DNA of 51,667 nt, from contig JAIYBC010000059.1 in NCBI GenBank assembly GCA_027488845.1, forward strand, positions 1-51,667. The letters are read 5' to 3'. Both the position numbers and the translations under genes were made by a program. The notes below the pieces were generated by a model. It saw nothing but the letters and a program-made list of their open reading frames with translations, did not search any database and was not told the origin of the DNA. Source of the stretch: Verrucomicrobiales bacterium. GTDB lineage: Bacteria; Verrucomicrobiota; Verrucomicrobiia; Limisphaerales; UBA9464. Below are positions 1-51,667 of this stretch, one piece after another (the first letter of the stretch is position 1; each line of letters starts with the position of its first letter).

Positions 1-1
1 G

Positions 2-64
2 GCTCTAAGTCGAAAGCTCGGCTTCAGCCTCGTGAAGGATCCCGACCCCATCCCGGCGACCTGA
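2..64 (+). CDS. possible 3' end of an upstream gene (partial)
   Basis: Frame 2 is open from the window edge to a TGA at 62-64 and gives about 20 residues containing SRKLGFSLVKDP. The pattern LY/SRKLGF is reminiscent of the last strand of GNAT acetyltransferases, but 20 residues cannot establish this. The frame starting at base 1 is also open (to the TAG at 109-111), so coding is not certain. Repeat-rich DNA follows at once, consistent with a gene ending here. Confidence 0.25.
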   Translation, partial: ALSRKLGFSLVKDPDPIPAT

Positions 65-440
65 AGGAAATGCCCCAAAAGGCTGACATCTCGGGTTCAG
101 TTCATTGGTAGACGCCAAGCCGCAAGGGAAGGGCTTCGGGTCCAAAGGTGAGCACCCTTCGCACCGTTGGTTGTGCATCTCCTTCGCGGCGTGGCGGGAT
201 GGGTGTCCGCGCAGGAGTTGGCCTATAGGGTCCGGACCACCCGGAAGACCGCCGGAGGAAGGTCAGTGGTCAGTGGTCAGTGGTCGGTCGTCAGTCGTCG
301 GTCGTCGGTCGTCAAACCCACAACCCACAACCCACAACCCACAACGGGCAACTGACAACGGGCAACTGACAACGGACAACGGACAACGGACGACGGACTC
401 CATTGGCACCATTGACCTTTCCCCGTTCCACGCTTCCATC
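65..440. repeat. repeat-rich gene-free stretch before the Nudix gene
   Basis: No gene is supported here. Bases 157-175 hold CTTCGCACCGTTGGTTGTG, which recurs with one mismatch at 27250-27268. Bases 261-400 are a run of short-period units: GGTCAGT three times from 261, then CGGTCGT-like units, ACAACCC about four times (316-344), GGGCAACTGACAAC twice (346-372) and GGACAAC-type units to about 397. The left part (GTCAGT) is roughly the complement of the right part (ACTGAC), so the tract is a quasi-inverted repeat. It happens to be open in the Nudix frame, which could mislead start prediction. Units like GGACAACGGAC recur at 21711-21740. Confidence 0.75.
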
Positions 441-965
441 GTGCCCGTGCCGCTGCCGTACAAGATCGCCACGTTGCTCTACTGCTTCAACGAGCGGGAC
501 GAGGTTCTCCTGCTCCAACGGGCGCAGGAACCGAACCGCGGCCTCTTCAGCCCGCCCGGCGGCAAGCTGAAGACCGACCTCGGCGAATCGCCCTACGCCT
601 GCGCCTGCCGCGAGGCCGCCGAGGAGTTTGGCGCCGTCCTGACACCCTCCGACCTGCACCTCACCGGGCTGGTCAGCGAGTACGGCTACCAAGGCCAAAC
701 CCATTGGCTGATGTTCCTCTTCGAGGTGAAGCCCCGGCTCCAGGCCGTGCCCCCGCCGCATCGGGAGGGGATCTTCGGATTCCATTCGCGCGCGGAACTC
801 GGGGTGCTCGACATCCCCGAGACGGACCGCCAACAGATCTGGCCGCTGTTCTGGAGCCATCGCGGCGGGTTCTTCGCGGCGCACGTCCATTGCCACGAGG
901 ACGGCACCTCGGACTGGACGGTCGAGCAGAGCAGTCCGTTCCGGCCGCAGGGAGGTCCACGATGA
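441..965 (+). CDS. Nudix hydrolase
   Basis: A 174-aa protein with a Nudix box: a GGK turn, then E followed seven residues later by REAAEEFGA, matching the RE-U-x-EE-x-GU part of the signature. The loop between the first Gly and the first Glu is two residues longer than the canonical GX5E. The family hydrolyses nucleoside diphosphates linked to another moiety using Mg or Mn held by the box glutamates; the substrate cannot be read from sequence. The GTG at 441 is chosen because the frame upstream (to 105) is low-complexity repeat DNA and a beta-strand typical of the fold begins right after VPVPLPYK. No clear ribosome site is seen. The stop overlaps the tadA start (ATGA), so the two are probably translationally coupled. 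Confidence 0.85.
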   Translation: MPVPLPYKIATLLYCFNERDEVLLLQRAQEPNRGLFSPPGGKLKTDLGESPYACACREAAEEFGAVLTPSDLHLTGLVSEYGYQGQTHWLMFLFEVKPRLQAVPPPHREGIFGFHSRAELGVLDIPETDRQQIWPLFWSHRGGFFAAHVHCHEDGTSDWTVEQSSPFRPQGGPR

Positions 966-1489
966 CGCCCGACGCGCCGGTGGTCCCCGTGGTGGACGCC
1001 GATCCGGAGGTCGACCGCGCCTTCATGGGCGAGGCGTTGCGGCAGGCCTCGAAGGCGTACAAGGCCGAGGAGGTGCCCGTCGGCGCGGTGATCGTGCGGG
1101 GCGGACGCGTCATCGCCCGGGCCTGGAACCAGGTGGAGATGCTGAAGGACGCCACCGCCCATGCGGAGATGCTGGCCCTCACCATGGCCCAGGAGGCGGT
1201 CGGGGATTGGCGGCTCACGGACTGCACGCTCTACGTCACCAAGGAGCCGTGTCCGATGTGCGCCGGGGCGATCGTCCACTGCCGGTTGGCACGGGTCGTC
1301 TTCGGGGTCGGCGACTCCAAGGGCGGCGCCGCGGGCGGCGCGGTGAACCTGCTCCAGTTCCCGACCCTGAACCACCAGAGCGCGATCACCCCCGGTGTCC
1401 GCGAGGACGAATGCCGTCATCTGCTGAAGAGCTTCTTCGCCGAACAGCGCGCCCGGAAGGATCGCCCCTCGGCTCCCGGGGAGAACTGA
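962..1489 (+). CDS. tadA: tRNA-specific adenosine deaminase TadA
   Basis: A 175-aa cytidine/deoxycytidylate deaminase-fold protein. It has the zinc and proton-shuttle motif HAE (about residues 66-68) and the second zinc motif PCPMCAG (about residues 96-102), with the usual EVPVGAVIV strand before them. TadA converts A34 to inosine in tRNA-Arg(ACG) in the cytoplasm. Length is close to the usual 150-170 residues, with a short N-terminal extension (MTPDAPVVPVVDADPEVD) before the helix DRAFMGEALRQA. The ATG at 962 overlaps the Nudix stop. Guanine deaminases share the fold, but the PCPMC context and the ending ECRHLLKSFFAEQR favour TadA. Confidence 0.92.
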   Translation: MTPDAPVVPVVDADPEVDRAFMGEALRQASKAYKAEEVPVGAVIVRGGRVIARAWNQVEMLKDATAHAEMLALTMAQEAVGDWRLTDCTLYVTKEPCPMCAGAIVHCRLARVVFGVGDSKGGAAGGAVNLLQFPTLNHQSAITPGVREDECRHLLKSFFAEQRARKDRPSAPGEN

Positions 1490-1568
1490 TCGGGTGATGC
1501 GCCTCACGTTCCCGACAGGATCGCTCCCGATGCGTCCGGAAGCCGCTCGTGGCGGCCATCCCCGGCCG

Positions 1569-2612
1569 ATGTCCTTCCGGGGTCCGATGTGGTCCTTACT
1601 GACGCTGGCCGCGCTTCTCGTGCTGCCGATCCAGGGGCGTGGGGTGATCGTGTTCGGGACCGACGATCCCACGCACAACACCACGGCACCGACCGGCGCC
1701 CTCACGGGAAGCGGCTGGCAATGGGTGGGCCAACTCGGCTTCGCGCAGGCGACCGTGATCGGCCCGCGCCACCTCGTGACCGCCAAGCACCTCAACATCG
1801 GCGGCGCGCAGTTCGTGTTCCGGGGCGTGACCTACCGTGTGACCTCGAGCACCAACCTCGCCGGGACCGACCTCGACGTCTTCACCGTCGCCGGGCGCTT
1901 TCCCGACCATGCGCCCCTCTGCTCCACCCGACGCGAGGTCGGCCGGCCGGTGGTGATGATCGGACGCGGCGGACGACGCGGCGAGGCCCTCGGGACGCAC
2001 GGCTGGAGGATTGGCCAGTACGACGGCTTGCAGCGCTGGGGCACGAACGTCGTCGACGGGACGCTCGTCGCCGGGACGGCCGAGCTGTTGCAGATGGGCT
2101 TCGCGGGAAACGCGGGTGGCGACGAAGGCACCTTCTCCTCGGGGGACTCCGGCGGAGGAACCTTCATCCTCGACCGCGACAACGTCTGGAAGCTGGCCGG
2201 CGTGAACTACGGCGTGGACGGACCGTTCGCGAGATCCCTTTCGGAAGACCCGTTCTTCGCCGCCGTCCATGACGCCCGTGGGCTCTACATCGGGTTCCCG
2301 GGCCAGCAGCAGCTGATCCCGAACGGTCCCAGCGCGGTCGCCACCCGCAGCTTCGTCAGCCGGATCAGCTCGAGCATCGACTGGCTGAACGCCCGGATCG
2401 CCGCACCCGCCCCTGCGGACTCCATCGTGTTGCAATCCGCGGCCGGTCCCGACGACAGCTTCACCGAGGAACCCTTCTACGGTGTCGACGGGGAACTCCG
2501 GCAGATCGAGGTGCCCCGCACCGCCGACCGCCGCTTCTTTCGAGCCCTCGGCGTACGCCGCCTGAACGTCGAATCCGTGACCGACACCCTGGTCCGTTTC
2601 CGCTTCGAGTAG
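1569..2612 (+). CDS. secreted trypsin-like (S1) serine protease homologue
   Basis: A 347-aa protein from the ATG at 1569 with a signal peptide (hydrophobic stretch about residues 8-20). The S1 triad can be placed: His74 in LVTAKHL, where the usual AAH is AKH; Asp101 in AGTDLDVF; and Ser194 in SSGDSGGGTF. It probably cleaves peptides outside the cytoplasm; substrate is unknown. The last 50 or so residues (IEVPRTADRRFFRALGVRRL) look like the C-terminal beta module found in three other secreted proteins here. An alternative GTG start at 1494 has a GGGGAG ten bases upstream but would put about 30 residues before the signal peptide, so 1569 (or 1587) is preferred. It follows tadA closely and may be co-transcribed. 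Confidence 0.75.
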   Translation: MSFRGPMWSLLTLAALLVLPIQGRGVIVFGTDDPTHNTTAPTGALTGSGWQWVGQLGFAQATVIGPRHLVTAKHLNIGGAQFVFRGVTYRVTSSTNLAGTDLDVFTVAGRFPDHAPLCSTRREVGRPVVMIGRGGRRGEALGTHGWRIGQYDGLQRWGTNVVDGTLVAGTAELLQMGFAGNAGGDEGTFSSGDSGGGTFILDRDNVWKLAGVNYGVDGPFARSLSEDPFFAAVHDARGLYIGFPGQQQLIPNGPSAVATRSFVSRISSSIDWLNARIAAPAPADSIVLQSAAGPDDSFTEEPFYGVDGELRQIEVPRTADRRFFRALGVRRLNVESVTDTLVRFRFE

Positions 2613-2646
2613 CCCTAGTGGAGCCGGGAGCAAGAAGGACGAGTTC

Positions 2647-2676
2647 GGGAATCACGAATCAGGAATCGTGAATGGA
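2647..2676 (+). repeat. 30-bp dispersed element, copy 1
   Basis: The element contains TCACGA and TCGTGA half-sites around ATCAGGAA. Its first 27 bases match the reverse complement of 27070-27096 with three differences. It lies between the convergent protease and dacB genes and could form a weak stem, but without a T-run it is not called a terminator. Confidence 0.6.
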
Positions 2677-2700
2677 GGATCCCTTCTGCTCCGTTCCGTC

Positions 2701-4179
2701 TCAGAGCCTTCCCGCGTGGGCGGCGATGAGTTCCACCCAGCGGTCGATGCGGGCGCGGGCTTCGGAATCATTCGGGGCCTCGTTGGCGTAGATCGCGAAC
2801 AGCACCTCCTCGCCGGCCGCGGTGGTGACCTGGCCGGCAAGTGCGGCGACCCCGCGCAGGCCGCCGGTCTTGGCGCGGACGTTGCCGGCCGCCGGTCCCT
2901 TTCGGAAGCGGTTCCTCAACGTGCCGTCCACGCCACCCACCGGCATGGAAGCCATCCACGCCTCGCGTTGGGGATGGTTCCGGAAGAGGCGCAGCAGCTG
3001 GACCGTCGCCGCCGGCGTCACCGCATTCGAACGCGACAGGCCTGAACCCTCCTCGAGTCGGACCGCCCCCTCCGGGATCCCGGCCTTGGCGAGGAGGCCC
3101 CTCATCGGCTGCAGGCCGAGGACCGCGACGTCGTTGGTGGCGTCCCCGGAGAGCCGGGCCGCGTCGGCGCCGACCTGGGCCAGCAGCAGTTGGGCGTGGA
3201 GGTTCTGCGACGGCTTCATGCAACGGCTCAGCCGCACCGCGAGCGGCTCGGAGGTCCAGGACATCAACTCCAGTGCAGGCAGACCGTTCGTGACATGGAC
3301 GACCCGGGTGTTTCCGGTGAACTCGACGCCGCGTCGGCCGAGGGCGTCGCGGAGCGCCTCGCCGAAATGCCGTGCCGGATCCGCGACGGCCAACTCCGGG
3401 GTCCATGGCTTCGAGCCGAGCGGGATCCTCCCGGTGAACCGCATTCCCGCGGAACCGGGTGTCCGGGTGTAGGAAACGGCGTGGTTGCGGTTGGTGGACG
3501 TGGTCACGCGCCAGTCGATGTGCAGGCTGGGGAGATCCGGTTCCACCCGGAACAACGCGGGCATTGCGACCGCCTCCGCCGGCGTCGCCACCACGCGGAA
3601 GGTGTTGTCGTTGACCACGAACGCCGAGACGGGCGCCCCGTACCATTCCAGGAAGTCCTCGGGATCCCAGCCCCGTCCGTATGGGGCGGTGCGCAGCGCG
3701 GCGTCGCACAGCACCAGGTCCCCTTCGACCGCCCGTATGCCGAGGCCGTGGAGGCGGTCCGCGAGCGGCCCCAGGGGATCGATGTACGACGTGTTGGTCG
3801 GGTTGGCCCCGAAGGTCGGGTCTCCCTGGCCGACCACCCAGAGATCCGAACGCAACACCCCTTCGGCATCGGGCCGCGCTGCGGCGTGGATGGGAGTGCG
3901 GAGCACCTGGCCGGCCCCGAAGCGGTCCAGGGCGAGGGCGCCGGTGTAGAGCTTGGTGTTGGAGGCCGGAATGAAGAGCCGGCCCTCGTTGGTGGCGAAG
4001 ACCACGGTTCCACGACCGGTGACGGCCAAGGCCCCCCACGAGACATTCGTCCCCTTCCCGGAGGCAAGGGCGTCGGACAACGTCTGGCGAAGCGTATCGG
4101 CCGGGGCCGCCGCAATCAGGCAGACGCCGGTCCAGAGTCCGAGCAGCACTCCCCAGATTCCGGGTTTCATGGAGGACAT
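2701..4179 (-). CDS. dacB: D-alanyl-D-alanine carboxypeptidase/endopeptidase (PBP4, peptidase S13)
   Basis: A 492-aa periplasmic protein with an N-terminal hydrophobic signal (about residues 8-25). All three penicillin-binding motifs are visible: SNTK with nucleophile Ser73 and Lys76, SRSN in the second position (GSGLSRSNAVTP) and KTG in VRAKTGGLRGV. Spacing and length fit class C low-molecular-weight PBPs, which trim or open peptidoglycan cross-links. The large insert between SxxK and SxN typical of DacB is present. ATG at 4179 or 4170 could be the start; the ORF extends upstream to 4224 but that part has no signal-like sequence. It is convergent with the protease and divergent from the membrane protein at 4337. 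Confidence 0.93.
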   Translation of the reverse strand: MSSMKPGIWGVLLGLWTGVCLIAAAPADTLRQTLSDALASGKGTNVSWGALAVTGRGTVVFATNEGRLFIPASNTKLYTGALALDRFGAGQVLRTPIHAAARPDAEGVLRSDLWVVGQGDPTFGANPTNTSYIDPLGPLADRLHGLGIRAVEGDLVLCDAALRTAPYGRGWDPEDFLEWYGAPVSAFVVNDNTFRVVATPAEAVAMPALFRVEPDLPSLHIDWRVTTSTNRNHAVSYTRTPGSAGMRFTGRIPLGSKPWTPELAVADPARHFGEALRDALGRRGVEFTGNTRVVHVTNGLPALELMSWTSEPLAVRLSRCMKPSQNLHAQLLLAQVGADAARLSGDATNDVAVLGLQPMRGLLAKAGIPEGAVRLEEGSGLSRSNAVTPAATVQLLRLFRNHPQREAWMASMPVGGVDGTLRNRFRKGPAAGNVRAKTGGLRGVAALAGQVTTAAGEEVLFAIYANEAPNDSEARARIDRWVELIAAHAGRL

Positions 4180-4336
4180 TCGGGACCAATTTCGGCTTGG
4201 GCGCAACGGCGCGGGGGTACGCAAGACCGGCCATCGGCGCCCCGGACCGGATCACCCCGGCCGGATGGGAATCGGTAACCGGCACCTCAGGGGGCCGGTC
4301 ATCCCCGAGTTCCAAACCGGAAGCGCCCGGAATCCC

Positions 4337-5005
4337 ATGCCTGCCGAAACGCCATCGCCCGAACCCACCCGCCGCCGCCTCGCGATGTTCCGGGGGGCCT
4401 TGGGATTCGCCGGGGTTTCCGCGGCGGCGTTCTCGATCTGGGCCTTCGGAGGCGGCCTGTTCCGCGGCTTCGGCGGCGAGGGCGCGCTCTACGCCGCCAT
4501 CGCGGCCGCGTTCATCGGCCTTTCCGGCCCCGCGTTGCACCGTCTCGTGCCCGGCGGCGGGATCGGACGCTTCTACCGCCTCTTCGGTCCCGCCTTCGCC
4601 GCCTACTCCGTGGTCTGGTCCGCCGCCTGGTTCGTCCTCGAGTCGGGCGCTGGCGAATGGATCGGCGCCGGCGCCGGCAGCCTCGCGTTCGTGGGGGTGC
4701 TTGCTGTGGCCCAACGCAGGCCGGTCGGATTCGTCCCCGCCGCGGTCGGCTTCTTCTTCCTGCACTCCGCCGGCTACTTCGCAGGCGGCCTGTCCATGGA
4801 CCTGCTGGTCGGACTCGCCCGCAAGTCCGCCGAGCCGGATGTCCGCGCGGCCTGGTTTGCCGCCGCCAAGCTGTCCTGGGGCGTCTTCTACGGACTCGGC
4901 TTCGGCGCAGGCCTGGGCCTCGCGCTGGCCACGCTCCAGCCCCGCACCGTCTCCCCCTTTCCAGACCGTTCCGCCGCCCCCGCGACGGATCCCTCGGTCC
5001 GGTAG
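4337..5005 (+). CDS. integral membrane protein, unknown family
   Basis: A 222-aa protein with about six hydrophobic segments after a short basic, proline-rich N-terminus (MPAETPSPEPTRRRLAMF). Many segments are Gly/Ala-rich (GVSAAAFSIWAFGGGLF, AAIAAAFIGLSGPAL). No catalytic or transport motif is recognised. The ATG at 4337 is the first start after the divergent gap from dacB and keeps positive residues before the first helix. The next gene begins 47 bases after its stop, so co-transcription with the small secreted protein is possible. Confidence 0.75.
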   Translation: MPAETPSPEPTRRRLAMFRGALGFAGVSAAAFSIWAFGGGLFRGFGGEGALYAAIAAAFIGLSGPALHRLVPGGGIGRFYRLFGPAFAAYSVVWSAAWFVLESGAGEWIGAGAGSLAFVGVLAVAQRRPVGFVPAAVGFFFLHSAGYFAGGLSMDLLVGLARKSAEPDVRAAWFAAAKLSWGVFYGLGFGAGLGLALATLQPRTVSPFPDRSAAPATDPSVR

Positions 5006-5052
5006 ATCCGCAGCCGACACACACCACCACAACACATCACCTCCGAATCCCC

Positions 5053-5472
5053 ATGAACCTCCGCAATTCGCTCCGTCTGGCCGCACTGACCCTCGTGCTG
5101 GCCGCCTCCGCCCAGGCCGCCGACGTCGCCGGCAAATGGTCCTGGGTCATGCCCGGCCGCAACGGCGGGTCCGACCGCACCAACACGCTCACCCTCAAGG
5201 TCGAGGGCGGGAAGGTCTCCGGCAACGTCGCCGCCCCCAACCGCGACGGGAAGGACGTCGAGACCCCGATCTCCGACGCCAAGCTCGAGGGCGAAACCGT
5301 CTCCTTCTCGGTCACCCGCGAGTGGAACGGCAACTCGATGACCGCCAAGTACAGCGGCAAGGTCGAGGCCGACAAGCTCACCGGGAAGATCGAGACGACC
5401 CGCAACGGCGAGTCCCGTTCCCGCGATTGGGAAGCCAAGCGCGTCACCGAGAAGAAGGCCGAGTCCAAGTAG
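5053..5472 (+). CDS. small secreted beta-rich protein
   Basis: A 139-aa protein with a clear signal peptide (LAALTLVLAASAQA, cleavage near residue 23). The mature part starts with GKWSW and has strands ending in GGKVSG, GKDVE and KLTGKIE, a pattern common in small lipocalin-like or beta-barrel secreted proteins of Planctomycetes and Verrucomicrobia. The C-terminus is charged (EKKAESK). No active-site residues are evident. A strong hairpin at 5486-5523 follows the gene. Function unknown. Confidence 0.8.
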   Translation: MNLRNSLRLAALTLVLAASAQAADVAGKWSWVMPGRNGGSDRTNTLTLKVEGGKVSGNVAAPNRDGKDVETPISDAKLEGETVSFSVTREWNGNSMTAKYSGKVEADKLTGKIETTRNGESRSRDWEAKRVTEKKAESK

Positions 5473-5485
5473 CCGACCAGGGACA

Positions 5486-5523
5486 CCGACGCCGGCCCGG
5501 GATCCGATTCCGGCCGGCGTCGG
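5486..5523 (+). terminator. strong hairpin after the small secreted protein gene
   Basis: CCGACGCCGGCC (5486-5497) pairs exactly with GGCCGGCGTCGG (5512-5523) around a 14-base loop. No T-run follows on the plus strand, so it may be a weak terminator or an mRNA-stabilising stem. Confidence 0.55.
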
Positions 5524-5577
5524 ATCTCCCCACTCCCGCCGTTGCATTCCGCCGGACTTTACCCACCTTTTCGCACG

Positions 5578-6690
5578 ATGAACTCCCCGCTGCTCCTCTC
5601 CGCCGCCCTCGCCGTCGTGGCGACGTCCGGCGGCCTCCAGGCCGGACCCGACACCGGTTTCCGCACCGGGAACCCCGGCTTCCGCTCGATCTCCCAGCTC
5701 GCCTTCGGTCCGGACGGCGTCCTGTTCGCCGCGGACACCAAGTCGGCCGCCGTGGTGGCCATCGCCACCGACGACACCCGCCCGCCCGCCGACGCCCAAC
5801 CGATCCGCATCGAGGGCCTCCAGAAGCAGCTCTCGGGACTGCTCGGCACCGCCGAGTCCGACATCCTCGTCGAGGACATGGCCGTGAACCCGGCGTCCCA
5901 CCGGGCCTACCTCGCGGTCTCGCGCGGCCGCGGTCCCGACGCCATGCCGGCACTGGTCCGCACCGGCGGCGGCGACAAGCTGGAGCTGGTTTCCTTGGAT
6001 TCGGTGAAGTTCTCGAAGGCCGAGATCCCCCACCCGCCGGCCGACAAGGTGGTCGGCGAAGGCCGCCGCCAGTCGAATCCCCGGCTGGAATCCATCACCG
6101 ACCTCGCCTTCCTCCGCGACCAGGTGCTGGTGGCCGGTCTGGCCAACGAGGAGTTCGCCTCGACCCTCCACGCCATCCCCTTCCCGTTCCGGCCCGCCGC
6201 GGACGGCACCGGTGTCGAGATCTACCACGGCGCACACGGTCGCTTCGAGACCCGCGCCCCGATCCGCACCTTCGTCCCGATCACCGTCGGCAACGAACCG
6301 CAGATCATCGCCGCCTACACCTGCACCCCGCTGGTCCAGCTGCCCGTGGCCGGCCTCAAGCCCGGCGCGCAGGTCCGCGGACGCACCGTCGCCGAACTCG
6401 GCAACCGCAACCGCCCCCTCGACATCATCTCCTACGAGAAGGACGGCAAGACCTGGCTGCTGCTGGCCAACTCGAGCCGTGGCGTGATGAAGGTCAGCAC
6501 CGAGGGTCTCCCGCAGGCGGAGGCGATCACCCAACCGGTCCCCGACGGCGGCACCAAGGGCCTTTCCTTCGAGAACGTCGCCGGCTGGAACGGAGTGACC
6601 CAGCTCGACCGCCTCGACAAGACGACCGCCCTGGTCCTCCGCAAGCCCGAGGGCGGCCTCGACCGTCTCGAGTCCCTGGCCCTGCCCTGA
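5578..6690 (+). CDS. secreted propeller-like protein, unknown function
   Basis: A 370-aa protein with a signal peptide (SPLLLSAALAVVATSGGLQA). Segments such as SISQLAFGPDGVLFAADT, ITDLAFLRDQVLVAGLAN and LDIISYEKDGKTWLLLANS look like beta-propeller blades, as in the NHL and strictosidine-synthase-like groups, but no family signature can be named. The ATG at 5578 directly precedes the signal peptide; an upstream start at 5542 would add 12 residues. The next gene starts 10 bases after the stop, so the two form a tight pair. Confidence 0.78.
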   Translation: MNSPLLLSAALAVVATSGGLQAGPDTGFRTGNPGFRSISQLAFGPDGVLFAADTKSAAVVAIATDDTRPPADAQPIRIEGLQKQLSGLLGTAESDILVEDMAVNPASHRAYLAVSRGRGPDAMPALVRTGGGDKLELVSLDSVKFSKAEIPHPPADKVVGEGRRQSNPRLESITDLAFLRDQVLVAGLANEEFASTLHAIPFPFRPAADGTGVEIYHGAHGRFETRAPIRTFVPITVGNEPQIIAAYTCTPLVQLPVAGLKPGAQVRGRTVAELGNRNRPLDIISYEKDGKTWLLLANSSRGVMKVSTEGLPQAEAITQPVPDGGTKGLSFENVAGWNGVTQLDRLDKTTALVLRKPEGGLDRLESLALP

Positions 6691-6700
6691 TCGACCCGCC

Positions 6701-7954
6701 GTGCGGTTCCCCCGACCTGCGTTCCCGCATTGGATCCCGGCCGTCTTGGCCGGGATCCTTGCCGCTTCCTCCGCGTTGCCCACGGCCGCCGAGGACTCCG
6801 TGTATCCGGTCGCCTCGCCGGCCGAACCCGGCCGAACCAACTCGATCTCCGTCCGCTGGAAGAAGCCGCGGGACGGACGGCCCGTGGCCGAGGTGAACGG
6901 GCTGGATCCGGTCCGGCTCGCAACCCTCGCCGCCCAATCCCAACCGCCCACCGACTGGCGCCGGATCCTGGCGGTCCACACCGGGCCCCGGGGAGCGGTG
7001 CGGCGCGATCTTCCACAGCTCGCCGGCGACTATTCCGTCACCAACGGCGTCCTCCGCTTCCGCATGGCCTTCCCGGTGAACCACGGCGTGGAGTACCGGG
7101 CCGAGTTCCATCCGGCGGAATTCCACGGAGGCGGCGACGACACGGTCGCCTACGACCGTCTCTACCTGCTCCCGCCCGCCAGCGACCGCGACCGACCGCA
7201 GACCGCCCTCGCCGAGATCCATCCCTCCGCCGCCGAGCTGCCCGAGAACCTGTTGAAGTTCTACCTCCGCTTCTCGGGCCCGATGGGGCGTGGCGACGCC
7301 TATCGCCACATCCGCCTGCTCGACGAATCCGGCGCCCCGGTGGACCTCCCGTTCCTCGAGCTCGACGAGGAACTGTGGGACCCGGAACAGACCCGGCTGA
7401 CCCTCCTGCTCGACCCGGGCCGCATCAAACGGGGCGTGCTTCCGAACGAGCAGTCCGGCTCCGCGCTGGCGGTCGGGCGCCACTACACGCTCGTCGTCGA
7501 CGCCGACTGGACGGACGCGTCGGGGCGGCCCCTGAAGTCCGGGTTTCGACGCCGGTTCCGCGTCGGGCCCGCCGACCGCCAGTCGCCGGACCCGGAGCAA
7601 TGGATCCTCCGTCCTCCGGTCGGCGGGGCACGCACCCCCCTCGAGGTCTCCTTCGGCGAACCGCTCGACCACGCGCTCGCGGAGCGGCTGCTCGCGGTCC
7701 ACGACGTGGCCGGCAAGCCGGTGGATGGTTCGGTGTCCCTCTCCGACTCCGACCGGAAATGGACCTTCGTCCCGACCACGCCGTGGAAGTCCGGCGTGTA
7801 TCGGCTGAAGGTCGGGGCCGCCCTTGAGGACCTCGCCGGCAACCGCATGGACCGGCTGTTCGACGTCGACCTCGCCGGGGCCGCAGCCGGTTCCACGTCC
7901 GGTTCCGCGAAGGCCGCTCCCGGTGGTGCGGTCCGCACCTTCGAGGTGCGCTGA
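6701..7954 (+). CDS. secreted protein with Ig-like C-terminal domain
   Basis: A 417-aa protein starting at GTG 6701 with a signal peptide ending near SALPTAA. The C-terminal part has two repeats of the SbsA/Big_5 Ig-like pattern: ENLLKFYLRFSGPM with a later RHYTLVVDADW, and APLEVSFGEPL-type strands ending SGVYRLKVGAALEDLAGN. Such domains are usually structural or adhesive modules of surface proteins. It follows the propeller protein by 10 bases and is probably translated from the same mRNA. No enzymatic motif is recognised. Confidence 0.78.
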   Translation: MRFPRPAFPHWIPAVLAGILAASSALPTAAEDSVYPVASPAEPGRTNSISVRWKKPRDGRPVAEVNGLDPVRLATLAAQSQPPTDWRRILAVHTGPRGAVRRDLPQLAGDYSVTNGVLRFRMAFPVNHGVEYRAEFHPAEFHGGGDDTVAYDRLYLLPPASDRDRPQTALAEIHPSAAELPENLLKFYLRFSGPMGRGDAYRHIRLLDESGAPVDLPFLELDEELWDPEQTRLTLLLDPGRIKRGVLPNEQSGSALAVGRHYTLVVDADWTDASGRPLKSGFRRRFRVGPADRQSPDPEQWILRPPVGGARTPLEVSFGEPLDHALAERLLAVHDVAGKPVDGSVSLSDSDRKWTFVPTTPWKSGVYRLKVGAALEDLAGNRMDRLFDVDLAGAAAGSTSGSAKAAPGGAVRTFEVR

Positions 7955-8050
7955 ACCTCCGTCGTCGGTCCGGTCCGCACGACGCGCTCCCCGCACACTT
8001 GCCGTGGGCGGCCGTCGCGGCTTCCATGCGCCGGCTCCCACCCGCTCCCG

Positions 8051-8989
8051 ATGAACGCACCCCGCCGAACCTCCCTCTACCGCGCCGGATCCGGAACCGC
8101 CGCGTCCCTGCTGCTGGCCTGCCTCCTGGTTTCCGGCGGTTGCGCCAGCCGTCCCGGCGTCGATGTCCGCCGCACGGAGTCCACGCTCGAGCTCGGCGTG
8201 CCCGAGGGCGCGGTCGCCAGCTACGTGCTTCGGCCGCCTGCCGATTCCGGCCTTCCGTTGGAGGCCGCCGGATACTTCCACCCGCTCCGTTCCCCCTCCG
8301 GCGACGTGGTCACGGACTTCGTGCCTTCGGACCATCGGCACCACCGCGGGCTCTTCCTCGCCTGGGTCGAGATGCACGGGGCGAAGGACGCCGACTTCTG
8401 GGGCTGGGGACAGCACGCGCCGATCCGCGGCCGTCGCATCGTGAACCGGGACGCGACGGCCACCCCCGACGGATTCGTCTCGCACAACGACTGGATGGCG
8501 GACGATGCCGTGGTGCTCCGCGAGACGCTCACCACCCGCGTCTCCCGGCAGGAGGGACTCAACGTCCTCGACCTCGAGTACCGCTTCGTGCCCGAGTCCG
8601 ACCTGACCCTTTCCCGCTGGGCGTTCAGCGGGTTTTGCCTCCGGGTCCGCAAGGACGGCGACCTGCGCATCTCCGACCGCAAGGGCGTGGTCGGGCTGCC
8701 GAACCCGAGCCATGTGGAACCCTCCAGCGACTGGCCCGACGCCCCGTGGTACGCGGCGGAACAGACCCTCTCCAACGGCCACCGGATCGGCGCGGTGGTG
8801 TTCAACCATCCGGGCAATCCCCCCACGCTCTGGCACAACCACCGGGACGTCCGGATGATCAATCCCTGCATCGTCGCCCCGTCCTCGGTGCGGCTCGCCG
8901 CGGGACGTCCCCTCACGCTGCGCTACCGCGTGGCCACCTTCGATGGACCGCTTCCCAAGGCCGCGGTCGAACGCCTCGTGCCCCGATGA
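8051..8989 (+). CDS. PmoA-like (DUF6807) lipoprotein
   Basis: A 312-aa protein with a lipoprotein-type signal (hydrophobic segment then SGGC, Cys31). The DUF6807 hallmark SDHRHHRGLFLAW is present, followed by FWGWGQH and a beta-rich remainder ending in LTLRYRVATFDGPL. This family is often annotated 'PmoA family' and sits in PVC and Bacteroidetes carbohydrate loci; the name does not imply methane oxidation. Its stop overlaps the start of the large heme-binding/DUF1080 gene (ATGA), implying linked synthesis and a shared pathway at the cell envelope. Confidence 0.88.
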   Translation: MNAPRRTSLYRAGSGTAASLLLACLLVSGGCASRPGVDVRRTESTLELGVPEGAVASYVLRPPADSGLPLEAAGYFHPLRSPSGDVVTDFVPSDHRHHRGLFLAWVEMHGAKDADFWGWGQHAPIRGRRIVNRDATATPDGFVSHNDWMADDAVVLRETLTTRVSRQEGLNVLDLEYRFVPESDLTLSRWAFSGFCLRVRKDGDLRISDRKGVVGLPNPSHVEPSSDWPDAPWYAAEQTLSNGHRIGAVVFNHPGNPPTLWHNHRDVRMINPCIVAPSSVRLAAGRPLTLRYRVATFDGPLPKAAVERLVPR

Positions 8990-11900
8990 AGGCAGCCGGC
9001 GCAGGACCCCGATCCCTGCTCGCCACCCTCGTGGCGGCGACACTGCTCCACGCCTCCGGATCCACCATGCGGGCGGCGTCGGATTCCCTGCCTTCACTCC
9101 CGTTGCCCGCCGACGCCCCACGGACCCTTCCAGGCTGGCAACTCGAGCTGGTCGCCCAAGCCCCCGACCTCGTCCACCCCAGCGTGGTCTGCACCGCGCC
9201 CGACGGACGCGTCTTCGTCGCCGAGGACCCCATGGACATCCGCGCCGACGTCCCGGCCGACGCGTCGCGGGGACGGATCCTCTGCTTCCACCCGGACGGA
9301 CGCCGAACGGTCTTCGCCGACCGCCTCCAGGCGGTGTTCGGCATGCAGTACCTCGAGGGCCGGCTGCTGGTGCTGCACAACCCGCGGTTCACCGCCTTCA
9401 CCGACGGCGGCGACCACCAGACGGGGAGCACCGAACTGGTCACCCAGACGAACCCCAAGCCCTGGGCGCTCGACTGGAACGACCACGTCCCGGCGAACTT
9501 CCGGCTCGGCATGGACGGCTTCCTGCACGTGGCCGTCGGCGACAAGGGCCTGTTCGGCACCCGTGGCACCGACGGCTCCACGGTGGAGCTGCACGGCGGC
9601 GGCATCTGGCGGCTGAAGCCCGACGGAACACGGCTCGGCATCTTCGCCCGCGGCGTCCGCAACATCCTCGACGTGGCGATGGACGCCGAGGACGAGCTCT
9701 TCACCTACGACAACACGGACGAGCACGACTGGATGGGCCGCCTCACCCACATGCAGGAAGGCGGCGAGTACGGCTATCCCCATGACTTCGTCCCTCGCCG
9801 TCCGTACACGCTGTGGATGATGCACGACTTCGGCGGCGGCGCGGCCACCGGCGTCGAATGCGAGACGGCCGGGGTGCTCCCGGAGGAGTTCCGCGGGAAC
9901 CTGTTCCTCGCCGACTTCGGCAAGCGCCAGGTCCTCCGGGTCGTCACTGAACGTGCCGGCGCCACCCACCGCGTCGTCCGCCACCAGGAGCTGTTCCCGT
10001 CGCCGCCCGAGTCCTTCCGTCCGGTCGGCATCGCGTGGACGCCGGACAACCGCGGACTGTTCGTCTGCGACTGGGCCCACCGCGACACCAAGGAGAACGC
10101 CGCGGTCGGACGCCTCTGGAAGGTCACCTGGACGAATGCCCCGGCCGTCGCGCGGCCCGCGTGGCACACCGACCTGGCCATGGGAAGGAAGCCGCGCGTC
10201 ACTGAGTCGGAACTGGCTTGGAATCTGGATCACTCCGACCGAGCCGTCCGGATGGCAGCCCAGAGGGAACTGACCCGCCGCGTCGTCCAGGAGGACATCC
10301 AGCTCGGCCCCCGGAAGCAGAACGAGGAGGCCTTTGCGGTCGACTCTGCCCGCACGTCCGCCGGTTCGGCGTTCTTGACAAGGAGCTCCGCGCTCGCGCG
10401 GATGCACGCGTTGTGGGCCTTGGTCGACGCCGGTGGACGGACCGACCTCACCCTCCGCCTGGTCCTCGCTCGACTCCGCACTGAGAAGGACCCGGCCGTT
10501 CGACGCCAAATGGCTCGGGCCTTGGGTCGTCTCGATGACCCCAGGACGATCGAAGCTCTCCGCCGACTCGTCGCAGACGACGCCGAGACGCCGGCCGTCC
10601 GCGCCGCCGCGGCGACCGCGTTGGGGCGGCTCGCCGATCCCTCCGCGGTCCCGGAACTGGTCGCGGCGCTGGAGCAGGAGGACCTGTTCGCCCGCCATGC
10701 CGCCTTCCAGGCCCTGAACGCCCTCGGCCGTTCCGCCCCCGCGACATGGACGGACCTGCTTTCCCGCATCGGAACCGCCACCCCGAGGGCCCGCGAGGGC
10801 ATCGAATTCGCGCTGCGCAAAACCTGGGACGCCCGGCTCGCGTGGGCCTTGGTCGAGGCCTTCGACAAGGCCAGGGATCCGGAAATCGCCGTGACCCACG
10901 CACGCCTCCTCGGTGGCCTCCTGAGGACGCACCCGAAGTGGGACGGCGGCTGGTGGGCCTACCACCCGGCGCTCACCGCCGCGCCCGAACCCAGCGTCGA
11001 TTGGGAAGGCACGGCGGCCATCGCGGAAGCCCTGAGACGGGGACTCGCCCATCCCGAACGTCGCGTCCGTTGGATCTCCGCCGACGCCTTCGCCCGCACC
11101 GGCTTCCGCGAGGCCGGCCCGTGGATCCGCGAACGGTTCACGGCCGAGGCCGACGTGCTGACCCGGCCACGGCTGTTCGAGGCCTTGGTCCGGCTCGAAG
11201 ACGCGGCCGTGGAAAGCCTCACCCTGCGGTTGCTCGAGGGACGCGAGCCGGAGTTGCTGGAGGCCGCGATGCGGACGGCCGCCAGCCGTGCGATGACCTC
11301 GGCGGTGCCGGCGTTGATCGGCCTGGCGGGACGGCCGTTCCCCGGGCGTCCGCTGGCGTTGACGGCCCTCGGACGACTGCGTTCCGCGGAAGCCGTCGGC
11401 GTGCTTTCCACGGCCGTGGCCGAACCCGTGCCCGAGGTCCGGCAGGCGGCCATCGAGGCCTTGGGCGAAAGCCGTTCGCCGGCCGCCCTCGCCGTGCTGT
11501 CCCGGACAGCCGAAGGCACCAACGAGGTCGACCGCATCGCCGCGGTCCGGGCGCTCGGGCGGCTGGGCTTGGCCGAGGGCATCCCCGTGCTGCTCCGGCA
11601 GGTCGCCAACCCGGCATTGCGCGCGGCGGCGATCGAGGCCCTGGCCCGCACGCCGGATGCCCGTGCCTTGGACGCCTACGTCGCGGCCCTTTCGGACCGG
11701 AACCCGTCGGTGCGCGCCCTGGGACGGTCCGCCGTCGAATCGCTGAAGGGCACCGTCCGCGGAACGCTCGAGCAGCGCGCCGCGTCGCTGCCGGCCTTGG
11801 CCCTCGAGGAACTGCGGAAGGTCTATGCCGAGGACCGCGCCGCCACCAACGGACCGATCTTCACCACCGTCGCGGCCGGCCCATCGGTGGCCGACCACGA

Positions 11901-13041
11901 GGCCTTCGCTTTGGCGAACGCCGGTGACGCGGTCCGCGGCCAACGCCTGTTCTGGGATCCGGCCGGGGTGGCCTGCATCCGGTGCCACGCGGTCGCCGGA
12001 CACGGCGTCGCCTTCGGCCCGGACCTGACCCTCGCCGGCGCGCAGTTCGGTCGGCGCGAACTCATCGAACACGTCCTCCACCCGAGCCGCTCCGTCCGCG
12101 AAGGCTACCAGCAGACCCTGGTCGTCACCCGCGACGACGAGACCCTCACCGGCCTGGTGCGTTCCGAATCCGCGTCGGAGCTGGTGCTTGTCGACGCCCT
12201 CGGACGTCCCCGCACGTTGGCGAAGTCGGACATCGCGGAACGGACGCTTCGGCCCGAGTCGTTGATGCCGGAAGGCCTGCACGCCGGGCTCACCCAGGAG
12301 CAGTTCGCCGACCTCATCGCCTACCTGGAGTCGCGGAAGGCCGACCCGCGGCTGCGGGGAAGCCGTCCCACGCCGGACGGCTGGACCGACCTGCTTGCCG
12401 CACACGATGGCGGGATCCCGGCCGGCTGGCGGGAGTTCCCGGCCGGCACGCAGCGCATCGACGCCGCGACGCGTTCCAAGTCCGCGTCGCCGGTCCATTG
12501 GCGGAAGCTCGACGGCCGCCTCGTGCATGACGGCCAAGGCGGCGACCTCTGGACCGACGCGGAGTTCGGCGACTTCGAACTGGAACTCGAGTGGCGTTGG
12601 ACCGCGATGCCGGTGTTCGAGGACTTCCCGTTGATCAACGCCGAGGGACTCGAGGCCGGTCCGGACGGACGCGCCGCGACGCTGCGGGTGCTCGACGCCG
12701 GCGATTCCGGGGTCCTGTTCCGCGGCCTGTACAAGGCGCAGGCGAACCTCTTCTGCTACCCCGTCGGCAGCGGAGAGTTCTGGGAATACCGCACCGACCC
12801 CGCCTCCACGCCGGCCCAACGCCGGGCCTTCACCCCGTCCAAGGCCGCCGACCGTCCGATTGGCGACTGGAACACGATGCGCCTCCGGGTGGCCGGCAAC
12901 CGGGTCGCGGTGGAGGTCAATGGCGAGACCGTCATCCGCGACGCCGAGATGCACGGCCTGCCCGCGAAGGGGCCGATCGGCCTCCAACACGAACACGGCC
13001 CGATCGAGTTCCGGAACGTGTTCGTGCGGGAGCGGCGTTGA
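8986..13041 (+). CDS. PVC-type propeller/HEAT/heme-binding CxxCH protein with C-terminal DUF1080
   Basis: A 1351-aa secreted protein. Residues 1-32 form a signal region. About 45-385 is a beta-propeller of the membrane-bound dehydrogenase type (FRLGMDGFLHVAVGD, GRNILDVAMD-like strands). About 400-960 is a HEAT-repeat solenoid with many units like RAAAATALGRLADPSAVPEL. A c-type heme site, CIRCH, lies at residues 997-1001 with a downstream PESLMPEGL region that could supply the distal Met. From about 1130 to the end is a DUF1080 (LamG-like, 3-keto-disaccharide hydrolase type) domain. The family suggests extracytoplasmic oxidation and cleavage of 3-keto sugars with electrons passed to heme. The start overlaps the DUF6807 stop; the longer open frame upstream is a shadow of that gene. 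Confidence 0.9.
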   Translation: MKAAGAGPRSLLATLVAATLLHASGSTMRAASDSLPSLPLPADAPRTLPGWQLELVAQAPDLVHPSVVCTAPDGRVFVAEDPMDIRADVPADASRGRILCFHPDGRRTVFADRLQAVFGMQYLEGRLLVLHNPRFTAFTDGGDHQTGSTELVTQTNPKPWALDWNDHVPANFRLGMDGFLHVAVGDKGLFGTRGTDGSTVELHGGGIWRLKPDGTRLGIFARGVRNILDVAMDAEDELFTYDNTDEHDWMGRLTHMQEGGEYGYPHDFVPRRPYTLWMMHDFGGGAATGVECETAGVLPEEFRGNLFLADFGKRQVLRVVTERAGATHRVVRHQELFPSPPESFRPVGIAWTPDNRGLFVCDWAHRDTKENAAVGRLWKVTWTNAPAVARPAWHTDLAMGRKPRVTESELAWNLDHSDRAVRMAAQRELTRRVVQEDIQLGPRKQNEEAFAVDSARTSAGSAFLTRSSALARMHALWALVDAGGRTDLTLRLVLARLRTEKDPAVRRQMARALGRLDDPRTIEALRRLVADDAETPAVRAAAATALGRLADPSAVPELVAALEQEDLFARHAAFQALNALGRSAPATWTDLLSRIGTATPRAREGIEFALRKTWDARLAWALVEAFDKARDPEIAVTHARLLGGLLRTHPKWDGGWWAYHPALTAAPEPSVDWEGTAAIAEALRRGLAHPERRVRWISADAFARTGFREAGPWIRERFTAEADVLTRPRLFEALVRLEDAAVESLTLRLLEGREPELLEAAMRTAASRAMTSAVPALIGLAGRPFPGRPLALTALGRLRSAEAVGVLSTAVAEPVPEVRQAAIEALGESRSPAALAVLSRTAEGTNEVDRIAAVRALGRLGLAEGIPVLLRQVANPALRAAAIEALARTPDARALDAYVAALSDRNPSVRALGRSAVESLKGTVRGTLEQRAASLPALALEELRKVYAEDRAATNGPIFTTVAAGPSVADHEAFALANAGDAVRGQRLFWDPAGVACIRCHAVAGHGVAFGPDLTLAGAQFGRRELIEHVLHPSRSVREGYQQTLVVTRDDETLTGLVRSESASELVLVDALGRPRTLAKSDIAERTLRPESLMPEGLHAGLTQEQFADLIAYLESRKADPRLRGSRPTPDGWTDLLAAHDGGIPAGWREFPAGTQRIDAATRSKSASPVHWRKLDGRLVHDGQGGDLWTDAEFGDFELELEWRWTAMPVFEDFPLINAEGLEAGPDGRAATLRVLDAGDSGVLFRGLYKAQANLFCYPVGSGEFWEYRTDPASTPAQRRAFTPSKAADRPIGDWNTMRLRVAGNRVAVEVNGETVIRDAEMHGLPAKGPIGLQHEHGPIEFRNVFVRERR

Positions 13042-13130
13042 GTTTGGGACACGGAGTCCACGGATTTCCTCGGAGCGGCCCCGTTCCCGCTCGCGGAGCT
13101 GCGGCCCGCCTACCCGAGGATCCCGCGGCG

Positions 13131-13146
13131 TACGTAGGCCTACGTA
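13131..13146. promoter_or_regulatory. 16-bp perfect palindrome
   Basis: TACGTAGGCCTACGTA is a perfect two-fold palindrome 90 bases after the large protein and about 90 bases before the next start. It could be an operator for a dimeric regulator or part of a dispersed repeat; function is unknown. Confidence 0.45.
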
Positions 13147-13235
13147 TCGCCAATCGGCGGGTTCTGACCTAAACCCACACCCGGCGCCCGAGGCGCCCAT
13201 CGCGTCCCATCACCCGCCTTCCAAACGGCCCATCC

Positions 13236-13847
13236 ATGAAGCACCTCCAACGTCTCCTCGCAGTCGCCCTCGTCGCCACCCTCCTCCCCGGATCGGCCTT
13301 CGCCCTCAGCCCCGAGGACATCGCCAAGGCCCAGAAGATCCTCCAGGTGGTCATCGACATCCGGGCGAAGATGAAGGCCGCGTCGGTCGAACTGACCGCT
13401 CCCACGCCCCAGACCAACCAGTCCGGACCCTACTTCGTGCCCTACAACTCCAAGGGCGAGATCACTCCCTGGGCCAGCAAGGCCATCAGCGCCCAGGTCG
13501 GCGCCGCGGTCGGGGAGAAGGCAGGCGAGGAGGCCGGGAAGGCCGTCCTGAACCAGGTTCCCCTGGGAGTCGGCAACCTGTTCTCCGGCGCGGCCAAGAA
13601 GAAGGGCAAGGAACTCGGCGCCATCGCCGCCGTCGGCGGTCCCGAGGCGATCAAGGCCGGATCCGACCTCTCCTTCTCGAAGCTCGAGGACTACGCGGTC
13701 TACCTCCAGGCGACCCATGGCTCGGACAGCGAGTTCGCCAAGGCCCTCGCCACCGCCATCGCCATCTACCCGGAGCTGGAGAAGACCTATCCCAAGGCCA
13801 TCAAGGCCGCCTACGAGTCCGCCGCCAAGAAGCTCTCCGGCAAGTGA
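13236..13847 (+). CDS. secreted helical protein, unknown function
   Basis: A 203-aa protein with a signal peptide (AVALVATLLPGSAFA). The mature chain is Ala- and Lys-rich and mostly helical. A central Gly/Ala segment (AQVGAAVGEKAGEEAGKAV, then GVGNLFSGAAKKKGKELGAIAAVGG) resembles glycine-zipper or membrane-inserting helices. The C-terminal half (FAKALATAIAIYPELEKTYPKAI) is amphipathic. No family is recognised. The ATG at 13236 sits directly before the signal peptide, and a terminator-like hairpin follows. Confidence 0.78.
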   Translation: MKHLQRLLAVALVATLLPGSAFALSPEDIAKAQKILQVVIDIRAKMKAASVELTAPTPQTNQSGPYFVPYNSKGEITPWASKAISAQVGAAVGEKAGEEAGKAVLNQVPLGVGNLFSGAAKKKGKELGAIAAVGGPEAIKAGSDLSFSKLEDYAVYLQATHGSDSEFAKALATAIAIYPELEKTYPKAIKAAYESAAKKLSGK

Positions 13848-13902
13848 TCCGCGGGGCGCGATGATGCGCCACTTTCCGTCCGCTTCCGGACAATCCGCGC
13901 GC

Positions 13903-13933
13903 AGGGCCGGTCCTTCATGCAGGGACCGGCCCT
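13903..13933 (+). terminator. hairpin terminator after the helical secreted protein
   Basis: AGGGCCGGTCC (13903-13913) pairs with GGACCGGCCCT (13923-13933), an 11-bp stem followed by a weakly T-rich TCCGATTT. It sits between convergent genes and may serve both. Confidence 0.6.
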
Positions 13934-14006
13934 TCCGATTTGGGATCGGGATGAAGAAGCTGGAAGCGCAGCCCACCGGAATTGAGATCCGGTTCCGGGA
14001 GGACGC

Positions 14007-15563
14007 TCACCAGTCCGTCGGACGGTAGTCCTTCAGGAACTTCCCCCACACGTGCCGGCCCGTGTTGAACCCGTCGAGGATGGGATCCACGATCCGTGCC
14101 GCGCCGTCCACGATGTCGAGGGGCGGATGGAACCGGTGGGCCTCCTGCTTCCGGGCCGCGATCTGCGCGGCGTCCTCGTCGGTCACCCAACCCGTGTCCA
14201 CGGCGTTCATGTGGATGCCCGAGGCCTCGTAGTCGGCCGCCGAGGTCCGGGTCATCATGTTCAACGCCGCCTTGGCCATGTTGGTGTGCGGATGCCGCGT
14301 CGTCTTGAAGCGGCGGTAGAACTGCCCCTCCATCGCCGAGACGTTGACGATGTGCTTGTCCCGCTCCGGCGTGCGGGTCATCAGGGGCTTCAGGCGCGCG
14401 TTGAGCACGAACGGCGCGACGGCGTTCACCAACTGCACCTCGAGCAGTTCCACCGACGACACCTCGTCGAGCAGCAGCCTCCACGAGTTGCGTTCGCGCA
14501 GGTCCACCTGCTGGAGGTCCTGGTCGAGGCGCCCCTCGGGGAAGAGGCCCTTCTGGGCCTCCATCTCCTCCGGCAGGAGCTTCGCCTGCGACAGGGCCGC
14601 GGCATGGACCAATCCCGGCGCCGCGGCGAACGGGGCCGCGTCCACCGGACCCTCGCCACCTTCCGGCAGGAGATGGTACCCGCGAAGCCCCTCGTACCCG
14701 CCGAGCAGCCTCCGGGCGACCGGGTCCAGGTCCGAGGCCCGCGCCAGCTCCCGGTCCATCATGTGACGGTAGAAGTCCGGCGGCCGACGCACGGTCTGGC
14801 AGGCGTTGTTGACGATGAAGTCGAGCCGGTCGCGGGTCTCCAGCAGGTGGCGGCAGAAGGCCTCGACGCTGGGCGTGTGCCGGAGGTCGAGGCCGAAGAT
14901 CTCGAGACGGTCCTTCCAGGCCTCGAAGTCCGGCTCGGCCGCGTAGCGCGCCGCCGAGTCGCGGGGAAACCGGGTGGTCACGATCAGCCGCGCCCCGGCC
15001 CGCAGCAGCTTGATGCCCGCCTGGTAGCCGATCTTCACCCGGCCGCCGGTCAGCAGCGCCACACGTCCACGGAGATCCGCCGACTCCGTGCGCTTGGCGA
15101 AGTTGAACTCGCCGCAGGACGGACAGAGCTGGTCGTAGAACGGATGGAGGACGTTGTAGTCCTGCTTGCAGACGTAGCAGTTCCTCGGCTCGAGCACGTC
15201 TCGGAAGTCCGGATCCTCCACCTCGCGTGGCTCCACCTCCGGCGGCGGCGGGAGCGACGGCGTGGTGAAGACCGACTGCTTCCGCAGCCGGCGGATCCCC
15301 GTCTCCGACAACACCGCGTCGTCCCGCTCCGTCCGGGCGGCCTTGCGCTGGCGCTGGGTGGCCCGGGTGAGACGGCGCCGTTCCGCCACGTCCGGGCAGT
15401 AGACCTGCGCGGCCGCCTGCTCCAGACGCGTGCGCTCCTCGGGCGTCAGCTGCGCCAGCAGGGAACGGTCGCGGACCACCGCCTCCAGCGTCTCGGTCAC
15501 GGCACGCAGCCGGTCTGCATCCAACGCAGGCGCCGGCGTCTCAGGGGAATTCTCGGACGACAT
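14007..15563 (-). CDS. SDR-family oxidoreductase with N-terminal zinc ribbon
   Basis: A 518-aa cytoplasmic protein. Residues 1-110 are helical and charged. A four-Cys zinc-ribbon-like motif follows: CYVC at 129-132 and CPSC at 147-150. The Rossmann nucleotide motif is TGGRVKIG (172-179), followed by the strand RLIVTT and the SDR strand FIVNNA. The usual catalytic YxxxK lines up with TNMAK (Thr427-Lys431 in the typical AKAALNMM context), so Tyr is replaced; a nearby YRRFK (416-420) might substitute. Ser409 in NVSAMEG fits the catalytic Ser. Length is about double a classical SDR. Substrate unknown. An alternative ATG at 15578 would add five residues. Confidence 0.85.
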   Translation of the reverse strand: MSSENSPETPAPALDADRLRAVTETLEAVVRDRSLLAQLTPEERTRLEQAAAQVYCPDVAERRRLTRATQRQRKAARTERDDAVLSETGIRRLRKQSVFTTPSLPPPPEVEPREVEDPDFRDVLEPRNCYVCKQDYNVLHPFYDQLCPSCGEFNFAKRTESADLRGRVALLTGGRVKIGYQAGIKLLRAGARLIVTTRFPRDSAARYAAEPDFEAWKDRLEIFGLDLRHTPSVEAFCRHLLETRDRLDFIVNNACQTVRRPPDFYRHMMDRELARASDLDPVARRLLGGYEGLRGYHLLPEGGEGPVDAAPFAAAPGLVHAAALSQAKLLPEEMEAQKGLFPEGRLDQDLQQVDLRERNSWRLLLDEVSSVELLEVQLVNAVAPFVLNARLKPLMTRTPERDKHIVNVSAMEGQFYRRFKTTRHPHTNMAKAALNMMTRTSAADYEASGIHMNAVDTGWVTDEDAAQIAARKQEAHRFHPPLDIVDGAARIVDPILDGFNTGRHVWGKFLKDYRPTDW

Positions 15564-15636
15564 CGTCCGCCGTGTCATCGCAGCCGCGGCCCCTCGGAAC
15601 CAGCCTGAATCGGCACACCGCACCGCCGGGACCCGC

Positions 15637-17373
15637 TCAGAAGGGCACCACCGCGGCCCGGATCCTAAGGAACCCCGGACCACCGCCTGCGGCGTCGAAC
15701 TCGAGTTCCTCGTCCACGCCGGTGCCCTCGTGTTCAGGCACCCTTTCGGACCAGTCCAGGAGGTCCGCCGAGGACTCGACCCGGTACCGGATGCCGGCGC
15801 GTCCAGGGAACCGCACCCGGAACCGCTCCACGCCGGATCGGATGAACGAGACCGGCGCTCCGTCGTCCGGAAGGGCCAGACGCGCGACATACCAGTAGCC
15901 GCTTTGTGAGAAGCCCTGCCTCTGGGAGGCGGACCGTGCTCGGAAGACAGCCGTCCGACCGCGGTCGTCGACGACATGGACGAACTCGATCTCAAGGGGA
16001 ATGCGGCTTCGCGGATCACCCGGGACGCGCAATTGGGAACGCGCATCGCCGTGGAGCAGATCTTCGATGCCGTAAGCCTGGCCGGTTCGAAGATCGAGGA
16101 CGCCCCGCTCACACCACAGCAGGCGACCACCGTCGCACAGCGCGACCGCAATTCCGAGTGGGGCTGCTTCCGGGATCGTTCGGATCGAACCGTCGGCGGA
16201 CAGCAGCAGGGCCCGCGAGTTCGTTCGGTCGAGGCCGGTGACCGTGCCGCCGTCCGCCGAGAGGTGGCGGGCCAAAGGATCCTCGGGGCCGAGTGTCCGC
16301 CAACCGCCGCTTCTCCTCCACCAAGCCTGGACCGGTCCGAACCTGGAACCCACCAGCCATGAGTCCCCATCGAGGGACACGCCGATGGTGACCGGTTCCT
16401 GGATCGTTTCCGGCAGCGGGACGGGAAGCTCGACCCCGTTGGAGATCCCAAGGCGAACCACCGTTCCATCGGGCTTCGTGCCGAACACGAACCGGCCGTC
16501 GCCGGACATGGCGATGCAGCGCTCCAAGGGCAGCGCCATGGCGTTGGTGCCCAAGCCGAGGAACGCCCGGCCTGCGGTCCCGTTGGTTGGGGTCACGTTG
16601 CCCAGGATCAACGCGCCGTCGGCGGAAAGGGCGGCCAACGACCATCGGCCGGGACCGAGACCGGGATACTCGACGACATCGAACGGACCCGGGATCGGGA
16701 TCGACACCCATGCTTCGAGGTCCAACAGGGACGTCACCTCCGAAGGATCATGGCAGGGAACGATTCGGCTGCTGTAGACCCGGTTTCCGCCTCTGTTGAT
16801 CCGGACGCCCATGAGGTCGCCCGGATCGCAATTGCCGCCGAAGCCCCCGCCGCCGTTGTAGTGGATGGCGAGCAGGCTCAGCCACGATTCCGCCGGATGG
16901 GGATAGGGACGTCCCGGAGGCAGGGAAAACGAAGGCATCCTCGACAGGGCATCCCAAGGCGAAAGCCGGTTGAGACGGTGGGTGAACCGGGAAGAGGCCG
17001 CCTTGAGTGTGGCGGCTTCGTAGGTCGGGTAGCGGCCGTTCTCGTTGTCCCAGACCCGAACCTGCAACGTCGCGGTCTGTCCGTTGGAAACCCCGGGGAT
17101 CACCAGGTTGGTGGAAACCCAGAAGCCACTCCGGCCGAACGGCTGCGGGGCGCCCACCGGGACGAGACGCTCGATGGGCGTCCCATTCGTTCCCGCGAGC
17201 AACTGCGCCGAATAGCGCGGACCCGAAAGACCCAGCGCTCCATCGGGGCCGAACACCGGCCGATCCTCCAGGTCGTAGCCCCGGTTTGAGAACTCGATCA
17301 CCCCTTGCGCCTGTGCCCGAACCAGCAGAAGCCCGACGCCCAGGAGCAACGCGGAAACGGCCTTGGAGATCAT
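15637..17373 (-). CDS. large secreted beta-rich protein with HAF-like strands
   Basis: A 578-aa protein with a signal peptide (SALLLGVGLLLVRAQAQG). The N-terminal third (GVIEFSNRGYD, QTATLQVRVWDNENGRYPTYE) is a pattern I associate with verrucomicrobial exported proteins. The middle has repeats such as LAALSADGALILGNV, CIAMSGDGRFVFGT and ARHLSADGGTVTGL, like HAF or propeller blades. The C-terminus (YRVESSADLLDW, then FLRIRAAV) is the module shared with three other secreted proteins in the window. No catalytic motif is seen. It may share a transcript with the SDR gene downstream, 73 bases away. Confidence 0.75.
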   Translation of the reverse strand: MISKAVSALLLGVGLLLVRAQAQGVIEFSNRGYDLEDRPVFGPDGALGLSGPRYSAQLLAGTNGTPIERLVPVGAPQPFGRSGFWVSTNLVIPGVSNGQTATLQVRVWDNENGRYPTYEAATLKAASSRFTHRLNRLSPWDALSRMPSFSLPPGRPYPHPAESWLSLLAIHYNGGGGFGGNCDPGDLMGVRINRGGNRVYSSRIVPCHDPSEVTSLLDLEAWVSIPIPGPFDVVEYPGLGPGRWSLAALSADGALILGNVTPTNGTAGRAFLGLGTNAMALPLERCIAMSGDGRFVFGTKPDGTVVRLGISNGVELPVPLPETIQEPVTIGVSLDGDSWLVGSRFGPVQAWWRRSGGWRTLGPEDPLARHLSADGGTVTGLDRTNSRALLLSADGSIRTIPEAAPLGIAVALCDGGRLLWCERGVLDLRTGQAYGIEDLLHGDARSQLRVPGDPRSRIPLEIEFVHVVDDRGRTAVFRARSASQRQGFSQSGYWYVARLALPDDGAPVSFIRSGVERFRVRFPGRAGIRYRVESSADLLDWSERVPEHEGTGVDEELEFDAAGGGPGFLRIRAAVVPF

Positions 17374-17468
17374 GCCCTGCTTCTACCACGCCGAACCGCT
17401 CCAGTCTCAAGCGGGAAGAGCGGCCGCGGATACGCCTTCCGGCGGATGCCAGCGCCATGCCTCCCGGT

Positions 17469-18734
17469 TCACCGACGGAAATGCCGCTGGGCGAAGTCGA
17501 GGAAGCGTTCCCAATCCTCGGCTTCCACCGAATGCCCGCCGGCACGGTTGTGGTAACCGACGTCACCCCCGGTCAGCGCCATCCCGACGGGCGGCGACGC
17601 CTCCGCCTCCAAGGCCTTCTTCCCGAGCAGGCGGTAGACCTCGCCGGCGTGGTAGGCGCCGAGGTATTCGCCGCGGGGATCCGCCCACAGGTCGTCCTCG
17701 CCGCTCGCCACGTACAGCGGCCGCGGGGCGATGCAGGCGAGCAACAGGTGCTGGTCCACCGGGAGGTCCTCCTCGTTCCGGGCGAACTTCGCGGCGTTGC
17801 GGCAGAGCCAGTAGGGAAAGCGGGTCACCATCTTCTCCAGGTTCTCGCCGAAGCTGCGCTTCCACAGGGCGGCCCCGCCACATCCGGACTGCGCCAGGAT
17901 CGCCATCGCGAACCGCGTGTCCTGCGCCGCCGTCCACAACGCCGCCTTCCCCATCTTGGAATGCCCCATCGCCGCCACCCGACGCGCGTCCACGTCGGGA
18001 TCCGTCTCCAGGTAGTCCATCGCCCGCGACGCGGACCACGACACGGTGGCGATCACGCCCCATTCGTTGGCCTTCGGGAAGCTCTGCCCTTCCCGGTAGA
18101 ACAGCGGATGTACGCCCTTCTGGAACTCCACCTCGTTGTGGCGCACCAACTCCGACTGCGGGACCACGACCAGCCCGAAGCCGCGTCGCAGGATCTCCCC
18201 GATCGGCAACCCGTTCCGCAGGTGGCCCGGACGGTCCGGGCTCGGGTCGTGGCCGTCGTCGCGCGTGCCGGAGAAGCTGTGCAGGAGGATCACCGGGACC
18301 GGGCCCTTCGCCGCGGTCGGCGTGAAGACCAGGATCCGGAGGTCCGCCTCGCCACGCCGGTTCGAGAAGCGGATCGCGACATCCTTCCGCGTGGCATTGC
18401 CCTCCAGGAAATCGGACCGGGAACGGAGCACCTCGAAGGTGGTGCGCACCGGGTCCTCCGCCCGCGGCACCACGCCGTAGACCAGGTTGCCGAACAGGCC
18501 GAGGATCTCAGGACGACGCACCTGGAACCATTCCTCCGCGGTCGTCACCGGACGCCCCGCAGCGGTGGCCAGCAGCGGCGGCAACTGGTACGGCGGCACC
18601 TTGGACTCCTCGCGGACCACGTCGAAGTCGCGGTTCTTCGCCTCCTCCGCCACGGCGCTCGCGAAGGCGAGCCAAACCAGCGGGAGGAAGGAACGTCGAA
18701 GTCCGATGCGGAACCTTGGGAGCAGGCGATTCAT
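17469..18734 (-). CDS. CE15-type glucuronoyl esterase / acetylxylan-esterase-like hydrolase
   Basis: A 421-aa alpha/beta hydrolase with a signal peptide (RSFLPLVWLAFASAVA). The nucleophile elbow is GHSKMGKAALW (Ser259), the form seen in bacterial CE15 proteins. The following AQSGCGGAALWKR, the FPYWLC segment and the histidine in RAGGHSVEAEDW (His401) also match CE15. CE15 enzymes cleave ester bonds between lignin alcohols and glucuronic acid of xylan; many bacterial members are less specific. It fits the polysaccharide-handling theme of the region. Which residue is the acid is uncertain. Confidence 0.85.
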   Translation of the reverse strand: MNRLLPRFRIGLRRSFLPLVWLAFASAVAEEAKNRDFDVVREESKVPPYQLPPLLATAAGRPVTTAEEWFQVRRPEILGLFGNLVYGVVPRAEDPVRTTFEVLRSRSDFLEGNATRKDVAIRFSNRRGEADLRILVFTPTAAKGPVPVILLHSFSGTRDDGHDPSPDRPGHLRNGLPIGEILRRGFGLVVVPQSELVRHNEVEFQKGVHPLFYREGQSFPKANEWGVIATVSWSASRAMDYLETDPDVDARRVAAMGHSKMGKAALWTAAQDTRFAMAILAQSGCGGAALWKRSFGENLEKMVTRFPYWLCRNAAKFARNEEDLPVDQHLLLACIAPRPLYVASGEDDLWADPRGEYLGAYHAGEVYRLLGKKALEAEASPPVGMALTGGDVGYHNRAGGHSVEAEDWERFLDFAQRHFRR

Positions 18735-18939
18735 GATGGAATCAGCGGTGGAAAGGCGACCCGAGGACTATGGCCTTGGGCACACCCAGCGAGGCGAGCC
18801 GTTTCCCCGACCCGGGGGCCTCAGACTCCACACGCCGTGTCCCACCGGTGCACGCCGCAGTAGACCAAGCCACGAGTCTCGGCCACATCCAGGAAAAGGG
18901 TTCTCCCCCGCCGCACCACTCCCCTCCGTGAAATCCGTG
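18735..18939. other. gene-free gap with a dispersed motif
   Basis: No gene is supported. Near its right end, 18924-18941 carries (in reverse complement) GACACGGATTTCACGGAG, similar to CACGGAGTCCACGGATTTC at 13050-13068. Confidence 0.4.
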
Positions 18940-19731
18940 TCAAACGACCAGATGCCGGTGGATGCCGTCCCAGAACCGGAGCCGCGCCTTCAAGGCCTCC
19001 ACGGCCGCCGTCTGGGCCTCGCGTTCCTTCTGCGGATCCCCGGCGCAAAGGCCCTCCACCAACTGCCGACCCAGTTCCCCGTGTTCGTCGCCGTCCAGTT
19101 GGATGTGTCGGTCCAGGTAGTACCGGAACGTCGTCAGCGGTCCGGGGAGACCGGCATCGAGACGGGAGACGAACTGCCCGAACAACGCGGGAATGAGATC
19201 CTCGCGTCCGTAGGTGAAGGCGGCGGCGATCTCATGGATCCGTCCGGCGGCGATGACCGAGAAGGTGTGCCGGACGAACTCCCGGGCACAGATCGGGCAA
19301 CCGGCGCGGTCCATCGCCTCTTCGACGCCGAGGCCGTGGCCCAGGTGCTCGAGCAGACGGTCCACCGGATCGGTGTCCGCCCCCGCCTGACGCATGGCCG
19401 TCCGGTACAGCTCGAAATGGCTGAGGGCGTTCCCGGCCGGATCGAGGTCGCTCTCTTCCCCAAGCACCATCTCGTTGATCATCCGCCGGAACCGCGGATC
19501 CCCCACCGGCCGCCAAGGCAGGTCGACGCCGGTCAACCGGCTTTGCAACGCCTTGAGCAGGGACATGAAGTCCCAGACGGCGTAGACGTGGTGCTCCATG
19601 AAGACCCCGAGGTCCCGCAGGGTGCGGAGTTCATGGTAGAGCGGATGCTGGAGCAGGGCTTCGCGGTGCGGGGCGATGGCGTCTCGAAGGGATGGATTCA
19701 CGGAGGTCGACTTGATGGACGAGAATACCAC
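18940..19731 (-). CDS. DUF3050 protein (heme-oxygenase-like fold)
   Basis: A 263-aa protein matching DUF3050: LRDLGVFMEHHVYAVWDFMSLLKAL-type helix near the N-terminus, HFELYRTAM in the middle and YYLDRHIQLDGDEHG near the end. Members are predicted to have the heme-oxygenase-like all-helical fold; the conserved E/H pairs (MEHH, DGDEHG) could bind two metals, but no activity is established to my knowledge. The GTG at 19731 is chosen because GGAGG lies six bases upstream; GTG 19701 is the alternative. A CPIC pair near residue 160 is unusual but unexplained. It follows the M50 gene divergently (165-bp gap). Confidence 0.85.
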   Translation of the reverse strand: MVFSSIKSTSVNPSLRDAIAPHREALLQHPLYHELRTLRDLGVFMEHHVYAVWDFMSLLKALQSRLTGVDLPWRPVGDPRFRRMINEMVLGEESDLDPAGNALSHFELYRTAMRQAGADTDPVDRLLEHLGHGLGVEEAMDRAGCPICAREFVRHTFSVIAAGRIHEIAAAFTYGREDLIPALFGQFVSRLDAGLPGPLTTFRYYLDRHIQLDGDEHGELGRQLVEGLCAGDPQKEREAQTAAVEALKARLRFWDGIHRHLVV

Positions 19732-19895
19732 GAAACACCTCCCCCTCAACGCGAGCGGTTTCTGCGGCCACACCAGTCCTTCAACCGAGGGCGCGAGACT
19801 CCTCACCTCGTCTCCTACTCGTGCGCGGGGAGCCCCACCGAAAACCGGAAACTTGAACCTGAAAACTCCCCCGACCCTCCCCATCCTCACCGCCG

Positions 19896-21626
19896 TTGTC
19901 CGAGAACCCCGTTCCCACCTGGCATTGCGCCGACTGCGGACGTCCCGAGTCCGAGACCGGCCCGCTGACGACGACGACCCGCGCGTTCCGCCGGCCGGCG
20001 CCGCTGTGCGCCCCGTGCCGACACCGCTCGGCACGCCGGGGCGGCGTCGTCCTGTGGATGCTGCTGCTCGCGCCCGCCGTCGGCGCCTGGCTCGCACCCG
20101 TCCTCGTGCCCGACGTCGCGCTGAATCCCTGGGTCCAGCGTTTGGGCGGCCTCTATCTGTTCGAATCGCTGTTCGTCCTCCTGCATGAACTCGGCCACGC
20201 CGTGGCCGGGATGGCGGTCGGATACCGCGTCGAGCAGATCCGGCTCGGCTATGGTTCGCTGGTCGCCGCAGGACGTCTCCGCGGGACGGAGTGGCAGTTC
20301 CGCCTGGTCCCCTACGGCGGCGTCTGCTTCGGATTCCACCGGACCGAAACGCCTCCTCGAAAAGCCCAGGCGATGTTCCTGCTCGGAGGTCCGGCGGTGA
20401 ACGTGGTCCTGCTCGGGCTCGGGTGGGTCCTCGATGGCGCGCACCCGGTCGCGGACCGCCTGGCGCTCCCGTGGATCTTCGTCTGGGGGAACGCCTACCT
20501 GCTCCTCTGGAGCCTCATCCCGATGACCCACTCGATGGACGGGCGTCCGCTGCCGAACGACATGCTGCAGTTCTGGCGGATCTGGTTCCCGGCGAACGCG
20601 GACTCACCGAAGACGCGGGGTCGCCTCGGCCGTCGGAATCCACGCCTCGGCCGCCTGACGGGAGTGGCCGTCCAGTTCCTCGGCGGCGTGGTCCTCCTGC
20701 TCGCGGCCTTCCTGCTCTGGAACGCCGTGCGGGAACGGCATCCGGTCCCGTTGCTGGTCGGTGTCGGGATCTTCGTGCTCTGCGGCGGGATGCTGCTCGC
20801 GGTCGGCCGTTCCCTGAACCGACCCCGGCTCCGTGCCGCGCGGGACCTCCAGACGCAGTCGCTTCCCGACACGCTCGTTTTGCCGCACGTCGCCGACCAG
20901 GAACGCCTCACCGACGGCATGCCCTTCCAGGAGGCCCAGGCGCTTTGGCTGCGTTCGCAGACGCGCATCGAACAGGGACGTGCCGCCGAGGCGTTGCCCG
21001 ACGTCGCGGAACGGCTTCGGAAACACCCCGGCTGCCTCGCCCTGCACGAGATCGCCTTCAACGTGCTGTGGCATCTCGGCCGAACCGACGAAGCCCTTTC
21101 GGCCCTCGACTCGGCACGGGGCGTTCCCGGGATCGGCGAGGCCACACGGGCGGTCTTGGCCCACCACGAGGTCGGGTTGCTCGCCCGCGCGGGACGGACG
21201 GACGAGGCGGTCGCGGCCGCCGAGCGGGCCTTGGCCGGGTCCGGGGATCGCAGGATCCGGACCGCGCAACTCGATCTCCTGGCCTCCCTGCCGTTGCTCG
21301 CGGCCCACGGCGAGTTCCTGACGCAAGCCGACCGTTGGTCCGCCGAGGCGTTGGAACTGGATTCCTCTCCCACCATCCGGGCCACGCGGGCAGGCGTGCT
21401 GTGCGAACTGGGCCGCGTGGACGAGGCGGAGCCGCTGCTGCGATCCGTCGTCGCCGAGGCCACGGAGGCCGTCGACCTCGGATTGGCCCACCTCTATCTC
21501 GCACTGCTGGAACACCACCGCGGGAACAGGAAGGCCGCCCGGCGCGAGGCCTGGGCTGCCTTCTACCATTTTCCTGACCGGCGCCTCGTGGAACGCCTCG
21601 CCTCCGACGCATTGGCGGAGGGCTGA
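19896..21626 (+). CDS. M50-type metalloprotease with zinc ribbon and TPR-like C-terminus
   Basis: A 576-aa membrane protein. An N-terminal ribbon (CADC at 11-14, CAPC at 38-41) precedes a hydrophobic helix and the zinc protease motif HELGH (residues 97-101). A later MDGRPLPND segment fits the second metal-binding motif of the M50 family. Further membrane helices run to about residue 310. The last 230 residues are Ala/Leu-rich helical repeats (LAHHEVGLLARAGRTDEAV, RATRAGVLCELGRVDEAE) like TPRs and are probably cytoplasmic. M50 enzymes cut within or near the membrane, often in signalling. The TTG at 19896 is the likely start since the ribbon follows it at once. The stop codon lies in the first GGGCTGAA repeat. 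Confidence 0.82.
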   Translation: MSENPVPTWHCADCGRPESETGPLTTTTRAFRRPAPLCAPCRHRSARRGGVVLWMLLLAPAVGAWLAPVLVPDVALNPWVQRLGGLYLFESLFVLLHELGHAVAGMAVGYRVEQIRLGYGSLVAAGRLRGTEWQFRLVPYGGVCFGFHRTETPPRKAQAMFLLGGPAVNVVLLGLGWVLDGAHPVADRLALPWIFVWGNAYLLLWSLIPMTHSMDGRPLPNDMLQFWRIWFPANADSPKTRGRLGRRNPRLGRLTGVAVQFLGGVVLLLAAFLLWNAVRERHPVPLLVGVGIFVLCGGMLLAVGRSLNRPRLRAARDLQTQSLPDTLVLPHVADQERLTDGMPFQEAQALWLRSQTRIEQGRAAEALPDVAERLRKHPGCLALHEIAFNVLWHLGRTDEALSALDSARGVPGIGEATRAVLAHHEVGLLARAGRTDEAVAAAERALAGSGDRRIRTAQLDLLASLPLLAAHGEFLTQADRWSAEALELDSSPTIRATRAGVLCELGRVDEAEPLLRSVVAEATEAVDLGLAHLYLALLEHHRGNRKAARREAWAAFYHFPDRRLVERLASDALAEG

Positions 21627-21740
21627 AGGGCTGAAGGGCTGAAGGGCTGAAGGGCGGTGCGCGGTGCGCGGTGCCTGAAGGAAAATGGCCGCGGCTTTGC
21701 AGCCGCGGCCACGGACAACGGACCACGAACGACGGACAAC
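21620..21740. repeat. short-period repeat cluster
   Basis: GGGCTGAA is repeated four times (21620-21651), followed by GCGGTGC three times (21654-21674), the hairpin at 21686-21711, then GGACAAC/GGACCAC/GAACGAC-type units to 21740. The last units resemble those at 373-397. The first octamer contains the TGA of the M50 gene. Confidence 0.8.
21682..21711 (-). terminator. rho-independent terminator of the sialate O-acetylesterase gene
   Basis: TGGCCGCGGCT (21686-21696) pairs with AGCCGCGGCCA (21701-21711) around loop TTGC. On the minus strand the stem is followed by TTTTCC (21685-21680), a standard terminator layout 33 bases past the stop at 21744. Confidence 0.75.
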
Positions 21741-21743
21741 CCG

Positions 21744-23300
21744 TCACTTCTTCGTCGTCGCAGGCAGGTCGTCGGTGCGGAACGGCGAGGCGGGCAGGCC
21801 GTCACCGTTGACGAGGTTCACCACCGGGTTGTCGGACCAGCCGTAGCGGACTGTCTTCGGCTTCGGCACGGCCGGGCAGGAAAGGCGGACCGACTGGCCG
21901 ACGATCTCCGCCGTGGCCCAGTGGTACACGCCGTCGTCGCCGGCGATCGCGAAGCCCGTGGGGGCCGCGCCGTCGGAGGTCTTCAGTCCCTTCGAATGGT
22001 TGAAGTTGAGCACCAGCGTCGAGCCGCTGCGGCCGGTGGAGGCGTAGGTCGGACCGGAGGACTCCACCGGCTTGCCATAGGCGATCGTCTGGGCGAGCAG
22101 CGAGAGACGCTGGCCGACCGGGGCCTTCTTCGTGGGATGGATGTCGTCCTTGTCGCCGACGTCGGTGATGACCGCCACGCCGACCTTCTGGAGGGTTTCC
22201 GCGACGTGGTTCTGGGCCTCGCGCAGCTCGGCCCAGTCGCTGTCGACGGGCTTCGCGGTGATCTCGGCGAGGGAGCGCTTGCGGTTCTTGTCCCAGGGCG
22301 CGAGCTGGACGGCGAGGAACGGGAAGTCGCCCTGGCCCCAGTCCTTGCGCCAGTTGCGGATCATGTCGGCGAAGAGGCTGCGATACTGCCAGGCCCGTCC
22401 GGCGTTGGACTCGCCCTGGTACCAGATGGCACCGGCGATCGCGTAGGGCATCAGCGGACGGAGCATGCCGTTGTAGAGCTCGGTCGGATACCAAGGCGTC
22501 CAGGGACCGCCCTGGTTGAACTTCTCGCCCTTGGCCTCGGCGGCCTTCTTCGCGGCCAGCCACTTGTTCCGGGCCTCGACGTAGCCGCGGAGCGCGGGCG
22601 CGTAGGCGTCGACGATGTCACGGCTGTACTCGTGGTTGCCCTTGAGGACCTCCTCGCTCATCCAGACCTCGGCCGGGGAACCGCCCCAGCTGGTGTGGAT
22701 CAGGCCGACAGGGACACCGAGGGCCGGCTGGAGGTCGCGTCCGAAGTAGTAGCCGACGGCGGAGAACGACTTCACGACGTCGGGCGCGGCGACCGCCCAG
22801 GCGTGCTTGGCGTGGCCGAGTTCCGTCTCCGGATGCGGCGAACGGCGCTTGGTGACGGTGAAGAGGCGGATGTTCGGATTGGCGCTCGAGGCGATGTCCG
22901 AAGCCGGCTCGAAGCTCGAGGACATCGACCATTCCATGTTGGACTGGCCGGAGCAGATCCAGACCTCGCCGACGACCACGTCGGAGATCTCGACGCTGTT
23001 CTTCCCGGTGACCTTCAGCGACCGGCCCTCGGCGGTCGCGGCCAGCGGCTTCAGGGTCACCTGCCAACGGCCGTCGACGGCGACGGTGGAGACCTTCTGG
23101 CCGGCGAACTCGACCGTGACCTTCTCGCCGTCGTCGGCGAGGCCCCACACGGGAAGGCGCTTCCCCTGTTGGAGGACGCCGTGGTCGGTGAAGAGCGGAT
23201 GGAGGGAGACGTCGGCGAGCGCCAGGGGCGCGAGGGAGGCGAGCAGCAGCGCCGCGCCGGCGGAGAGCGCGGCATGGCCGCGGTTGGAAACGGGGTTCAC
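21744..23300 (-). CDS. sialate O-acetylesterase family protein (SGNH hydrolase)
   Basis: A 518-aa protein from GTG 23300 with a signal peptide (ALSAGAALLLASLAPLALA). Motifs: CSGQSNMEW with nucleophile Ser120, the GGSPAEVWM block, AIWYQGESN and the DIHPTKK block carrying the catalytic Asp-x-x-His pair. The family removes O-acetyl groups from sialic acids or related sugars outside the cytoplasm; many PVC members probably act on acetylated plant or algal glycans. The C-terminal part is beta-rich. The divergent neighbour is a transglutaminase-like gene, and a terminator follows at 21682-21711. Confidence 0.88.
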   Translation of the reverse strand: MNPVSNRGHAALSAGAALLLASLAPLALADVSLHPLFTDHGVLQQGKRLPVWGLADDGEKVTVEFAGQKVSTVAVDGRWQVTLKPLAATAEGRSLKVTGKNSVEISDVVVGEVWICSGQSNMEWSMSSSFEPASDIASSANPNIRLFTVTKRRSPHPETELGHAKHAWAVAAPDVVKSFSAVGYYFGRDLQPALGVPVGLIHTSWGGSPAEVWMSEEVLKGNHEYSRDIVDAYAPALRGYVEARNKWLAAKKAAEAKGEKFNQGGPWTPWYPTELYNGMLRPLMPYAIAGAIWYQGESNAGRAWQYRSLFADMIRNWRKDWGQGDFPFLAVQLAPWDKNRKRSLAEITAKPVDSDWAELREAQNHVAETLQKVGVAVITDVGDKDDIHPTKKAPVGQRLSLLAQTIAYGKPVESSGPTYASTGRSGSTLVLNFNHSKGLKTSDGAAPTGFAIAGDDGVYHWATAEIVGQSVRLSCPAVPKPKTVRYGWSDNPVVNLVNGDGLPASPFRTDDLPATTKK

Positions 23301-23445
23301 GCCGTGTTTGAAGCCCAGTGACGGGCCGGAGGTCAACCGGGGAATTGTGGGAACCGCACCGGTCCGTGCACCGCGCATCCGCCACTCCGGTCCGAAGGGG
23401 AATTGCGCCCACCCCGCGCGCGGCCCAGCATCGGTGTTCCGGTCC

Positions 23446-24273
23446 ATGAAGTTCAGCGTCCTCCACCGAACCAAATACACCTATGCGACTCCCGTGAAGG
23501 AGAGCTTCAACGAGGTGCGTCTGGAACCGGTCACCAACGAGCACCAGACGGTCGAGGCGTTCGTGCTGAAGGTCCTGCCGCCTCCGCGCCTGCGGCACTA
23601 CGTGGACTTCTACCTGAACCGCGCCCATCACTTCGAGATCCCGGAGCCGCACACGTCGCTGACCATCGAGAGCCAGTTCCGCGTCTCCACGAACTCCTCG
23701 AACCATCTCGAGCCCGAGGCGCGCCCCTTCCCCCGCGCACGCATCGGCGAATGCTCCCGCATCGAACGGTGCTTCGACTTCCTGCAGCCCAGCCCCTACG
23801 TGGAGGTGGAGGCGGCGGTGTGGCGGCAGGCCGTCGACGCCACCGAGGGGCAGACCGACACGTGGCAGGCCGCCCAGGCCCTGATGCGCTACGTGCACAC
23901 CGGCTTCAGCTACACTCCGCAGCTGACGACCGTCCGTACCCGGGCCAGCGACGTCCTCGCCGACCGCCGGGGCGTCTGCCAGGACTTCGCGCACGTCCTC
24001 CTCGCGCTGTGCCGGTCCATCCAGATCCCCGCGCTGTACGTCAGCGGCTACCTGCACACGCCGGACGCCAACGCCAGCCACGCCTGGATCGAGGTCTTCA
24101 TCCCGGGCATCGGCTGGCGCGCGCTGGATCCGACCCACGGGCGTCAACCGGACCAGAACTACGTCAAGCTGGCCGTGGGACGCGACTACTCGGACGCCGC
24201 GCCCACGCGCGGGCACTACAAGGGCGTCACGGAACGCACCATGGAGGTCACGGTGCGGATCGAGGAGGCCTGA
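23446..24273 (+). CDS. transglutaminase-like cysteine protease
   Basis: A 275-aa cytoplasmic protein (no signal peptide). The bacterial transglutaminase N-terminal domain (about residues 1-80, starting FSVLHRTKYTYATPVKES) is followed by the papain-like core with Cys178 in RRGVCQDFAH, His212 in ASHAWIEVF and Asp228 in ALDPTHGR. DPTH and the final MEVTVRI strand are standard. The family includes peptidases; the real reaction is not known. It starts at ATG 23446, 49 bases after GGGGAATTG (23397), and its stop is 61 bases from the next gene. Confidence 0.9.
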   Translation: MKFSVLHRTKYTYATPVKESFNEVRLEPVTNEHQTVEAFVLKVLPPPRLRHYVDFYLNRAHHFEIPEPHTSLTIESQFRVSTNSSNHLEPEARPFPRARIGECSRIERCFDFLQPSPYVEVEAAVWRQAVDATEGQTDTWQAAQALMRYVHTGFSYTPQLTTVRTRASDVLADRRGVCQDFAHVLLALCRSIQIPALYVSGYLHTPDANASHAWIEVFIPGIGWRALDPTHGRQPDQNYVKLAVGRDYSDAAPTRGHYKGVTERTMEVTVRIEEA

Positions 24274-24334
24274 CCTCCCGCGTCCGGCGGCTTCCCGGTT
24301 GCGGCCCGACGGTTGCCACGGAAGGGTTTCCCTC

Positions 24335-27019
24335 ATGAGCCCTCGGTCACTCCTTCCGTCGGTCGGCTTGCTGTTGGCGTTCCTGTCCTTCGTGCTCCGC
24401 GGCCAGGTCCCGGGCCGCACGACCAACGTCTTCGACGGGCTTCCCCCCGCGCCGCCGCAGACCTCCTACTCCTTCGCCGACGCCTTTCCCGGGCTGACCT
24501 TCACCCAACCGGTCGCCATGGCCACGCCCCCGGGCGAGACCAACCGCCTCTTCGTGGTCGAGAAGACGGGCCGGATCGTCGTGGTCACCAACCTGGCCCG
24601 GCCCAACCGGACGGTCTTCCTGAACCTGACCACGAACCTGCTTTCCGACGGCGAACAGGGCCTGCTGGGGTTGGCCTTCCACCCGCGCTTCGCCGAGAAC
24701 GGCCGCTTCTTCGTGTTCCGCACGATGAGCACCGGGCCGGATGGCGTGCGCGCCCTCCATGACGTCGTCAGCGAGTTCCGCGTCACCGCCACCAACGCGA
24801 ACGCGGCCCTGCCTTCGTCCGAGATCCGGCTCTTCGCCCAGTTCGACGAGGCCTCGAACCACAACGGCGGCGACCTCCACTTCGGTCCGGACGGATTGCT
24901 CTACGTCTCGCTCGGCGACGAAGGCGGAGCCAACGACAACTTCGCCAACGGGCAACGCATCGACAAGGAGCTGTTCGCCGGGCTGCTGCGCCTCGACGTG
25001 GACCGGCGCCCCGGCTCCCTGCCGCCGAACCGGGACACCAACAACCCGGCCAACGCGTGGATGATCACCACGAACTACTCGATCCCGTCCGACAACCCCT
25101 ACGTCGGCGCCTCGCGGTTCAACGGCGCGGTGGTGACGCCCTCCCGGGTGCGCACCGAGTTCTGGGCCGTCGGCCTGCGCAATCCGTGGCGGTTCTCCTT
25201 CGACACCGCCACCGGCGAGCTGTGGATCGGCGACGTCGGACAGGACCGCTGGGAGATGGTCTACGTCTCGCGGATCGGCGCGAACCACGGATGGCCCTTC
25301 CGCGAGGGCAACGTCGCCGGCCCACGCAGCGGCATGCCCTCGGGCTTCCTCACCAACCCGTCCTTCAACCACGTCCCGCCGGTGTACGCCTACGCCCACG
25401 GCAGCGGCACGTTCCAGGGCAATTCCATCACCGGCGGCCGCGTCTACCGGGGCCACCGCATCTCCGCCCTCCACGGCGCCTACATCTTCGGCGACTACGT
25501 CTCCGGCAACATCTGGTCGCTGCGTCGCAACGCCGGCGCGGCCCCGACGGTGAACCGGATCGCCGGACTGGCCAGCGTGGCCGCCTTCGGCGCCGACCCG
25601 TCGAACGGCGACCTGCTCGCGGCCCAGCTCCCGAACGGCCGGATCTCCCGGCTGGTAGCCGGCGGCGTGACCAACGGACGCGCCTTCCCGGCCACGCTCG
25701 CCGCCACCGGCGCGCTGGTCGACACGGCCTCGATGCAGGTCTCCCCGGCGTTCACGGCCTACGACGTCAACCTGCCCTTCTGGTCCGACCACGCGGTCAA
25801 GTCCCGCTGGTTCCACATCCCTCCCGGCACCCAGGCGCGCTTCGCCGCCAAGGGCGCCTGGACCACGCCGCCGGGCACGGTCTGGCTGAAGCACTTCGAG
25901 CTGGAGACGACCAACGGCGTCCCGGAATCGCGTCGCCGCGTCGAGACGCGCTTCCTCGTCCGCACCACCAACGGCATGTACGGCGTCACCTACCGCTGGA
26001 ACTCGCCGACCAACGCCGTGCTCGTCCCCGACGAGGGCGTCGAGGAGACGTTCCAGGTCCTCGACGGCGGACGCCTGCGCGAACAGGTCTGGCGCTATCC
26101 GTCGCGGACCGAATGCATGGCCTGCCACAACTCCGCCGCGGGCGGCTCGCTCAGCTTCAACACCCGCCAGCTGAACCTCGTCCGCGCCCATCCCGGCGGG
26201 TTCCGCACCAACCAGCTCGCCGCGTTGGCGTCCGCCGGATTCCTCGCGGACCTGCCCGAAGCCCTCGGGCCGCTGCCGACCTTCGCCGAGCCCGAGGACG
26301 CCACCATGGGCCCGGTTCATCCCGTCAGCCTCGAATGGCGCGTGCGCCGCTACCTCGAGGTGAACTGCGCCTTCTGCCACATGCCCGGGGGTTCGGGAGG
26401 CGGATTCTGGGACGCCCGGTCCACCACCCCGACCGACCTCGCCGGGCTCATCCGCGGCGCGGTCGCGGTCGACTTCGGCGATCCCGCGACCCGGGTGCTG
26501 GCCCCCGGCGACCGCGCGCACTCTTTGCTGCTGGACCGCATGTCGCGCCGCGATTCACGCAGGATGCCGCCCATCGGTTCGAACGTTCCCGACGGATCCG
26601 GCGTGGCCCTGGTCGGCGCCTGGATCGACGCGCTTCCCTCGAGGCACACCTTCACCACGTGGCTCGGCGCGCGGCTGGGGACCAACTTCGTCGCCGAACC
26701 CAACCGCCAGGCCGACACCGACCGCGACGGCGACCCCGACTACCTCGAGTTCCTCGCCGACACCGATCCCGCCGATGCCCGGGCCGTGTGGCGTCCACGG
26801 ATCGACGTCCGCGACGGTCGTCCGGTCCTGCGTGTGCCGCTGCCCGCGGACACCGCCCTGCAGGTCGAGGTGCTCGACTCGCTGGGCGGCGCCGGATGGA
26901 GGCCGCTCGACGTCCCGGCCAACACGCCGGGCTTCCGCAGCCGCGCGACGGAACAGGAGATCCCGCTTCCGTTGACGCTCGAGGCGTCGTTCTACCGCGT
27001 CAGCCTCTCGCGTCCCTGA
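24335..27019 (+). CDS. PQQ-type sugar dehydrogenase with two CxxCH motifs
   Basis: An 894-aa secreted protein with a signal peptide (LLPSVGLLLAFLSFVLRG). About residues 38-460 form the glucose/sorbosone dehydrogenase propeller (NHNGGDLHFGPDGLLYVSLGD and FWAVGLRNPWRFSFD). A linker domain follows, then two c-type heme sites: CMACH (residues 594-598) and CAFCH (678-682). Near residue 795 is DTDRDGDPDYLEF, a calcium-binding thrombospondin-3-like motif. The last 60 residues are the beta module shared with other secreted proteins (FYRVSLSRP). The family oxidises sugars with PQQ and passes electrons to the hemes. ATG 24335 directly precedes the signal peptide. Confidence 0.9.
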   Translation: MSPRSLLPSVGLLLAFLSFVLRGQVPGRTTNVFDGLPPAPPQTSYSFADAFPGLTFTQPVAMATPPGETNRLFVVEKTGRIVVVTNLARPNRTVFLNLTTNLLSDGEQGLLGLAFHPRFAENGRFFVFRTMSTGPDGVRALHDVVSEFRVTATNANAALPSSEIRLFAQFDEASNHNGGDLHFGPDGLLYVSLGDEGGANDNFANGQRIDKELFAGLLRLDVDRRPGSLPPNRDTNNPANAWMITTNYSIPSDNPYVGASRFNGAVVTPSRVRTEFWAVGLRNPWRFSFDTATGELWIGDVGQDRWEMVYVSRIGANHGWPFREGNVAGPRSGMPSGFLTNPSFNHVPPVYAYAHGSGTFQGNSITGGRVYRGHRISALHGAYIFGDYVSGNIWSLRRNAGAAPTVNRIAGLASVAAFGADPSNGDLLAAQLPNGRISRLVAGGVTNGRAFPATLAATGALVDTASMQVSPAFTAYDVNLPFWSDHAVKSRWFHIPPGTQARFAAKGAWTTPPGTVWLKHFELETTNGVPESRRRVETRFLVRTTNGMYGVTYRWNSPTNAVLVPDEGVEETFQVLDGGRLREQVWRYPSRTECMACHNSAAGGSLSFNTRQLNLVRAHPGGFRTNQLAALASAGFLADLPEALGPLPTFAEPEDATMGPVHPVSLEWRVRRYLEVNCAFCHMPGGSGGGFWDARSTTPTDLAGLIRGAVAVDFGDPATRVLAPGDRAHSLLLDRMSRRDSRRMPPIGSNVPDGSGVALVGAWIDALPSRHTFTTWLGARLGTNFVAEPNRQADTDRDGDPDYLEFLADTDPADARAVWRPRIDVRDGRPVLRVPLPADTALQVEVLDSLGGAGWRPLDVPANTPGFRSRATEQEIPLPLTLEASFYRVSLSRP

Positions 27020-27428
27020 CCGAGACGATGCAGAAGGGGTCGGCACGCAGAGGCGCAAAGCCGCCGGGGATTCGCGATTCCTGATCCGCGATTCCCGATC
27101 TCCCGCAAGTAGCCGCGGCTGCCAAGCTGCGGTCCCCTCTCCATTCTCCGCTCCCGTTTCCGGAATCGCGCGCGGCGGTTCAGGAAGGCTTGCGGAGGAC
27201 GCACGCGGAGCCGCGGGGTTCGCGGGGGAGACGCAGGGGTACGGAGTGTCTTCGCACCCTTGGTTGTGAAACCCGGATTCAAGCACCATCCGGGCGCCAG
27301 GGGATCCGACCGCGGACGGCCGCGCTGCCCGAAACCGATCCCTTCCGCCTCGCCCCGGCTGAATCGGGGGATTCCATGCCGACACTCCCGTCTTGGCCAC
27401 CGCCCCGCGGCCGGGGCAGGATCCGATC
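27020..27428. repeat. repeat-rich gene-free stretch
   Basis: No gene is supported between 27019 and 27429. It holds a GCAGAGGCGCAAAGCC unit at 27047-27062, the inverted copy of the 2647-2676 element at 27067-27096, an imperfect hairpin CCGCGGCT/AGCTGCGG at 27113-27132 and the second copy of CTTCGCACCCTTGGTTGTG at 27250-27268. Confidence 0.7.
27067..27096 (-). repeat. 30-bp dispersed element, copy 2 (inverted)
   Basis: The reverse complement of this stretch matches 2647-2676 in 24 of 30 bases, and 24 of the first 27. Both copies are intergenic. Confidence 0.65.
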
Positions 27429-28322
27429 ATGAAACGCCTCCTCCTCCTCGCCTCCGCGCTGATGCTCGGAAGCGGCGTCCAGGCCGCCGACCGGAAGCTG
27501 GTGCTGATTGCGGGACGCCCGAGCCATCCGCCCGGCATGCACGAGTTCCGCGCGGGATGCCTGCTCTTCCAGAAGTGCCTCGCCGGCGTGCCCGGGCTCC
27601 AGGTCCAGGTCCATTCGAACGGCTGGCCGACGCGGCTGGAGGGCGGCAAGAGCGTCGACGACAACACCTCCATCGAGGCGGCCGACGCCGTGGTGGTGTA
27701 CGCCGACGGCGGCGGCGGGCATCCGGCGATCAAGCCGGACCGCCTGAAGCTGCTGGATGCGGTCGCGGCCCGCGGTGCGGGACTCGGCTTCGCGCACTTC
27801 GGCGTCGAGGTGCCCAAGGGCGATCCCGGCGAGGCCATGCACCGCTGGATCGGCGGGTTCTACGAGGACCGGTTCAGCGTGAACCCGATGTGGTCCCCGA
27901 AGTTCTCCACCTTCCCCGACCATCCCGTGAGCCGCGGCGTGAAGCCCTTCTCCACCCGCGACGAATGGTACTTCAACATGCGTTGGCCCGAAGGCGCGAA
28001 GCCGGCCACGTGGCTGCTGTCCGACACGCCGTCCGACGACGTCCGCAAGGGACCCTACGTCTGGCCGGCCGGTCCCTACGCGCATGTGGTCGCGGCGACG
28101 GGACGCCGTGAGGCGATGATGTGGGCGGTCGAGCGGCCCGACGGGGGACGCGGGTTCGGCTTCACCGGCGGACACACCCACGCCAACTGGGGCGACGCGA
28201 ACCAGCGGAAGATCTTCCTCAACGCGCTGCTCTGGATCGCCAAGCTCGAGATCCCCGCCGGCGGCGTGGAATCGGCGGTGACCGCCGAGGACCTCCAGGC
28301 GAACCAGGATCCGAAGAAGTAG
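27429..28322 (+). CDS. ThuA-like domain secreted protein
   Basis: A 297-aa protein with a signal peptide (LLLLASALMLGSGVQA) and a ThuA-like (class I glutamine amidotransferase-like) fold. RKLVLIAGRPSHPPGMHEF begins the domain; WIGGFYEDRFSVNP, HPVSRGVKPF and GFTGGHTHANWGD are typical PVC ThuA motifs. The Cys nucleophile of amidotransferases is missing, as in the family, where the function is unknown. Such proteins accompany heme/DUF1080 proteins in sugar loci. The ATG at 27429 matches the signal peptide. Confidence 0.85.
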   Translation: MKRLLLLASALMLGSGVQAADRKLVLIAGRPSHPPGMHEFRAGCLLFQKCLAGVPGLQVQVHSNGWPTRLEGGKSVDDNTSIEAADAVVVYADGGGGHPAIKPDRLKLLDAVAARGAGLGFAHFGVEVPKGDPGEAMHRWIGGFYEDRFSVNPMWSPKFSTFPDHPVSRGVKPFSTRDEWYFNMRWPEGAKPATWLLSDTPSDDVRKGPYVWPAGPYAHVVAATGRREAMMWAVERPDGGRGFGFTGGHTHANWGDANQRKIFLNALLWIAKLEIPAGGVESAVTAEDLQANQDPKK

Positions 28323-28477
28323 CCGCGGATCCGGGATCCGCCGCGGAAGGACGGCCGAAGGAAATCCCCAATGGCCCCCGGATCCGGAAACCGGACACCG
28401 CGGGGACGAGGTGCGGAATTCCGCGGGGAAGTCCACGCCAACGGCCTCGCAATCACCGTATTCCAGCGGATACCCGC

Positions 28478-28505
28478 TTGTCCCGAAATCGTCACGCCAT
28501 ACACT
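28478..28505 (+). promoter_or_regulatory. weak candidate sigma-70-type promoter
   Basis: TTGTCC (28478-28483) and TACACT (28500-28505) are spaced by 16 bases; each matches the consensus in four of six positions. It would place transcription only about 8 bases before the kinase ATG, so it is weakly supported. Confidence 0.2.
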
Positions 28506-28519
28506 TCGCGGACGGATCC

Positions 28520-29557
28520 ATGGAGAATTCCCCACGCAAGTCCTTGAAGATGGTGAGCTGTCCCGCCTGCCAGGCGAAACAGTTCATCCCGGGAGACCTT
28601 GCCCCGCTCGAGCGGGTGGCCTGCACGAAGTGCGGCAAGTGGGTCATGATGCCGATGATGCTCCGGCAGTACGAACTGCGCTCGGAGATCGCCTCCGGCG
28701 GCATGGGCACGGTGTACCGGGCCTGGGACACCGCGCTGCACCGGGAGGTGGCGGTGAAGCTGATGAAGAAGGAGTTCGCCGAGGACGAGGCCGCGGTGAA
28801 CAGCTTCGCGGTGGAGGCCCGCGCCTGCGCGCAGGTCAACCACACGAACATCATCCACATCTACACCTTCGACTACCACGAGGGGTACCGCTTCCTGGCG
28901 ATGGAGATCGCGGACGACGGGACCCTGGACTCGCGCATCGAGAAGGGCGGCACGGTGCCGGAACTCGACGTGTTGGACACCGGCATCAAGGTCGCCGGCG
29001 CGCTGCAGGCGGCCCTGAAGCGCGGGCTGCTCCACCTCGACATCAAGCCGGGCAACATCCTGTTCAGCGACGACGGCGAGCCCAAGGTCGTGGACTTCGG
29101 CCTCGCCAAGAAGGCCGACGCCGAGACCGACGCCTACGCACCGATCTTCGGGACGCCGTACTACATCGCGCCCGAGCGGGTCCGTCAGGAAGGCGACACC
29201 TTCCTTTGCGACATCTACAGCCTCGCGGGCACACTCTACCACGCGCTGACCGGGCACGTGCCGTTCGAGGCGCCCAGCGTCGAGGACGTGGTGGCCGCGC
29301 ACCTGGCGATACCGCTGAAGCCGGCCAGCGACGTGAACGCGGCGGTGAGCCGGCCGACCTCGGACGCCTTGAGCAGGGCGATGGCGAAGGATCCGCGTGA
29401 GCGCTTCCAGAGCTACGACGAGTTCATCATGGCGCTGACGGCGGCCCGCAGCCAGGTGCTGATCCGGCAGTTGACCGGCCGCGAGCCCGATCCGGGCGTC
29501 GTGGCCACGCCGGGCGCCGCCCCGGCATCCCCGACCCGCAGCTGGTGGCGCCGCTGA
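28520..29557 (+). CDS. soluble Ser/Thr protein kinase with N-terminal zinc ribbon
   Basis: A 345-aa protein with a Hanks-type kinase domain. The N-terminus has a four-Cys ribbon (CPAC at 14-17, CTKC at 35-38). Kinase motifs: ASGGMGTVYRA glycine loop, AVK (Lys80), helix C Glu99, catalytic HLDIKPGN (Asp174, Asn179) where the usual Arg is Leu, so it is a non-RD kinase, and DFG (Asp192). GTPYYIAPE follows. Activity is therefore likely without an RD-type activation-loop switch. No membrane segment or PASTA domains are seen, only a short Pro/Ala tail. Its partner is unknown. The gene ends 15 bases from the convergent sigma-fusion gene. Confidence 0.9.
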   Translation: MENSPRKSLKMVSCPACQAKQFIPGDLAPLERVACTKCGKWVMMPMMLRQYELRSEIASGGMGTVYRAWDTALHREVAVKLMKKEFAEDEAAVNSFAVEARACAQVNHTNIIHIYTFDYHEGYRFLAMEIADDGTLDSRIEKGGTVPELDVLDTGIKVAGALQAALKRGLLHLDIKPGNILFSDDGEPKVVDFGLAKKADAETDAYAPIFGTPYYIAPERVRQEGDTFLCDIYSLAGTLYHALTGHVPFEAPSVEDVVAAHLAIPLKPASDVNAAVSRPTSDALSRAMAKDPRERFQSYDEFIMALTAARSQVLIRQLTGREPDPGVVATPGAAPASPTRSWWRR

Positions 29558-29572
29558 GGGGATTGTCCCGAT

Positions 29573-32500
29573 TCAGGGTGCCGTCTCCGGCGTGGGGACC
29601 ATGGGAATCTCTCCCAGGTCCAGTTCACCAGTGTCAGCCCCGACCGTGGCCGTGGTCGGGGCCCTCGAAACGAGGAGCGGCGGGACGAAGGATCCATCCG
29701 GCTTCGGCGGTGCCGAGAGGTACGCCATGAACGAGTAGTCATCCGGTTCCACGCCCTCGATTGTGAACGAACCGTCGGGTTGAACCTCGGCTGGCAGGTG
29801 ACGTTGGAGGCGGGTTAGGCGCTGGACTTCCGGCAGGCCCGCCCAGCGTTGAAGTTCCGCAGGATTGCCCTGCACCTCCGGAGGCGGGACCGCAGCGTGC
29901 GAATGCAGTCCCACCCTCCAACTGCTGCCGGCGGGCGCGGAAAAGCCGGCAGGAATCCCGAGGCGCCCGCTGACACGGATCCCGCCTCCGAGCGTCACCT
30001 CGGCCGACTCCCCGGCATCGACGGTCACTTCCTTGGCCTGGCTCGCGTAGGAGGAGGTTTGTCCCGGCCCGAGGATCTCGACCACCCGGTGCTCGACCCA
30101 GAGCAAGCCCGGCGGAACCCGCGAGAACTCGAAGCGGCCGTCCGGGTCCGTGCGGGTGGAGAAGTCGTAGGTAAGGGCTTGGGAATAGGGCTGGAGGGTG
30201 CCCAGCGCGATGACCTTGCCCGCGACCCTTCCGGCCTTGCCCAGAAAATGCCCGGTGATGCGTCCCCAAGGCTGGAGGCGAAGGACGGGGTCCTGTTCCA
30301 GCGCGGCAATGGATATCTCGGCAAATCCTGCCGCCCCGGCCGCGACAAGGCTTTGGACCGCGGGGTCCTTGGACAGCTTGAGCCGGCCTGCCGCATCGGC
30401 CTTCCGAAGTGGGGCGCCGCCCTGGGACGGATAGCTCGCAAGTCCGCCGGTACCCAATGAAAGCGATGCCCCTGGGAAGACCAGCCCCACGTCCGCGCCG
30501 GCGACGGGACGTCCGGAAGGATCGACCACGGTGACCTCCAGTTCCGTCGCCTTCTCCAAGGCCACGTCGAGGGTGACCACGCCCTCTTCATAGCCGACGG
30601 GCCGGCTGGTCACGGGCACGTATCCCTCCGCCTCGAACTTCACCATCAGCCGCCGATCGTTGGCGCCGGAAAGCACCTGCTCGCCAACTGTGTGTCGGTA
30701 GGCTCCGCCGCTGAATTCCGGCCAAAACCGGCCGATGCTGCTGAATTGCGCGTTGGTGGTCCCGGTGACCGGATTGAAGTTGGGCCATCCCAGACCAAGG
30801 CGGAACCGCGGGATTGGGCGGCCGGTGGCGGCGTCCGTCACCTGACCCTGGAGCACCAGCGCGGCAGTGAGCGTGACCAAGTGCTCCATGTCGTCGGCGG
30901 GGATCTGCACGCCGTTGGAGCGCATATAGCCGGGGGCCTCGATGTCGAATCCATGGACTCCGGCCGGCGCGCCTTCCCAGACGGTGCGGCCCTCGGCATC
31001 GGTCCGCCCCTCGAAGGACGCCTGGAGCAACAGCGGGGGCTCCGCGCCCACGAGGGTGACCGGGGGTATCGTGTTCAGCCAAACCCAGACCTTGGGCAGA
31101 GGCTCGCCGGCGGCGTTGACCACTCGGATCCGCAGTGGGGTGCCCTTGGCCAGCACCAGGCGCAGCGGCTCGTTCACCGCCTTCAGGTCGGCACGGACGG
31201 TCTTCGCGGCGAAGCCCTTGGCCTCGGCGGTGACCAGCGTCGGGCCGAACTGGGCACCCCGGATCTCGAATCGGCCGTCGTCCGCGGCTTTCCCCTCGCG
31301 GCTTCCGGTGAACCCTCGGGAACCCACAAGGACGGACGCCCCGGGCACCGGCGCATCGGCCTCGTCGACGACCACGCCCTGGACCAAGGCTGCCTGCTTG
31401 AGGCGGAAGACATGCTTCTCGGCCAACAGCTGGCGCTCCAGTTCGTCGTGGTTGAGATTGGGCTGACCTTCGTACCCGATGGATTCGGACGGCTGGAACT
31501 CCGGGTGCTGAGCACTGCCGTAGATTCGCTTCAGCATCGGGGCCGCGATCCGGTGGATCCGCCAGCGGCCCTCCGAGTCCGTGGGAACCTCGATCCAGTC
31601 GAATTCATGGCTCTCGGTCTCGCGGCCCACGGAAACGTTGTCCGAGTGATTCCAGCCCACCTTGGCGCCGGCGACCGGCCTGCCGTCGGGATCGACCACG
31701 GTCCCCCCGATCAACGCCGCGCGTTCCAGGCGGACGATCCGGTTGGACGGAATGGTGTCTCCGAGCTCCGGGTTCCAGACCAGCTTGGTGTCGGCGAAGC
31801 CCTCGGAGACGGAGATGAGCTGCAGGCGGGTCGTGCCGGGAACGACCCGCACCCGGGCCACGCCGGCCCGGGAGGCCGTGAAGCTCTGCGAGGTGAAGTG
31901 CTGGTCTTCGTGGCCGCGGTAGTTCACCTGGACGTTTGGAACCGGCTGGCCGGAATCCTGGGCCAAGAAGGTCAGCACCAACACCGGTCCGGTTGGAAGG
32001 GGATCGGCGGAATAGGCCGGACCGGCTGTTGCCGCGGCGCCGGTGACCTTGGCGTCGGCCTGGGAATTTCCCAATGTGCCGATGCCGACGGGGGCGCCGG
32101 CGGACCGGGTGTCGGACAACGATGCTGGGGTCGCAACGCCTGGATCTCCTCCGAACCGCCAACTGCCCCACATCAGGCCGCCGATGCCGAGCAGCAGAAC
32201 ACACAGAGCTGTCGCCAGCTTTGCGCCGAATCCACTCCCCGCCACCTCGCCGGCCCGGCTCGCGGCCAGGGCGACCGTGGCGATACGGCCCGCCAAACCC
32301 GCCGGGGCCGCGGCGACGGCGTGGGCGCCCAAGGCCAAGCCGATGGCCGTCGCCGTGGAGTTGATGCCCCGCTTCGACAGGGCGCCGTGGAGCCTGTCCA
32401 GGGCCCGTTCGACCCGCATCCGGGCGGTGTTCTCGGACAGGCCCAGGCGTTCGCCGATTTCGGCGAACGGGCGCTTCTCGAAGAATCGAAGCAGCACCGC

Positions 32501-32908
32501 CTCGCGGTCCGCCTCGTCCAGGTCGTGCATCGCCTCGTCGAGCACGGGCCGGAGGCGGTTCCAGTCGGGTTCCGGACCGTCGTTGGAGAGGAGCTGGGAC
32601 ATGGCGTGGGCGGCTTGTTCGCGGGCGGTTCGGCGGGCCTCGGACCGGCGGTGCTCTGCGGCGGCCATCCGCGTGCTGGTGTAGAGCCAGCCGGTCAGCG
32701 AAGGATGCCCGACGAGCCGGGAAGCCTTGCGGGCGAGGTCGGTGAAGACCGACTGGGTGATCTCCTCGGCCGCCGGGGCATCCAGTCCGACCTGCCGCAG
32801 CGCCGCAGAATGGACGAGGTCGACGTGCCGCCGGAGGATCTCGGTGAAGGCGCCTTCCGAACCATCGCGGACAAACTGCCGGAGAAGCTCTGGATCCGTC
32901 GTGTTCAT
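29573..32908 (-). CDS. sigma-70-family (ECF-like) factor fused to membrane helix and Ig-like regulatory domains
   Basis: A 1111-aa protein. Residues 1-90 hold sigma region 2 ([42 protein letters not shown]). Residues 125-180 hold region 4 ([21 protein letters not shown], then [13 protein letters not shown]). A hydrophobic segment at about 184-215 and a clear transmembrane helix ([17 protein letters not shown], 231-247) follow. The rest, about 860 residues, has repeated carboxypeptidase-regulatory-type units ([43 protein letters not shown]). The layout puts the sigma part inside and the tail outside. ATG 32908 is preferred; 32929 would add seven residues. Divergent from the pseudopilin. No separate anti-sigma gene is adjacent. 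Confidence 0.88.
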
Positions 32909-33178
32909 CTTCCTACTCACTGCCGCCATCGGCGAAATCGCACACAATTCACGACGATCGCTCCCATGCGGCGTCAGTCTCGGCCCTGCCGTCCTGCGAC
33001 CGCTCACCCGATTTGGGATCCGATCACCCCGTGGCAGTGGGTTCCCATCCAGCCGCCGGGGGGCAACGGGAGGACTCTTCGCGGAACCGGCGGATCCGCA
33101 ACCCGGGTCTCCAGGACAGCCGTCCTCGCCCGGCGCTTGCGTGCCATTCCCCCGACGGCGCAGGGTGTGCACATTCCC
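32909..33178. promoter_or_regulatory. divergent region between sigma-fusion and pseudopilin genes
   Basis: The 270-bp gap must hold start signals for both genes, including any promoter of the sigma factor itself. I see no confident -35/-10 pair or operator. Confidence 0.35.
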
Positions 33179-33901
33179 ATGAGCGAGGGTCACGAATGGA
33201 CAGGGAGGAGGGCCTTCACCCTGATCGAACTGCTGGTGGTGGTCGCCATCATCGCGATCCTCGCCGGGATGCTGCTGCCGGCCTTGGGGCGGGCGAAGGA
33301 GAAGGCCACCTCCGTCCAGTGCCTCAACGGACTGCGTCAGATCTCCCTGGGACACTCGATGTACGCCGACGACCACCGCGGGCTCTTCCCGCAGAGGCGT
33401 GACTCGCAGCGCTGGCCGCATCAGCTCAAGCCCTACTACCAGAACCTGGCCCTCCTCAAATGCCCCGCGGACCGACGGCGGGTGACCATCAATCCGACGA
33501 CGCGGAACCCGGAGCCCGACGGAGCCCTGCGCAGCTACATCATCAACGGCTGGAACGACTACTTCCTGCTCCGGGCCGGCCTCCGAGACATCAACCAGAT
33601 GACCGGACGTTCGGTGCCGGAGTCCGCCCTGACCGAGCCCAGCCTGACCATCGTCCTTGGCGAGAAGCGGACGAACTCGAACCACTTCTACATGGACATG
33701 CTGGAGGGCACGGGCAACGACGTGGACCAGATCATGCGCGACCGCCACGGGACCAACGGAGAGCGTTCCAAGGGCGGCGGCGCGAACTACGCCTTCGCCG
33801 ATGGCAGCGCCCGCTACATGCGATACCGCGGCGCGCTCTATCCCCTCAACCTCTGGGCCGTGACCGACACCTACCGGACCAACCGCGCCATGAGCAACTG
33901 A
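33179..33901 (+). CDS. type II/IV pseudopilin-like protein
   Basis: A 240-aa protein with a prepilin signal: a basic leader then [28 protein letters not shown], where the leader is cut before the Phe/Ala and Glu+5 is conserved. The C-terminal half has [15 protein letters not shown], the F-x-DG pattern of verrucomicrobial pilin-like proteins. In related ones a His lies about ten residues before DG; here RHG is further off because of an insertion. Such proteins are processed by PilD and assembled into pseudopili of type II secretion or are exported. Divergent from the sigma fusion and possibly controlled by it. Confidence 0.9.
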
Positions 33902-33904
33902 CCC

Positions 33905-34045
33905 GGGAGTCCTACCTCTTTCTCTTACTCTCAATCCCCATCGCCTCTTCCCCCATCCAGCTCCAATAGGAGATCGGCCCGAGGATCAAGAGTACGATCA
34001 GGATTAAGATCAGGAGCAAGTTAGACCGGGAAGAGACCGAGAACA
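33905..34045. repeat. strand-asymmetric pyrimidine then purine tract
   Basis: A pyrimidine-rich run (about 33912-33965, CTCTTTCTCTTACTCTC) is followed by a purine-rich run (about 33966-34045, GATCAGGATTAAGATCAGGAG). The second has a loose GATCAGGA/GATTAAGA period. The tract is AT-richer than its surroundings and separates the pilin from the CehA-like gene. Confidence 0.5.
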
Positions 34046-34055
34046 CCGACTTCCG

Positions 34056-36302
<2,247 letters not shown>

Positions 36303-36348
36303 GCGGGCGGGCTCCCGACTGTGGTTCCCGAAACCGAACGCGCCGCCC

Positions 36349-37872
36349 TCAACGGCGCACCGGGGCGTTCGTCGCGCCGGTCGACGCGCCGGTTGGGGCG
36401 CGGGGCGTGGGGCCGAGCCGGCGGGGTGCGTTGGTGGACGGCAGGGAGTTCGTCCTGCCGCCAGGCCCGGTCGGCGGACGCAGCTTCAGGTCGAGCGGCG
36501 CGACCGAGTCTTCGCTGGGCGTCACCGCCACGTCGCGGCCGATCCAATACGGCAGAAGAAGGTCGACACCGGGGTGCATCACCGGTTCGTCCTTCCCTCC
36601 CTGCAACAGGGTGCCGGACTCGGCCCATTGGAACGGGAACACCGGCCGCTTCCCGAGCGGTTGGGCATAGCGGGCGTGGTTGCGGCCATCCGCCTCGATC
36701 CGCTCCACCGCCGTGTCCCCGCTCAGGTCCCGCGCGGCCGACCACCTCGGCGGATCGGGATACTCGTAGAGGACACCCTGGATGACCGAACGTGCGGTGG
36801 AATCCACGGGAATGCGCTCGAAGGCGCTGAGGAAGGCCACGGCCGGCCAGGGGTTCAGGCCCGAACTGCTCCGCTGCCACATCTTGGTGATCCGGTCCTG
36901 GATGGCGATGCGGCGGGCCTGGTTGGTCTCGTTGCGGTTCAGGGCGAGGATGTTCACCAGGCGCGAGAAGGCCGGCCGGATGTCGCCATAGCGGGGGAAG
37001 CCGGTCTCGGGTACTTCCGCATCCTCCCGGAGCCGGATGAGTTCGGCGATCTGGTGGTCGTATTTCTCGGCGTAGGCCTTGGGATGGACCGTCGCCGCGG
37101 TCCGCAGCCAGGCCGTCACCAGCATCGGGTCGGCGAAGGTCACGTTTCCCTTCCCGTCGTCGAGGCGCCACCCATCCGTCTCCATGCGACCCACGACCTC
37201 GACGACCAGGTTGCTGATCTGCCCCCGCATCTTGGCGTCGCGGAGGTAGAACCAGGCGGTGGCGAGTCCCAGGTTCACCGCCGCGTAGTCGTCGCGGTTC
37301 GGTCCGCCCAGCCAGACCAGGTTCGCCTGGTCCCCTTCGCCCCGGAAGGCGAGGCGGCCGTAGCCCGGACGCTTCGGATCCTCTCCTCCGAACCGGCCGT
37401 AGACCGGCTTGTAGAGGTCGTCCGCAGCCCGCCCCGCAAACCGGGGAAGGACACCGGGACGTCCGGTGGAACGGGCTGCCCGCGTGAGCCCCTCCAGCAC
37501 GAGGCGGAGGTCGCCGAGGCTCCGGGATTCGTGGAGGACGGCCCAGCGGTAGGAACAGGCCGTGAGATAAAGTCCGGTCCAGGCGGCGCTGTTCTCCAAC
37601 GCCTCATAGGAGACGGGTTCCGGGGAATTGGTGGAAGCAAAGCGCAGGCTCACCACCATCCCGCCAGGCAGGTGCCTCTCGCGGAGACGTTCGTCGTAGG
37701 CTTCCGCCTTCTTCCGCAACTCCAGGAGCTGGTTCGTGGTCAGGTCTGTCCAACGTCCGGAAAAACGCTCGCGGGCGATCCCGGTGAGCACCCGCTCCTG
37801 GGACGGCGTGAGCTGGCCCGCCCACGCCGTGGCCGAGAGCCCGAGCAGGATCCAGAGGAGTCGGTGAAGCAT
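36349..37872 (-). CDS. secreted protein of unknown function, alpha-helical
   Basis: A 507-aa protein with a signal peptide (LLWILLGLSATAWA). The central part is rich in helices with many Arg/Trp/Tyr (LTACSYRWAVLHESRSLGDLRLVLEG, NLGLATAWFYLRDAKMRGQ) and may form an alpha/alpha toroid, as in glycan-processing lyases, but no catalytic motif can be assigned. A Pro/Thr-rich tail (RRLGPTPRAPTGASTGATN) follows. It ends 46 bases from the CehA-like gene. Its start (37872) is 65 bases past the trmB stop, so co-transcription with trmB is possible. Confidence 0.78.
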   Translation of the reverse strand: MLHRLLWILLGLSATAWAGQLTPSQERVLTGIARERFSGRWTDLTTNQLLELRKKAEAYDERLRERHLPGGMVVSLRFASTNSPEPVSYEALENSAAWTGLYLTACSYRWAVLHESRSLGDLRLVLEGLTRAARSTGRPGVLPRFAGRAADDLYKPVYGRFGGEDPKRPGYGRLAFRGEGDQANLVWLGGPNRDDYAAVNLGLATAWFYLRDAKMRGQISNLVVEVVGRMETDGWRLDDGKGNVTFADPMLVTAWLRTAATVHPKAYAEKYDHQIAELIRLREDAEVPETGFPRYGDIRPAFSRLVNILALNRNETNQARRIAIQDRITKMWQRSSSGLNPWPAVAFLSAFERIPVDSTARSVIQGVLYEYPDPPRWSAARDLSGDTAVERIEADGRNHARYAQPLGKRPVFPFQWAESGTLLQGGKDEPVMHPGVDLLLPYWIGRDVAVTPSEDSVAPLDLKLRPPTGPGGRTNSLPSTNAPRRLGPTPRAPTGASTGATNAPVRR

Positions 37873-37937
37873 CGGTCGCAGGATCGGAACGCGCCCGGCA
37901 CTGGGCAAGGGTTTTGCCGGTCCGGGACGCCCCGGGC

Positions 37938-38555
37938 TCATCGTGACGCCGCCCCTTCCGATCGGACCCAGACGGCATGGCGGGTCGGCTTGCCCTCGGC
38001 GTTGAACTGGGTCTCGAAATCCGTCTTCACCTCCAGCAGGTCCGCGGGCTCCACGCCCCGGACGAATCCCGCGGCCGCATCCAGCACCGTGGTCATCTGC
38101 TCGAAGTAGTCCGCGTCGTCGGTCCGGCAGAACAGGCTGCCGCCGGGGGCCAACGCCCGGGCCGCGAGCACGGCGAAGGCGCCGTTGACCAGGCGCCGGC
38201 GCAGATGCCGCTTCTTGGGCCACGGATCCGGGAAGTAGACGTGGATCGCCGACAGCGAGCCGGGCGGGATCATCCATTCCAGCAGGTAGGTCGCCTCCAG
38301 ACGCAGGCCGCGGATGTTCCGCAGGCCGAGCCGCGGGGCCTTGCGCTCGATCTTCCGGAGCCGCCCCAGGAGCCGCTCCACCGCCAGGAAGTTCACCCCG
38401 GGCCGACGTCCCGCGTACTGCAGCAGGAACGATCCGTCGCCGGATCCCAGCTCCAGTTCCACCGGACGGTCGTTGCCGAAGAGGGACGGGAAATCGAACC
38501 GGCGGAGGATGTCCGGACGGATCAGCAGGGACTCGGATGGGACGACGGAGGCCAT
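37938..38555 (-). CDS. trmB: tRNA (guanine-N7)-methyltransferase TrmB
   Basis: A 205-aa class I SAM-dependent methyltransferase with the GSGDGSFL motif for SAM binding near residue 38 and the TrmB signature VYFPDPWPKKRH. It makes m7G46 in many tRNAs. The usual C-terminal VKTDFETQFNAEGKP motif is also present. Its length matches the family, and the ATG at 38555 is the first start giving the expected N-terminus. Another tRNA modification gene (tadA) lies far away in the window. Confidence 0.93.
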   Translation of the reverse strand: MASVVPSESLLIRPDILRRFDFPSLFGNDRPVELELGSGDGSFLLQYAGRRPGVNFLAVERLLGRLRKIERKAPRLGLRNIRGLRLEATYLLEWMIPPGSLSAIHVYFPDPWPKKRHLRRRLVNGAFAVLAARALAPGGSLFCRTDDADYFEQMTTVLDAAAGFVRGVEPADLLEVKTDFETQFNAEGKPTRHAVWVRSEGAASR

Positions 38556-38688
38556 GAACGACGGGAACAGTAGGTCCGAGGCGGACGGAAGGGAACCCGC
38601 GAGACGGCCGCGGGGCGGCGGCGCGGCGGGAGGAACCGGCGCGCCTCCGGTTGCCAAGGGCCCCGGCGCACGGGATGTTCCCCGCGCC

Positions 38689-39819
38689 ATGCTGCGAACC
38701 GTCCTCCGGATCCTGGCCTTGATCCCGTTCCTCGCCTGCCTGCCGCACGCGGCCGCGGCGACGCCGTCGGAGTGGCCGATGTTCCGCGGCGATCCCGCGT
38801 TGACCGGCCGCACCGAGGCCAAGGTGCCGTCCACGCCGAACCTCGCCTGGAAGTTCCAGACCGGCGGACCCGTCGCCTCCTCCGCGGCGATCCTCGGCGA
38901 CCGCGTGTTCATCGGTTCCGCCGACTCCAATGTCGTCTGCCTGTCCCTCGTCGACGGCCGGAAGCTGTGGTCGTTCCGCGCCTCGGGCCCGATCGAGGCC
39001 TCGCCGCTGGTCCTCGACGGACGCGTGTTCATCGGGGACGTGAACACCAACTTCTACTGCCTCGACGCCACGACGGGATCCCCGGTCTGGAGCCGGGGCT
39101 TCGACGACAAGATCAAGAGCAGCGCCACCTGGATCGCGGCCCCGGACGGCAAGTCGCGCAACGTGCTGGTCGGTGGCTACGACTTCCGGCTCTACAGCTT
39201 CGACGCGGCCACCGGGCGTTCGAACTGGGTCTACGAGACCGGCAACTACATCAACGGCTCCGCGGCGGTGTCGGGCGGCCTGACCGCGTTCGGCGGCTGC
39301 GACGCCCTGATCCACGTGGTCGACGTGGTCAACGGCAAGAAGCTCCGCGAGGTCGAGGCCGGCGCCTACATCGCCGCTTCGGGCGCCATGTCCGGCGGAC
39401 GCCTCTACGTCGGCCACTATGAGAACGAGCTGCTCTGCGTCGACGTGGAGAAGGGCGCGGTCGTGTGGCGCTACCGCGACCGGGCGTTCCCGTTCATGTC
39501 CTCGCCGGCGCTGACCGCGGACCGGGTTCTGGTCGGCAGCCGCGACAAACGGCTGCACTGCGTGAACCGCGAGGACGGCAAGGCGGTTTGGACCTTCCAG
39601 ACCCGCGGCAAGGTCGAGAGCTCGCCGGTGGTCGCCGGCGAACACGTCGTGGTGGGCAGCGACGACGGACGCCTCTACGTGGTGTCGCTGAAGGACGGCA
39701 AGGAACTGTGGAACCACGAGATCGGCCAGCCGATCCAGAGTTCCCCCGCCGTGGTGGACGGACACATCGTCGTGGGTTGCGACGACGGCTTCGTGTACTG
39801 CTTCGCGGCGAAGCGGTGA
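38689..39819 (+). CDS. secreted eight-blade PQQ-like beta-propeller
   Basis: A 376-aa protein with a signal peptide (LRILALIPFLACLPHAAAA). Eight W-motif blades are visible, from LAWKFQTGGPVASSAA through KLWSFRASG, SNWVYETGN and AVWTFQTRG to ELWNHEIGQ. The architecture is that of PQQ-binding quinoprotein-like repeats, but the residues that bind PQQ and Ca are not obvious, so it may be a BamB-like or structural propeller. Divergent from trmB. No neighbour gives it a pathway. Confidence 0.88.
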   Translation: MLRTVLRILALIPFLACLPHAAAATPSEWPMFRGDPALTGRTEAKVPSTPNLAWKFQTGGPVASSAAILGDRVFIGSADSNVVCLSLVDGRKLWSFRASGPIEASPLVLDGRVFIGDVNTNFYCLDATTGSPVWSRGFDDKIKSSATWIAAPDGKSRNVLVGGYDFRLYSFDAATGRSNWVYETGNYINGSAAVSGGLTAFGGCDALIHVVDVVNGKKLREVEAGAYIAASGAMSGGRLYVGHYENELLCVDVEKGAVVWRYRDRAFPFMSSPALTADRVLVGSRDKRLHCVNREDGKAVWTFQTRGKVESSPVVAGEHVVVGSDDGRLYVVSLKDGKELWNHEIGQPIQSSPAVVDGHIVVGCDDGFVYCFAAKR

Positions 39820-39923
39820 GGAGCCCTTCCACCGAGACACGGAGGCCAAGGCGTGCCGGCCGGGGATCCCCTCGGCTACGGCCCCGACCTCCTCGACCTC
39901 CGTGCCTTCGTGGCCATCCGGCC

Positions 39924-42900
39924 TTACGGCTCCCGGCGGCGCAGGCGGAAGAAGCGCTGGGCCGCGTCGGCGGGCACTTCGAGCGACAGCACGTTGGTCC
40001 CCACGGGCTGCCACGCCCGGAAGTCGTCCGAGGATTCCAAGAAGTCCGGGGATTCCTGGAATCCCATCCCGGCTTCCAGCCGCAAGGATCCCGGCGCGGA
40101 ACCGCGGGCCAGCCACAGGCGGGGTTCCGGGACCTGCGCCCGTAGTTGGACCAGCCGATAGGTGGTTGGGCTGCCGGCGAGGAGGTCGCCGCGCCGATTG
40201 ACGCCGGCAACCCGCAGGTAGCCGCCGAAGAGCCGCGAATCGCCGGAGAGGCCCCGGAGCGGATCGACCACCTCGCCGGCGACCCACAGGGCCGGAGCGC
40301 CCCCGAGCTGGCCGCCGATGACGCCGTCCGCGCTGATCGCGAACGCGCCACCACCCGCTTCGCCACCGGAGAGCGTCTCCTGCACGCCATTCCGCCAGAC
40401 CATCGGCTTTTCATCGGCCTCGCCCACGATCACCCCGGAAGGATCCACCGCATGGGCGGCGCCGCCGACCGCCTCGGTGGTCAGCCATTCGAGAACCCCT
40501 TGGCGCCAGGCCACCGCCTGGGGCCGTCCCAAACGGTCGACCACGGAACCCACGACCAGTCCCGCGTCGTTGACGCCTCGGGCGCTTCCCTCGAGTCCTT
40601 CACCGATCGGCAGCAGCGTCATCGTTCCATTGGCCCACAGGAAGGGGCGGGCAACTCCCTCGGGAAGGAGCACGGTGCCGACCACCTGTTCCGACGCGTT
40701 GATGGCCAGCGCGGCACCCTGGATGTTGGTCAGCTGGACCGGACCGGAGTCGCGGAACAGGGTTGGGATCCCACGCAGGCTGCCGACGGCGGTTCCAGAA
40801 GCGTTCAACGCAAACGCTTCACCCGGCCCGTCGTTCTCCGCGACCAGGGCGATCACCCGGCCCTGCTCGATCCGGATGGGAATCCGCCCGACAGAATCCT
40901 GCCGGCGGAAACCGGCGACGACGCCCGCCTCGTTGAGGGCGCGGAGCATGATGTCCGGCCCGAAGTTCGAGGTCCAACGCGAGGGCGACTCGACGCGGAA
41001 GGTCACGTTGGTCTCGGCGGACTGGCCGACGCGGTCCTGGACCCGGAGCCGGAAGGTGTGGGTCCCGGCCTGGAGGAATTCCATCGGCCCGGTGGTGGCG
41101 GAACCCAAGCCGGGTCCCGAACGCACGGGACGCCCGTCGGAATCCGTCCAGCGCCAAGAGCCCAGGATGCCGCCGGTGTCGGAAACCGAGGCGACCACCG
41201 TGACGGTGACCGGGGCGACGAGGACGCCGCCGCGGGCCGACACCGTGATGGCGCCGATGACGGGAGGCGTGTCCCCGACGGGCACCGGCACCCGGACGTT
41301 CACCGGAGCCGAGTCGGCCGGCAGGAAACCGTCCACCCAGACCCGGACCATGAGGTCGTGGTCGCCGACGAGCGGGGCGGGCCAGCGGATCACACGGGCG
41401 CCGGCGGCGGTGTTGGTCGCCACCGGAACGCCATCCACATGGAGGACCGCGCGGACCGCGGTGCGGTTGGTGTTGTCGATGAAGTAGAAGACGTCGGTGG
41501 CGCGCAGGGCCACGATGGAAGAGCCGGCGGACGGGAAGTCGATGGCGACGGCGAAGTCGGCCGGCGGCGGCGGGAAGTACTCGAGAGCACCGATGTCGCC
41601 ACGGCCGCCGGCATCCAATCGGCCGGCGAGGTCACGCAGCTCAGAAGGAAGGACAGCGGCGACCGCCGAGTCCCGCGCAGGGGAGCCCGCGGTCAGGCGG
41701 AAGTCTCCAACGGCCGCGTTCACGAAGAGCGGATCGGCTCGGAGCCAACCGTTCGTCGGGGATCCCGCGAAGGCGGTGGCGTTCCAGAACAGATTGCCGG
41801 AGGCCTCGGTCGCTACCGGAATCGTTCCCAGCGCCGAAGTGTTGCCGGTTCCCACGAAGAGGCTGTTGGCGATGACCGAGGTGGGAACGGATGGGAGCCG
41901 CAGCACACCGCCGCCGATCGGGACCGGGTTGGCGTGGAAGGTCACATGCCGCAGGTCCAAGCCTCCGGAGCCCTCCTGAGAGGCGATCGCCGCCATCGCG
42001 GAACCCGCGGTGATTCCCGTGGAGGTGTTGGTGGCGAAGGCGGCGTTCTCGATCCGAAGACGGCCTTTGCCGGAATGGAAGATCGCACCGCCGGCAATGG
42101 TGCCGGCTCCGGCGATGTTGGTCGCGGTGTTGCGGAGGAAGAACGTCTCTCCGACCCGTCCGCCACCCAGGACGCTGAGGCCACCCGCGGGACGTCCCCG
42201 TCCGTCCACGACCCGGAATCCGGAGAACTCGGTCGCAACGCCCTCGCCGCGGAGGAGGATCAACGGACCGCCATCCAGCCCGGTGGGCGGAGGGGCGATG
42301 GTGGTCGGCTGGAGGCCCCAGTCCCGCTCCTCGCGGCGTGTCTCGGCGCCGGTGAAGCCGCCGTAGAGCCGGACGCCCTCGCCGGAACGGACGAACCCGG
42401 CATGGGAGCCACCCTGGACCCAGACCTCGCCGCCGCCCAGGCCGAGGGAATCGACGGCGGCCTGGATCGTGCGCTTGGCGGTGGACCAACCGAGGCCGTC
42501 CGCCGCGTCGTCGCCGTCCACGCGGACACGCACCACCGGGACGGCCGGCGTCGGGCCGACGGGATCGAACTCGAAGGCCCCGATGTCGACGCGTTCCCCG
42601 ATGAGGCGTGGGCGGCCTTCGAGGTCCGTGCGGCCCGCTTCCGCCGAAGTGTCGGGGGCACCGGCGTCCCGGAGCGGCGAGTTCGCGGCCAGCCTGGGGA
42701 AGGCGCCCGGACCCGCGAAGCCGGGATCCGCCACGACGTTCGAGAGGCCGGCCGGGAACGTGTCGTCGCGGTTGGCGAACGCGACGTTGTGGGAGACCTC
42801 CAGCGGGGTGTTCTGCAGGATCTCCTTGGCCACCGTGCCATGGTTGAAGGCGAAGAGGTTGTTCCGGGCGACCAGCGGACGGGATGGGGTTCCGAAAACG

Positions 42901-45005
42901 CCACGGTAGACCAGGACCGAGGCGCGCGGCAGGGATCCGGCGATGGGAGAGCCGTTACCGAGGGACTGGTTGTCCAGGAAGGTGTTGTTCTCGACATAGG
43001 TGGTCTCCGAGGACGGGTGCAGGGCGACGGCCGAACCGGAGAAGGTGCTCGCGGCGACCCGGTTGGTGTTCGCGACGAAGAGGTTGTCGCGGACCGTTGC
43101 GGAGGCCGCCACCAGGAGGAGCGCCCCACCGCTTCCCTGGCGCGCATCCAGGCTGCCGCCGCCGGTGGGCACCGTCACGGCGACCGAGTTCCGCTCGAAA
43201 CGGTTGCCGACGATCCAGGCGTTTCCGCCCTCGACGTAGACCGCTCCGCCGCCCGAGATCGCGCCGACGCCCGCGAAGCGCGGGGCCGGACCCTCGACCC
43301 GGTTCTCCTCGAAGCGATTGCCCACGATCCGAAGCGAAGCCGCCCTCAGCGCCCCTCCCGCCGAGGTCGAAAAGCCGCGACGGAAGGTGAGTCCGGAGAC
43401 GGTCTGCAAGGCTGTCCGGGAGCCGGCCGAAAGGGTCGGCACGGAATGGAACAGGATGGTGTCCGCCCCACCGCCATCGAGGACGGACCGGTTCCGATCG
43501 GGGTTCGGCTCGTCGGATCCGGAGGCGAATCCGCCGGCCAGGTCGACGCCATAGCCGAGGACCAGGGAGCGCTCGGGATAGAGCCCCGATTCCACCTCGA
43601 CCCGACCGCCTTCCCGGGCCGCTGCGCGCAGCGCCGCGTCGACCGTGCGGAAGGGGCGTGAGGGATCGTTCCCGTCGTTGAAGTCGTCGCCGGTCGTGGA
43701 GACGCGGAAACGGCGCCGCGGCATCGCCGTGGCCAGGGCCGGTCCATGCTCGAAGGCGCCCGGATCGGGCGCGGCTCCCTGGACGCGGGGCTGGCCAAGG
43801 AAGTCGGTGTCGCCGGCGTCGGCATCCGTTTCGGAGGAGTCGACCGCCCCGGGGACGTCCCGGAACCAGGCCCGACCGAAGGTGGGTTCGCCGACGAACG
43901 CCGAGGCCGGGACGACGCGGTTGCCCTGGAAACCTGTCACCGGCTGCGGCGACTCTGCGGCGGTGGAAACCTCACGGGTCCATACGTTGTCGGACAACTG
44001 GCCCCGGGAACCGACCATCGGATCCGCGTCGGCGAGGGCGAAGACGTTGTGTGCCACGCGGCCCCCGAGTCCGCGGAGCCGGATCGGTGGACCGTACCGA
44101 ACCACCACGGTGTTGTGGAGGAACGCCGGGGACGCGTCGGTGTCGGCGTACAGCGCCGATCCGCCGGAGAGGTCCGCGGTCGCCGGAAGGTTCGGCGACG
44201 ACGACGATGCGTCGGTGAAGAGGTTGTTCCGGATCAGCGGCGCCGAGGTCCCCAAGGCCGAGATCCCCGCGCCATGGCTGGCGGAGTTGCCGGCGAACCA
44301 GTTCCGCTCGATCCGCGGCGAGCTGTTTTCGAGGAGGACCAGGCCGTACTCGTTCTCGGCGGCCGGGGGATGGACGAAGTTGCCGAAGAGCCGGCAGTCC
44401 TGGATCCGGCCGCCGCCGCGACGGAGACGGATCAAAGCCGCCTCGCCCGCCGTGGCGACGTTGGCGCGGAGACCGTCGACGACCACGTCGGAGTCGACGA
44501 ACTCGAACACCCCGACAGGCTCCGACGGAAATGCGCCGATCCCGTTGCCAGGAAGGAGGAGTTCGACATCCACCAATCGGGGCACGGCGTTGGTTGCGGC
44601 CAGGACCGTCCCGCGGTTGCGGGTTCCGCGGAACCGGAAGCCGTCGAGCGTCGCCACCGAGGTGCCGGGAAGGAAGACGACCGTCGGGGATTGCGTCGGC
44701 GCAAAGGCCAGTTCGGTGGCGTTGAGCCGGGCATTCCGTTGAGTGGCGGCGGTCTCGTCGCCACGGAAACCGCCGAGAACGGTCACGCCGGCCGGGATTC
44801 GGATCGGGCCGGCGTGGCGCCCCCGTGCAACCCATACTTCGTCGCCGGCGACCGCCGAGGAGAGCACCTCGGCGAGCGGGGCGGCAGCCGTGGCCCAGGA
44901 GCCTTCCGTTGCGATGGAACCCGGCGCCACCACCCGATGGGTCGCGGCGCGGGAACCCACGATGGAAACCAGGATCGACGCGGCGAGAAGCGCGGATCGT
45001 GTCAT
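39924..45005 (-). CDS. giant secreted right-handed beta-helix/HAF-repeat protein
   Basis: A 1693-aa surface or secreted protein with a short signal (LLAASILVSIVGSRAA). The first 1150 or so residues are a parallel beta-helix (repeated NRFEENRV, NNLFAFNHG, ARNNLF units). Ig-like strands follow to about 1390. Four or more HAF-type repeats come next (AFALNASGTAVGSL, ALAINASEQVVGTV, ARGVNDAGLVVGSV). The last 55 residues (FLESSDDFRAW, RFFRLRRREP) are the shared C-terminal module. It probably binds or cleaves polysaccharide, but no lyase residues are assigned. ATG 45005 is preferred over starts further upstream, which lie in a structured leader. Confidence 0.8.
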   Translation of the reverse strand: MTRSALLAASILVSIVGSRAATHRVVAPGSIATEGSWATAAAPLAEVLSSAVAGDEVWVARGRHAGPIRIPAGVTVLGGFRGDETAATQRNARLNATELAFAPTQSPTVVFLPGTSVATLDGFRFRGTRNRGTVLAATNAVPRLVDVELLLPGNGIGAFPSEPVGVFEFVDSDVVVDGLRANVATAGEAALIRLRRGGGRIQDCRLFGNFVHPPAAENEYGLVLLENSSPRIERNWFAGNSASHGAGISALGTSAPLIRNNLFTDASSSSPNLPATADLSGGSALYADTDASPAFLHNTVVVRYGPPIRLRGLGGRVAHNVFALADADPMVGSRGQLSDNVWTREVSTAAESPQPVTGFQGNRVVPASAFVGEPTFGRAWFRDVPGAVDSSETDADAGDTDFLGQPRVQGAAPDPGAFEHGPALATAMPRRRFRVSTTGDDFNDGNDPSRPFRTVDAALRAAAREGGRVEVESGLYPERSLVLGYGVDLAGGFASGSDEPNPDRNRSVLDGGGADTILFHSVPTLSAGSRTALQTVSGLTFRRGFSTSAGGALRAASLRIVGNRFEENRVEGPAPRFAGVGAISGGGAVYVEGGNAWIVGNRFERNSVAVTVPTGGGSLDARQGSGGALLLVAASATVRDNLFVANTNRVAASTFSGSAVALHPSSETTYVENNTFLDNQSLGNGSPIAGSLPRASVLVYRGVFGTPSRPLVARNNLFAFNHGTVAKEILQNTPLEVSHNVAFANRDDTFPAGLSNVVADPGFAGPGAFPRLAANSPLRDAGAPDTSAEAGRTDLEGRPRLIGERVDIGAFEFDPVGPTPAVPVVRVRVDGDDAADGLGWSTAKRTIQAAVDSLGLGGGEVWVQGGSHAGFVRSGEGVRLYGGFTGAETRREERDWGLQPTTIAPPPTGLDGGPLILLRGEGVATEFSGFRVVDGRGRPAGGLSVLGGGRVGETFFLRNTATNIAGAGTIAGGAIFHSGKGRLRIENAAFATNTSTGITAGSAMAAIASQEGSGGLDLRHVTFHANPVPIGGGVLRLPSVPTSVIANSLFVGTGNTSALGTIPVATEASGNLFWNATAFAGSPTNGWLRADPLFVNAAVGDFRLTAGSPARDSAVAAVLPSELRDLAGRLDAGGRGDIGALEYFPPPPADFAVAIDFPSAGSSIVALRATDVFYFIDNTNRTAVRAVLHVDGVPVATNTAAGARVIRWPAPLVGDHDLMVRVWVDGFLPADSAPVNVRVPVPVGDTPPVIGAITVSARGGVLVAPVTVTVVASVSDTGGILGSWRWTDSDGRPVRSGPGLGSATTGPMEFLQAGTHTFRLRVQDRVGQSAETNVTFRVESPSRWTSNFGPDIMLRALNEAGVVAGFRRQDSVGRIPIRIEQGRVIALVAENDGPGEAFALNASGTAVGSLRGIPTLFRDSGPVQLTNIQGAALAINASEQVVGTVLLPEGVARPFLWANGTMTLLPIGEGLEGSARGVNDAGLVVGSVVDRLGRPQAVAWRQGVLEWLTTEAVGGAAHAVDPSGVIVGEADEKPMVWRNGVQETLSGGEAGGGAFAISADGVIGGQLGGAPALWVAGEVVDPLRGLSGDSRLFGGYLRVAGVNRRGDLLAGSPTTYRLVQLRAQVPEPRLWLARGSAPGSLRLEAGMGFQESPDFLESSDDFRAWQPVGTNVLSLEVPADAAQRFFRLRRREP

Positions 45006-45339
45006 GGATGATCCCAACCAACCGGGAATTGCGGCCCGGCCTGGCAACCGATGTCGTCCACGACATTCCGGGCTACCCGGCAGGGAGGGTTCCCGAGGGG
45101 GAACCGGGCGTTCCACATCGGATGCGGAAACGGCGGATGGCGCTTCTTGGCAGCCGAACACAGGACGGTTCGGCATCAGGACACGAATCGGGAGATTCAT
45201 GGTTTTCGGGGGGAATGCGAAAACTTTGTTTCATATTGTAAATCATGTCAAGTTGCAGCGTGTAAACAATAGCGGGCGATGATGGGTTGGACGGCCTTCG
45301 GGCTTGCGGAGGCGGGTGCTGGGCGGGTTCCGTGGGGCC
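45006..45339. promoter_or_regulatory. divergent regulatory region between the beta-helix and transporter genes
   Basis: The 334-bp gap has an AT-rich core (45203-45275). A perfect TTGACA is on the minus strand (complement of 45246-45251), with a weak -10 CAAAGT (complement of 45223-45228) 17 bases on; it would feed the beta-helix gene. GCCCGG (45034-45039) pairs with CCGGGC (45068-45073) around an inner ATGTCGT/ACGACAT hairpin (45051-45066), close to the beta-helix start. No equally good promoter is seen for the plus strand. Confidence 0.5.
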
Positions 45340-46863
45340 ATGTCATCCACCGCGGAGTCCAAGCCGATCCGGGCCGTGCTTTCGCCGGCGGAGGAGCGCT
45401 TCGAGGAACTGCGGAAGCGGGCCGGCCTCATCGCCGCGCCGGTGGCCCTGGCGACGTTGTGGTTCGCTCCGCTTCCCGGGTTGGCGGAGTCGCCCCGACA
45501 CCTCTTCGCGATCGTCTGCTTCGCGCTGTTGCTCTGGATGACCGAGGCCATCCCGCTGGCGCCCACCGCCCTTCTGGCGCCGTCGCTCTGCGTCGTGGCC
45601 GGATTGGGCAGCGCCCGCGAAGTGTTCAAGCCATTCGCCGATCCGGTGATCTTCCTCTTCATCGGCAGCTTCATGATCGGCGAGGCGATGTTGAAACACG
45701 GCCTCAACCGCCGGTTCGCTTTCGGGATCCTGACCCTGCCCTGGGTGGGAACGAACCCGCTCCGCCTCTACGCCGCGTTCGCCGGCATCACCGCCCTCAT
45801 CTCCATGTGGGTGTCCAACGCCGCCACCACCGCGATGATGCTGCCGATCGGGCTTTCGATCATCGCCGAGGTCGGTGCACGACAGGGACTGAAGGACTTC
45901 CGGTCGTCCCCGTTCGCCGGGGGCCTGATGCTGATCACCGCCTTCGCCGCCAGTGTCGGCGGCCTTGGGACGCCGATCGGCACACCGCCCAACCTGATCG
46001 GGATCGGAGCCATCGAACGGCTGCTCGGGGTGAAGGTGACCTTCTTCCAGTGGATGCGCGTGGGGCTTCCCGTGGCGGTCGTGCTTTGCGGATTCCTGGT
46101 CTGGCGTTTCGCGCGGACCTGCCCGCCGCCCAAGGGCTCGCTGGACGGCAATCAGGACTGGCTGCTCGAGGAAGGCCGGAAGCTCGGTCCCTGGACCCGC
46201 GGTCAGCGGAACGTGGTGGCGGTCTTCGCCGCCGCGGTGTGCGCCTGGATCCTGCCGGGCTTCGTCGCGGCCTTCAGCGCCGACGGCGCCGACGCCCCCG
46301 CCTATGTCTGGCTCAACGGCCACCTCCCCGAGAGCATCGTCGGGCTGCTCGCCGCCTCGCTGCTCTTCCTCCTGCCGACCGGCGTCCGCGAGCACCGCGC
46401 CACGTTGGATTGGAAGGACGCCGCCGGCATCGACTGGGGAACGATCCTGCTCTTCGCCGGAGGCATGGCGCTGGGGGAGCTGATGTTCTCCACCGGCCTC
46501 GCCCGCTGGATCGGCGGCGGACTCGCCGGGATCTTCCAGGCCAAGTCGGTGTTCGGCCTCTGCGTCCTGTTCACCGTGGTCGGCGTCCTGGTCAGCGAGA
46601 TGACCACCAACACCGCCTCCGCCACCATGATCGTCCCCATCGCCATCGCCGTGGCCCAGTCCGCCGGTGTGGATCCCGTGAAGCCCGCCCTGGCCACCTG
46701 CATCGCCTGCTCCATGGGCTTCATGCTTCCGGTCTCCACCGGACCCAACGCCATGGCCTACGGCACCGGCTGCGTCCCCCTGCGATCCATGATGCGCCAC
46801 GGAATCTGGCTGGACCTCGTGGGCTGCGTGGTGATCGTCGCTTCGGTCATGCTGCTCGGTTGA
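45340..46863 (+). CDS. SLC13/DASS-type anion transporter
   Basis: A 507-aa integral membrane protein with about 11-12 hydrophobic segments. It has both SNT-type motifs of the DASS family: SNAATTAMMLP in the first half and TNTASATMIVPIA in the second. Near the end is SMGFMLPVSTGPNAMAYGTG, a further DASS block. The family imports dicarboxylates, citrate or sulphate with sodium; substrate is not clear from sequence. ATG 45340 is chosen since the frame start upstream is TTG with no ribosome site. The LEA14-like lipoprotein gene follows 17 bases after the stop. Confidence 0.9.
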   Translation: MSSTAESKPIRAVLSPAEERFEELRKRAGLIAAPVALATLWFAPLPGLAESPRHLFAIVCFALLLWMTEAIPLAPTALLAPSLCVVAGLGSAREVFKPFADPVIFLFIGSFMIGEAMLKHGLNRRFAFGILTLPWVGTNPLRLYAAFAGITALISMWVSNAATTAMMLPIGLSIIAEVGARQGLKDFRSSPFAGGLMLITAFAASVGGLGTPIGTPPNLIGIGAIERLLGVKVTFFQWMRVGLPVAVVLCGFLVWRFARTCPPPKGSLDGNQDWLLEEGRKLGPWTRGQRNVVAVFAAAVCAWILPGFVAAFSADGADAPAYVWLNGHLPESIVGLLAASLLFLLPTGVREHRATLDWKDAAGIDWGTILLFAGGMALGELMFSTGLARWIGGGLAGIFQAKSVFGLCVLFTVVGVLVSEMTTNTASATMIVPIAIAVAQSAGVDPVKPALATCIACSMGFMLPVSTGPNAMAYGTGCVPLRSMMRHGIWLDLVGCVVIVASVMLLG

Positions 46864-46880
46864 CCCACCACCGCCCTCCC

Positions 46881-47366
46881 ATGAAGCGCCTTTCCGGACT
46901 CGCCGCCCTGCTCCTCCTCGTCGCCGGCTGCACCACGTTCCAGCCGGACGAGGACTTCGACGTCGCCCTCGTGACCGTCACCTCGGGCGACGTCCAACCC
47001 TGGGAAACCACCCTGGTCTTCACGGTGCGCCTGCAGAACGCGCGCCCGCAACCGGTCCGCCTCGTCGGGGCTTCGCACAAGATCTACCTCGATGGCACCA
47101 AGGTGGGCACCGGCCTGAGCCGCGAGGCGGTCACCCTCCCGGCACTCTCCGACCTGGCCCAACCGGTGACCGTGCGGATCAGCAACTTCAACCTCGCCCG
47201 GAAGCTCCACGCGGCCTCCCAGACGGGGCGCCTGTCCTACGAGGTCCGCAGCACCCTCTACCAGGCGAGCGGAGGCGGCATCCGGGCCTCGAAGTCCGGC
47301 ACGATCGACTTCAGCAGCCTGTCGGTCCCGCCGAACGGTTCCACCAACGGCCTGCCCGGACGCTGA
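46881..47366 (+). CDS. LEA14-like (WHy) lipoprotein
   Basis: A 161-aa protein with a lipobox LLVAGC (Cys17). The WHy/LEA14 beta domain has paired strands WETTLVFTVRLQNARPQPVRLVGASHKIYLDG and a later RLSYEVRST strand. Such proteins are thought to stabilise or bind at the envelope under stress, though activity is not established. It lies 17 bases after the transporter and is probably in the same transcript. It is convergent with glnA and shares the terminator region. Confidence 0.8.
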   Translation: MKRLSGLAALLLLVAGCTTFQPDEDFDVALVTVTSGDVQPWETTLVFTVRLQNARPQPVRLVGASHKIYLDGTKVGTGLSREAVTLPALSDLAQPVTVRISNFNLARKLHAASQTGRLSYEVRSTLYQASGGGIRASKSGTIDFSSLSVPPNGSTNGLPGR

Positions 47367-47392
47367 GGCGGTCCCTTCGGAGCCCACGTCGG

Positions 47393-47424
47393 AAAAGGAA
47401 AAGGCCCGGGCCGAAGCCCGGGCC
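47393..47424 (-). terminator. glnA terminator
   Basis: GGCCCGGGC (47403-47411) pairs with GCCCGGGCC (47416-47424) around CGAA, a tight GC stem. On the minus strand it is followed by CCTTTTCCTTTTCC, so it fits a rho-independent terminator for the gene ending at 47460. Confidence 0.75.
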
Positions 47425-47459
47425 GTGTCGCAGGAATCGCTGTGCGGCGGCCGGAACCC

Positions 47460-48485
47460 TTACGGGGTCGGAACCGTGGCGATCGTCTGCAGGATGCGGC
47501 TGGCGATCTTGTACGGGTCGCCCTGGGAGTTCGGACGACGGTCCTCGAGGTAGCCCTTGTAGCCGTTGTTGACGAAGCTGTGGGGCACGCGGATCGAGGC
47601 GCCGCGGTTGGCGACACCGTAGTTGAACTTGTCGATCGACTGGGTCTCGTGGAGACCGGTCAGACGCAGGTGGTTGTCCGGTCCGTACACGGCGATGTGC
47701 TCGTTCTTGTACTTGTCGAAGGCCGCCATGAGCGCCTCGAAGTACTCCTTGCCGCCCTTCTCGCGCATGTAGGAGGTGGAGAAGTTGGAGTGCATGCCGG
47801 AGCCGTTCCAATCCACGTCCTTGCCGAGCGGCTTGCAGTGGAAGTTCACGTCCACGCCGTACTTCTCGCACAGGCGCATGAGCAGGTAGCGGGCGACCCA
47901 GACCTGGTCGGCGGCGCTGCGGGAGCCCTTGCCGAAGATCTGGAACTCCCACTGGCCCTTCGCCACTTCGGCGTTGATGCCCTCGTGGTTGATGCCGGCG
48001 TCGAGGCACAGGTCGAGGTGCTCCTCGACGATCTCGCGGGCGATGTCACCGACGGCCTTGTAGCCGACGCCGGTGTAGTACTCACCCTGCGGATACGGAT
48101 AGCCGCCGCCCTGGGGGAAGCCGAGGGGAACGCCGTCCTTGTACAGGAAGTACTCCTGCTCGAAGCCGAACCAGGCGCCGGGATCGTCGAGGATCGTCGC
48201 GCGGCTGTTGCTGGGGTGCGGGGTGACGCCGTCCGGCATCATGACTTCGCACATCACCAGCACGCCGTTCTTGCGGGTGGTGTCCGGATACACGGCCACC
48301 GGCTTCAGCATGCAGTCCGAGGTGCGTCCCTCAGCCTGACGGGTGGAGCTGCCGTCGAAACCCCACATCGGCAGCTGTTCGAGCTTCGGGAAGGCTTCGA
48401 AATCCTTGATCTGCGTCTTGCTGCGGAGGTTTGCAGTCGGCTCGTAACCGTCGAGCCAGATGTATTCGAGTTTGTATTTGGCCAT
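47460..48485 (-). CDS. glutamine synthetase type II
   Basis: A 341-aa glutamine synthetase of the GSII (eukaryote-like) type. GFDGSSTRQAEG, AWFGFEQEYFLY with the metal-binding Glu, GINAEVAKGQWEFQI and NRGASIRVPHS are all family signatures. It makes glutamine from glutamate, ammonia and ATP in the cytoplasm. GSII lacks the adenylylation loop of GSI, so its control is likely transcriptional or by feedback. ATG 48485 gives the standard MAKYKLEYIWLDG start. The symbol glnII would apply in other bacteria. It sits near amt and a PII gene, consistent with ammonium assimilation. Confidence 0.95.
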   Translation of the reverse strand: MAKYKLEYIWLDGYEPTANLRSKTQIKDFEAFPKLEQLPMWGFDGSSTRQAEGRTSDCMLKPVAVYPDTTRKNGVLVMCEVMMPDGVTPHPSNSRATILDDPGAWFGFEQEYFLYKDGVPLGFPQGGGYPYPQGEYYTGVGYKAVGDIAREIVEEHLDLCLDAGINHEGINAEVAKGQWEFQIFGKGSRSAADQVWVARYLLMRLCEKYGVDVNFHCKPLGKDVDWNGSGMHSNFSTSYMREKGGKEYFEALMAAFDKYKNEHIAVYGPDNHLRLTGLHETQSIDKFNYGVANRGASIRVPHSFVNNGYKGYLEDRRPNSQGDPYKIASRILQTIATVPTP

Positions 48486-48735
48486 GTTGTGAGTGGTGTG
48501 TTTCTGCCCGGTGGGGTCCAGATGCAGGGATTTCATGAAGCACGGCAGATGCCATGACCCCGAAACCGTCCTGCGGTCGCCAACCCCTCCGGGAACCGCG
48601 CAAGTCTTGGTCACGCCACCGCGACCGCCAGCACTTTTTTGGGCTACCGCACCCCTTCGCCCCTGTCGGCAATTGACCGGGCTGCCCGGAATTGTGCAGG
48701 CGTGCATTCCTCGGCCAAGGCCCCATCCTCCTGAC
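48486..48735. promoter_or_regulatory. divergent region between glutamine synthetase and kinase-like genes
   Basis: The 250-bp gap must start both genes. No sigma-54-type GG-N10-GC pair was found on the glnA strand. A GGAATTGTG site at 48690 is of a type that also occurs at 23341 and 23399. Confidence 0.35.
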
Positions 48736-49143
48736 ATGCTGAAGGTCAAGGACACCCTCAGGTCCACGGTCAACCTCACCTTCGACGGAAGGGTCATCAA
48801 GGTCTACCACGGGGCCAACGCCCAGGACCGCTTCGACCAGGAGGTCCGCGTGCTCCGGCATCTCGAGGACCGCGGATGCCACTTCGTTCCCCGCCTGCTC
48901 GAGGCCGATCCCACGCGCCTGCGCATCGTCACCACGAACTGCGGCCAACGCGTGGAGCATCTCGACGCCCATAGGTGCGCCGAGATCTTCCAGGAACTGG
49001 AGAAGTACGGCGTCCGCCACGACGACGCCGACGTCCGCAACGTGACCTACCGCAATTCCGACGGCCGCTTCTGCGTCATCGACTTCGAGTTCTCCACCCT
49101 GCTCGGACAGCCGGCTCCTGCGACCGCGGAGGTGAAGCCATGA
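48736..49143 (+). CDS. minimal (135-aa) kinase-like protein
   Basis: A very short protein with the key points of a kinase fold in order: Lys22 in VIKVY, Glu36 in DQEVRVLRHLE, HDDADVRN (His95, Asp97, Asn102) matching HxDx4N, and DFE (Asp116) in place of DFG. There is no glycine loop like GxGxxG. The pattern resembles atypical kinases (RIO/Bud32, lipopolysaccharide kinase-like). It could act as a small kinase or ATP-binding regulator; no substrate is known. The stop overlaps the PP2C start (ATGA), so the two are translated together. Confidence 0.7.
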   Translation: MLKVKDTLRSTVNLTFDGRVIKVYHGANAQDRFDQEVRVLRHLEDRGCHFVPRLLEADPTRLRIVTTNCGQRVEHLDAHRCAEIFQELEKYGVRHDDADVRNVTYRNSDGRFCVIDFEFSTLLGQPAPATAEVKP

Positions 49144-49955
49144 AGACCGAAGGCTCACGTCTCCGGTGGTCCGCCCGCACCGACCGCGGACGGTTCCGTC
49201 CCAACAACGAGGACTCGTTCCTGGCCCTCGAGTTCAACGCCAAGGAGGTCTTCCGCCTCGGCCGATTCGGCGAGCAACCCCACCAGGCCACCGATTTCGC
49301 GTTCGCCGTCAGCGACGGGATGGGCGGCGCGAAGGCGGGCGAGTTCGCCAGCCGGATCGCGGTGGAGAAGATCACCACGCTGCTGCCGCGGGCCTTCCAC
49401 CAGTCGGCGTCGGGGATCCAGGTCGGGTTCCAGGACGTGCTCACCGAGGTGTTCCACCAGACCCACCAGGCCCTCGCCTATCTCGGCGCGAGCTACGACG
49501 AATGCCGTGGCATGGAAACCACGCTCAGCCTCTGCTGGTTCACCCCCGGCTGGATGTACTTCGGCCACGTCGGGGACAGCCGCATCTACTACTGGTCCGC
49601 CCGGGAACGGACCCTGAAGCAGCTCACCCAGGACGACACCCACGTGGGATGGCTGCTCCGCAACGGTCGGATCACCGAATGGGAGGCCCGGTCCCATCCC
49701 GGAAAACACGTCCTCCAGAAGGCGCTCGGCGGCGGCAACGTGTACGTCGACCCGCAGGTCGGCGCGGTCGGGTACGAACCGGGGGACCGCTTCCTCCTCT
49801 GCACCGACGGGCTGACCGAAGGCCTCTACGGGGCCAGCCTGGAGGACGAGTTGGTCCGCCCCGTGGACACGGCCGCGGCGGATCGCATGGTGGAGGCGTC
49901 GCTCGTGAGGAGCGGACGGGACAACACCACGGCGATGATCGTCGAGGTCCTCTGA
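49140..49955 (+). CDS. PP2C-type Ser/Thr protein phosphatase
   Basis: A 271-aa soluble PPM phosphatase. Metal-binding motifs are TDRG (Asp15), NNED (Asp25), SDGMGG (Asp59), HVGDSRIY, LCTDGLTEGL and SGRDNTTAMIVEV. All are complete, so it should be active with Mn or Mg. It is coupled to the kinase-like gene by ATGA overlap, forming a small phosphorylation switch candidate. Neighbours on both sides are nitrogen genes (glutamine synthetase, Amt, PII), but a link is inference. It is convergent with amt. Confidence 0.92.
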   Translation: MKTEGSRLRWSARTDRGRFRPNNEDSFLALEFNAKEVFRLGRFGEQPHQATDFAFAVSDGMGGAKAGEFASRIAVEKITTLLPRAFHQSASGIQVGFQDVLTEVFHQTHQALAYLGASYDECRGMETTLSLCWFTPGWMYFGHVGDSRIYYWSARERTLKQLTQDDTHVGWLLRNGRITEWEARSHPGKHVLQKALGGGNVYVDPQVGAVGYEPGDRFLLCTDGLTEGLYGASLEDELVRPVDTAAADRMVEASLVRSGRDNTTAMIVEVL

Positions 49956-50054
49956 ACCGGGACGAAGCTTCGAGGGCCCACGAAACTCGGACGGTGCGGT
50001 CTCGGCTCGATGGGCCCGAGGCGGACGCGCTCCCCGACGTCCACCAAACGAAGA

Positions 50055-50079
50055 GGCCGCCCGGAAGATCCAGGCGGCC
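50055..50079 (-). terminator. amt terminator hairpin
   Basis: GGCCGCC (50055-50061) pairs with GGCGGCC (50073-50079). On the minus strand TCTTCGTTTGG follows, a modest T-rich run, about 29 bases past the amt stop. It may also serve the convergent PP2C gene. Confidence 0.55.
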
Positions 50080-50107
50080 CCTGTGAATCGAAATACGGTG
50101 GCGGAGA

Positions 50108-51511
50108 TCAGCCGTGGTAGGCTTCCTCGCCGTGCTCGGCGAGGTCCAGACCGTTGACTTCGACCTCCTCGGTCGGACGCAGGCCGACGACGAGCTTGAC
50201 GATGAAGGCGATGACCGCGGTGGCCACGACGCTCCAGACTATGGTCAGGACGACGGCCTTGATCTGGTTGCCAAGGAGTCCTTCCTTCAGGCCACCGACC
50301 ACGGAGTTGGCCTTCTCATCGGCGAAGATGCCGGTGACGATCGCGCCTAGGGTGCCGCCGACGCCATGGACACCGAAAGTATCCAAGGCGTCGTCATAGC
50401 CGATGATCTTCTTGAGGAAGGAACAGGCGAGGTAGGGCACCACGCCGGCGAGCAGACCGATGATGACGGCGGACGTCGGGGTGACGAAACCGCAGGCAGG
50501 CGTGACCACGACAAGGCCCGCGACGATGCCGGAGCAGAATCCGAGCACCGAAGGCTTGCCCCGGGTGATCCATTCGATGACCGGCCAGACGAAACCGGCC
50601 GTGGCCGCAGCGAGCGTGGTGGTGGTGAAGGCGTTGGAGGCGATGGCGTCGGCACCGAGCGCAGAGCCGGCATTGAAGCCGTACCATCCGACCCAAAGCA
50701 TCCCGGTTCCAACCATGCACAGGGTCATGGAGTGCGGGGTCATCGGCTCCTTACCAAGTCCCTTGCGCTTGCCGAGGATGATGCAGAGGACGAGGGCGGA
50801 CCAACCGGAGGTCATGTGGACGACCGTGCCACCGGCGAAATCGAGAGCCTTGATCGCCGCATCCTTGTTGAGCGGACCGCACATGAGTCCGGTGGTCGAC
50901 CAGACCATGTGGGCGAACGGGAAATACACCACGAACATCCAGATCGAGACGAAGAGGAGGACCGAAATGAACTTCATGCGCTCGGCGATGGCGCCAATGA
51001 TGAGTGCGGGAGTGATGATGGCGAAGGTCAGCTGGAACATCGCCCACATGGAATCGCTGATCCAGTAGTAGCCGGCGCCGGTGTTGCCGGGTTCGACCCC
51101 CTTGAGAAAGGCATAGGCTGTGTCGCCGATGATGGCATTGCCCGTTCCGAAGGAGAGCGAGTACCCGATGGCCCACCAAAGGATGGTGACCAACCCGGCG
51201 ATGCCCATGCACTGGGCAAGGACCGAGAGGACGTTCTTCTTGCGGACCAGGCCGCCGTAGAAGAGCGCCAAACCGGGAAGGGTCATGAAGAGCACCAGGG
51301 CGGTGGAGGTCATCTGCCACGCGTTGTGGCCAGGACCAGGCCCAGGGATCTTGGTGGTGACGTTGGTGTTGCCGGCCGTGGCCCGTGCGGCGTTGTTCAC
51401 GTAGGCCTCGAGGTCGGCGATGCGTTCCTCCAGGCTGGGATCCGCGGCTCGCAGATCCAAAGCGGCGGTCGACATCCAGAGGCAGGAGAGAAGGAGCAGG
51501 ATTCTTTTCAT
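50108..51511 (-). CDS. amt: ammonium transporter Amt
   Basis: A 467-aa protein with a cleavable signal (LLLLSCLWMSTAALDLRA) and 11 membrane segments of the Amt/MEP/Rh family. The twin-His pore is visible: HMTSGWSALV and FGVHGVGGTLG. AFAIITPALIIGAIAERM-like helices are also typical. It brings ammonium into the cell, gated by PII. A PII gene precedes it by 38 bases on the same strand, the standard glnK-amtB order. The tail (EEVEVNGLDLAEHGEEAYHG) matches the family. Confidence 0.95.
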   Translation of the reverse strand: MKRILLLLSCLWMSTAALDLRAADPSLEERIADLEAYVNNAARATAGNTNVTTKIPGPGPGHNAWQMTSTALVLFMTLPGLALFYGGLVRKKNVLSVLAQCMGIAGLVTILWWAIGYSLSFGTGNAIIGDTAYAFLKGVEPGNTGAGYYWISDSMWAMFQLTFAIITPALIIGAIAERMKFISVLLFVSIWMFVVYFPFAHMVWSTTGLMCGPLNKDAAIKALDFAGGTVVHMTSGWSALVLCIILGKRKGLGKEPMTPHSMTLCMVGTGMLWVGWYGFNAGSALGADAIASNAFTTTTLAAATAGFVWPVIEWITRGKPSVLGFCSGIVAGLVVVTPACGFVTPTSAVIIGLLAGVVPYLACSFLKKIIGYDDALDTFGVHGVGGTLGAIVTGIFADEKANSVVGGLKEGLLGNQIKAVVLTIVWSVVATAVIAFIVKLVVGLRPTEEVEVNGLDLAEHGEEAYHG

Positions 51512-51549
51512 TTTCGTGATCCGGGATTCATCGGTGGCGTTCGCGGAAA

Positions 51550-51667
51550 TCAGACGGCGGCGTCGCCCTTTTCCTCGGTGCGGATGCGGATGGCTTCGGC
51601 GACCTCCGAGACGAAGATCTTGCCGTCGCCGATCTTGCCGGTCTTGGCGGCCTTGATGATCGCCCCC
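51550..51667 (-). CDS. glnK: PII signal protein, C-terminal fragment (runs off window)
   Basis: The reverse strand from the window end to TGA at 51550 encodes the end of a PII protein: [10 protein letters not shown] is the PII C-terminal signature and is followed by [10 protein letters not shown]. The T-loop is outside the window. PII reports nitrogen and energy state by binding 2-oxoglutarate and ATP/ADP and blocks Amt. The position just before amt fits GlnK; GlnB cannot be ruled out. Confidence 0.88.

Follow-up and report, generated by a model that had tools for sequence, protein, structure and literature searches.

What a sigma factor might do when it is itself the first part of a large membrane protein is the question raised by one gene in a 51,667-nucleotide stretch of DNA (hereafter the window) from the Verrucomicrobiota, bacteria mainly known through environmental DNA. 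The open reading frame lies on the minus strand, with its ATG at 32908 and its stop codon ending at 29573, and encodes 1111 residues.

Architecture of the fused sigma factor

The protein can be divided into the following parts.

29573..32908, minus strand: coding sequence, 1111 residues, ECF sigma part, linker, transmembrane segment, disordered stretch and exported-type beta array (open reading frame, Pfam, AlphaFold, relatives)
32630..32836, minus strand: sigma-70 region 2, residues 25–93 (Pfam PF04542, fold match)
32390..32533, minus strand: sigma-70 region 4, residues 126–173 (Pfam PF04545, fold match)
32399..32437, minus strand: recognition helix, residues 158–170, placed by homology, with the putative specificity residues N160, R163 and M164 (−35 covariation)
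32243..32368, minus strand: conserved, presumed cytoplasmic linker, residues 181–222 (invariant or nearly invariant G181 and P202)
32162..32230, minus strand: predicted transmembrane helix, about residues 227–249 (hydropathy; low AlphaFold confidence)
31991..32152, minus strand: disordered Ala/Gly/Pro-rich stretch, residues 253–306 (AlphaFold; near-neutral dN/dS)
29576..31990, minus strand: tail of transthyretin/CarboxypepD_reg-like beta-sandwiches, residues 307–1111 (Pfam, AlphaFold, fold matches)

A preliminary description of the locus had recognized sigma regions 2 and 4 within the N-terminal 180 residues, and Pfam places them there, with Sigma70_r2 at 25–93 (5.8e-6) and Sigma70_r4 at 126–173 (4.9e-12). 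The protein passes the general ECF model of NCBIfam (TIGR02937, 63.4 bits against a cut-off of 42.9) and, with regions 2 and 4 and without other sigma-70 domains, fits the ECF class (group 4). In fold comparisons the N-terminus matches region 2 of sigmaE (Z 14.2, r.m.s. deviation 2.0 over 94), and region 4 of sigL is matched with Z 10.1 and an r.m.s. deviation of 1.7 over 71. The AlphaFold model (90 relatives) shows the helices of both regions with confidence, followed by a shorter linker helix at residues 186–196. The linker is kept in long and short family members alike, with G181 in 90/90 and P202 in 88/90 of them. In the full-length model, low confidence or disorder prevails at about 219–306 and beta strands extend from 309 to 1105; the membrane segment is poorly modelled, with a pLDDT of about 50. 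The most hydrophobic stretch of the juxtamembrane region begins at residue 227 (KD 1.89); the hydrophobic helix reported previously, and given there as about 231–247, is present.

The tail is assigned by Pfam to CarboxypepD_reg (PF13620, 4.3e-37), in seven stretches running to the end of the protein. In fold, part of it resembles carboxypeptidase N in its transthyretin-like domain (Z 12.7, r.m.s. deviation 1.7 over 79), and also similar domains. A large tail had been described before, as about 860 residues of Ig-like or carboxypeptidase-regulatory units; it is better given as about 805 folded and about 55 disordered residues, and its units are of the carboxypeptidase-regulatory kind (transthyretin/carboxypeptidase-D-like), not Ig-like in general.

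A verrucomicrobial family with varied tails

The preliminary description had suggested looking for the same architecture in related genomes, and this search brought up a large family. Matches at E 1e-15 or better were found in 45 of the 59 genomes searched, the own genome included, most of which had up to 12 of their candidates scored; phylum-wide, E 1e-50 was reached in 13/194 genomes, again with the own one. Among the best 80 of 231 relatives from named genomes, 74 are verrucomicrobial by title (counted by hand), five are titled simply "bacterium", and one, titled "Proteobacteria bacterium", may have been misbinned. By these matches the gene belongs to a large verrucomicrobial family, the members of which fall into two length clusters, near 1100 and near 400–580 residues. 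Many are paralogues with varied tails, such as TPRs in L004 and HAF repeats in L043; Pfam names few of the tails of the short members, and a ten-row tail profile does not separate their families.

Eleven relatives can be aligned with the window protein over most of its length, at 31–96% identity. Compared with two relatives, dN/dS is 0.13–0.14 in sigma region 2 and 0.19–0.26 in the tail; in sigma region 4 it is 0.05 against one of them, the other having no synonymous change. These values indicate that the sigma half and the tail half are both under purifying selection and, together with the eleven relatives, argue that the fusion is more than chance. A protein that serves only at the surface, with a relic for its sigma part, is scarcely credible: no supporting point was found, and both the dN/dS of 0.05–0.14 in the sigma regions, where computable, and the residue–promoter covariation described below speak against it. 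The disordered stretch 253–306, with values of 1.1 and 0.47, is near-neutral. Such a junction would suit two products, with an internal start or prompt cleavage giving a soluble sigma factor and, independent of it, an exported protein, yet the frame is intact across it in most of the sigma–tail relatives seen and the linker–helix unit is conserved whichever tail follows, which makes this arrangement very improbable.

The gene appears to stand without a partner at its locus. The earlier observation that no anti-sigma gene lies alongside holds, as an anti-sigma domain is absent from the six window genes scanned and, when the neighbours at 17 loci were compared with each other by blastp (1e-12, top 25 clusters), no cluster of neighbours occurred at more than three of the 17. 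The adjoining kinase gene (28520–29557) is common only to the near-identical genome G013.

A promoter directly upstream of the family genes

A block upstream of the long-tailed genes was first spotted by eye and by dyad counts, a TTGTG...GCGG dyad being present in 10/17 upstream regions against a shuffled maximum of 3–5. After removal of generic ECFs, duplicates and near-identical upstream regions, 88 genes were used for a two-block model, which reads TTTTGTGCGgTTT, a spacer of 7 or 8 nt and GGCGGGTGtTAt, and ends about 7–15 nt before the start codon. It holds 27.8 bits of information, against 9.4–10.0 for refits to shuffled sequences. In the fitted set itself, 76/88 family genes score 12 or more, compared with 0/880 shuffles; for the 100 genes outside the fit, left after 6 of 106 had been dropped for their closeness to the fitted genes, scores of at least 12 were reached by 47 and of at least 8 by 63, compared with 0/1000 shuffles. 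Several low scorers among the 30 lowest listed carry another −35 element, TGT-NNNN-TTT, at the same place. An ECF-type promoter close ahead of the start codon is thus predicted for most family genes. The family promoter is missing from 11 ordinary ECF genes of the own genome; of its tethered paralogues, L002 and L003 are without it and L004 has a weak version (score 6.7). No RNA structure was predicted in the upstream element.

The corresponding elements of the window gene are as follows.

32911..32949, minus strand: promoter-like element of the gene itself, putatively autoregulatory (family-model score 24.5)
32935..32944, minus strand: predicted −35 element of the TGT-NNNN-TTT class, variant GCGA (agrees with the code for N160/R163/M164)
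32916..32927, minus strand: predicted −10 block, GGCGG then CAGT (promoter model; C here in 12/12 E85 proteins)

When a 39-nt model was run on 12 whole genomes, each of the 13 matches with E up to 0.05 lay directly upstream of a family gene, and at least five of them (G010:C60, G027:C56, G010:C7, G029:C70 and G029:C5) were not rows of the model; weaker matches were mixed. In the own genome the full composite promoter and a relaxed core (TGTGCGNTTT-N11..13-CAG) have one exact match each, the gene's own promoter, and three matches were obtained at three mismatches, against five for the reversed control. No other targets in the own genome were found with the composite, the core or the best 150 candidates per genome for the 39-nt model. 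The 90 nt upstream of the window gene are identical to those of its 96% relative in G013.

Covariation between sigma factor residues and promoter bases

The specificity of ECF sigma factors has reportedly been worked on by Todor and colleagues (PNAS 2020). We compared 188 gene–promoter pairs, of which 10 fell below a loose site filter and were dropped, and the remaining 178 were reduced to 136 at 85% identity. The filter is passed by 292/940 shuffles and therefore selects position, not significance; since it ignores the four variable bases of the −35 element, it cannot create covariation. These four bases were set against 222 usable protein columns in the 136 non-redundant pairs. For the first variable base the top column is M164 (z 54), followed by N160 (28) and R163 (24), while the other three bases all have R163 as their top column (z 31, 32 and 20); no column outside region 4 exceeds 12.7. 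The combinations at residues 160, 163 and 164 read as a code: N-R-M goes with GCG-N in 36/41 cases, D-Q-K with CGGA in 22/25, D-R-M with TCGG in 10/11 and D-R-K with CCGG in 10/10. In SigW, residues of the recognition helix read the −35 element, according to the portion of the study cited here (PMC6713349).

One rule concerns residue 164 and the first variable base: M is paired with G or T there, K with C or A (130/131 non-redundant pairs; 171/172 before redundancy removal). About 17 changes of this residue fall on the tree, and the eight well-supported independent pairs all agree with the rule (8/8, p 0.008); for N160, Q163 and K163 there are only 3–4 independent pairs each, which point in the right direction and are not significant. 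Within genomes, proteins fit their own promoters in 90/90 cases and those of their genome-mates in 238/402. For the −10 block it is region 2 that supplies the highest-ranking columns, residue 85 (z 21 and 14) and residue 78 (z 17); the remaining columns gave weak or mixed results. K85 is found with G in 52/53 cases and E85 with C in 12/12, and N85 is mixed.

The window protein, with N160, R163, M164 and E85, has the promoter TGTGCGATTT ... GGCGGCAG, which matches the prediction of the code. That −35 bases, and some −10 bases, covary with residues of the protein encoded just downstream makes it very probable that the sigma part works and regulates its own gene. Most ECFs autoregulate, as stated in the section of the promoter survey used here (PMC3817407), from which FecI-like groups were omitted because they do not.

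Signal-peptide and M56 proteins share the tail

Searched with a tail profile, the 59 genomes gave 48 matches. In 25 of these the tail stands behind a sigma domain of the same family (one, G015:C334, assigned from the family search), in 12 behind a signal peptide, as judged by eye without a predictor, and in seven behind a BlaR1-type M56 domain; four were unresolved, three being cut by contig ends and one containing a stop. Two tail proteins tested with Pfam have the M56 domain at 1.1e-45 and 1.8e-41. Four of the signal-peptide forms carry a C-terminal redoxin-like domain. A BlaI-type repressor gene adjoins six of the seven M56 genes, the seventh beginning at a contig edge; four of these BlaI-type genes were identified by Pfam Penicillinase_R and the others by frame reading and tblastn. 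No BlaI relative was detected by tblastn at 16 sigma loci and in the window.

In a quick tree of 43 tails, from which one M56 row had been dropped, the window protein belongs to a clade of 14 sigma-fused tails (SH-aLRT 99), whose nearest group consists of M56 and signal-peptide tails. Because the tree needs six partner changes, against 16.0 with shuffled labels, the tail appears as a mobile module that has changed partners more than once. Its occurrence behind signal peptides and M56 peptidases suggests that it is probably extracytoplasmic and sensor-like.

Orientation of the tail

Two sequences, L070 and L079, were dropped from the 92-relative hydropathy and charge set before the counts. A KD of at least 1.6 is reached by the helix in 76/92 relatives and by the linker in 31/92. 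The flanking charges of the 92 relatives do not support an outside tail by the positive-inside rule: K/R are commoner C-terminal to the helix (1.91) than N-terminal to it (1.24), the excess lying after the helix in 52/92 and before it in 14, in the long-tailed set as well (2.10 against 1.57), and D/E are also far commoner after the helix (141 against 5 in total). For this reason the orientation proposed here rests on the homologous tails and not on charge.

Both observations would suit a hairpin of two hydrophobic segments that leaves the tail in the cytoplasm as a protein-interaction arm, comparable to the WD40 tails of planctomycete ECFs, which have already been published (PMC8567305, in the part cited). 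We consider such a hairpin improbable. In the long-tailed set the KD threshold is passed by all 21 helices and by only 5/21 linkers. Hydropathy here favours one helix between sigma part and tail, but the charges do not favour its orientation and its pLDDT is low. On an apolar scale the linker is favourable in 0/92. Moreover, the homologous tails come after signal peptides or an M56 membrane domain, and the tail of the window protein contains no cysteine and has its fold matches mainly among extracellular or secreted domains.

A proposed transmembrane switch

We lean towards the view that the protein is a one-protein transmembrane switch, in which a tethered ECF sigma factor with an outside sensor tail is released by proteolysis and activates its own gene. 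The N-terminal sigma part would lie in the cytoplasm, tied by a single membrane helix to the beta-sandwich sensor across the membrane. At rest, the sigma part would be held inactive by the tether and the conserved linker, the latter being the best candidate for this role. On a signal at the tail, an RseP-like site-2 protease would cut the protein within the membrane helix or close to it, and the freed sigma part would bind RNA polymerase and transcribe from promoters of the TGTGCG(G/A)TTT-N7-GGCGG type. Its own promoter would be the first target, closing a positive loop, a step for which the comparative evidence is strong. The preliminary description had likewise seen a membrane-anchored sigma factor that its tail may control; the promoter covariation and the tail shared with signal-peptide and M56 proteins both favour it.

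Intramembrane proteolytic release seems the likeliest form of the switch because IutY of Pseudomonas putida, the membrane-fused ECF that is known in most detail, is cut by Prc and RseP, as reported in the cited parts of PMC5411451 and PMC8999054, and because the own genome encodes a separate RseP-like M50 protease with PDZ domains. Another M50 gene, at 19896–21626 in the window, is real (Peptidase_M50, 9.3e-13, with TPRs), and a link to it had been raised as speculation; among 12 genomes with long-tailed fusions, it has a homologue in only two, the own one and the near-identical G013, and we do not retain it as the partner.

This lack of a family-linked protease can also be taken to mean that the sigma part is active while anchored, polymerase being drawn to the membrane and the tail acting by conformation, as in ToxR, without proteolysis; the linker with its P202 could then be a conformational element. 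We regard this as unlikely, though less so than the hairpin, for IutY, the characterized membrane-fused ECF, operates through Prc/RseP cleavage and the near-neutral stretch 253–306 would be a poor conformational relay. Sensing and gene control may be united in one molecule.

On a wider scale, the lineage may use insulated one-protein circuits, each with a private full-strength promoter before its own gene only and with a pool of sensors exchanged with BlaR1-type M56 proteins, a generalization that we offer tentatively and hold to be somewhat doubtful. If the proposed switch is real, one protein would serve as sensor, anti-sigma factor and sigma factor, roles normally spread over several proteins, many times per genome and with different tails. 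The comparison predicts the −35 bases read by each protein from residues 160, 163 and 164 and a −10 base from residue 85, and a tail sensor that is interchangeable with that of BlaR1-type transducers. Reporter strains of E. coli could then be used to test signalling in hard-to-culture Verrucomicrobiota, and a set of orthogonal sigma–promoter pairs might be gained. The significance is limited in that membrane-fused ECFs, and a code for ECF promoters, are already known as such, and in that the switch is a proposal.

Comparison with known systems

Membrane-fused ECF sigma factors are already known, namely IutY, ECF48, ECF52 and ECF53, as far as the accounts cited here extend. The architecture is therefore less rare than the preliminary description suggests. 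What sets the window family apart is a fused sigma factor without a zinc-finger or FecR part, with a tail shared with BlaR1-type proteins, many paralogues of varied tails and a code for the self-promoter. A search of the open-access literature did not find a description of the family or of its promoter; the ECF re-classification or Jogler 2012 may cover the family.

IutY, a hybrid of the FecI–FecR type (ECF243), resembles the window protein in that a single protein joins a cytosolic ECF sigma factor, through one membrane segment, to a periplasmic C-terminal part and, in the sections cited above, no separate anti-sigma gene is described. Its periplasmic domain is, by the same sections, of the FecR type, shorter than 200 residues and partnered with a TonB receptor, whereas the window protein has no FecR family among its Pfam matches up to E 1, a transthyretin-like tail of about 800 residues and the family promoter. 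The ECF52 protein SCO4117 of Streptomyces coelicolor, and also ECF48 and ECF53, share the order of ECF sigma part, membrane helix, low-complexity stretch and extracytoplasmic beta domain, and positive autoregulation has been suggested for SCO4117. The portions of the literature used here give ECF52 a zinc-finger (anti-sigma-like) domain and state that it is confined to Actinobacteria; in the window family, by contrast, the HxxxCxxC motif is found in 0/92 relatives over residues 151–260, and no zinc-finger family was detected at E 0.001 in 90 N-terminal parts. Planctomycete ECFs with WD40 tails (ECF57 and relatives) are likewise an expanded, lineage-specific set with large C-terminal repeats, which in the excerpted descriptions are WD40 propellers and in the window family transthyretin-like arrays. 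The BlaR1/MecR1 M56 transducers, with their BlaI repressor, share the tail module itself; the window protein differs from them in that Pfam finds no M56 domain (HExxH peptidase) in it and in that its output would be the fused sigma factor.

Genes flanking the sigma factor gene and the M50 peptidase

The gene for the putative membrane-tethered ECF sigma factor is flanked by a convergent kinase gene and a divergent pseudopilin-like gene, and the window also encodes an M50-type peptidase:

28520-29557, +, Ser/Thr protein kinase (Pkinase, 4.6e-44)
33179-33901, +, pseudopilin-like protein bearing a methylation motif at its N-terminus
19896-21626, +, TPR-fused membrane peptidase of the M50 type

In the comparison of 17 loci, the kinase recurs only in the near-identical G013. 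A homologue of the M50-TPR peptidase is present in 2 of 12 genomes.

The tail in other proteins and in the family

The β-sandwich tail of the window protein is also carried by BlaR1-type M56 proteins (L127, L169, L173, L174, L180, and L181), whose genes are adjoined by BlaI-type repressor genes (with L348-L353). The tail-bearing M56 proteins and the BlaI-type genes possibly constitute a sensor array for a non-β-lactam signal. In four of the forms of the tail that have a signal peptide (L035, L037, L130, and L131), a redoxin/thioredoxin-like domain is found at the end.

The own-genome paralogues have tails that differ from that of the window protein: TPR repeats in L004 (G000:C36), a coiled-coil-like stretch followed by a short C-terminal part in L003 (G000:C18), and a small domain in L002 (G000:C50). 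Upstream of L004, and of the family genes generally, the promoter -10 block ends ~7-15 nt before the ATG, and the family messages are therefore predicted to be leaderless or nearly so. One member of this verrucomicrobial family, L070, sits in a record titled 'Proteobacteria bacterium', a label that may reflect a binning error.
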